Source of the DNA: a virus
Reading direction: 5' to 3' (one strand)
Length of the DNA stretch: 32,247 nucleotides
Virus record (IMG/VR): IMGVR_UViG_3300029260_000321
Span: 1 to 32,247 of that record
In this document: positions 1 to 32,247 of the stretch, in pieces
Layout: every line of letters starts with the position of its first letter
How positions within the stretch are numbered: the stretch's first letter is position 1
The notes under the pieces: generated by a model
What the model saw: the letters and a program-made list of their open reading frames with translations, nothing else
Database searches by the model: none
What the model was told of the DNA's origin: nothing
Translations under genes and position numbers: made by a program

Positions 1-141
1 GAGGGTAAAATCTGGAACTTTGGAAAGCATATGTCAACTAAATATAAATTAGAAGATAAGGTGCTTGAAGAAGAGCTAGATCAAAACATTGCACTGTTGC
101 ATCTAATGAGTAAACATGTTACAAAAGATGAGCCAACATAG
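1..141 (+). CDS. C-terminal end of an unidentified protein (partial)
   Basis: Frame 1 is open from the first base of the window and ends at TAG 139-141, giving 46 residues of the C-terminus. The start lies upstream of the window. The visible part is charged and helix-prone (for example KYKLEDKVLEEELDQ) and ends in KDEPT. It overlaps the start of the next gene in another frame, as is common in this tightly packed block. No family can be named from so short a tail. Confidence 0.55.
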   Translation, partial: EGKIWNFGKHMSTKYKLEDKVLEEELDQNIALLHLMSKHVTKDEPT

Positions 142-373
142 GTTTGGTATTGTCTCACGTGACATTATACTTGCTCCTAACATTACATTACAAGCCAAAG
201 CATTATATTCTGCATTAGCTTGTTATGCAAACAAAGAGAGAACTTGTTTTCCTTCAATATCAACACTGTCCAATGACTTAAATGTTAGTGAAAGAACTAT
301 CAAACGGTTGATTAAAGAACTAAAAACAAACAATCTCATCAAGAGAATAGGCAGAAAATTGCTAATCAAATAG
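128..373 (+). CDS. Helix-turn-helix DNA-binding protein (HTH_36-like)
   Basis: This is a small protein of 81 residues that is almost entirely one winged-helix or HTH domain. The segment LTLQAKALYSAL-type helix, then FPSISTLSNDLNVSERTIKRLIKEL and a short NLIKR wing, is the pattern of the HTH_36 group. That group occurs at the N-terminus of plasmid and phage replication initiators and in small phage regulators. I chose ATG 128 because it is preceded by a purine run and gives the usual short lead into the domain. ATG 116 in the same frame would add four residues. The gene overlaps the tail of the preceding reading frame. There is no second domain, so a transcriptional regulator is more likely than a full replication initiator. 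The DNA target is unknown. Confidence 0.7.
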   Translation: MSQHRFGIVSRDIILAPNITLQAKALYSALACYANKERTCFPSISTLSNDLNVSERTIKRLIKELKTNNLIKRIGRKLLIK

Positions 374-438
374 AAACGTTAGCTATATATATGCTTATTA
401 AATTATGTATTTAAGTAAATCATTTATGTATTAGACCA

Positions 439-466
439 TTTGTACCTTTATTTTTATTTATTTTTG
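439..466 (+). promoter_or_regulatory. Candidate Bacteroidota-type promoter
   Basis: TTTG at 439-442 is followed after 16 bases by TATTTTTG at 459-466, which fits the TAnnTTTG box of Bacteroidota sigma factors. The spacer is shorter than the 19-21 bases usually seen. The box lies 22 bases upstream of the ATG at 489, in a 115-base gap after the HTH gene. The region is T-rich, so a chance match is possible. Confidence 0.35.
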
Positions 467-488
467 TTAGGCTTACTAACATGATAAA

Positions 489-761
489 ATGATAATACAG
501 TTACCCAATGGTAGAATAGTTGAGTGTTCTTTAGAACAATATTTGTCTCTTACAGATCAAGAGGTGAATGATCTAAACGGCTTAAGTACTTCATATACCA
601 AAGAAGTGGGTGATCCATTTTATAATAAGTTTTCAGGAAAGTCTGGTCCAGAAATAGATCCAGAGATATTAGAGTCAGTTCAAGAGTATGAACCTGGCCT
701 TGATGAGATAGAAGCTTATGAGAAATTGGAAGACCCGTATTTTCACTCGGATGATGTCTAA
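489..761 (+). CDS. Small acidic hypothetical protein
   Basis: I do not recognise this 90-residue protein. It is strongly acidic, especially in the second half (segments such as EIDPEILESVQEYEPGLDEI and KLEDPYF), and it has no cysteine pair, membrane segment or signal peptide. It begins after a gap with a promoter-like box and is followed 41 bases later by another acidic-tailed protein, so the two may be co-transcribed. Small acidic phage proteins often bind host proteins or mimic DNA, but nothing in the sequence shows this here. The opposite-strand frame across the same bases (550-777) is a shadow. Confidence 0.6.
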   Translation: MIIQLPNGRIVECSLEQYLSLTDQEVNDLNGLSTSYTKEVGDPFYNKFSGKSGPEIDPEILESVQEYEPGLDEIEAYEKLEDPYFHSDDV

Positions 762-802
762 TAGATAGACACACCAATCATTAATTTCAAAAACAATTTA
801 TT

Positions 803-1354
803 ATGCAAAGTAAAGTAAACATCCTAGCGGATGACATGGGAAATGTTATACGCCAATCTAGCTCAAATCCAGAATTCGGTCATGTAAGACTACAACAAAA
901 CAGAGTAACATTTGGTAATGGAGGCTGGGTTAAGAAATCCAATATTAGTACATTATTACACGGTAAACTTGAAGACCTTAAAGAAATAGGTTTAGAGAAC
1001 ATGGATACTATACCAGGTAAAATAGTTATTAAAGAATCATTAGAAGCATTTAGTAAAAATGATCCTGATAGAGATTTAAAGATAGCTGGTGAAACAGGTA
1101 TTATATGTTGTGTTGACGGACAACCTATTTATAGGAAAACATTCTTTGTAGCTGATGCTACAGCAGAGGATGTATTAATTGCACATAATAATGGTCAAGC
1201 CATTAAAGATGCAAACAGTTCAGTAACACAAGTTGAAGTTAATAATGCAACAGCAGCAGAAGCATTTGGCTTTGAAGAAACAGCTGACAACTCTGAAGTT
1301 GTAGCTGAAGAGGTAGAAGAAGAAGTTCTTGAAGAAGAGACTTTTGAATTATAA
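803..1354 (+). CDS. Conserved-looking protein with acidic C-terminal tail, possibly ssDNA-binding
   Basis: The 183-residue protein has a mixed alpha/beta body, roughly residues 1-140, with motifs such as NPEFGHVRLQQ, PGKIVIKES and DRDLKIAGETG. A low-complexity acidic tail then runs from about residue 155 (repeated E/V, ending EEETFEL). A compact domain followed by an acidic tail ending in a hydrophobic residue is the layout of single-stranded DNA-binding proteins such as bacterial SSB. Phages of Bacteroidota seem to carry related proteins, but I cannot place it in a named family. A second and better SSB candidate lies at 9423-10097. Other possibilities are a DNA mimic or a structural scaffold. 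The gene is followed by a 118-base gap holding a foldable RNA segment. Confidence 0.6.
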   Translation: MQSKVNILADDMGNVIRQSSSNPEFGHVRLQQNRVTFGNGGWVKKSNISTLLHGKLEDLKEIGLENMDTIPGKIVIKESLEAFSKNDPDRDLKIAGETGIICCVDGQPIYRKTFFVADATAEDVLIAHNNGQAIKDANSSVTQVEVNNATAAEAFGFEETADNSEVVAEEVEEEVLEEETFEL

Positions 1355-1374
1355 TTAAATTTCTGAAGAATGCT

Positions 1375-1422
1375 TGAGGTCTCCCTACAGGGAATTAAAT
1401 ACTACTAGTTGTAGTAGCCTTA
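1375..1422 (+). ncRNA. Possible three-way-junction RNA fold or 3' end structure
   Basis: The gap after the acidic-tailed gene can pair as follows. The outer stem is TGAGGT (1375-1380) with GCCTTA (1417-1422), including two G-U pairs. The first hairpin is TCCCT (1382-1386) with AGGGA (1389-1393). The second hairpin is TACTAC (1400-1405) with GTAGTA (1411-1416) around a five-base loop. A T-rich stretch follows from 1423. It could be a structured terminator or processing signal between two transcription units. It rests on hand pairing only. Confidence 0.3.
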
Positions 1423-1472
1423 TTCATTTTTATAATTTAAAATAACTTTAAAACTTTAAAACCACACGTCTT

Positions 1473-2015
1473 ATGCTAACTCAAAACCAAATAACAAAAC
1501 TAAAAGAAGAAGAAAGTAAATCTTTATTATCTCAACGCTTACAACGTTACCACTATTATGGAATATTGGAAGAATACCAATTACATCCAGCCTCAATAAT
1601 TAATTCATTTGAATATAAGAAGTTAAATCCTTATCAGCATTTCTTATTTAAGAGAGTGCTACACGGACTTAATGTTTATACTAAAGATGAAGTTGCTAAG
1701 TTACACTGGGACAAAAAGCGTAGAATATCTAAAGTATGGAAGAGATCTCAGAAAGAGATTAATTCATGGAAACAGATGATAACTAACAAAAGAGTTAATG
1801 GATTCTTTTCAAGAACCTTTACAGGTGCTGCTATGGAGTTTATTGTATCAATTCCTTGTGATGAGATACTAGATGACTACCATAACAAGTTAACATTTAA
1901 AGAGTTAAAAATAGAATATGAAGATGTAATACTATTGTTCATGTCTAAAGGCTTATTGCCTAAAAACTATTTGACACTCAAACCTAATGCTAATCAACAA
2001 GCTTTACCAGGATGA
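1473..2015 (+). CDS. Basic hypothetical protein
   Basis: The protein has 180 residues and I do not recognise it. It is rich in Lys, Arg, Tyr and His and mostly helical. The central segment (about residues 70-105, including KLHWDKKRRISKVWKRSQKEI) looks able to bind nucleic acid. No zinc ligands, catalytic motif or membrane segment are visible. Its stop overlaps the next start as ATGA, so it is translationally coupled to the HNH protein and, through that, to the SF2 helicase. All three probably work in the same DNA-processing step. A role as a DNA-binding adaptor for the nuclease-helicase pair is inference. Confidence 0.65.
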   Translation: MLTQNQITKLKEEESKSLLSQRLQRYHYYGILEEYQLHPASIINSFEYKKLNPYQHFLFKRVLHGLNVYTKDEVAKLHWDKKRRISKVWKRSQKEINSWKQMITNKRVNGFFSRTFTGAAMEFIVSIPCDEILDDYHNKLTFKELKIEYEDVILLFMSKGLLPKNYLTLKPNANQQALPG

Positions 2016-2419
2016 TTGAACAAAAAAGAAAACTATGTAATAATTGCAATACTGAGCAGTTCATTTGGAAGAATGATAAAGGCAGCCGGTATTGCAAGAA
2101 TTGCTGGTATAAAGCAAAGAAGACTACTAAACCACTTGCTAGAAAACGTATTAACCCTAAATCTAAAAAGATGCAGGTGTTAGACTTGGCTTATTCTAAG
2201 TTAAGACGTAAATTCATGGAAGAAAAGCCCACATGTGAAGCAGCATTACATTGTTGTAATGGTGGCTCAACTGATGTCCATCATAAGAAAGGACGTGGGG
2301 AATATCATTTAGTAGTTAGTACTTGGCTATCAGTATGTAGGCCATGCCATAACTATATTGAAGAACATCCGGATGAAGCAATTGAATTAGGATACTCACT
2401 AAAAAGAAACCAGGAATGA
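2012..2419 (+). CDS. HNH endonuclease-like protein with N-terminal zinc ribbon
   Basis: The 135-residue protein has two zinc-type regions. Residues 9-12 and 28-31 form a CxxC...CxxC ribbon. The C-terminal half has the HNH (beta-beta-alpha metal) layout: C75 and C81/C82, then D88-V-H90-H91, then C109-R-P-C112-H113-N114. In this family the first His of the DVHH-type strand activates water and a later His or Asn binds the catalytic metal, while the Cys pairs hold a structural zinc. The gene overlaps its neighbours on both sides by ATGA, and the next gene is an SF2 helicase, which suggests a nuclease-helicase pair in replication or recombination. It could instead be a free-standing homing-type HNH gene, but the tight overlaps argue for a native operon member. 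Confidence 0.75.
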   Translation: MIEQKRKLCNNCNTEQFIWKNDKGSRYCKNCWYKAKKTTKPLARKRINPKSKKMQVLDLAYSKLRRKFMEEKPTCEAALHCCNGGSTDVHHKKGRGEYHLVVSTWLSVCRPCHNYIEEHPDEAIELGYSLKRNQE

Positions 2420-3537
2420 CAAGAGAAGTAGTACAAGCAGATGCATTATCAATAGCATCACAACATAAGAGATGTGGACTAGCCATATCTATGGGACTTG
2501 GTAAGACAAGAATAGCAATACAACATTTACAAAGGAACTATCACGCGTTGGTAGAAGCTTTAGTTGTAATTCCTAAACACTCTGTAGCACAATCTTGGAT
2601 AGATGAATTGGAAAAGATGAACTTGCAAAGTTTAGTTAAACATATAACGTTTACAACTTACCTATCCATCAATAAACATAAACCTACGGAGTTTGATGTA
2701 GTCTATTTAGATGAATGTCATAGTCTGTTACCTAATCATGATAAGTTTTTATCAGCTTTTACAGGTAAGATTCTTGGATTAACAGGAACTCCACCAAAAG
2801 ATGATAGTTCACTTAAAGGGATAATGGTTAATAGGTATTGTCCAATCAAGTTTAAGTTTTCTGTAGATCAAGCAACAGATTCTAATATCTTAAATAATTA
2901 TAAAATTATAGTTCATCAATTAGTTTTATCAAAGACAGCAGCCTTAAAGAAGAAAAACAAGGCAGGTGGTCAGTGGTATACTTCAGAACTTAAAGATTAT
3001 AATTATACAAGTAGTAGAGTTGCTGATGCACAAACACCTAAACAAAAGCAGTTTGCAGCTATCATGAGAATGAGAGCATTAATGGAATACAATACTAAAG
3101 AATTATATGCTAAGTCATTAGCAAAGAGTCTTGGTACAAAATGTATTATATTTGCAAATACCCAGAAGCAAGCAGATAGATTGTGTGAGCATAGCTATCA
3201 TTCTAAGAATCCAAAGTCAGAAGATAACCTTGAGTTATTCTCTGATGGCAGAATAGATAGGTTGTCATGTGTATTGCAGTTAAGTGAAGGTGTAACTATA
3301 CCTGACTTAAAGCAAGGTATAATCATGCATGCTTATGGTAATGAGAGAAAATCATCACAAAGAATAGGAAGACTGCTTAGGCTTAATCCCAGTGAAACTG
3401 CTGTATGTCATATATTATGTTATGTAGGCACACAAGATGAGATATGGGTTAAAAATGCCCTTAAAGAGTTTGAACCAACAAAAATTAAATATCATAACCC
3501 GTTAAATAACCAGAAAAAACTATGGAAACATTATTAA
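2416..3537 (+). CDS. Superfamily 2 DNA helicase (DECH-box)
   Basis: This is an ATP-dependent helicase or translocase of 373 residues, compact for the family. Motif I is SMGLGKT (Walker A, K30-T31) and motif II is DECH at 99-102. Motif III is TGTP at 123-126, and motif VI is QRIGRLLR near residue 317. The start is early: only about 20 residues precede Walker A, with VVQADALSIA acting as a Q-like motif. The protein therefore contains just the two RecA lobes and no accessory domain. RecG-, UvsW- and Snf2-type phage helicases of this kind remodel forks or branched DNA. It is coupled by ATGA to the HNH gene upstream, and its 3' end overlaps a small membrane-protein gene. The exact substrate cannot be read from the sequence. 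Confidence 0.85.
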   Translation: MTREVVQADALSIASQHKRCGLAISMGLGKTRIAIQHLQRNYHALVEALVVIPKHSVAQSWIDELEKMNLQSLVKHITFTTYLSINKHKPTEFDVVYLDECHSLLPNHDKFLSAFTGKILGLTGTPPKDDSSLKGIMVNRYCPIKFKFSVDQATDSNILNNYKIIVHQLVLSKTAALKKKNKAGGQWYTSELKDYNYTSSRVADAQTPKQKQFAAIMRMRALMEYNTKELYAKSLAKSLGTKCIIFANTQKQADRLCEHSYHSKNPKSEDNLELFSDGRIDRLSCVLQLSEGVTIPDLKQGIIMHAYGNERKSSQRIGRLLRLNPSETAVCHILCYVGTQDEIWVKNALKEFEPTKIKYHNPLNNQKKLWKHY

Positions 3538-3689
3538 TTATTTTATTCGTACTTGCAGAAATGTGTGGAATTGCTATTGTCTATATGATAGGTAAACACA
3601 TGGGCTCTAAAAATCTAAAAGAATCTTTAAATGACTTAACTGTTAGAGAGATGCTAGAACACAAAAGAAATAACTTTAAATCTATATAG
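3522..3689 (+). CDS. Small single-span membrane protein
   Basis: A 55-residue frame starts at ATG 3522, inside the helicase 3' end, and stops at TAG 3687-3689, three bases before the next start. Residues 2-24 are strongly hydrophobic (LLIILFVLAEMCGIAIV), followed by a charged cytoplasmic-type tail ending RNNFKSI. The layout is one N-terminal transmembrane helix with a short soluble tail. It fills exactly the gap between its neighbours, which supports its being real. Function is unknown. Small phage membrane proteins may act in lysis or exclusion, but nothing here decides that. Confidence 0.6.
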   Translation: METLLIILFVLAEMCGIAIVYMIGKHMGSKNLKESLNDLTVREMLEHKRNNFKSI

Positions 3690-3691
3690 TC

Positions 3692-3925
3692 ATGGGTAGA
3701 ATGAAAGAAATATTTATAGATCAGTACAATCAAGAGCACAAAGGAAGTCATGATGCTTTTATACATAGTATGTCTAGGCGTGCTATAGAAGAATATATAA
3801 CAGAAGGTGATACACCTTGTCCTAACTGTAGTCAACCAACCTTATTACGCAATGAAGGCAACGCTAAATGTTTAGAGTGTAGCCAAGAATTTGTTTATGT
3901 AGGTGATGCATTAAGATTCTTATGA
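3692..3925 (+). CDS. Small zinc-ribbon protein
   Basis: The 77-residue protein has a C-terminal zinc ribbon made of a CPNC knuckle (about residues 46-49) and a CLEC knuckle (about 62-65), each CxxC, with the usual short beta-hairpin spacing. The N-terminal half is helical and charged. Such single-ribbon proteins bind nucleic acid or sit on RNA polymerase or replication proteins. The stop overlaps the start of the next gene as ATGA. No catalytic residues are visible. I cannot give a function beyond probable zinc binding. Confidence 0.7.
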   Translation: MGRMKEIFIDQYNQEHKGSHDAFIHSMSRRAIEEYITEGDTPCPNCSQPTLLRNEGNAKCLECSQEFVYVGDALRFL

Positions 3926-4203
3926 GTCAGTGTCATATGGCAGAAGTGGATTACCACGGCCATGATGCAGAAGTAGAATATACTTTTGATCCAGGAGAAC
4001 CTGAAGTACATACTGAATCTAACGGAGATCCCGGAACACCTGGGATCGGTCCATCTATAGATATAACAAGAATTTGGGTGGAGTTAGAAAGTAATGAAGG
4101 ACGTACAGTGATGGTGGATGTATCTAGTATATTTTATGAGACGTCTATAGAACAAGATATAATAGAATATCATGAAGAAATACTAAGAAATAACCATGGA
4201 TGA
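3922..4203 (+). CDS. Acidic hypothetical protein
   Basis: The 93-residue protein is very acidic and has a Gly/Pro-rich central linker (DPGTPGIGPS). The second half is beta-rich (ITRIWVELES, RTVMVDVSSI) and ends in a helix EQDIIEYHEEIL. There is no signal peptide, membrane span or metal motif apart from scattered His residues near the start (YHGHD). It overlaps the zinc-ribbon gene upstream (ATGA) and the next small gene downstream by eight bases, so it belongs to the same operon. I do not recognise the family. Confidence 0.6.
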   Translation: MSQCHMAEVDYHGHDAEVEYTFDPGEPEVHTESNGDPGTPGIGPSIDITRIWVELESNEGRTVMVDVSSIFYETSIEQDIIEYHEEILRNNHG

Positions 4204-4336
4204 TAGAATAGTAAAAGTAATTAATAACAGAACTTATGTTTTTAGTAATAATCAGTGGGTTAATGAGAAATCTAATGTTGAGTTAGATCCTCATGACCCA
4301 GATTACCGTATAGCATGGGATATAGAACCAATATAA
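4196..4336 (+). CDS. Very small hypothetical protein
   Basis: A 46-residue frame starts at ATG 4196 inside the end of the preceding gene and stops at TAA 4334-4336, one base before the next start. It begins MDDRIVKVINNRTYVF and then holds W21 and an acidic stretch (VELDPHDPDYRI). The start, a short beta-hairpin-like motif with a Trp, is plausible for a small folded protein. Exact filling of the gap between two genes is the main support. Function is unknown. Confidence 0.55.
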   Translation: MDDRIVKVINNRTYVFSNNQWVNEKSNVELDPHDPDYRIAWDIEPI

Positions 4337-4337
4337 A

Positions 4338-4607
4338 ATGGCAAATAAAAAAAGCAAAAAGCATTTAGAAGACCACACTGAGCTTCATAGAAAAGCTAAA
4401 GAGTTAAAAGATCAGGAATCATACAGAGCCAAAAAGAAAAAAAGCAAGAAATATAGACAGTATAGAAGTAACCAAGGTAGGTCTCCACAAGATATGGAAA
4501 GTAAATACCAAGGTTGCATATGGACTGCTGGATTTGGATTTGTATTAATTTTAGGAGCAGGACTTTGGGAACTAATATTATGGTTAAGTAAAGTTATAGC
4601 AGGATGA
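4338..4607 (+). CDS. Basic protein with a C-terminal membrane anchor
   Basis: The first 56 residues of this 89-residue protein are highly charged and Lys/Arg-rich (KKSKKHL, RAKKKKSKKYRQYR), consistent with nucleic-acid or phospholipid contact on the cytoplasmic side. Residues 60-87 form one hydrophobic helix containing WTAGFGFVLILGAGLW. The order, basic soluble part then C-terminal anchor, matches tail-anchored proteins. A membrane tether for DNA or a lysis accessory are both possible. It overlaps the next gene by ATGA. Confidence 0.6.
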   Translation: MANKKSKKHLEDHTELHRKAKELKDQESYRAKKKKSKKYRQYRSNQGRSPQDMESKYQGCIWTAGFGFVLILGAGLWELILWLSKVIAG

Positions 4608-4987
4608 AGGATAACTTGTTTATAAAAGCATCTATTAAAGATGGTGAGTTACATTTTCCTATAAAAGCAGTGGGTACTAGGTTTAAGAAATTCTTAAACC
4701 AATTACCTGATGACTCTAGATTAGAAATATTTATAGGAGTTGGTGGTGACAAAGGTAGTAACCCTCAACTGGCTAGAATACATGCTATGATTAGAGAAAT
4801 AGCACAAGAAATTGGCTACACGTTTGTAGAAGCCAAATTAGAAGTAAAAAGAGCCGCAGGACTATGTTTTGTAAGAAACAAACAAGAGTATTGTAAATCT
4901 TTTGGAGATTGTGATAAAGAAGAGTTAAACCTTGTAATACAAGCATGTGTAGAGATAGGAAACTTTAATAATATGAATCTAAGATAA
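4604..4987 (+). CDS. Hypothetical protein, weakly NinB-like
   Basis: The 127-residue protein has a beta-rich start (residues 5-50) with an FPIKAVGTRFKKFLNQLPDD segment. A helix LARIHAMIREIAQEIGY follows, and a C-terminal helix EELNLVIQACVEIG. The plan of a beta sheet, a helix carrying a Q/N-x-R or xxRIHAM step, then EIGYTFVEAK, recalls phage proteins grouped with the lambda NinB/Orf recombination mediators, which bind SSB-coated single-stranded DNA. The resemblance is by eye and weak, and the usual Trp-rich segment is missing. It is the last gene of the first plus-strand block; the next gene runs the other way and its stop codon abuts this one. Confidence 0.45.
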   Translation: MKDNLFIKASIKDGELHFPIKAVGTRFKKFLNQLPDDSRLEIFIGVGGDKGSNPQLARIHAMIREIAQEIGYTFVEAKLEVKRAAGLCFVRNKQEYCKSFGDCDKEELNLVIQACVEIGNFNNMNLR

Positions 4988-5416
4988 CTACTTAACAATA
5001 GTCATTTTAGCATTTATATCTTTAATTTTTTCTGATACATCCGCTCCTTTTTGAATCATTTTAGAAAGCTCTGCTAATTCTTCTTTAGTTGCAGTTGTTT
5101 CTGTTTTAATCTCTAGATTTTGTTCTACAGCCATATACTTAAGTAGCTGTATTAAAGAGAACAAGGTGTAGATATCAGATTCAAATTCATCTAATTGTAT
5201 TTTTTCTTGTTCTTCAAGAGGTAATTTAGCATTATCAACAATTTTATCAAATTTGGCAAAGATGGTAGGTAACTCAGAACCCTTATCACTATTTTGAATA
5301 ATTATCTTATTAGTAATTCTTTCTAAACCGTGTATATAAGCAGGATTAATTTTTACTCCTGTAATATCCTTGGTAAAGTCATATGTTACTCTTGAGTGTA
5401 CTTCTTGATCAGCCAT
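4988..5416 (-). CDS. Minus-strand coiled-coil hypothetical protein
   Basis: The 142-residue protein is the only minus-strand gene within the first 22 kb. It is mainly helical. Residues 60-142 contain heptad-like stretches (PLEEQEKIQLDEFESDI, ATKEELAELSKMIQKG) that suggest a coiled coil or dimer. There is no HTH, signal peptide or membrane helix. Its start lies 45 bases from the divergent UDG gene, and a TATATTTG box is correctly placed for it at 5434-5441. A singleton facing the other way often has its own timing of expression, so a role in regulation is an inference. I do not recognise the family. Confidence 0.65.
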   Translation of the reverse strand: MADQEVHSRVTYDFTKDITGVKINPAYIHGLERITNKIIIQNSDKGSELPTIFAKFDKIVDNAKLPLEEQEKIQLDEFESDIYTLFSLIQLLKYMAVEQNLEIKTETTATKEELAELSKMIQKGADVSEKIKDINAKMTIVK

Positions 5417-5433
5417 AATAAATAATTTAATAA

Positions 5434-5441
5434 CAAATATA
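5434..5441 (-). promoter_or_regulatory. Promoter -7 box for the minus-strand 142-residue gene
   Basis: Read on the minus strand, 5441-5434 is TATATTTG, an exact TAnnTTTG match, ending 18 bases before the ATG at 5416. No TTTG lies at the ideal distance upstream, so only the -7 half is convincing. The divergent UDG gene begins 20 bases away. Confidence 0.45.
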
Positions 5442-5460
5442 CTATAATTTACAACAAAAA

Positions 5461-6153
5461 ATGGACATAGACATTAATTTATTAAGAGATAATTTAAACA
5501 ACAAGCTGAAAGACAGCAGTTGGGACCGAATGCTGTCACCATATGTTAATGGTTTAAGCTTTGATCATATAATGAATACACTAATTGAAAATGTAGAACA
5601 AGGCAGGCGTTTTACTCCTAAATTTAAAGATGTATTTAATGGTTTTTATGAATGCCCTTATGATAATCTAAAGGTAGTTATAGTAGGACAAGATCCGTAT
5701 CCACAGTTAGGTGTAGCTGATGGTATAGCATTTAGCTGTAGTGTAAAAGGTAAAGCTGAGAAGTCTTTACAATATATACTGAAACAGACTACTGGCAAAA
5801 CAGTATATACACCTGAAGAGTGTGATTTAAGACGTTGGGCTAACCAAGGTGTACTACTTATTAATACTGCATTTACTTGTGAAGTTAATAAGATTGGTTC
5901 ACACTATGGTATATGGAAAAGCTTTACAGAACATGTCTTTGATAATATCAATAGACATAACCCAGATACAATATTTATATTGATGGGTAAGAAAGCTGAA
6001 GCATGGCAAACTTTACTTCCTAACTGTAAAATTCTTAAATGTTCTCATCCGGCTTCCGCTGCTTATAGAGGAGGTGAATGGGATTCAAATGATGTTTTTG
6101 ATAAAGCAAATGAAATATTAAATACGCAAGATAAAGCTTGTATAAACTGGTAA
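5461..6153 (+). CDS. ung: Family 1 uracil-DNA glycosylase
   Basis: The enzyme cuts uracil from DNA by hydrolysing the N-glycosidic bond. It has 230 residues, close to the normal length (E. coli Ung is 229). The water-activating loop is GQDPYPQ (76-82) with catalytic D78, followed by ADGIAFS. The beta-strand motif is LLIN (132-135). The DNA-intercalation loop is HPASAA starting at H196, where most members have HPSPLS. Two changes are notable: P81 replaces the His of GQDPYH, and the Leu of the minor-groove wedge is not obvious. The essential Asp and His are both present, so it should be active. Phages of Bacteroidota often carry UDG with nucleotide-metabolism genes; no dUTPase was seen here. 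The start at 5461 follows an A-rich leader and has no SD site. Confidence 0.92.
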   Translation: MDIDINLLRDNLNNKLKDSSWDRMLSPYVNGLSFDHIMNTLIENVEQGRRFTPKFKDVFNGFYECPYDNLKVVIVGQDPYPQLGVADGIAFSCSVKGKAEKSLQYILKQTTGKTVYTPEECDLRRWANQGVLLINTAFTCEVNKIGSHYGIWKSFTEHVFDNINRHNPDTIFILMGKKAEAWQTLLPNCKILKCSHPASAAYRGGEWDSNDVFDKANEILNTQDKACINW

Positions 6154-6168
6154 TAATAAGTATATTTG
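6138..6168 (+). promoter_or_regulatory. Promoter for the replication operon
   Basis: TTG at 6138-6140, a 20-base spacer and TATATTTG at 6161-6168 form a complete Bacteroidota promoter. The next ATG (6190) lies 21 bases downstream, leaving a leader of roughly 15 bases. It overlaps the last codons of the UDG gene. This is the best promoter match in the window by sequence, spacing and position. Confidence 0.6.
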
Positions 6169-6189
6169 TAACCCCGTAACTGTAACTAA

Positions 6190-6702
6190 ATGATTGATAA
6201 TCAAAAGATTAAACAAAAAGCTCAGATAGAGCGCTTTAAGAAGAAATTCTATAGAGAACATGATATAAAACTTTATGTTTTAACTCCTGTAACATCTAAA
6301 TCTACTTTAACATTAGCAATTTATAAAGAATTGACTTTACATACTATAGTTGAAGATCATCCTAAGTATAAAAACTATGATTTTAAGACTAGAACTAGAG
6401 AACGTGATTTTATAATGTATATTCAGGTAATGAGTTTCTTAGCTTTTAATGATGGTTATTCTAAAACTTCTATCGGTAAGGCTATCTTTAGAGGTCATGC
6501 TACTATTATTAACTCTTGTAAAACAGTTAGTAATGGTATAGAAACCAAAGATAAAACTTTCTGCAAAATACTTGAAAAATTACAAAAAAAAATAGATGGA
6601 TATGTGGGAATTATTACAAAAGATATTAAAAGAAAAGATGACACCAAATCAAGCTCTGATCCTATTTGGGATCAAGCAAGGCGTTTCATCAACCAACACT
6701 AG
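6190..6702 (+). CDS. Stand-alone DnaA domain IV-like DNA-binding protein
   Basis: The 170-residue protein resembles the C-terminal origin-binding domain of DnaA. Residues 67-88 (KTRTRERDFIMYIQVMSFLA) match the helix that begins with conserved Arg residues. SKTSIGKAIF (91-100) matches the basic-loop and recognition-helix region, and GHATIINSCK (102-111) corresponds to the DnaA signature DHTTVLHACR. No Walker A or AAA+ domain is present, so it can bind DnaA-box-like DNA but not assemble as DnaA does. It could mark a phage origin, regulate transcription or compete with host DnaA. It lies directly behind the best promoter in the window and upstream of the DnaB gene. Its last 107 bases overlap the next gene out of frame. 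It could also be a Trp repressor-type HTH protein, which shares the fold. Confidence 0.65.
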   Translation: MIDNQKIKQKAQIERFKKKFYREHDIKLYVLTPVTSKSTLTLAIYKELTLHTIVEDHPKYKNYDFKTRTRERDFIMYIQVMSFLAFNDGYSKTSIGKAIFRGHATIINSCKTVSNGIETKDKTFCKILEKLQKKIDGYVGIITKDIKRKDDTKSSSDPIWDQARRFINQH

Positions 6703-7192
6703 TCAAGATGATAAAGATAAACTTAAGAAATTAGGTTATTTGGAACTGGTGGATGATAAATATATCATGACAGCAGTAGCTAAAGCATTCTGTGCTAAGC
6801 TTGATAATTATTTTATTAAAGCAAAGAAGAAAACTGATATACAATTGATGGGTAAAGACTTTGCTGATAATATAAACATCTATAGAGAGACATTTCCTAA
6901 TATAAGGTTGCCTAGCGGTAAACCTGCAAGAGTTAATGTTAAAATGCTATCAGAGTCATTCAGATGGTTCTTTGAAACATATGATTATACGTGGAAAGAT
7001 GTCATTGAGGCCTCTAAAATGTACGTTAATGAGTACAGAGATGCTGAATACCTGTATATGCAGACAAGTCAGTACTTTATATGTAAGCAAGATAAACATA
7101 GGGTTAAGCACTCTACATTAGCGGACTATTGTGATATGATTAGAGATGGTATAGATACAGAAGAGAAGAACTTTAAAGAAAAAGTAGTATAA
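6596..7192 (+). CDS. Possible winged-helix replication accessory protein (helicase loader candidate)
   Basis: The 198-residue protein starts with a winged-helix-like segment, MTPNQALILFGIKQGVSST, then KLKKLGYLELVDDKY. A helical region rich in aromatic residues follows (SFRWFFETYDYTWKDVIEASKMYV). Its position, stop overlapping the DnaB start by one base, is where helicase loaders often sit. That placement is the main reason for the proposed role, since no P-loop or known loader motif is visible. The start at 6596 overlaps the previous gene by 107 bases; starts at 6602 or 6638 would shorten the overlap but not remove it. The codon composition gives no sign of a frameshift joining the two genes. 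Confidence 0.6.
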   Translation: MDMWELLQKILKEKMTPNQALILFGIKQGVSSTNTSQDDKDKLKKLGYLELVDDKYIMTAVAKAFCAKLDNYFIKAKKKTDIQLMGKDFADNINIYRETFPNIRLPSGKPARVNVKMLSESFRWFFETYDYTWKDVIEASKMYVNEYRDAEYLYMQTSQYFICKQDKHRVKHSTLADYCDMIRDGIDTEEKNFKEKVV

Positions 7193-8148
7193 TGGCTAAA
7201 ACAAATAAATCGTGGGTAGGACAACATGCTGCATTTAGTGAAGCATTAAAATATATGAATGCTAGGCAGAAAGGTGAGGAGAAATCTATATACACACCTT
7301 GGCCTAAATTTAATGATGCTGCTACCGATGGTTTAGAATGGAATACTCTAACTGTAATTGGTGGTAGGCCTGGTTCAGGTAAAACATTAATAAAAGATCA
7401 AATAATAAGAGAATCATTTGCACTTAATCCTCATGATAAGTTTAGAGTCTTAGAATTTCAGTTTGAGATGGTTGGTAGAACATCAGCTATTAGAGAATTT
7501 AGTTCTATGACTGGTAAGACTTATAAAGAGTTGTGTAGTGCAGGTAGTACTTTACAGCCTGATGTGTTAAATAAGTGTTTAATGTATGCTAGGGAAAGAG
7601 TTAAAAACCCTGTGGATATAATTAGCACACCTTTAACTGTTAATCAGATGCGTGAGCAAGTTGATATGTATATGACATTACATAAAGGTGCAAAGACAAT
7701 AATAACTTTAGATCATACTATGCTTGTAAAGAGAGCACCCTATCAGAACAACACATTAGATATGATGTTTGAGCTAGGTGAATTCTTTACACAATGTAAG
7801 AGAGATTATCCTTGTCTATTTATTTCATTATCACAACTTAACAGGAACATAGATAGCCCAGATAGAGCTATTGATGGTAAGTATGGTAACTATATATTAG
7901 AGTCAGATATCTTTGGTTCAGATGCTATGTTACAGCATGCGGATATGCTTATAGGTATTAACAGACCGGCTAAGCAAAAGATTAGATACTATGGTCCTGA
8001 TAGATATATTATAGAAGATGACAAAACATTAGTATTACACTTTCTTAAAGCAAGAAACGGTGATGCTAGGATGAGTTTCTTTAAAGCTAAGTTTGAGCAA
8101 ATGAAAATAGAAGAAATGCTTACACCTGCACAACAAGAAAGACGTTAA
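7192..8148 (+). CDS. DnaB-type replicative helicase (C-terminal RecA-like domain only)
   Basis: This is a hexameric 5'-3' helicase motor that unwinds the phage fork. Walker A is GRPGSGKT (58-65), Walker B lies in TIITLDHTML, and SLSQLNR matches the DnaB motif with the catalytic-site Gln and Arg. The C-terminal LHFLKARNGD carries the arginine-finger strand typical of DnaB and RadA. At 318 residues it lacks the DnaB N-terminal primase-interaction domain, so contact with the primase must differ or use another protein. Residues 1-50 are a short helical linker. It begins one base before the end of the preceding gene. Twinkle or a circadian KaiC-like ATPase would share the fold, but the SxSQL motif and the replication context favour DnaB. 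Confidence 0.85.
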   Translation: MAKTNKSWVGQHAAFSEALKYMNARQKGEEKSIYTPWPKFNDAATDGLEWNTLTVIGGRPGSGKTLIKDQIIRESFALNPHDKFRVLEFQFEMVGRTSAIREFSSMTGKTYKELCSAGSTLQPDVLNKCLMYARERVKNPVDIISTPLTVNQMREQVDMYMTLHKGAKTIITLDHTMLVKRAPYQNNTLDMMFELGEFFTQCKRDYPCLFISLSQLNRNIDSPDRAIDGKYGNYILESDIFGSDAMLQHADMLIGINRPAKQKIRYYGPDRYIIEDDKTLVLHFLKARNGDARMSFFKAKFEQMKIEEMLTPAQQERR

Positions 8149-8164
8149 CATTAACAATTAAAAT

Positions 8165-8707
8165 ATGGCAATATCAACTACAGAGCGCAAGAAAAGAGTC
8201 TCTGATTTAAAGACAGAGCATGATAATTACTTTCAAGTAGAAGGTAAGAAGAATGCATTATACATTCCTAAGATGGCTTACAGGCCTTCTGGTAAGGATG
8301 AACTACATGTTAGTTTCTTTCCTAGTGAATTAGAAAAGGAAGAAGATGTATATACAGAGTTTGTAAGTATAGACTATGTAAGTGAGGACCCAAAGAGAAC
8401 ATTATATCTCTTACGTTATAATCCACACTGGAAATCAGAGTATGAATTAATTACTTCTAACTCAGGATTTCAAAGACATATGATTCCTGTTAGTGAATTA
8501 AAAGTTATTAATGACGTTACTGATAGAAATAAAAGTAAGCTGTCTACAGCAGGGATGAAGAATGATGCTCATACTACAGCTAAGGCTATAACTTTATTTG
8601 ATTTAGATGATCCAGATGAAACTACAGGATCATTATTAGTAAGTAAGCTAGAAGAAATAAATCAAACATTAATAACATTAACCAAAGTAATAACTAAATA
8701 TAGATAA
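8165..8707 (+). CDS. Conserved-looking hypothetical protein of the replication operon
   Basis: I do not recognise this 180-residue protein. The first 120 residues are mixed alpha/beta with several aromatic beta strands (ELHVSFFPSEL, RTLYLLRYNPHWKSEYELI). After a linker with FDLDDPDETTG, the last 30 residues form a long amphipathic helix (LVSKLEEINQTLITLTKVI) that may oligomerise. It lies between the DnaB gene and the Sak4-like ATPase gene with gaps of 16 and 6 bases, so it is expressed with them and may be an accessory to either. No catalytic or metal motif was seen. Confidence 0.65.
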   Translation: MAISTTERKKRVSDLKTEHDNYFQVEGKKNALYIPKMAYRPSGKDELHVSFFPSELEKEEDVYTEFVSIDYVSEDPKRTLYLLRYNPHWKSEYELITSNSGFQRHMIPVSELKVINDVTDRNKSKLSTAGMKNDAHTTAKAITLFDLDDPDETTGSLLVSKLEEINQTLITLTKVITKYR

Positions 8708-8713
8708 ATAAGT

Positions 8714-9397
8714 ATGGCGCAAAGTGTATTAGTCATAGCAGACTCAGGAACTGGAAAATCCACTGCTATTAGAAATTTAAATCCAGATGAAACGTTTATT
8801 ATAAACATTGCTAACAAGCCCTTACCTTTTAAAGGTTGGAAAAAAAACTATACTTTAATTAGTAAAGAAAATCCTAAAGGTAACTTAGCATCAGCATCAT
8901 CTGCTGCAGGTATTATTAAAGCAATAAATCATGTAGATCAGAAAATGCCCGGAATTAAAACTCTTGTAGTTGATGACTGGCAATATATGAGTTCTTTTGA
9001 GTATTTTGATAGAGCAAATGAGAAAGGTTATGATAAGTTTACTCAGATAGCCGCTAACTTAGCACAGGTTGCAAAGTTACCTAAAGATCTAAGAGAAGAC
9101 TTGACTGTAATTTTCTTAACTCATTCAGAAGATTCAACTGACATAAATGGAAATAGAAAAGTTAAAGCTAAAACTATAGGTAAGATGATAGACAATACTT
9201 TAACTTTGGAAGGACTATTCTCAATTGTATTATTTGGTAAAGTAAATAAAAATGATGATGGTGAACTTGAATATGGTTTTGAAACTCAAAACAATGGAGA
9301 GAACACATGTAAATCACCCCAAGGTATGTTTGAAGATAGCTTCATTCCAAACAACCTGCAGTACGTAAAAGACTGTATGAAGAAATATGAAGAATAA
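8714..9397 (+). CDS. Sak4-like RecA-fold ATPase (single-strand annealing/recombination)
   Basis: The 227-residue ATPase has Walker A ADSGTGKST (9-17) at its very start and Walker B TLVVDD (83-88). A later strand, VIFLTHSED, carries the sensor-type polar residue. The short RecA fold with Walker A in the first 20 residues and a D-D-W Walker B matches the Sak4/AAA_24 group of phage proteins. These bind single-stranded DNA and promote annealing, often together with the phage's own SSB. The next gene, 25 bases downstream, encodes an SSB-like protein, which is the usual pairing. A packaging or partition ATPase is less likely given the context. Confidence 0.75.
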   Translation: MAQSVLVIADSGTGKSTAIRNLNPDETFIINIANKPLPFKGWKKNYTLISKENPKGNLASASSAAGIIKAINHVDQKMPGIKTLVVDDWQYMSSFEYFDRANEKGYDKFTQIAANLAQVAKLPKDLREDLTVIFLTHSEDSTDINGNRKVKAKTIGKMIDNTLTLEGLFSIVLFGKVNKNDDGELEYGFETQNNGENTCKSPQGMFEDSFIPNNLQYVKDCMKKYEE

Positions 9398-9422
9398 TTA
9401 ATAAACTAATAAAAGAAAAATT

Positions 9423-10097
9423 ATGTTAAGTACAAGCGGAATGTCAGCAGCAAGCGGCAAAGAAAAACCAGTAATTGGACCAGGAAATCAAGTTGTTAAA
9501 ATCAACTCAATTACATTTGATGTAACTCCATATGCAGCAGATGCATTTAATATTATGTTACATGTAGAATCAGAACCTATGGAAGGAGAATTCCAAGGAT
9601 TCTTAGTAGATGCAAATAATCCAGATAGCCCGCGTTATGCAGGTCAAGTAGGTAGAATTAGATTTTCTCAGTATGCATATAAAGATACTATCTTACCAAA
9701 CGGTAATGAGATCAGTAGAGATACTGAAGTAATGAAAGCAATGATCTTTTTATCAGAACAAATTGGTAAGAGAACTGAGCTAGATGCTATTCAAGCAAAT
9801 ACTATTGAAGACTTTATGCTTAAGTGTAATGAAGTATTGTCAGGACCAACCTTTATGAATATGTGTTTTGGTACACGTGAGTGGGAAAACAAAGAAGGTT
9901 ATGTGAACAATGATTTATATCTACCAAAGATGAGCAAAGCGGGAATTCCTCTTGAGGCTTTAGGTGTAGAAAATTCTAGATTAATTACATATAATCCTAC
10001 TGATAAGAACCATTACAGACCTATAGTTCAGAAAGATGTACCAATGACAAATGCATTTGAACCAACTGCAACAGCAGGTGATGATTTTGATTTGTAA
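9423..10097 (+). CDS. Probable single-stranded DNA-binding protein
   Basis: The 224-residue protein opens with a beta-rich domain (residues 20-90: VVKINSITFDV, AFNIMLHVES, GRIRFSQYAY) that fits an OB fold. It ends in a flexible segment with an acidic, hydrophobic-tipped tail (ATAGDDFDL). This is the classical SSB arrangement, in which the tail recruits replication and recombination partners. It directly follows the Sak4-like gene, and Sak4 proteins are commonly encoded beside their SSB. The start at 9423 gives MLSTSGMSAAS; the Met at residue 7 is a possible alternative. A strong terminator follows, so this ends the transcript that starts at 6161 or earlier. Identification rests on layout and context, not on a recognised sequence motif. 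Confidence 0.6.
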   Translation: MLSTSGMSAASGKEKPVIGPGNQVVKINSITFDVTPYAADAFNIMLHVESEPMEGEFQGFLVDANNPDSPRYAGQVGRIRFSQYAYKDTILPNGNEISRDTEVMKAMIFLSEQIGKRTELDAIQANTIEDFMLKCNEVLSGPTFMNMCFGTREWENKEGYVNNDLYLPKMSKAGIPLEALGVENSRLITYNPTDKNHYRPIVQKDVPMTNAFEPTATAGDDFDL

Positions 10098-10114
10098 GTC
10101 AACTAAATAACATT

Positions 10115-10148
10115 AAGAGGGGATGATCTAGGTTGTCCCCTTTTTTTT
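10115..10148 (+). terminator. Intrinsic terminator after the SSB-like gene
   Basis: AGGGGA (10118-10123) pairs with TCCCCT (10136-10141) around a 12-base loop. AAG upstream extends the stem into the T-tract through A-T and G-U pairs. Eight T residues follow (10141-10148). It lies 18 bases after the SSB-like stop and before the primase ATG, so it splits the replication block into two transcription units or allows partial read-through. Confidence 0.8.
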
Positions 10149-10165
10149 ATTTAATTTTAGCCTTT

Positions 10166-11143
10166 ATGTTTAACACAAAAAATTTAGTACTAGAGGAACA
10201 AGATATACCTAGTTATTGGGTATTTCAGTATTACTTAAATTTATCTGAACCATTGACTGGTCAGGATATAAAGCTAACATCTATATTCAACCCTCTTGAG
10301 AAAACGCCAAGCTTTTGCATTTATGTAGATAAAAAGATAAGGCAATATAAGTTTAAAGACTTCTCAACAGGAAAAAATGGTAATAAGGTGGATTTAGTAA
10401 AGATGCTATTTAATATAGAATACCCGGAAGCGGCCAGGAAGATAGTAAGAGATTACAATTCACATGTAAAGACTAATGGTTTTGAAGAAATTAACTTTAA
10501 ACCGGAGGCAAAGTGGAAAGTAGACTTTATTAAAACAAGGCCTTGGAATGAGACTGATAGTAAGTATTGGTTATCATTTAGAATAGGTATGTCTATATTA
10601 GTAGAATATAACGTTAAACCTATAGAATATTATAATATAGTTAAAGTAGAAAAAGAGAATGTTGAATCACTTACTATAAAAAACAACAGTCTTTATGGAT
10701 ACTTTGACAAAGCAGGGGAAGTATCTAAGATATATCAACCTACTAGCAATAAACATAAATTTCACAAAGTAAAGCAATACCTCCAGGGTTATGATCAACT
10801 AAAGTTTGATAAACCTTATTTGGTAATATGTTCTTCTCTTAAAGATGCTCTATGCTTGAAAGGTATAGGATATAATATAGAAGTATTAGCTCCAGATAGT
10901 GAAAATACAATGATAAAAGCTTATGTAATAGAACATTTAAAGAAACGTTATAAGAAAGTGATAACTCTCTTTGATAATGATGAAGCAGGTATTAAGGCCG
11001 TTAATAAATATGCAGAAGTATATAATATTAATGGATTTGTACCAACTATATGCAAAGACGTATCAGATGCCATGAAGTTACATGGATTTGATAAAGTACA
11101 TGCTATGCTAAAACCATTACTCAAGGAAACCTTAAATAAATAA
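10166..11143 (+). CDS. DnaG-like primase with zinc-less N-terminus and atypical TOPRIM
   Basis: The 325-residue primase makes RNA primers for the fork. The N-terminal part keeps the EKTPSF turn (46-50) and the YKFKDFSTG strand of the DnaG zinc domain but has none of its zinc-binding Cys/His residues; C51 is the only Cys there. The TOPRIM core follows: LVICSSLKDAL (219-229), APDSEN (243-248), LFDNDEAG (268-275) and KDVSDA (297-302). The usual catalytic Glu of the first TOPRIM motif is replaced by Ser-Ser, and E245 in the next strand may be the substitute. I chose ATG 10166; a TTG at 10133 in the same frame lies inside the terminator and is unlikely. The RusA-like gene follows after two bases. 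Confidence 0.8.
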   Translation: MFNTKNLVLEEQDIPSYWVFQYYLNLSEPLTGQDIKLTSIFNPLEKTPSFCIYVDKKIRQYKFKDFSTGKNGNKVDLVKMLFNIEYPEAARKIVRDYNSHVKTNGFEEINFKPEAKWKVDFIKTRPWNETDSKYWLSFRIGMSILVEYNVKPIEYYNIVKVEKENVESLTIKNNSLYGYFDKAGEVSKIYQPTSNKHKFHKVKQYLQGYDQLKFDKPYLVICSSLKDALCLKGIGYNIEVLAPDSENTMIKAYVIEHLKKRYKKVITLFDNDEAGIKAVNKYAEVYNINGFVPTICKDVSDAMKLHGFDKVHAMLKPLLKETLNK

Positions 11144-11145
11144 AT

Positions 11146-11529
11146 ATGAGATGGTTTATACCAGGGTCCGTACCCAGTTCAAAAAACGGAAGACGCTGGA
11201 CAGGTAAATACTTTATAGCTAGTAAAGCTGTAATGAACTATAGAAAAGTAGCCAAAGACTATTATGCTAAGTATGCAGATGAGTTTAAAGCTGAGCTAGC
11301 TAAACATTCATTGCCAGCAAAAATATCTTTTGAGTTTATCAGAGGTAGCCGTCATAAGTTTGACTATATAAATCCTGCACAGACTGTGCAAGATGATATG
11401 GTTAAAGCAGGATGGATTGAAGATGATAATGCAGAATTTATTCTACCTGTCTTTGATAAATATAGTTATGATAAGTCTAAACCAGGTGTTTGGATAGAAA
11501 TATTACCAGATGATAAAGATAACAATTGA
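11146..11529 (+). CDS. RusA-like Holliday-junction resolvase
   Basis: The 127-residue protein matches the small RusA nuclease fold. It opens with IPGSVPSSKN, the strand-turn seen at the start of RusA proteins. The acidic active-site series follows: FDYINPAQ (D73, N76), VQDDMVKAGW (D83, D84) and IEDDNA (D93, D94). In RusA, three aspartates bind magnesium and nick four-way junctions symmetrically. Here D73, D83 and D93 or D94 are the likely equivalents. The basic surface expected for junction binding is present (RGSRHK). It would resolve recombination or replication intermediates before packaging. The next gene overlaps its last 20 bases. Confidence 0.75.
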   Translation: MRWFIPGSVPSSKNGRRWTGKYFIASKAVMNYRKVAKDYYAKYADEFKAELAKHSLPAKISFEFIRGSRHKFDYINPAQTVQDDMVKAGWIEDDNAEFILPVFDKYSYDKSKPGVWIEILPDDKDNN

Positions 11530-11797
11530 TGATTTCTTTTCTATAGTTAGTTTATTAAATGGTTCTAATGAAGATTATCAGATTGCAGTATCTAATTTAG
11601 AGAATCTTAAGTTTAAAGATGAAAAGATTATAAACTTATTATTTACCAAAGCTCTGTTTCTAGATAAAAGAACAAGGTTTGTAAAGTCTAATAGAAATGA
11701 TCCTATGTTAATAGGTAGGAATCTTTTTAATCATATCAAAGCTAACGGCAATAATAAATTATATAAACAAATACTTTATAGAATAATGAATACGTAA
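11510..11797 (+). CDS. Small helical hypothetical protein
   Basis: The 95-residue protein is predicted mostly helical and starts inside the RusA-like gene. A central segment, FLDKRTRFVKSNRNDP, is basic, and the rest alternates hydrophobic and acidic residues. No cysteines, membrane helix or recognised motif are present. Its stop lies one base before the start of the VWA-type gene, so it may be translated together with that module, but it resembles none of its neighbours. Function is unknown. Confidence 0.55.
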   Translation: MIKITIDDFFSIVSLLNGSNEDYQIAVSNLENLKFKDEKIINLLFTKALFLDKRTRFVKSNRNDPMLIGRNLFNHIKANGNNKLYKQILYRIMNT

Positions 11798-11798
11798 A

Positions 11799-12965
11799 AT
11801 GATGAATAACATACAGGATTTAGTTGCTAAAACAACTAAAGAATTAATTTTAACAGAGCCTTTTTATGGGCTCTTTTTAATTGGTATCAATAAGAAGTTT
11901 ACAGATCAAATTCCTACAGCAGGAGTTAGTAAGCACGGTATTGGTATGCAATTGACTATAAACCCTGAGTTTTATATAAACTTAAGTAATCCTCACCGGA
12001 TTGGTTTAATTAAACATGAACTATTGCACATAGCATTTGGTCATTTGTTAATGAGAGATCTATATACTAATCATAAGCTGTTTAATATTGCTGCTGATTT
12101 AGAGATTAACCAGTACATACTGGAAAGTAACCTGCCAGATGGCGGGCTATTACTTAGCTCATTTCCAGAATTAAATCTTCCTAGAAAAGCAGGGACAAAA
12201 GTTTATTACAATCTTTTAGAACAAGCTGAAGAAGATGGTACTGCTCCCTCATTAGATAGTCTTATGGATAAGATGGATGGAGAATCAGAGTATTGCCATG
12301 AAACATGGAATGAATTTGATGATTTATCTGAACCAGATAAAAAACTGATGAGTAAGCAAGTTGATCATCAGCTAAAACAGTCTGCTGAAACTACAATTAA
12401 AAAAAGTGGAAGCATACCTGGTGAATTTAAAGATATAATTGATAGGTTATTCCATATAGAACCGGCTAAGTTTGATTGGAAAGGATATTTGAAAAGGTTT
12501 GTTGGTAATTCTAGTATAGTATATACTAAAAAGCTAAGGCGTAAATACAATAAACGTTATTCAGCTAGTCCCGGCTTAAAGATTAAATTTAAAAATCACA
12601 TTCTTGTTGGTGTAGATACCAGTGGATCTGTAAATAATGATGAGCTAAAAGAATTCTTTAATGAATTAGCACACATGACTAAAACAGGCCATAAGATATC
12701 AGTTGCACAATGTGATACAAGATTAAGAAGTGTAACAGAATTTAATCCAAAGCAGGATTGGGAAATACATGGTCGTGGTGGGACATCATTCCAACCAGTT
12801 ATTGACCACTACAATGAAAAGAAAGGGTCATACACGGCACTTATATATTTAACAGATGGTGAAGCATATGCACCTGATGACTGCCCAAAGAATACCTTAT
12901 GGTGTTTAAGTAGTATATCAGAGATGAATGATGAGTTACCAGGACAAGTAATAAAATTAAACTAA
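11799..12965 (+). CDS. VWA-domain metallopeptidase-like protein (DUF2201 type)
   Basis: The 388-residue protein has two domains. The N-terminal one carries the zinc-peptidase motif HELLH (73-77) followed by FGH (H82) and NIAADLEIN (96-104), which supplies a possible third ligand. The C-terminal one is a von Willebrand A domain with a MIDAS site: DTSGS (273-277), then RGGTSF with the MIDAS Thr, then YLTDGEA with the final Asp. This is the DUF2201 layout, usually encoded next to a MoxR-type AAA+ ATPase as here (4-base gap to the next start). MoxR-VWA pairs act as chaperones that remodel or insert metals into protein complexes. The target in a phage is unknown. Two starts, 11799 and 11802, are in frame. 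Confidence 0.8.
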   Translation: MMNNIQDLVAKTTKELILTEPFYGLFLIGINKKFTDQIPTAGVSKHGIGMQLTINPEFYINLSNPHRIGLIKHELLHIAFGHLLMRDLYTNHKLFNIAADLEINQYILESNLPDGGLLLSSFPELNLPRKAGTKVYYNLLEQAEEDGTAPSLDSLMDKMDGESEYCHETWNEFDDLSEPDKKLMSKQVDHQLKQSAETTIKKSGSIPGEFKDIIDRLFHIEPAKFDWKGYLKRFVGNSSIVYTKKLRRKYNKRYSASPGLKIKFKNHILVGVDTSGSVNNDELKEFFNELAHMTKTGHKISVAQCDTRLRSVTEFNPKQDWEIHGRGGTSFQPVIDHYNEKKGSYTALIYLTDGEAYAPDDCPKNTLWCLSSISEMNDELPGQVIKLN

Positions 12966-12969
12966 GAAG

Positions 12970-14244
12970 ATGGCACAAGTAAATTTAAATGTAACAGAAT
13001 TAAAAGGATTTGTAAATCATATAATTACAAACAACAGATACCTGCAGGCTAATAATAAAAGCCCTGTATCTATAGAAGTAGTAGGTGAATCAGGAATTGG
13101 TAAAACTTCAACTATAGTAGAATTAGCTGAAGAAAACAAATTAAAATTTGTTAAACTAAACCTTGCACAGATAGAAGAGTTAGGTGACCTAGTAGGTTTT
13201 CCTGTAAGACAATTCCAAATGTATAAGGAAAAGAAAGTAAATGCCCCTAAACCAGTTAATGATCTAAACTATACTGCAGCACAAAGATCTGCCGCTTCAG
13301 CAGATTTAGCAAAGATGCCTACAACACTAACTAAAAAAGTTGGTATGTGGGTAGATGAGTTAGCAGTGCAAGAGTATTTAAAGAATGGATACAAAATGAC
13401 AGGTAAAAATAGAATGTCTTATTGTGCTCCTGAATGGATAGCAGATGCTAAAGAAGGCGGTATCCTATTATTAGATGACTGGAATAGAGCTGACACAAGA
13501 TTTATTCAAGCAGTCATGGAATTAATAGATAGACAAACTTATATTTCTTGGACATTACCAAAAGACTGGCACATTATGCTAACAGCAAACCCTGATAACG
13601 GTGACTATATGGTTAACTCTGTGGATTCTGCACAGAAAACTAGATATGTGACCGCAAACCTCAAGTTTGATGTTAATGTTTGGGCCGAATGGGCAGAAAG
13701 TGCAGGGATTGATACTAGATGTATTAACTTCCTGTTACTTCACCCTGAGCTTGTAACTCAAGAAACAAATGCAAGATCAATTACAACATTCTTTAATTCA
13801 ATATCAAGTTTTGATAATTTTGAAGATAACTTATCATTAATACAAATGATTGGTGAAGGTTCAGTTGGAGATGCGTTTGCTTCTATGTTTACTACGTTTA
13901 TTAATAACAAACTAGATAAGCTAGTAACACCTAAAGACTTATTGACTCATGAAAATGAATCATATATCTTAGGAGAGTTACGTAGTTGTATTGGACAGGA
14001 TGATTCATACCGTGCAGATATTGCATCTACACTTGCTACACGTTTAGCTAACTTTTCTGTTGTTTATTCAAAAGAAAACACAGTTAGCCAAAAAATTACT
14101 GATAGACTAATAAGCCTATGTACTAAAGATTATTTTACTAATGATCTTAAGTATCTAGTTGTGCGTACAATCTTTAACGGTAATAAGCAAAAGTTTAATA
14201 AGATGATGATGAATCCATTAATAATTAAAATGACAATGAAATAA
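12970..14244 (+). CDS. MoxR-like AAA+ ATPase
   Basis: The 424-residue protein has Walker A GESGIGKT (39-46). Walker B is ILLLDDWNRAD (165-175), where MoxR proteins usually have DExNRA, and sensor 1 is LTANP near residue 212. An insert of about 75 residues between Walker A and B (QMYKEKKVNAPKP onward) is larger than in typical MoxR. The Walker B second acidic residue is Asp instead of Glu, which may slow hydrolysis. The C-terminal lid is helical. It is encoded directly after the VWA metallopeptidase-like protein, its expected partner, and 1 base before a third large gene. MoxR-type ATPases act with VWA proteins to remodel bound partners. A DNA-translocating role is not suggested by the sequence. 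Confidence 0.82.
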   Translation: MAQVNLNVTELKGFVNHIITNNRYLQANNKSPVSIEVVGESGIGKTSTIVELAEENKLKFVKLNLAQIEELGDLVGFPVRQFQMYKEKKVNAPKPVNDLNYTAAQRSAASADLAKMPTTLTKKVGMWVDELAVQEYLKNGYKMTGKNRMSYCAPEWIADAKEGGILLLDDWNRADTRFIQAVMELIDRQTYISWTLPKDWHIMLTANPDNGDYMVNSVDSAQKTRYVTANLKFDVNVWAEWAESAGIDTRCINFLLLHPELVTQETNARSITTFFNSISSFDNFEDNLSLIQMIGEGSVGDAFASMFTTFINNKLDKLVTPKDLLTHENESYILGELRSCIGQDDSYRADIASTLATRLANFSVVYSKENTVSQKITDRLISLCTKDYFTNDLKYLVVRTIFNGNKQKFNKMMMNPLIIKMTMK

Positions 14245-14245
14245 A

Positions 14246-15292
14246 ATGGCAAAAAAATCAGTATATCAACATTTTGATATTGCTGCACTAAATTACTTTG
14301 ACCTAGCAGCATGTCCTAAAGTAGGGCATGTTGTAGGCCAGGTAATAGAAGACGTGTTAGTAACTCAAGATAAAACTACATATGAAAAAATAGAAACTAT
14401 ATTAACTACAGCTACTGAATCAGGGACAACTTTTTCAAATAAAAAGAAAGCTTTTATTCTTCCTAGATGTAGTGTTTCTCAAGACAGACTTAAAGCTGCC
14501 TTAAAAGAACACGGCATTACAGTAACTAATGACTATACTCTAGCTGATTTAATAGTAGGGCATCAAGATATATCTGACAGATGTCAAAATGGTGGAAATA
14601 TATTGACAACTTTAATGATGGCTAAACTATGGAATTATGAAACTACTAGTGGAGCATCTAAAGTATGTGACATGTCTAGTCTTATTAAATCATATGGTGG
14701 TAATGTTTTAATAACAGCAAAAATTACAGAAAAGATACGTTATTATGATTTAGATGTAGAAAGCAGTCTTTATGATGAGTGGATGCTAACAGGTTTGGCT
14801 ATAAATTTAGCTCACCTAATAGATACTACAGATGATCTAGGTGTTATTGATGCTAATACAGTATTACATAGCTCTGCTAATAAGATGATTATGGATGAGC
14901 AGTTGTTACTTGATTTAGTTACACAGTTTCGTTCATACAATCAAGAAGACTTAGATATTGCAGCTAAGCTAATACCTTGTATAGATTATACTACAAACTA
15001 TCATTTGTTATGGAAGTTTGCTCAAGAATGTGACACCAACCTCTATAAATTTAATAGAGAAAAAGATGTTCAACACTGGCTTAAAGAATCTAAGTTTAAT
15101 CAGTTTAGTAGGAAATCAGCTCAGGATATGATTCTTTGGTTAGAAAAAGAGGAAGAGCTTAATAGAATATCCTTTAAATATTTAGAGCCTATTGTTAGAC
15201 AAGAGATTAGAATAAGCAATAGAGATCTTTATACATTTAAAGTTGCTGTAAAAAAAGAATATCAACAATACTTAAAAGATACAAAAGAATGA
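14246..15292 (+). CDS. Uncharacterised protein 1 of the MoxR-VWA module, possibly BRCT-like
   Basis: The 348-residue protein has no family I recognise. Around residues 70-110 it reads LPRCSVSQDRL, then HGITVTNDYTLADLIVGHQD, a beta-alpha-beta pattern ending in an ADxIV strand that recalls BRCT domains. Around residues 230-265 a helical repeat-like segment contains FRSYNQEDLDIAAKLI. Both features also appear in the next gene in the same order, so the two are probably paralogues with low identity. It starts one base after the MoxR-type gene and overlaps the next gene by four bases, so all four are probably co-translated. A substrate adaptor for the ATPase-VWA pair is an inference. The possible BRCT link needs a profile search. 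Confidence 0.6.
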   Translation: MAKKSVYQHFDIAALNYFDLAACPKVGHVVGQVIEDVLVTQDKTTYEKIETILTTATESGTTFSNKKKAFILPRCSVSQDRLKAALKEHGITVTNDYTLADLIVGHQDISDRCQNGGNILTTLMMAKLWNYETTSGASKVCDMSSLIKSYGGNVLITAKITEKIRYYDLDVESSLYDEWMLTGLAINLAHLIDTTDDLGVIDANTVLHSSANKMIMDEQLLLDLVTQFRSYNQEDLDIAAKLIPCIDYTTNYHLLWKFAQECDTNLYKFNREKDVQHWLKESKFNQFSRKSAQDMILWLEKEEELNRISFKYLEPIVRQEIRISNRDLYTFKVAVKKEYQQYLKDTKE

Positions 15293-16518
15293 AAAAAAGA
15301 TATGATATTAATATAATTGTAAATGATGATACTGTAGTAGAAGGACAACTTACGGGAGATGCATTTAAGCATGAGTATATAGGACATTGGATGTGCTCTA
15401 CTGATAATTATGGTATGAATGAATCAGAAAGAAAAAACTTAAATATAGATTTTACACCTCCTGAAAACTTTACTGTACAAGATAAAACCTTATATAGATT
15501 TCCTAAGCTAGATTTACCTAGACAAAAGGTAGATCTATTAAAAGATAAATATAATTGTAAAGTTATAAGAGATATTAATAAAGCTGATATACATATTGTA
15601 TCAGATCAATTATTTGATAACTTATTTGAGTTTGAATGGAATGCTGCTAAGCCATTTGCAAAATACTTTAGTTTTGTAACTGAATTAAAAGCAAAGGGTT
15701 TATTATCTCAATGTGCATTAGAGAAGAATAGAGAAATGATAGCTATTTTAGGTACAGACTCTATGGTTAAAGTTAAAATGCCTTATCAATATAGTCATAA
15801 TAATAACTATCATGGTGGTTTTAGCGCTCACACTAGCAGTTTTAAAGATGATATACAAGATGTTTTAAATTTAAAAATGGAAAGTGCTGTTCATTCAGGT
15901 ACCAGAGATATACTTCTTTATGATAAAAATTTAATCAGCTATCAAAATGTTTTAAATTCTAGTGCTGTGATTGTTTATGATGTAGATGTTATTAATATAA
16001 TTGATAATGAATTAGCTATACTTAATAACTCTGAGCTTAAAAACATACACTCTATGGTAACAAGCAATGATAGAGAAAACAGGACACTTGCGCTAGAAAT
16101 GCTTGCTAACTGTAATATTGATAAATCTTTTGATGTTGTATCTAATCTGTTTTATTGGCAATATGATTGGTTAAAAGACACAAGTAACTGGAACACTGTA
16201 AATGTTAAAGCTTTAAGAAAAAGGCTTAAAAAGTATCAAGGTGGAGTAAATCTTTCAATGATATATTCCTATGACAATTATATAAAAAATTTAATTAAAG
16301 ATAAAAAATTAACTAAATTTGCTTTAGATAATACTAGAGAAAGATTATATAAAAACGTTCTACGTGATATAGGTGGTAATAATGCTAATGTTTTCTCTAT
16401 TAGCTTGGATAATGTTAAATTAAAGGATAACTTAACTGATAACCTAATTAAAGAAAAAGCAGATGAGTATGAAGTCAGATACAAAGAAAGTAATTACAGC
16501 GACAATATTACTGTATAA
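15289..16518 (+). CDS. Uncharacterised protein 2 of the MoxR-VWA module, related to its neighbour
   Basis: The 409-residue protein shares domain order with the preceding gene product. A segment at about residues 70-105 (FPKLDLPRQKVDLL, then CKVIRDINKADIHIVS) corresponds to its BRCT-like part. A segment near residue 255 (MVTSNDRENRTLALEMLANC) corresponds to its helical repeat. Overall identity is low. This copy has extra N-terminal and C-terminal regions, including an HxxxN-rich loop (YSHNNNYHGGF). The C-terminal part (RYKESNYSD) is charged. The start overlaps the previous stop as ATGA. Its last 50 bases overlap a small frame that starts at 16469. Function is unknown; I infer only that it acts with the MoxR-VWA pair. 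Confidence 0.6.
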   Translation: MKKRYDINIIVNDDTVVEGQLTGDAFKHEYIGHWMCSTDNYGMNESERKNLNIDFTPPENFTVQDKTLYRFPKLDLPRQKVDLLKDKYNCKVIRDINKADIHIVSDQLFDNLFEFEWNAAKPFAKYFSFVTELKAKGLLSQCALEKNREMIAILGTDSMVKVKMPYQYSHNNNYHGGFSAHTSSFKDDIQDVLNLKMESAVHSGTRDILLYDKNLISYQNVLNSSAVIVYDVDVINIIDNELAILNNSELKNIHSMVTSNDRENRTLALEMLANCNIDKSFDVVSNLFYWQYDWLKDTSNWNTVNVKALRKRLKKYQGGVNLSMIYSYDNYIKNLIKDKKLTKFALDNTRERLYKNVLRDIGGNNANVFSISLDNVKLKDNLTDNLIKEKADEYEVRYKESNYSDNITV

Positions 16519-16597
16519 ACAAAAAGTGAATCAAACTGCTGAAGTAATATTAGCAATTCAAAAGCTTCAGCAGAAACTTGATTCAATTAATGATTAA
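16469..16597 (+). CDS. Very small hypothetical protein
   Basis: A 42-residue frame starts at ATG 16469, inside the end of the preceding gene, and stops at TAA 16595-16597, five bases before the nuclease start. It reads as one amphipathic helix (LLYKQKVNQTAEVILAIQKL) that could dimerise. It fills the gap between two genes in the manner of other small genes in this genome, but there is no motif to confirm it. Confidence 0.45.
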   Translation: MKSDTKKVITATILLYKQKVNQTAEVILAIQKLQQKLDSIND

Positions 16598-16602
16598 AAT
16601 AA

Positions 16603-17589
16603 ATGATTAGAAACAAAGAAAAAGAAGATGTGTTTTATGCAAAGAAAGATTTTTGCTTTAGCTATTCTTCTTTAAACAAATTATTATTTTCACCATCCTT
16701 ATTTTATAAGGAGTATATATTATTTGATCGTGAGGTTAGAACAGATAAACATTTAGTAGAAGGGAAACTTGTACACTGTTTATTATTTGAACCTGAAAAC
16801 GTTACAGAAAAGTTTAATGTTGTACCAGGTAAAGCACCTAGTGATAACATTAGAAAAGTAATGAAAGATATGTCTATTCATACTAATGCAGAAACATTAG
16901 ATCTATGTGAGATACAGGCCTTAGAATCATTAAAAACTTTAAACCTTTTCCAGTCTCTTAAAACAGATGAACAAAGACTAAAGAAAGTTATTACTGAGGA
17001 TAATGCACCTTATTGGAAGTTCTTATCTAATACTAATGTAGATGTAGTAGATCAAGATACTTTATTAAAGTGTAAAGAGAAAGTAGAAGCTATAAAAGAG
17101 AACAAAGATGTAGTTGCATTATTTGAGCAACAGCAAAGTGATTTTGAATTAGATCCTATAGAGACACATGCAGAACGTTATCTAAGGTCTGAGTTAAAAG
17201 ACAAAGGTTTTGGTCTACATGGTTATATAGATTTCTATAAGATAGATCATGATAAGTTTGAGGTAACAATTTGTGACCTTAAAACTACAGGTAAAACTAT
17301 TTCTGATTTTAAAGAAACAGTTGACTTTTATAACTATTGGTTGCAAGCTGCTATCTATATGAAATTAGTTTATGACACACTTGGAGAAAATGCTGAGAAA
17401 TATACTATAACATTTAAATTTGTAGTAATTGATACATACAAACAAGTATATGTATTTGATGTTACTCCGGAGACTATGGCAGGTTGGGTATCTGGCCTAG
17501 AGGGTGTTATAAAAGTTGGTGCTCACCATTATGATAAAAGAAATTATCAATTACCCTATGATTTCTTAACAGGAAATATTAAATTGTAG
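16603..17589 (+). CDS. PD-(D/E)XK exonuclease (RecB/Cas4/Exo VIII-like)
   Basis: The 328-residue nuclease carries the RecB-family signature. GKLVHCLLF provides the conserved H58. GYIDFY provides D210, and ICDLKTT supplies the D225-L-K227 metal and catalytic pair. The helix motif QAAIYMK starts at Q248. This is the H-D-(D/E)xK-QxxxY order of the Cas4, AddB and Exo VIII nucleases, and the length fits a stand-alone exonuclease. In phages such enzymes process DNA ends for annealing or degrade host DNA. With the Sak4-like ATPase and SSB-like protein encoded upstream, it would complete a two-component recombination set. The start at 16603 follows an A-rich leader. Confidence 0.82.
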   Translation: MIRNKEKEDVFYAKKDFCFSYSSLNKLLFSPSLFYKEYILFDREVRTDKHLVEGKLVHCLLFEPENVTEKFNVVPGKAPSDNIRKVMKDMSIHTNAETLDLCEIQALESLKTLNLFQSLKTDEQRLKKVITEDNAPYWKFLSNTNVDVVDQDTLLKCKEKVEAIKENKDVVALFEQQQSDFELDPIETHAERYLRSELKDKGFGLHGYIDFYKIDHDKFEVTICDLKTTGKTISDFKETVDFYNYWLQAAIYMKLVYDTLGENAEKYTITFKFVVIDTYKQVYVFDVTPETMAGWVSGLEGVIKVGAHHYDKRNYQLPYDFLTGNIKL

Positions 17590-17590
17590 T

Positions 17591-18169
17591 ATGAGTAACG
17601 TATATACAGAGTATTTCCAAAAAAGTAAAGTCTTTCTTTACCCACTATTAAAATTAAAAAAAGGTATTAAGTATGTTCCCATTCAAACTTATGTTTGTTG
17701 GGAGCATGTTTATACTTCTGGAGAGTACAAACTTCTATGTGAATATCATGCTAAATCAGGAAAGGGATTTAAAGAATTTTGTGATAGATATTTAAGCTGT
17801 CATGCATTTTTTGAAAAACAATTAGATATTGGTGAAAATAAACACATTTTTATATTCAATTTATCAAGTCAAAAAAATGATTTTGTTAGGTTTTTGGAAG
17901 GTAAATATTCTCAATTTAGTCTTGATAGTAAATTAACTATATTAGATTTTTTTAGTTCATCTGGTAAAATGCTGAACTATGTAAAATCTTTTTTATCTCC
18001 AGATAGTGCACATGCAGATTATGCTGAAGCATTTGATGTAGATAAAGAAGTAATAGAAGAAATTTATGAAGTGTGTAGCTTACCAGATTTGGAAAAAGAA
18101 ACATTTCATAAAGATAATGAAATATTAAATAGTCTATTAACAAAGAACTCCATATATTTGGAGAAATAA
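17591..18169 (+). CDS. Hypothetical protein, Phe/Tyr-rich
   Basis: I do not recognise this 192-residue protein. The first half is rich in aromatic residues and cysteines (YVCWEHVY, CEYHAKS, FCDRYLSCHAFF), but spacing of the Cys and His residues does not match a standard zinc finger. The second half is acidic and helical (DVDKEVIEEIYEVC). It begins one base after the nuclease stop, so it is in the same operon and may assist that enzyme. A promoter-like TATATTTG box lies in its last codons and would serve the next gene. Confidence 0.6.
   Translation: MSNVYTEYFQKSKVFLYPLLKLKKGIKYVPIQTYVCWEHVYTSGEYKLLCEYHAKSGKGFKEFCDRYLSCHAFFEKQLDIGENKHIFIFNLSSQKNDFVRFLEGKYSQFSLDSKLTILDFFSSSGKMLNYVKSFLSPDSAHADYAEAFDVDKEVIEEIYEVCSLPDLEKETFHKDNEILNSLLTKNSIYLEK
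18153..18160 (+). promoter_or_regulatory. Promoter -7 box upstream of the 138-residue gene
   Basis: TATATTTG at 18153-18160 is an exact TAnnTTTG match ending 18 bases before ATG 18179, the same distance as for the minus-strand gene at 5416. No clear TTTG lies 20 bases upstream. Because the next gene is followed at once by a strong terminator, the box could make a single-gene transcript. Confidence 0.4.
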
Positions 18170-18178
18170 AAAACAACT

Positions 18179-18595
18179 ATGTCACAAACAATTGGACAAA
18201 ATATGATGTTAGTAAATTCTAGTTTTAGAAATGCTAAATCATTTACATTAATACCTGTGAGCAACGACTCACCATACGTAGAAGCTATGTTTGACCCAAC
18301 GTCAAGTATTTTAGCTGTAATTAGTAAGGTTATGAAACAATCTTACCATATGGTTCCTAAATTAGATGATGATGGACAACCTATGAGACTAAAGAATCCT
18401 AATCAACAAACTGGTAAAACAGTTAAAGAAGAAAGAAGATTAGTTGATACTTTTTCTGAATTTTATTTATCTGATAGAAAAGACATTGAAACATTTATTC
18501 ATATGTTTGCCGTCAATGCTACTAGTTTTGACTTAGAAGAGTTCTTTGTAGACTTACAAGAAACAAAGGTATCCAAACTTATATTACCTAGCTAA
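18179..18595 (+). CDS. Hypothetical protein with its own promoter-like box and terminator
   Basis: The 138-residue protein has no family I recognise. It starts MSQTIGQNMMLVNSSF. The middle holds a polar, proline-containing loop (DDDGQPMRLKNPNQQTGK), and the C-terminal part is helical (DRKDIETFIHMFAVNATSFDLEEFF). No metal, membrane or export signals are seen. The gene is bracketed by a TATATTTG box 18 bases upstream and a strong terminator 38 bases downstream, an arrangement of genes expressed at a level of their own. An abundant DNA-associated or structural accessory protein is possible. Confidence 0.6.
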   Translation: MSQTIGQNMMLVNSSFRNAKSFTLIPVSNDSPYVEAMFDPTSSILAVISKVMKQSYHMVPKLDDDGQPMRLKNPNQQTGKTVKEERRLVDTFSEFYLSDRKDIETFIHMFAVNATSFDLEEFFVDLQETKVSKLILPS

Positions 18596-18633
18596 TAGTA
18601 TTATTTAAAAATTATATTGTTAGCTCAAAAAAG

Positions 18634-18660
18634 AAAACCTCAATGACTTGGGGTTTTTTT
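18634..18660 (+). terminator. Intrinsic terminator after the 138-residue gene
   Basis: AAAACCTC (18634-18641) pairs with GGGGTTTT (18650-18657), including one G-U pair, around an eight-base loop. The stem runs directly into a T-tract that reaches 18660. It ends 21 bases before the next ATG (18682). Confidence 0.75.
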
Positions 18661-18681
18661 GGCTCTTTAAATTAAAATACT

Positions 18682-19020
18682 ATGGCAGAACTAAGCGATT
18701 CAGAAGTAATGGATGTCAATATCCTATTTGCAATGACCAAATGCATGAGTGAATTAGCACATGGTCTTCAATATATACATACTCAAAAAGTTAAACAGAG
18801 AATCAAACACGTGATTAAGACTGTAAACTTGTATGAGAAAGAAATAGATAAACAATTAGAACGTACAGAATCAAAAGATACTATAGAAAACATATATGAT
18901 TGTATAATGGATTTAGTACTTGAAGCCAAAACTGTTGCACTGGAAAATAATATAAAAGACAATGGAAACAATAGAGGAGATGAAAGTACGGGTAATGAAG
19001 ATAGCAATAAAAAGACATAG
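18682..19020 (+). CDS. Helical hypothetical protein
   Basis: The 112-residue protein is helical from residue 5 to about 90 (segments MTKCMSELAHGLQYI, RIKHVIKTVNLYEKEI), with a polar, disordered tail rich in Asn, Asp and Gly (KDNGNNRGDESTGNEDS). The helices are amphipathic and could form a bundle. There is no recognised motif. Its last 59 bases overlap the following HTH gene in another frame, which suggests co-translation with it and with the DNA polymerase. Function is unknown. Confidence 0.6.
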   Translation: MAELSDSEVMDVNILFAMTKCMSELAHGLQYIHTQKVKQRIKHVIKTVNLYEKEIDKQLERTESKDTIENIYDCIMDLVLEAKTVALENNIKDNGNNRGDESTGNEDSNKKT

Positions 19021-19150
19021 TTGTCTACTTACTGCTGCTTCTGCATTAGGAATAACATACAAAACTTTATATAACTATAGGAAAAAACTGGGTTTGGACA
19101 TTGGTACAAATGGTCATACACATAATAGAACTAAAAAGGATAAGGAATGA
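18962..19150 (+). CDS. Small Fis-type helix-turn-helix protein
   Basis: The 62-residue protein is mostly one HTH of the Fis/NtrC C-terminal type. The core is LTAASALGITYKTLYNYRKK (about 23-42), where the AAxxLGI helix, the turn and the recognition helix with TLYNY fit well. Flanking residues are basic, and the tail is polar (GTNGHTHNRTKKDKE). It overlaps the gene before it by 59 bases and the polymerase start by four. Such proteins bend DNA or regulate transcription as dimers. It could autoregulate the polymerase operon, which is an inference from position. Confidence 0.65.
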   Translation: METIEEMKVRVMKIAIKRHSCLLTAASALGITYKTLYNYRKKLGLDIGTNGHTHNRTKKDKE

Positions 19151-21138
19151 GACATTGGGTAATGGACTATGAAACATTGGCTAATTGCTTTACAGGTGTA
19201 TTTGAACATTATAAGACTCAGGAGACTGAGATCTTTGTTATTCATGACCTGCAAAATGATTTACCAAAGTTTATTAGTTTCTTAGAAAACAATATAAAAA
19301 ATAAAGAGTGGCACATATCCTATAATGGATTAGCATTTGATGCACAGGTTACTCACTATATATTAGATAATTATTTTCTATGGAAAAACCTAAAAGGATG
19401 TGAAATAGCAAAGATTATCTATAAGTATGCTCAACGTTGTATAACTAAATCTAATAATAAAGACTTTAGTGACTACCCGGCTTGGAAAATGAAGATGGGT
19501 CAAATAGATATCTTTAAAATGCATCACTGGGATAATGCAGCTAAACGCTCTAGTCTTAAATGGATTCAGTTTAGTATGGATTGGCAGAATATTATTGATA
19601 TGCCTATTCATCATGAAACTTTAATCAGCACGCAAGAAGAAGTAGATACTATATTAGAATATTGTATTAATGATGTAAAGTCTACTAAAGAAATCTATAA
19701 CAGATCTCATTCACAGGTAAAGCTAAGAAAAGAACTTACTAAAGAATATGGTATAAATTTATATAGCGCCTCTGAGCCACGGATTAGTAAAGAAATATTT
19801 GGTTATTTTTTAACTAAGAAGTTGGGTATTCCAAAAAGGGAATTAAAACAGATGAGGACTTATAGAGAAACAATTAAAGTTTCTGATATTATATTACCAT
19901 ATATATCGTTTACATCTCTTGAGTTTAATGTATTACTTGACAGGTTTAAATCATTAGAAGTTAATGCATATAACCTTAAAGGTAGCTTTAAGTATGCTCT
20001 TGAATATAAAAATGTTAAAACACATTTTGGTTTAGGTGGTGTGCATGGTGCTGCTAGCAAAGGAGTATATGAACCGGATGATGATATGATGATTATGTCT
20101 TCAGATGTTACTAGTTTTTATCCTAATCTTGCTATAAAGAATCAATGGTCACCAGGTCACTTCCCTAAAGAAGAGTTTTGTGATCAGTATGAATGGTTCT
20201 TTGAAGAGCGTAAGAAGATCCCTAAGAGCAATCCAATGAACTATGTATATAAGATTATACTTAACTCAACGTTTGGCCTTAGTAATGATGATAAGAGCTT
20301 CTTCTATGATCCAGAACTATGTATGAAAATTACAATCAACGGTCAACTATCTCTAATGATGCTTTATGAGCAGATTATGGAAAGAATACCGGGTGCTGTA
20401 GCTTTATTACAAAATACAGATGGTGTAGAAACAATTATACCTAAAGCATTTTATAATGAGTATATAGCTATTTGTGAAGAGTGGGAAGTCAAAACAAATC
20501 TTAACTTAGAACATGATCAATATCAAAAACTAATTTTAGGTGATGTAAATAATTACATTGGTATAAATGATTGGGTTGATGTAGATATTACTAAGTGGAG
20601 AGAAATTAAAGAGAAACAACCTCACTATCTATTTAAGGTAGAGAATGATAAGTTTAGCTTTGCACCTGTTAAGTTGAAAGGTCGCTTTGATTTTCATGAT
20701 TTACAACTACATAAAAACAAATCTAAATTAGTTATACCAAAGGCAATCTATCATTACTTTGTAAATAATACTCTTCCTGAAGAATATTTAGAAACAAATA
20801 AGAATATACTTGATTATTGTATTGGTAGTAAGTCTAAAGGAGATTGGAAACAAGTAGCCAGGAAAGTTAAAGATGGTGTTTTTCATGAAGAAGATTTGCA
20901 AAAAATCAATAGGTATTATATATCTAAAGATGGTGCAAAAATTGTTAAGGTTAATAAAACTGATAATAGAGAAATACAATTAGAAGCTGGGCGTTGGCTG
21001 CAGGAAGTATTTAATGATATTAAAATTCAACCAAAGTGGGAAAGTTATAATATTGATAAGAAATATTACTTAGATGCAATAGAGCAAGAAATAAATGGTA
21101 TAATAGATGTATCATCAAATCAATTAAAATTATTTTAA
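19147..21138 (+). CDS. Family B DNA polymerase with 3'-5' exonuclease
   Basis: The 663-residue enzyme replicates the genome. Exonuclease motifs are intact: Exo I DYE (D7, E9), Exo II YNGLAFD (N60, D65) and Exo III YCIND (Y172, D176). Polymerase motif A is SDVTSFYP (D320), with FYP in place of SLYP. Motif B is KIILNSTFG (K369, N373). Motif C is QNTDG (N423, D425), where the usual DTDS has an Asn in the first Asp position. A GLGGVHGA turn (296-303) takes the place of the YxGG motif between the exonuclease and palm domains. The length is short for the family, so palm inserts are minimal. Protein-primed polymerases can be this short, but a DnaG-like primase is encoded, so RNA priming is more likely. 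Confidence 0.88.
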   Translation: MRHWVMDYETLANCFTGVFEHYKTQETEIFVIHDLQNDLPKFISFLENNIKNKEWHISYNGLAFDAQVTHYILDNYFLWKNLKGCEIAKIIYKYAQRCITKSNNKDFSDYPAWKMKMGQIDIFKMHHWDNAAKRSSLKWIQFSMDWQNIIDMPIHHETLISTQEEVDTILEYCINDVKSTKEIYNRSHSQVKLRKELTKEYGINLYSASEPRISKEIFGYFLTKKLGIPKRELKQMRTYRETIKVSDIILPYISFTSLEFNVLLDRFKSLEVNAYNLKGSFKYALEYKNVKTHFGLGGVHGAASKGVYEPDDDMMIMSSDVTSFYPNLAIKNQWSPGHFPKEEFCDQYEWFFEERKKIPKSNPMNYVYKIILNSTFGLSNDDKSFFYDPELCMKITINGQLSLMMLYEQIMERIPGAVALLQNTDGVETIIPKAFYNEYIAICEEWEVKTNLNLEHDQYQKLILGDVNNYIGINDWVDVDITKWREIKEKQPHYLFKVENDKFSFAPVKLKGRFDFHDLQLHKNKSKLVIPKAIYHYFVNNTLPEEYLETNKNILDYCIGSKSKGDWKQVARKVKDGVFHEEDLQKINRYYISKDGAKIVKVNKTDNREIQLEAGRWLQEVFNDIKIQPKWESYNIDKKYYLDAIEQEINGIIDVSSNQLKLF

Positions 21139-21140
21139 AC

Positions 21141-21452
21141 ATGAAAAAAATGGATTATTTTGAATTAGAATGTGCTGTTGAAGAATGGGCACATGATAAA
21201 GGTATAATGTCTAAAGCTAGCCCTATGGCGCAAGCTTTAAAGACTTTAGAGGAATGTACAGAACTCCTTACGGCTATCAATAATGAAGATAGAGATGAAA
21301 TTGTAGATGCTATGGGTGATATAATGGTAACATTAATTATCCAAGCTAAAATGCAAAATGTTTCTCTAGAATCATGTTTAACTACGGCCTATAATGTTAT
21401 AAGTAAAAGAACAGGTAGAATGATAAATGGAACGTTTGTTAAAGATAGATAA
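21141..21452 (+). CDS. MazG-like NTP pyrophosphohydrolase
   Basis: The 103-residue protein is an all-alpha NTP pyrophosphatase that cleaves dNTPs or alarmone-like nucleotides to monophosphates and pyrophosphate. The magnesium site is formed by EECTE (37-41) and by IVDAMGD (54-60), the E-E-x-x-E and D-x-x-x-D helices of the family. The size fits the short phage MazG form and the predicted substrate is not specified. Phage MazG proteins may remove aberrant dNTPs or lower ppGpp. It begins two bases after the polymerase stop, so it belongs to the same transcript and to the nucleotide-supply genes. Confidence 0.8.
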   Translation: MKKMDYFELECAVEEWAHDKGIMSKASPMAQALKTLEECTELLTAINNEDRDEIVDAMGDIMVTLIIQAKMQNVSLESCLTTAYNVISKRTGRMINGTFVKDR

Positions 21453-21454
21453 TC

Positions 21455-21486
21455 TTTGTATAAACCATTTAAATTAATTACCTTTA
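21455..21486 (+). promoter_or_regulatory. Promoter for the DUF932 gene
   Basis: TTTG at 21455-21458, a 20-base spacer and TACCTTTA at 21479-21486 match the Bacteroidota promoter with one mismatch (final G to A). The spacing equals that of the promoter at 6138. The ATG at 21506 is 19 bases beyond the box. Confidence 0.45.
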
Positions 21487-21505
21487 CACTTTAAAAGTTT
21501 AAACT

Positions 21506-22405
21506 ATGCGCTATAAAAGAGCAACAGAAACAACACAATTTTATTTAGAAAATCAACCCTTACCAAATCACGGTAAGAGCTATACAGTGGTATCACATAG
21601 AGAAGTGATAGAAAACACAAAAAATTTATTGGAGAATAGTGGTTTTACTATTCGTAAAGAATTATATAGAGCAAACATGAATGCCCAGGTAGCACAGGGT
21701 ATATATCATATTTATCCTACACAGTCTAATGCTGATCAAATCAACAATGAAACTGAATTAGGAATGATGTTTGCCTGGACAAACTCTTATGACAAGAGTA
21801 CAAAATTTCAATGTGCAATAGGTGCATATGTAATGGTATGTAGTAATGGTATGATGTGTGGAGATATGATGAACTTCAAAAGAAAGCACACCGGATCAGC
21901 AGGCCATGATATTGTAATGCAATTAAGTAATCAAATTAAAAATGGTGAAAAGCATTACACACGCATTTTAGATGATAGAGATTCATTAAGAGCTGTAACT
22001 TTAACAAAGCGTCAACAATCTGAGCTATTAGGTAGATTATTTGCTGATGATGAAATTATAACACCAACTCAAGTATCTACTATTAAAAAGGAAATGAAGA
22101 AAGCGTCATTTGACTATGGATGTAATGATGATAATGCATGGGCATTTTACAATCATGTTACACATTCATTAAAAATATCTCCTCCAAGAGATTGGATGCA
22201 AGATAGTCAAGACTTTCATGATTTTATGATGACTGAAGTTGTAGCAAATTTAACTTTGCCAGCTAAAACAGAGTTTGATTGGAAAAATGTTGTTGTAGAT
22301 GGTAATTCTGATCAAATTTATATAACAGACTTAGTTGATATTCAAGATCATGAAGTAATTGAGGTAGATGAAAATATCTCAGAAGGTCAACTACAACAGT
22401 TATAA
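21506..22405 (+). CDS. DUF932 family protein
   Basis: The 299-residue protein belongs to the DUF932 group found on plasmids and phages. Landmarks are the N-terminal YTVVSHREVIENTKNLL, a central SYDKSTKFQCAIGAYVMVCS strand pair that matches the family core (a TNSYDG-like step followed by RVVCSNG), and NGMMCGD, with a long helical C-terminal part (WAFYNHVTHSLK). The family's biochemical role is not settled. Because it has its own promoter, starts 53 bases after the MazG-like gene and is followed by a strong terminator, it may be expressed alone and abundantly. An anti-host or replication-associated function is possible but cannot be told from the sequence. Confidence 0.75.
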   Translation: MRYKRATETTQFYLENQPLPNHGKSYTVVSHREVIENTKNLLENSGFTIRKELYRANMNAQVAQGIYHIYPTQSNADQINNETELGMMFAWTNSYDKSTKFQCAIGAYVMVCSNGMMCGDMMNFKRKHTGSAGHDIVMQLSNQIKNGEKHYTRILDDRDSLRAVTLTKRQQSELLGRLFADDEIITPTQVSTIKKEMKKASFDYGCNDDNAWAFYNHVTHSLKISPPRDWMQDSQDFHDFMMTEVVANLTLPAKTEFDWKNVVVDGNSDQIYITDLVDIQDHEVIEVDENISEGQLQQL

Positions 22406-22457
22406 TATTTGCATATCTTTGCATATATAAAAACCAAGAGTAAATATTAGAATTGAG

Positions 22458-22490
22458 AAGGGGTAGTTTTTACATTACCCCTTTCTTTTC
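22458..22490 (+). terminator. Terminator between converging operons
   Basis: AAGGGGTA (22458-22465) pairs perfectly with TACCCCTT (22476-22483) around a ten-base loop, and a T-rich stretch follows (22482-22497). It ends the plus-strand replication block. On the minus strand the hairpin is present but lacks a T-tract, so the structural cassette probably ends by other means. A TTTGCATAT direct repeat lies just upstream (22408-22416 and 22418-22426). Confidence 0.75.
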
Positions 22491-22494
22491 TATT

Positions 22495-22944
22495 TTATGT
22501 ACATAATGATGGTGGATCCATTAATGATCCTAAGTTACTAATTTGTATACTATTTTCTGCTGTTGGGTCAGTTCTATATAATTTATAAAAATTACCACCA
22601 CCGGTAAATGTAGTATTTAAAGCTTGATCAGTAAATACTGATACAGAATCTTCAATAACATCGTTTAAGAAGTAAACTGTATTAGGCTTATCAGTAGACG
22701 CACATGCTAAAGATGGGGTACCATAAGGACTACTCATAAGATATGGAGTTGGAGGAGGATTATAGTTTCTAAAGTTTAATAATTGGTTTTTACTACCTGA
22801 ATAACTTGAATCAAATTTTGCAGCTTCTGCTGCTGTAAAGCATGCAGTTAAAGATGTAGGTGTACCCGACACTGCTGCCTGTACTGTAGTTAAAGACCAA
22901 TTATTTACTGTTCCTGCTCCTATTGTATCTGGTACTGCTGCCAT
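22495..22944 (-). CDS. Tail-associated structural protein
   Basis: The 149-residue protein is rich in Ser, Thr, Ala, Asn and Gly, typical of tail or fibre parts. The first 60 residues contain LTACFTAAEAAKFDSS and the FRNYNPP step that often ends a small N-terminal anchor domain in Bacteroidota phage proteins. The rest contains a CAST motif, YFLNDVIEDSVSVFTDQ and FTGGGNFYKLY, which look like a beta-rich adhesin-type repeat module with aromatic turns. It is the last gene of the minus-strand structural cassette and its start overlaps the stop of the S74 tail-fibre gene by one base (TAATG). A fibre tip or receptor-binding accessory is likely by position. Confidence 0.65.
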   Translation of the reverse strand: MAAVPDTIGAGTVNNWSLTTVQAAVSGTPTSLTACFTAAEAAKFDSSYSGSKNQLLNFRNYNPPPTPYLMSSPYGTPSLACASTDKPNTVYFLNDVIEDSVSVFTDQALNTTFTGGGNFYKLYRTDPTAENSIQISNLGSLMDPPSLCT

Positions 22945-25532
22945 TATAGTCCTGCATTTTCTAGTCTAGCTTCTAACTCAGCTATCTTAGCTATTAATAA
23001 ATCTATATATTTAACTGACTTATATCCTTCATCATTTGTTTCTACAAATTCTGGATGATCTAACTCTAATTCTTGTGCTATAACACCAACTCTGTATCCT
23101 TCATCAGAATCTTTTATTGTAAAAGATTTCCATTCTACATCAATTGTATCCGGCTCAAGTTCTTCTATGTTTTCTTTTAGTCTTTCATCTGAAGATAGAA
23201 TAAAGTTTGTACCTGTAAATGTACTACTTGAAACTACAGCTGATGAAAAAGTTTTTGCTCCTGCTACTGTTTGTGTTCCTGTAAGATAAACTACACTTCC
23301 ATTTGCTGCTGAAGTAATACGCCCTTGAGCATCTACTGTAATATCAGCTGCAGTATAAGCTGCTGCACTTACTGCTGTATTATCTAAATTTACAGTTACA
23401 GTATCTGCTGCACTTACTACTGAAGATAAACCAACACCACCAGCTATTAATGCTGTTCCACCATTTGCTATAACTTCAGCTGTACCAGTATCTCCTGTTA
23501 CACTAAATGAATATGAATTTGCTTCTGCCCATACTGCATCAGCTCTTAAAAACTTAAGTTGATCTCCAGCTGCTGATCCAGGTACTGCTCCTTTTAATCC
23601 TGCTGCCGCTGCAGTTGCTGGAGTCATAGCATTAATGGAAATAACGGGTGCAGCTCCCTCTGTTGATACTATTGGTAATGTTGCAGTTACACCTGTAACA
23701 GTTCCCGCACCTCCAGCATATTGAGGAATATTTAACACCCCACTTGTTAAAGTAGAAGCCCCTGATGTACCTGTAGTTGTTAAACTCGTAAATGGTACTG
23801 AAGGTATAACCGGAGTAGGTATGTTTAAAACAGTACCACTAAGGGTTGCTGCACCAGATCCTGTTGTTGTTAAAGTATTTTGTGTATTAGCGTAGTTAGG
23901 TACATTTAAAACTCCCGAAGTTAATGTAGATACTCCACTTGTTCCAGTTGTTGTTAAGCTAGTAAAAGCAGATGCACCTGGTGTAGGAATATTTAATACA
24001 TTAGATATTAATGTTGCTGCTCCAGTACCTGTAGTCGTTAAACTATTTACTTGTCCGCTACCTGCTGCTGCATCAACCCAATCAAGTGTAGTTCCTGTAC
24101 TAGACAATACTTGTCCTGCAGTTCCTAATTGATCATTAACATCTAAAATACCACCTGTTATTTTTATTCCAGTTGCTGCGGTTGCAAGCTTCTGTATTCC
24201 ATTATGGTATATATCTACTGAATCACTATCATTACATATAACAGCATTTTTAGTTAAGGCTGATTGTAAAATTACATTAGAACCTTGAATAACTAAATTA
24301 CCTGTTCCTGTATCTTTTATTATACTATTAGTTTGATTATGAAATATTTCTAAATCTCCTGGAATTGCAGGATCTCCAAATGTTAATTTCACATCATCAT
24401 TAAAATTAGCTCCTTTATAAAATCTAGTTATCTCAAGTCCTCCATCTAATGTAAAGTACTCACCCAACGAACCTGCAGGATTTGTAGCTCTCATAGATAT
24501 GTCTCCTGATGGCTTTCTATTTTGTATTTCTAAGTTATCACCATCAAAATACATTCTAGCATCAGTTGCTGGAGTTGAACCTAAATTTAAATTTATATTG
24601 TCATTAAAAGTTAAGTCAGCTGTTATTGTAGAAGTCCATCTAGCAGATGTACTTGTACTTGATAATAACATACCGGCTGCTCCTAAACTACTTGTATCAT
24701 CTTTTACTCCACCTTGAAGGCTAAGCGTTGCTTCAACACTTACTGTTTCTGTATCATCAGTACCAATAGTTAAAGTTGCTGTTGCACCTGCCCCACTTTG
24801 TACCATTATTACAGGAGCTGCATCACTTAATACATTTGCTGCAGTCCACATAGCCATATGACTAACAGTTCCAGATCCGGTTACTGTTGGATTATTTTGC
24901 CAAGCAAGAGTAGTACCATCAGAAATCAATATTTGATTTGCTGCACCAATAGCTAATTCTTCTTTAACATTTGCTGCACTACCTATCCAAATACTTCCTT
25001 GTGTAAGAGCTACAACTGGATCATCGTCAGCCCAAACAACTCTACCATCTGCAAGAGATCTTAGAATTCTATTAGCTGTTCCTGCTACTGCACCTGCAGA
25101 ATCTTTTACAATATTGTGTAATGTAGTAGAATTTGTCACATCTCCTGTTGTACCAAGGTCTACATTAAGACTTGTTACAAAACTTCCAGTTACAGTAATT
25201 ATAGTAGCTGCTGCATTTTGAGATATTATACTATTTTTTATAGTTGGGCTTTGAGTAACACATGTTCCTGTTGCTGCAGCATATAGTGGTATGCTATTTT
25301 CAGTAGCGGCTGAAGCCGGGTCCTGTACTACTACACCAGTTAATAGATCACATTTAAGATCTGCATATTTAATAGCAAAAGGTGACATTTGTGAAATGTA
25401 ACTCCCAGCAGTATCTATTCTACTAGTACTTGCTAACTTTCCAAATTGAAAATAATCTCTGTCTTTATCAAGAGTTATCTTTTTTTTGTTTCTTTTTAAT
25501 AGCCCTAAGACTTCTTGTATAAATATGCTCAT
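22944..25532 (-). CDS. Tail fibre/spike with C-terminal S74 intramolecular chaperone
   Basis: This is a large host-recognition fibre of 862 residues. The first 35 residues (MSIFIQEVLGLLKRNKK, then DRDYFQFG) probably bind the tail. Most of the body is Ala/Thr/Gly/Ser-rich with beta-type repeats, including four copies of a unit like SLTTTGTSGASTLTSGVLN at roughly residues 495-605. TQTVAGAKTF is a common fibre turn. Residues 780-862 form the peptidase S74 chaperone: SSDERLKENI starts the domain and GYRVGVIAQEL and YIDLLIAKIAELE complete it. In this family the chaperone drives trimerisation and cuts itself off at a Ser near the SDERLK motif. The gene is followed by a small structural gene with one-base overlap. 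The exact receptor cannot be read. Confidence 0.88.
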   Translation of the reverse strand: MSIFIQEVLGLLKRNKKKITLDKDRDYFQFGKLASTSRIDTAGSYISQMSPFAIKYADLKCDLLTGVVVQDPASAATENSIPLYAAATGTCVTQSPTIKNSIISQNAAATIITVTGSFVTSLNVDLGTTGDVTNSTTLHNIVKDSAGAVAGTANRILRSLADGRVVWADDDPVVALTQGSIWIGSAANVKEELAIGAANQILISDGTTLAWQNNPTVTGSGTVSHMAMWTAANVLSDAAPVIMVQSGAGATATLTIGTDDTETVSVEATLSLQGGVKDDTSSLGAAGMLLSSTSTSARWTSTITADLTFNDNINLNLGSTPATDARMYFDGDNLEIQNRKPSGDISMRATNPAGSLGEYFTLDGGLEITRFYKGANFNDDVKLTFGDPAIPGDLEIFHNQTNSIIKDTGTGNLVIQGSNVILQSALTKNAVICNDSDSVDIYHNGIQKLATAATGIKITGGILDVNDQLGTAGQVLSSTGTTLDWVDAAAGSGQVNSLTTTGTGAATLISNVLNIPTPGASAFTSLTTTGTSGVSTLTSGVLNVPNYANTQNTLTTTGSGAATLSGTVLNIPTPVIPSVPFTSLTTTGTSGASTLTSGVLNIPQYAGGAGTVTGVTATLPIVSTEGAAPVISINAMTPATAAAAGLKGAVPGSAAGDQLKFLRADAVWAEANSYSFSVTGDTGTAEVIANGGTALIAGGVGLSSVVSAADTVTVNLDNTAVSAAAYTAADITVDAQGRITSAANGSVVYLTGTQTVAGAKTFSSAVVSSSTFTGTNFILSSDERLKENIEELEPDTIDVEWKSFTIKDSDEGYRVGVIAQELELDHPEFVETNDEGYKSVKYIDLLIAKIAELEARLENAGL
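23724..24052 (-). repeat. Tandem repeats in the tail-fibre gene
   Basis: Within the fibre gene, four units of roughly 65-95 bases encode variants of SLTTTGTSGASTLTSGVLNI (some read TTTGTGAATLISNVLNIP or TTTGSGAATLSGTVLNIP), separated by short variable linkers. Unit spacing is irregular and the DNA copies are diverged, so this is a protein-level repeat of the fibre shaft and not a recent duplication. Confidence 0.65.
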
Positions 25533-25535
25533 AAC

Positions 25536-25880
25536 TTATATGTATAATGCAGCCACCGTAATTGACGCTACTGCTGTATATTCTATTTCTATAGTACCTA
25601 AAGTACTGTTAAATGCTTCTGTTTCAAACGGTCCTAAAAAACCTTCTTCTCCAGCTGCAAGGATTAATGTTGCCACTTCTTTAACAAGTGTTCCTAATAA
25701 AGGATCTACAACAGTTGTAATAACTGGAGTTACAGTTGACGTAACAGACACACCACTTGCGTTTTTAACATGGAAATATTCAATTCCTGTATTTAATACT
25801 TTATCTCCAGCTGCAGCAGATGCTGCATAAACTGGTTTTAAACCAGCTTGTGTAATTTTTTGTGCTGTTATTGTTGCCAT
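25536..25880 (-). CDS. Small virion structural protein
   Basis: The 114-residue protein is beta-rich and dominated by Ala, Thr, Val and Gly: MATITAQKITQAGLKPVYAA at the start, a YFHVKNASGVSV strand, GPFETEAFN turn and ASITVAALYI at the end. This is the pattern of small head-decoration or tail-completion proteins found beside tail-fibre genes in many phages. No catalytic residues are seen. It is encoded three bases upstream of the fibre gene in the same minus-strand operon. The plus-strand frame across it (25486-25830) is a shadow. Confidence 0.65.
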   Translation of the reverse strand: MATITAQKITQAGLKPVYAASAAAGDKVLNTGIEYFHVKNASGVSVTSTVTPVITTVVDPLLGTLVKEVATLILAAGEEGFLGPFETEAFNSTLGTIEIEYTAVASITVAALYI

Positions 25881-25885
25881 TTTAT

Positions 25886-26107
25886 TTATGAATTACGGTA
25901 TCCGTTTTTAAATGCAGCTGATTGCTCTGGCTCATTTGCTCTAGTTGTTACTTGCTTAGCTTGAAAACCAGCTGCAGCTAACCTTTCTCTAGTTGCTGTT
26001 GCTGTAGCATTTTTCTTTGCTTGAATTTTAGCGGGTATGCTTGTTGGATTAAAATATCCATTAGCAACCTTTCCGTCCCCCATAGGGAATGATATCTTTT
26101 TACCCAT
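25886..26107 (-). CDS. Small basic hypothetical protein of the structural cassette
   Basis: The 73-residue protein is basic and polar. It begins MGKKISFPMGDGKVANGYFN and has an Ala/Thr-rich helix with many charges (KIQAKKNATATATRERLAA) before a polar tail ending NGYRNS. There is no membrane helix or signal. It lies between two structural genes and is probably co-transcribed with them. A virion-associated or assembly role is likely by position only. Confidence 0.55.
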   Translation of the reverse strand: MGKKISFPMGDGKVANGYFNPTSIPAKIQAKKNATATATRERLAAAGFQAKQVTTRANEPEQSAAFKNGYRNS

Positions 26108-26119
26108 GTTTTCTATTTT

Positions 26120-26344
26120 TTATTTGTAAACATCCATTACATCTCCGCCTTTAGTGTAACCCATAAGACCTCCACCGTTAGCATATGCTTCCATACGTTC
26201 TTTACCTGGATTACCACCATTACGCATCATCATATTATCTTCTTGAGGTGTTCCTGTATTAAACATACCACCATCTTGCATTTTTTTCTTTGTTGAACCA
26301 CCTTTTCCATAGCTCTTTCCTGCTATTCTCATGTTATTTGGCAT
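26120..26344 (-). CDS. Small Gly/Met/Lys-rich protein
   Basis: The 74-residue protein is low in hydrophobic residues and rich in Gly, Met, Lys and Asn, with repeated GG steps (SYGKGGSTKKK, RNGGNPGKE, YANGGGLMGYTKGGD). Such short GG-repeat proteins occur near tail genes in aquatic phages, but their role is not known. The gene lies six bases downstream of the holin gene, so it is translated in the lysis/structural operon. A second small protein with a similar ending (KLGGGTHNTYSGK) lies at 27386-27613. Confidence 0.5.
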   Translation of the reverse strand: MPNNMRIAGKSYGKGGSTKKKMQDGGMFNTGTPQEDNMMMRNGGNPGKERMEAYANGGGLMGYTKGGDVMDVYK

Positions 26345-26349
26345 AATTT

Positions 26350-26757
26350 CTATTTTTTATTATTTATTTTTCTTGCCTTTTCAATGGACCTTCCACCAAA
26401 ATAAGCACCTATTACAGTTATTAATACTAATTGTAGTAAGTCAACCCAACTAGATTTTACATCAAATGCAATAAATCCTGCATCTATAAAAACTAATAAT
26501 ACTGTTGCTATTACTAAAAATATCATTACTAATGGTCTAACATTCTTGCTTAACCAACTATCACTGGCCATATCTGAGGACCAACGTGCAGATATTTCTT
26601 TTTCTATTTCTAATTCATACTGTGCAACTAATTCTTTTATCTTTAATTCTGCAGCAAGTTTTTCATCTTTAGAAGTAAGTAGATTATCTAAGACACCACC
26701 TATTCCTTCAACTAATTTTGTTGCTCCTCCTGAAAATATTTTACTTAATATACTCAT
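26350..26757 (-). CDS. Holin of the GTA_holin_3TM type
   Basis: The 135-residue protein permeabilises the inner membrane at lysis. The N-terminal part (1-55) is amphipathic with a Gly-rich start and a charged helix. Then the family signature appears: ARWSSDM and SWLSKNVRPL just ahead of the first strong span (about 74-94, LVMIFLVIATVLLVFID). A second span covers about 104-121 (WVDLLQLVLITVIGAYFGG), followed by RSIEKA. The ARW...SKNVRP motif and the GAYFGGRSIEK end match the GTA_holin_3TM family, where the first helix is weak. No endolysin gene was identified in the window. The start overlaps the preceding gene's stop by one base. Confidence 0.8.
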   Translation of the reverse strand: MSILSKIFSGGATKLVEGIGGVLDNLLTSKDEKLAAELKIKELVAQYELEIEKEISARWSSDMASDSWLSKNVRPLVMIFLVIATVLLVFIDAGFIAFDVKSSWVDLLQLVLITVIGAYFGGRSIEKARKINNKK

Positions 26758-27389
26758 TATGCTATTGCTGTTGTTGTTAATACTCCTGCGTCAGATACAT
26801 CAATCCTATACTTGTTTCCATTGGATGCAGTTAATACAGGTCCATAGCCATTATCAAATACAATATTTTTAGTTGCTCCAACACCTATTGATATATCATT
26901 AGTACCTTGTAGTACTTTAACACCGCTTCCTTCTACAATGGTTCTAAAGTTTAATGTTTCACCAACTTTATCTTTCCATACATTTGATCCAGCTCCTACA
27001 TTAGCTGCAGTATTTGGTTCTCCTGTTGTTGTTATCTCTACATAATTATCTAATGATCCTATAGCAAGAGTAAGGTTGCTGCTCATTGACTTAAGGGATC
27101 TGAAATATACAGTACATTTTTCTGTCTCTTCATTAGCTACAGTTTTTTGATATACTTGCCCTGTCCCTGCTGCTGGTATAGCTGGAGAATTTGCATGGTC
27201 ACAATGCTCTGCAGCAACCTTAAAATCTCTCACTTTTATTACCTTTATACTTTTATATGGTATTGGAGATGCAACACCAGTCATATCAGGCTTTTCATTA
27301 ACACCTAAGACTAAAACATCATCTAAATTTGCTTTCTTAGCAAAGATGCCCCTTCTTATTAAACTTAATACATCAGTTAAGATATTCAT
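26757..27389 (-). CDS. Tail/virion protein with a fibre-like N-terminal anchor
   Basis: The 210-residue protein starts MNILTDVLSLIRRGIFAKKANLDD, a hydrophobic-basic-LD pattern like that at the start of the 862-residue fibre (MSIFIQEVLGLLKRNKKKITLDKDRD). The remainder is beta-rich and Thr/Gly/Val-rich (YFRSLKSMSSNLTLAIGSLDNYVEI, ending VLTTTAIA). A shared virion-anchoring N-terminus is therefore likely, with a different distal domain. It may be a second fibre or a short baseplate protein. It overlaps its neighbour on the 5' side by four bases and the holin gene by one. Confidence 0.6.
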   Translation of the reverse strand: MNILTDVLSLIRRGIFAKKANLDDVLVLGVNEKPDMTGVASPIPYKSIKVIKVRDFKVAAEHCDHANSPAIPAAGTGQVYQKTVANEETEKCTVYFRSLKSMSSNLTLAIGSLDNYVEITTTGEPNTAANVGAGSNVWKDKVGETLNFRTIVEGSGVKVLQGTNDISIGVGATKNIVFDNGYGPVLTASNGNKYRIDVSDAGVLTTTAIA

Positions 27390-27613
27390 TTTCCACTATA
27401 TGTGTTATGGGTACCTCCCCCTAATTTATACTCTTGCATGCGTTCACTACCATCTCTCATTTTTACAAGACGTTTAGCATTATTACCTAATCTCATTTTT
27501 TGCATAAGTGAATTACTCATTGCTTCATCCATTTCTGAACCATATGTTTTCATAAGTAATTTACTTTGCTGTCTACTTGCTTTGCCCATTGGCATACATG
27601 ATCCTTTTTTCAT
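27386..27613 (-). CDS. Small basic Met/Lys/Gly protein
   Basis: The 75-residue protein is basic, with many Met, Lys, Arg and Ser residues (MGKASRQQSKLLMKTYGSEMDE, MRLGNNAKRLVKMRDGSERM), and it ends in a Gly-rich tail (YKLGGGTHNTYSGK). Its C-terminal Gly/Tyr pattern resembles that of the gene at 26120-26344. It overlaps the next gene by four bases, and small genes lie 10 bases upstream. It has no membrane or catalytic motif. A virion or scaffolding role is inferred from its place in the structural cassette. Confidence 0.55.
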   Translation of the reverse strand: MKKGSCMPMGKASRQQSKLLMKTYGSEMDEAMSNSLMQKMRLGNNAKRLVKMRDGSERMQEYKLGGGTHNTYSGK

Positions 27614-27623
27614 TGTTCTCTTT

Positions 27624-27767
27624 TTATATATCTAATGTAAATACTACAAAAAATAAATATAGTTTATATGTAGAATAATCATGCTTATCATCCTCTTCCA
27701 TTATTTCCCAACCCAACATAAAACTATGATGAGGCCAGTGAAATCCAATTTCTAAATTCCAATTCAT
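27624..27767 (-). CDS. Small aromatic-rich protein
   Basis: A 47-residue minus-strand frame, start at 27767, reads MNWNLEIGFHWPHHSFMLGW with an acidic centre (MEEDDKHD) and a hydrophobic C-terminal strand (LYLFFVVFTLDI). The HWPHHSF and GWE steps and the final FTLDI strand look like a small beta-hairpin protein found in phages of Bacteroidota, as far as I can recall. Its start overlaps the stop of the next gene upstream by one base (TAATG), and the following small gene begins 11 bases downstream. This overlap supports both being real. Function is unknown. Confidence 0.55.
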   Translation of the reverse strand: MNWNLEIGFHWPHHSFMLGWEIMEEDDKHDYSTYKLYLFFVVFTLDI

Positions 27768-27880
27768 TATTTCAAATCTTCTTTTAATTCATCTTTCTTG
27801 TGACAAAGTCCTTCTCTGCACGCACTGAAGCAAATTTTACCTCTTGTTACCCATTGTATAAAAATACATATGTTTCTCAT
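27767..27880 (-). CDS. Very small Cys-containing protein
   Basis: A 37-residue frame starts at 27880 on the minus strand and stops at 27769-27767. It has four Cys residues (C5, C17, C21, C26) spaced CFSACREGLC near the centre and a charged end (KKDELKEDLK). The Cys spacing could bind zinc or form a small knuckle, but only three are close together. It is the first frame of the minus-strand cassette, beside the divergent intergenic region. Support is the one-base overlap with the next gene and the absence of another explanation for the stretch. Confidence 0.4.
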   Translation of the reverse strand: MRNICIFIQWVTRGKICFSACREGLCHKKDELKEDLK

Positions 27881-27912
27881 TAGATCCTGATTTAAAGTAG
27901 TATATAAATAAT

Positions 27913-27927
27913 ATACAAATTTTGTAT
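27913..27927. promoter_or_regulatory. Inverted repeat in the divergent intergenic region
   Basis: ATACAAA (27913-27919), one T, then TTTGTAT (27921-27927) is a perfect 7-1-7 inverted repeat. It lies between the minus-strand cassette (start 27880) and the nrd operon (28097). Its two arms also supply a TTTG to each strand. It could be an operator for a dimeric regulator. AT-rich DNA gives such palindromes by chance, so this is tentative. Confidence 0.3.
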
Positions 27928-27959
27928 CACATTAGCAACTCTAACACATATATAAATAC

Positions 27960-27967
27960 TATATTTG
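27960..27967 (+). promoter_or_regulatory. Promoter -7 box upstream of the nrd leader
   Basis: TATATTTG at 27960-27967 is an exact TAnnTTTG match. No TTTG lies at the standard distance upstream; the nearest (27921-27924) is 35 bases away. The flanks AACACA and TGTGTT form a loose inverted repeat around it. The nrdB ATG is 129 bases further on, which leaves a long leader with a hairpin. Confidence 0.35.
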
Positions 27968-28039
27968 TGTGTTCATGAAAAATGCTTGATTGAGTTTTTA
28001 TTTTTCAGCAAATTTTCTTACATTATATATAGTCAACAC

Positions 28040-28075
28040 GCTGCATCTTTTTTATCTAGAATGATGCGGCTTTTT
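28040..28075 (+). terminator. Terminator-like hairpin in the nrd leader
   Basis: GCTGCATC (28040-28047) pairs with GATGCGGC (28063-28070), one G-U pair, around a 15-base loop, and is followed by TTTTT (28071-28075). It is GC-richer than its surroundings. Coming after a promoter box and 21 bases before the nrdB ATG, it could act as an attenuator or end a short RNA of about 90-100 bases. Confidence 0.5.
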
Positions 28076-28096
28076 AATCCTCAATTTTTAACATAA

Positions 28097-29077
28097 ATGA
28101 ACAAAAACATTTTTTTACCAAGAACAAATATACTGCCTTATGAATATCCCCAGCTATTAGCATACAAAGATGCTATTAGACACTCATATTGGATTGATAC
28201 AGAATTTAATTTTACAGAAGACATCCAAGATTTTAAGGTTACAATTAGTCCTAAAGAAAGAGATGTTATTAAAAAAACTATGCTTGCTATTGCACAAATA
28301 GAAGTTAATGTCAAAACATTCTGGGCTGATATGTATAAACGTATGCCTATAACTGAAGTTGGAGATGTAGGAATGACATTTGCTGAATCTGAAGTAAGAC
28401 ACAAAGATGCATATGCTAGACTACTAAGGATCTTAGGATTAGAAAAAGAATTTGAAACTGTTGTTGACGTACCGGCAATAGCAGGTAGGATTAAATACTT
28501 AAAAAAATACTTAGATGGAACTAGAAGTAGGGATGATAAAATGTATACTAAATCAGTATTGCTTTTCTCTCTATTTATAGAACATGTAAGTTTATTTAGT
28601 CAATTTCTTATCATGATGTCTTTCAATAAAGAACTAAATTTATTTAAGGGAATCTCTAATGTTGTTGAGGCTACCTCAAAAGAAGAAGAGATACATGGTA
28701 ACTTTGGTGCAGAGATAATTAACATAATTAAAAGTGAAAACCCTGAGTGGTTTGATGAAGAGTTTAAAGATCTAATTCACTCTGCTTGTAAAAAAGCATA
28801 TGATGCAGAATGTGAAATACTAGATTGGATCTTTGTAAAAGGTGAGTTAGAGTTTCTATCTAAAGAAACTATTCAGCATTTTATAAAGGATAGATTTAAC
28901 AACTCACTTAAGAAAATAGGTATGGAAACAATCTTTACTGTAGACCATACACTATTAGAAAAAACTGAATGGTTTAATATAGAAATCACAGCAACTAAGG
29001 AGGGTGACTTCTTTTATAAAAAACAAGTAGACTACAACAAAAAAAGCAAGAGCATCACTGAAGATGATTTATTTTAA
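28097..29077 (+). CDS. nrdB: Class I ribonucleotide reductase, radical-generating subunit
   Basis: The 326-residue subunit houses the metal-radical cofactor that starts reduction of ribonucleotides to deoxyribonucleotides. Carboxylate and His ligands are recognisable: E69 in IAQIEVNVKTFW takes the place of the usual first Asp. SEVRHKDAY holds E99, H102 and the radical Tyr candidate Y106. IEHVSLF and KEEEIHGNFG supply the second-half ligands. No N-terminal ATP-cone is present. The C-terminal tail (ITEDDLF) is the type that docks into NrdA. It starts after a leader with a terminator-like hairpin, and nrdA follows nine bases later. The Glu at the first ligand position is shared with some other class I groups, so the metal content is not settled by the sequence. 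Confidence 0.9.
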   Translation: MNKNIFLPRTNILPYEYPQLLAYKDAIRHSYWIDTEFNFTEDIQDFKVTISPKERDVIKKTMLAIAQIEVNVKTFWADMYKRMPITEVGDVGMTFAESEVRHKDAYARLLRILGLEKEFETVVDVPAIAGRIKYLKKYLDGTRSRDDKMYTKSVLLFSLFIEHVSLFSQFLIMMSFNKELNLFKGISNVVEATSKEEEIHGNFGAEIINIIKSENPEWFDEEFKDLIHSACKKAYDAECEILDWIFVKGELEFLSKETIQHFIKDRFNNSLKKIGMETIFTVDHTLLEKTEWFNIEITATKEGDFFYKKQVDYNKKSKSITEDDLF

Positions 29078-29086
29078 ACCAAGAAG

Positions 29087-30712
29087 ATGGAATATAAAAA
29101 ATACTATTGGCTCAATGAAGATAGCCGCAAATTCTTATCAAGAGGATATATAACTGAAACACCAGAACAAAGAATAAAAAATATTGCTACTATAGCAGAG
29201 AAGTATTTAAAGATAGACGGCTTTGCCTTGAAGTTTGAAGACTACATGTCACGTGGCTTCTACTCTTTATCTACTCCTGTTTGGATCAATTTTGGTAAAC
29301 AAAAGGGATTGCCAATTAGCTGCTATGGAAGTAATGTTGATGATTCACTGGACAGCATATTAAATGCAGGCCGTGAAATTGGATTGATGTCTAAATATGG
29401 TGGAGGAACAAGCGCCTATCTAGGAAACATTAGACCTAGAGGTACAGAAATTTCTACAGGTGGTCATGCAGATGGGCCAATTCATTATGCTAGAATTTAT
29501 GACACAGTAGTTGATGTATGTAAACAATCAGAAGCTAGACTTGGTGCATGTGCAGTATACTTACCATTAGAGCATGCAGACATTCTAGATTTCCTAGATA
29601 TGGGAACTGAAGGAAACCCAATACAAAATTTACAGTATGGAGTTACAGTTACTGATAACTGGATAGCTGAAATGAAAGCTGGAGATAAACTTAAGCGTAA
29701 GATCTGGGCCAAAGTAATTCAAAGAAGAAGTGAATTTGGTTTTCCTTACATAATGTTTAAGGATAACTCTAATAACAACTCACCTTATAAAGAATTAGGT
29801 TTAGAAATTAATGCTTCTAATCTATGTTCTGAAATACAATTACCTACTGATTCATTTAATTCATTTGTGTGTTGTTTAGGATCTATAAACCTATTACACT
29901 GGGATGAATTAAAAGATACAGATGCAATAGAAACATATACTCTTTTCTTAAATGCAGTAATGGATGAGTTTATTTCAAAAGCTTCTCATCTTCCCGGTAT
30001 GAAGAGAGCTTATAGATTTGCTGAGCAGCATAGAGCTATAGGTGTTGGAGTTTTAGGATACCACTCATTATTTCAATCTAAGCTTATTGAGTTTGACTCA
30101 CTGCAAGCTAAAGGATTAAACAATGAAATATTTAAAACATTAAAAGAAAAGACTGAAGAAGGATCTAAATGGTTACATGATCATAGAGAAGTAAGATCTT
30201 TAAGAGAGGGTTATGCTAACACTACTCTTATGGCTATTGCTCCAACTAAATCAAGTTCATTTATACACGGTGCTGTGTCTATGGGTATAGAACCTATCAA
30301 GTCTAATTACTTTATTAAAGATCTTGCTAAGTCTAAGACTGTATATAAAAATCCTTTCTTAGAAGAACAATTAGAAAAATATGGTATGAACACCCCGGCT
30401 ATCTGGAAAGGTATCCTTAAAAAGGACGGTTCAGTTCAACACTTAGATTTTCCTAATAAAGCAGTGTTTAAGTCTTTTGTTGAGATATCTCCTAAAGAGT
30501 TAGTACTACAAGCAGCTCAGAGGCAAAAGTTTATTGACCAGTCACAATCACTTAACTTAATGATTGACCCGTCAGTATCAGCCAAAGACATTAATGCTTT
30601 GTACTTATATGCTCATGAAGAAGGAGTGAAAACTTTATACTATCAATTTAGTAAAAGTTCTGCTCAAGATTTTGCAAGAAATATTTTAGAATGCTCTAGC
30701 TGTGAAGGCTAA
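29087..30712 (+). CDS. nrdA: Class I ribonucleotide reductase, catalytic subunit, without ATP-cone
   Basis: The 541-residue subunit is much shorter than E. coli NrdA (761) and starts directly in the helical region before the barrel, so it lacks the N-terminal ATP-cone that senses dATP. The catalytic set is complete: redox C79 in ISCYGSN; N245, C247 and E249 in SNLCSEI; the partner C262 in FVCCLGSINL; the radical-transfer pair Y518-Y519 in TLYYQF; and the C-terminal CSSC (536-539) that receives electrons from thioredoxin or glutaredoxin. A compact enzyme without a cone should escape overall dATP inhibition and keep dNTP supply high during phage replication. Its stop overlaps that of the converging thioredoxin-like gene. 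Confidence 0.92.
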   Translation: MEYKKYYWLNEDSRKFLSRGYITETPEQRIKNIATIAEKYLKIDGFALKFEDYMSRGFYSLSTPVWINFGKQKGLPISCYGSNVDDSLDSILNAGREIGLMSKYGGGTSAYLGNIRPRGTEISTGGHADGPIHYARIYDTVVDVCKQSEARLGACAVYLPLEHADILDFLDMGTEGNPIQNLQYGVTVTDNWIAEMKAGDKLKRKIWAKVIQRRSEFGFPYIMFKDNSNNNSPYKELGLEINASNLCSEIQLPTDSFNSFVCCLGSINLLHWDELKDTDAIETYTLFLNAVMDEFISKASHLPGMKRAYRFAEQHRAIGVGVLGYHSLFQSKLIEFDSLQAKGLNNEIFKTLKEKTEEGSKWLHDHREVRSLREGYANTTLMAIAPTKSSSFIHGAVSMGIEPIKSNYFIKDLAKSKTVYKNPFLEEQLEKYGMNTPAIWKGILKKDGSVQHLDFPNKAVFKSFVEISPKELVLQAAQRQKFIDQSQSLNLMIDPSVSAKDINALYLYAHEEGVKTLYYQFSKSSAQDFARNILECSSCEG

Positions 30713-31113
30713 AATTGTGATTCCTTTTTACTTTGTTCAACTGCTGCTTGTAATGCTGGCAGTTGGACAGGGCATAAAAGATCTAACCCTGCTTTAAATA
30801 CTTTAAATTTGTAACCTTCTTTGTCAAAGATGATTAAGGTTGGTGCCATTCTTACTCTATACTTTTTTTTTGCTTCGGGTGCCTTAGCTATATCTACTCT
30901 ATAATACTTTACACCTTTAAGCTTTTCCCAATCTTTAAATGCATTGTCTTTATTAAAGTTTGCATAGAATTCTATTACTACTACTTCCCGGTCATCATCA
31001 AACCCAGAAGACCCTGCTATGGCTGTATCAAAAGAAGCATCATCAATCCATTCCTGTGCAGTAATAATATTACAACATAAAGAAAATATTATTAGTAATG
31101 CTAGCTTTTTCAT
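30709..31113 (-). CDS. Exported thioredoxin-fold protein without the CxxC site
   Basis: The 134-residue protein has an N-terminal signal peptide (MKKLALLIIFSLCCNIITAQ, with cleavage likely after TAQ). A thioredoxin fold follows: VVVIEFYANF strand and loop, YYRVDIAKAPE, then VRMAPTLIIFDKEG with the cis-Pro loop (APT). The active site that normally reads WCxxC is ANFNKDN, so no redox disulfide is possible there. The only other Cys, in the C-terminal LLCPVQ, has no partner. It may therefore be a binding or chaperone domain in the periplasm, not an oxidoreductase. It is the last gene of a minus-strand export operon. The first-strand layout could also fit a TlpA-like domain. Confidence 0.7.
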   Translation of the reverse strand: MKKLALLIIFSLCCNIITAQEWIDDASFDTAIAGSSGFDDDREVVVIEFYANFNKDNAFKDWEKLKGVKYYRVDIAKAPEAKKKYRVRMAPTLIIFDKEGYKFKVFKAGLDLLCPVQLPALQAAVEQSKKESQF

Positions 31114-31115
31114 AA

Positions 31116-31400
31116 TTATTTAGTTTTCATAAGCTCATACATTCGTTCTTCCATTTTATCCATTTTTTCTAATATAGCATCTACATCCTTTTGCGTATCC
31201 ATAATTGTCTGACGGATAAGCTCATCTTTTAAATCATACTCTACTCTTTCTATACTAGGTAGTGGAAGTACCATTGCTTGAGCAATGTCAGCTTGTAAAA
31301 TAAAATACATTGATGATAGTGAAACAGTAAAGCCTACTATCATCCCTATTGTTTTAAGATCAAGTGTAACTTTAGTGTTTTCTCCTAATTGTTGTGCCAT
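31116..31400 (-). CDS. Membrane protein with C-terminal coiled coil
   Basis: The 94-residue protein has a polar start (MAQQLGENTKVTLDLKT), then one strong transmembrane helix at about residues 18-37 (IGMIVGFTVSLSSMYFIL). The second half is charged and heptad-like (VDAILEKMDKMEERMYELM), suggesting a coiled coil outside the membrane. This topology is that of small phage lysis or envelope proteins such as i-spanins, but there is no lipoprotein partner overlapping in the usual spanin way apart from the neighbouring lipoprotein gene, whose 3' end overlaps the start of this gene by 29 bases. A spanin-like pair is possible but unproved. Confidence 0.6.
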   Translation of the reverse strand: MAQQLGENTKVTLDLKTIGMIVGFTVSLSSMYFILQADIAQAMVLPLPSIERVEYDLKDELIRQTIMDTQKDVDAILEKMDKMEERMYELMKTK

Positions 31401-32070
31401 TCTTATTAATTTTTACTGTAGTGTTTGTTGAATTGTTACGTACTGGTCTAGAATTGTATAACGGAATAGAATTAGAATTAGAATTATTTCTAAAAGGTAT
31501 TGGCTTATACACTTTTATAGGTTTGTTTCTAATTATTACTTTTGGTTTAATAACGTTTACCCTTGTTGTAGTAATAGGAGTAGAGCTTACTCTAGCTATT
31601 CTTGAATTACCCATAGCAGCAATACCCTGTCTATCTTGTATAGACATTCTTCTACCGTAAATTCCACCAAGTTGGTGCCATGCGTTATATCCATATCCAT
31701 TACTCCATCCGTTCCATACATAGTTATTACGATATGGGTAACCCCAGTTATCCCACATATTAAAATTAGTATTTCCAAATGCCCAATCCATCCAGTATTG
31801 ACTACGGCTTTGATAAGGGTTGAACATACCAAATCTATTGTATCTACCAAATCTATAATTAAATGGTTGATTCATTGCATAGATAGCAAAGTCATATCTA
31901 AAATTAAAGTCTGTTCTAAGTTTCCACTGTAACTGTCTATAGTTAAGTGTATCTACCTGAATGCTGCTAGGAAGGTTAAGTGTGTATATAGGATCATGTC
32001 CTATTGTGCTAACTTTATAAGTAGCACAACTGCTTAATGCTAGTACTAAAAATATAATAAAAACTCTCAT
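31372..32070 (-). CDS. Phage-encoded lipoprotein, aromatic/Asn-rich
   Basis: The 232-residue protein has a lipoprotein signal: a short hydrophobic stretch then LSSC with C15 as the acylated residue. The first part of the mature protein is polar. Residues 55-140 are unusually rich in Tyr, Trp, Phe, Asn and Gly (NRFGMFNPYQSRSQYW, NMWDNWGYPYRNNYVWNGW), typical of surface-exposed, beta-type or adhesive segments. The last 60 residues are basic (KPKVIIRNKPIKVYKPI). It would sit in the outer membrane of the host. The gene starts three bases upstream of a beta-barrel gene's stop on the same strand. Superinfection exclusion or receptor masking are possible roles; the family is not known to me. Confidence 0.65.
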   Translation of the reverse strand: MRVFIIFLVLALSSCATYKVSTIGHDPIYTLNLPSSIQVDTLNYRQLQWKLRTDFNFRYDFAIYAMNQPFNYRFGRYNRFGMFNPYQSRSQYWMDWAFGNTNFNMWDNWGYPYRNNYVWNGWSNGYGYNAWHQLGGIYGRRMSIQDRQGIAAMGNSRIARVSSTPITTTRVNVIKPKVIIRNKPIKVYKPIPFRNNSNSNSIPLYNSRPVRNNSTNTTVKINKNGTTIRRKH

Positions 32071-32073
32071 GTT

Positions 32074-32247
32074 TTATCTGAATGTATAGTTAAGACCAAA
32101 AGATGTTTGAAATAATTCACTGTCCCACATCTTAGTATATTCACCTTGTGCAAAGACACCTAGGTTTTTGTTTAATTTCCAACCAAAACTAACACCAGCA
32201 GAATAATCATCCCATTGTTCTGGTTCAGACTCAGGTTTTAAACCTCC
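32074..32247 (-). CDS. C-terminus of an outer-membrane beta-barrel protein (partial)
   Basis: The minus-strand frame is open from the window edge and stops at 32076-32074, giving the last 57 residues. Alternating strands with aromatic girdle residues are visible (YSAGVSFGWKL, LGVFAQGEYTKMW, FQTSFGLNYTFR). The final NYTFR resembles a BAM-recognised beta-signal, ending one residue after an aromatic residue. This identifies an outer-membrane barrel or a barrel-like domain, whose start lies outside the window. It is in the same operon as the lipoprotein and the exported thioredoxin-like protein, a set for changing the host surface. Confidence 0.65.
   Translation of the reverse strand, partial: GGLKPESEPEQWDDYSAGVSFGWKLNKNLGVFAQGEYTKMWDSELFQTSFGLNYTFR

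Follow-up and report, generated by a model that had tools for sequence, protein, structure and literature searches.

Introduction

MoxR-VWA pairs, which combine a MoxR-type AAA+ ATPase with a VWA protein, are known to remodel complexes (PMC7159879, PMC9976466). In N4-like phages, gp24 and gp25, a putative AAA ATPase and a vWFA protein, form a core pair whose function is unknown (PMC4193335, PMC2784036). Group 2.2 jumbo phages encode a MoxR-vWA pair in which the vWA protein is fused to an N-terminal metallopeptidase (PMC7824862), and bacterial ternary systems combine the pair with a VMAP, iSTAND, FtsH or beta-propeller component (PMC7159879).

Here, we analysed 32,247 nucleotides of viral DNA (IMG/VR record IMGVR_UViG_3300029260_000321, positions 1 to 32,247), referred to as the window. 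Positions 11799-16518 hold four open reading frames encoding a metallopeptidase-VWA protein, a MoxR-type AAA+ ATPase and two proteins termed P3 and P4, with gaps of +4, +1 and -4 bases; a further small gene, p95, precedes them (Table 1).

The pair belongs to the same two families as gp24 and gp25 of N4 (Schitoviridae), phrog_1297 and phrog_1314. However, the sequence similarity is distant, the N4-like order is ATPase then VWA whereas here the VWA gene precedes MoxR, and no relatives of P3, P4 or p95 lie alongside the N4-like pair, which in LIT1 adjoins the helicase and the DNA polymerase. The jumbo phage pair has the same AAA+ and metallopeptidase-vWA make-up as ours, but its proposed role is in virion assembly and no partner family is described for it in PMC7824862. 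Like the unit studied here, the bacterial ternary systems add conserved components to the pair, but these differ from P3, P4 and p95, in which Pfam and PADLOC searches found no VMAP, iSTAND, FtsH or propeller components; moreover, they are host conflict systems, in contrast to a phage operon. According to PDB sequence matches, midasin (Rea1) contains an AAA+ ATPase of the same class. Its MIDAS domain pulls adaptor-borne substrates, but midasin is a single giant eukaryotic polypeptide of ribosome assembly and to our knowledge has no protease domain.

Results

Gene layout

The preliminary description reported four closely packed genes in the replication block. Both the packing and the placement hold, the latter in an operon with primase, RusA-like resolvase and exonuclease genes, but p95 had been missed. 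Because p95 shares a domain with both P3 and P4, the unit is counted as at least five genes (p95, VWA, MoxR, P3 and P4). The run primase-RusA-p95-VWA-MoxR-P3-P4-exonuclease-g192-g138 has a median spacing of at most 8 bases. The genes for P4 and the exonuclease overlap or abut in 69 of 95 loci and are separated by 84 bases in the window. This operon position speaks for timing and coregulation and says nothing about the target.

Table 1 Genes of the MoxR-VWA unit and its surroundings in the window
Feature	Position	Strand	Length	Remarks
DNA primase	10133..11143	+		Same operon; Toprim; phrog_12622
RusA-like Holliday junction resolvase	11146..11529	+		20-base overlap with p95
p95	11510..11797	+	95 aa	Mostly the helical module common to P3 and P4; directly 5' of the VWA gene
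VWA	11799..12965	+	388 aa	Zincin-like metallopeptidase domain and VWA domain; N4 gp25 family
MoxR-type AAA+ ATPase	12970..14244	+	424 aa	N4 gp24 family
P3	14246..15292	+	348 aa	BRCT-like segment, helical module, C-terminal helices
P4	15289..16518	+	409 aa	N-terminal beta region, BRCT-like segment, helical module, C-terminal helices
PD-(D/E)XK exonuclease	16603..17589	+		Exonuclease VIII-like; 84 bases from P4
DNA polymerase	19147..21138	+		phrog_1252

The MoxR-VWA pair

The VWA protein matches the Pfam families DUF2201_N, a putative metallopeptidase (E 2.3e-15, 57.4 bits against a cut-off of 23.2), and DUF2201, VWA-like (E 2.8e-15, 57 bits against a cut-off of 26.4), as well as phrog_1314 (E 1.8e-62). 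HELLH occupies residues 73-77 (bases 12015-12029), and the MIDAS motif DTSGS, which is accompanied by T329 and D353, residues 273-277 (bases 12615-12629). All 101 copies retain the H, E and H of the former, the D, T and S of the latter, T329 and D353. The protein is therefore a DUF2201-type metallopeptidase-VWA protein, for which the HELLH motif suggests peptidase activity.

The ATPase matches phrog_1297 (E 3.6e-34) and, in the PDB sequence search, midasin (E 8.5e-8), while the AAA_5 match of 19.5 bits lies just under the cut-off of 22. Walker A (GESGIGKT, 13084-13107), Walker B (LLLDD, 13465-13479), the sensor N and the arginine-finger motif AQKTR are invariant in 104 copies. It is a MoxR-type AAA+ protein, predicted to form a ring and to hydrolyse ATP. 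These matches and invariant motifs bear out the initial reading of a VWA protein with HELLH and MIDAS beside a MoxR ATPase with an Asp-Asp Walker B.

In relatives, group I introns interrupt the HExxH codons of the VWA gene and lie beside Walker B of the MoxR gene. Mobile introns sit at catalytic sites of essential genes, and we counted these positions, together with the midasin match, in support of the machine proposed below. An Rfam search of the window found nothing.

P3, P4 and p95 form a family of putative partners

P3 and P4 gave no significant match in Pfam, PHROG, NCBIfam, PADLOC and PDB (sequence) searches, and tblastn searches of phage records with P3, P4 and a divergent P4 as queries found nothing. 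P3, P4 and p95 showed no match in Pfam or PADLOC, the latter giving only a weak AAA+ hit; single P4 members had weak matches to HEAT-type families. The P3 profile matched the primase (L236, E 2.6e-4; hhalign E 0.005), which we attribute to chance or fold resemblance because the match extends over only part of the Toprim half (51-67 columns). Clear homology of P3 or P4 to an unrelated enzyme, which would have spoken against a role as partners, was thus not found in the profile and structure searches.

Aligned as profiles with hhalign, P3 and P4 match with E 9.6e-5 over 274 colinear columns; they also have in common a near-gapless N-terminal BRCT-like segment. This segment spans residues ~64-112 of P3 (14435-14581) and ~62-135 of P4 (15472-15693), followed by the helical module at residues 214-262 (14885-15031) and 242-292 (16012-16164), respectively. 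Together with their shared structural matches (see below), this supports the suggestion that the two uncharacterised proteins are related, and we conclude that they are distant paralogues. The p95 profile matches P4 (E 2.7e-4, 89 columns) and, at the same site, P3 (E 0.0036, 37 columns), while eight control genes all gave E >= 0.15; the p95 ortholog in locus L256 matches the P4 profile with E 1.7e-7. In p95 the module covers residues ~2-58 (bases 11513-11683), and across the window and two near-complete genomes its motif profile picked out no proteins other than p95, P3 and P4.

AlphaFold2 models were obtained with pLDDT 87.9 and pTM 0.81 for P3, and pLDDT 84.2 and pTM 0.58 for P4. Compared with the PDB, the P3 model resembles the BRCT domains of PARP1, MCPH1 and RFC1 at a non-significant level (probability 0.72-0.85, E ~0.3-1), with an rmsd of 1.5-2.0 over ~40 residues in the tightest two matches, and in the P4 model strands and helices follow one another as in a BRCT domain. 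Pfam BRCT scores 14.3 bits in P3, under the gathering score of 21.3, and was not found in P4 members. We therefore grade the apparent BRCT similarity as moderate. The BFVD structural search returned the same four significant matches for P3 and P4 (probability 1.00) and no others: A0A8S5QMV2 (CrAss-like virus ctYsL76), A0A8S5TL70 and A0A8S5TKB2 (both Podoviridae ctz6O13) and A0A6J5LXR8 (uncultured Caudovirales phage). These uncharacterised proteins share 9-19% identity with P3 and P4 at low TM-scores (0.3-0.45); like our unit, ctz6O13 has two copies of the P3/P4-fold protein.

Conservation and distribution

Related loci numbered ~260, of which 186 were fetched by P3 or P4 and 76 by MoxR. The gene order is identical in all of them, with exceptions due to contig ends, introns and frameshifts, and gene set and order are conserved far beyond chance. 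Apart from contig ends, none of the ~260 loci has P3 or P4 without MoxR-VWA. Since P3 and P4 occur in the sampled loci only with the pair, the most economical reading is that they are its dedicated partners; to this extent the co-occurrence favours the proposal that they may be adaptors or substrates. MoxR is the most conserved of 12 block genes (86.3% mean pairwise identity), followed by VWA (78%), with the DNA polymerase lower (75%); P4 is the fastest-evolving large gene of the block (35%).

The near-complete relative G002 has PHROG matches for TerL, portal and capsid. Among the matches listed, its TerL and portal relatives belong to crAss-like or related phages, the closest portal being that of Leptolyngbya phage Lbo-JY46, and near-complete relatives carry the RNA polymerase motif DFDID in a 4215-aa protein. 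The near-complete relatives of the window thus place this marine lineage among bacterial viruses related to gut crAss phages. The MoxR-VWA-partner unit was not found in nine named crAss-like or related phages. Near the pair, the ATPase or the VWA gene, S-TIM5, AR9, pVa5, MTATph1, LIT1, AD45, SRILMA, phage G and RHph_TM27A have no P3/P4 relatives; a match in SRILMA (E 0.0012) lies on an annotated endolysin gene and was taken as chance. Two gut records named 'Bacteriophage sp.' (MT836813, MT837937) contain the pair but were rejected as phage evidence because their other genes (for example single-strand-binding protein and sirtuin) look bacterial chromosomal.

Discussion

MoxR-VWA pairs as such were known before. 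The preliminary description stated that a chaperone machine dedicated to phage replication or host takeover would be new; this goes too far, as such pairs are already core in N4-like phages (PMC4193335) and noted in jumbo phages (PMC7824862). What is new is the partner family, its exclusivity to the pair in these data, and the lineage.

Our best reading, held tentatively at somewhat under an even chance, is a motor with its own adaptors that remodels protein-DNA complexes during phage replication. MoxR, VWA, p95, P3 and P4 would form a five-component machine in which MoxR is the ATP-driven ring and VWA its substrate-gripping cochaperone, whose zincin-like domain may cut the held substrate. The helical module common to p95, P3 and P4 would be the likely docking part of these dedicated partners, while the BRCT-like domain and variable regions of P3 and P4 may hold or present the target. 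Given production together with primase, RusA and exonuclease, the likeliest targets are protein-DNA complexes formed in phage replication or recombination, which would be separated by force or processed. By analogy, midasin, a MoxR-like ring with a MIDAS domain, strips adaptor-bound factors off pre-ribosomes. Against such a machine count the replication of the nine named crAss-like or related phages without the unit, the moderate degree of BRCT similarity, and the roles put forward in the literature for MoxR-VWA of phages and viruses, which favour virion assembly (PMC7824862).

In an assembly or maturation role, which we consider unlikely, the pair would fold and clip structural proteins with P3, P4 and p95 as assembly adaptors. 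Analogous proposals exist for jumbo phages and Acidianus two-tailed virus, virion assembly with peptidolytic processing is proposed for the group 2.2 pair (PMC7824862), and in roseophages middle-expressed structural genes lie near the homologues of N4 gp24/25 (PMC4193335). However, in this lineage the unit always lies within the replication operon, overlapping or abutting primase/RusA and exonuclease; in G002 a long distance separates it from the structural block, and it is missing from crAss-like relatives whose virion genes are similar. The neighbouring replication genes also argue against host takeover, an equally doubtful alternative in which the machine would dismantle or inactivate a host complex (replisome, RNA polymerase, nucleoid or defence complex) with P4 as host-facing adaptor. 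The divergence of P4 in comparison with MoxR would be expected of a host-facing part, and in bacteria ternary systems with MoxR-vWA take part in biological conflicts (PMC7159879), but relaxed constraint also fits this divergence, and apart from the weak AAA+ match there is no resemblance to known defence or anti-defence proteins.

Quite improbable, in our view, is that P3, P4 and p95 serve replication or recombination in an ordinary way, for example by binding DNA ends or single strands, and act independently of MoxR-VWA. In favour of such a role, DNA and phosphopeptides are frequent ligands of BRCT domains, further replication genes lie in the operon, and single P4 members show the weak HEAT-type matches. 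On the other hand, co-occurrence is strict in all loci, and three related genes directly flank the pair on both sides.

A bolder form of the remodelling motor, which we regard as improbable, is an ATP-driven metalloprotease or unfoldase dedicated to the phage replisome. As BRCT-like adaptors, P3 and P4 would recognise intermediates of replication or recombination, such as ends, nicks or modified proteins; the proteins bound there would be removed or cleaved by MoxR-VWA. If true, bacterial viruses would possess an equivalent of midasin- or p97-type extraction that operates at DNA, and a possible function would emerge for the gp24/gp25 core pair of N4. MoxR-VWA genes are among the few universally conserved genes of N4-like phages still without a function, and in a crAss-like marine lineage the same pair is the most conserved part of the replication operon and has a defined partner family. 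With these defined partners, the question narrows to the identity of the VWA binder among p95, P3 and P4 and to what each of them contributes.

Results

The four reading frames that the preliminary description had grouped as a MoxR-VWA module, namely a metallopeptidase-VWA protein (VWA), a MoxR-type AAA+ ATPase (MoxR) and two uncharacterised proteins (P3 and P4), lie where it placed them, with intergenic spacings of +4, +1 and −4 bases. Its reading of VWA, with HELLH and a MIDAS site, agrees with the DUF2201_N and DUF2201 matches and with residue conservation, and that of MoxR with the phrog_1297 match and a conserved Walker B. More than 100 copies show near-invariant HELLH, MIDAS residues, Walker A, Walker B, sensor N and AQKTR, with slight variation only at L75, which is not a ligand, and at the glycine of the MIDAS. 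The PHROG family of VWA, phrog_1314, carries the label "HNH endonuclease", a name inherited by many phage records and contradicted by the Pfam domains of VWA.

Genes of the unit and their assignments
Gene	Position	Assignment
p95	11510-11797	upstream of VWA; orthologues matched by P4 profile
VWA	11799-12965	Pfam DUF2201_N metallopeptidase and DUF2201 VWA-like domains, both well over cut-offs
MoxR	12970-14244	MoxR-class AAA+ protein, phrog_1297
P3	14246-15292	no family matched
P4	15289-16518	no family matched

Searches of Pfam, PHROG, PDB sequences and PADLOC placed neither P3 nor P4 in a family. The claim that the two are related held up: their profiles match each other (E 9.6e-5, 274 colinear columns; in reverse E 0.0042, 272 columns), while eight other genes of the replication block gave E-values of at least 0.005 over at most 51 columns. 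A common segment of ~50 residues aligns nearly without gaps (KKxFxLPKxxVSxDRxKxALKEHxITVTNDxxxADLI in P3, KxIYRxPKLxLPRxKVDLLKEKYNxKVIRDxxKADIxVxS in P4). AlphaFold2 models of both were usable (P3: pLDDT 87.9, pTM 0.81; P4: pLDDT 84.2, pTM 0.58), and their sole significant BFVD matches are the same four proteins, each with probability 1.00. Two of these four come from one genome, so two copies exist there as well. TM-scores are low (0.3-0.45), so either the domain arrangement differs or the models are imperfect.

The more specific PDB matches of the P3 model are BRCT domains of PARP1 (probability 0.85, 0.77 and 0.72), MCPH1, RFC1 and MDC1. Their E-values are 0.3 or worse, and the tightest superpose ~40 residues at an rmsd of 1.5-2.0. 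PARP1 BRCT also came top when the common segment was searched against PDB sequences (E 0.83, not significant), and Pfam BRCT scored under its cut-off in P3. We therefore term the segment BRCT-like rather than assigning it as a BRCT domain.

The module has a further member that the count of four genes had missed. The P4 profile matched the short gene upstream of VWA, encoding the 95-residue p95, in three loci (best E 1.7e-7). Conversely, the profile of p95 orthologues hit one shared helical module in both P4 (E 2.7e-4) and P3 (E 0.0036), with eight control genes at E 0.15 or worse. A joint module profile, made after this match, scored convincingly for exactly p95, P3 and P4 in the window and two near-complete relatives, and matched exactly three places in a MAG-derived relative; as it was built from these families themselves, what informs is the absence of a fourth matching gene, together with the earlier match of p95. 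The motor pair of VWA and MoxR is thus directly flanked by three relatives, which by sequence comparison are one family.

Scanning viral contigs with P3 yielded 57 loci, and related contig stretches numbered 266 (P3 alignment), 342 (P4 alignment) and 244 (divergent MoxR). Loci retrieved with P3 or P4 (186) and with MoxR (76), sets that share many contigs, keep the order VWA-MoxR-P3-P4; exceptions are contig ends, genes split by inserts and frameshifts. This fixed composition is more than chance. Among 25 representatives, mean pairwise identity was 86.3% for MoxR, 78.4% for VWA, 74.8% for DNA polymerase, 74.7% for RusA, 64.0% for primase, 59.6% for P3, 35.3% for p95 and 35.2% for P4; within the block the motor pair is most conserved, and P4 and p95 least. 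Some relatives encode a recurrent protein of ~130 residues (MGRYYSGDIEGKF...) between VWA and MoxR (contig L090, 8319-8705; similar in L004, L006, L014 and L057).

A group I intron (E 4.4e-20) carrying a GIY-YIG/NUMOD endonuclease gene splits MoxR beside Walker B in contig L097 (4503-5575; ...LLLDDWNRA / DTRF...), and MoxR is likewise split in L093, L207 and L208. VWA is split within HExxH (...IKHEL / ...) by a group I intron with an endonuclease-like ORF in L090 (6270-7370; E 1.5e-8, under the gathering score), and likewise in L095 and L096. In indispensable genes, mobile introns settle where codon conservation is highest. Their position at both catalytic sites is independent evidence and argues that both matter, the metallopeptidase site included.

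Primase, RusA, p95, VWA, MoxR, P3, P4, exonuclease and the genes g192 and g138 form an operon with median spacings of at most 8 bases, mostly overlaps. On the minus strand, at a switch of gene direction, 22944-25532 encodes an 862-aa protein whose C-terminal part resembles structural and fibre proteins of virions.

The source record is 32 kb long, and near-complete relatives reach ~107-120 kb. One of these (G002, 114.8 kb) encodes a terminase and a portal protein whose relatives among the matches listed belong to crAss-like or related phages. It also encodes a 4215-aa protein containing DFDID, which is the catalytic motif in the giant RNA polymerases of crAss-like phages; a protein of this length with the motif lies at 59-12706 of L126, from marine contig IMGVR_UViG_3300025276_000024. 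Among the matches listed, the closest portal relative is that of the cyanobacterial Leptolyngbya phage Lbo-JY46 (PP438436.1; 31% identity over 96%), which scores higher than the Bacteroidetes phages. For Crassvirales, Bacteroidetes are the described hosts (PMC10136315), whereas MAGs whose bins contain members of this lineage carry the labels Pseudomonadales and Campylobacteraceae (L120, WLWP01000004.1; L121, CAKZOX010000136.1; L122, CAKZOX010000053.1), binning being weak host evidence.

Profile searches of nine named crAss-like or related genomes, Lbo-JY46 included, found no DUF2201-type VWA and no P3 or P4, whereas the same profiles do detect lineage members; for MoxR, searched in six of the nine, the sole match spanned 31 positions in a single genome. 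Within the limits of these nine genomes, the unit is therefore a trait of the marine lineage and not of crAss-like phages generally.

Discussion

MoxR-VWA pairs as such are known from phages. N4 has the middle genes gp24, for a putative AAA ATPase, and gp25, for a vWFA protein, both among the 14 core genes of N4-like phages and with no function listed (PMC4193335, PMC2784036). Bacillus phage 0305phi8-36 has been noted to carry a MoxR gene pair (PMC2147016). VWA has relatives in 378 phage records, many N4-like, and in jumbo phages. Two "Bacteriophage sp." records, MT836813.1 (L139) and MT837937.1 (L140), hold a bacterial-type pair beside genes that look bacterial-chromosomal, and given this look they are likely not phage. 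In nine reference loci inspected for gene neighbourhood, no relatives of P3 or P4 were found alongside the pair or either member. A literature search joining crAss-like phages and MoxR found no paper. What is new is the family of partners together with the lineage; the MoxR-VWA pair itself is not.

What the unit does can be read in several ways. A 2021 survey of jumbo phages, in which the pair carries a metallopeptidase fusion, proposed virion assembly (PMC7824862). We consider this role less probable for the present unit, which keeps the company of replication genes, and takeover of the host about as probable as virion assembly. The best reading of a motor with a grip protein, a dedicated family of three partners and neighbouring replication genes is a remodelling machine equipped with adaptors of its own. 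MoxR would be the motor and VWA the grip protein, to which p95, P3 and P4 may bind as adaptors, and the putative machine might also cleave its target. We propose that in this marine lineage it would act on replication or recombination complexes.
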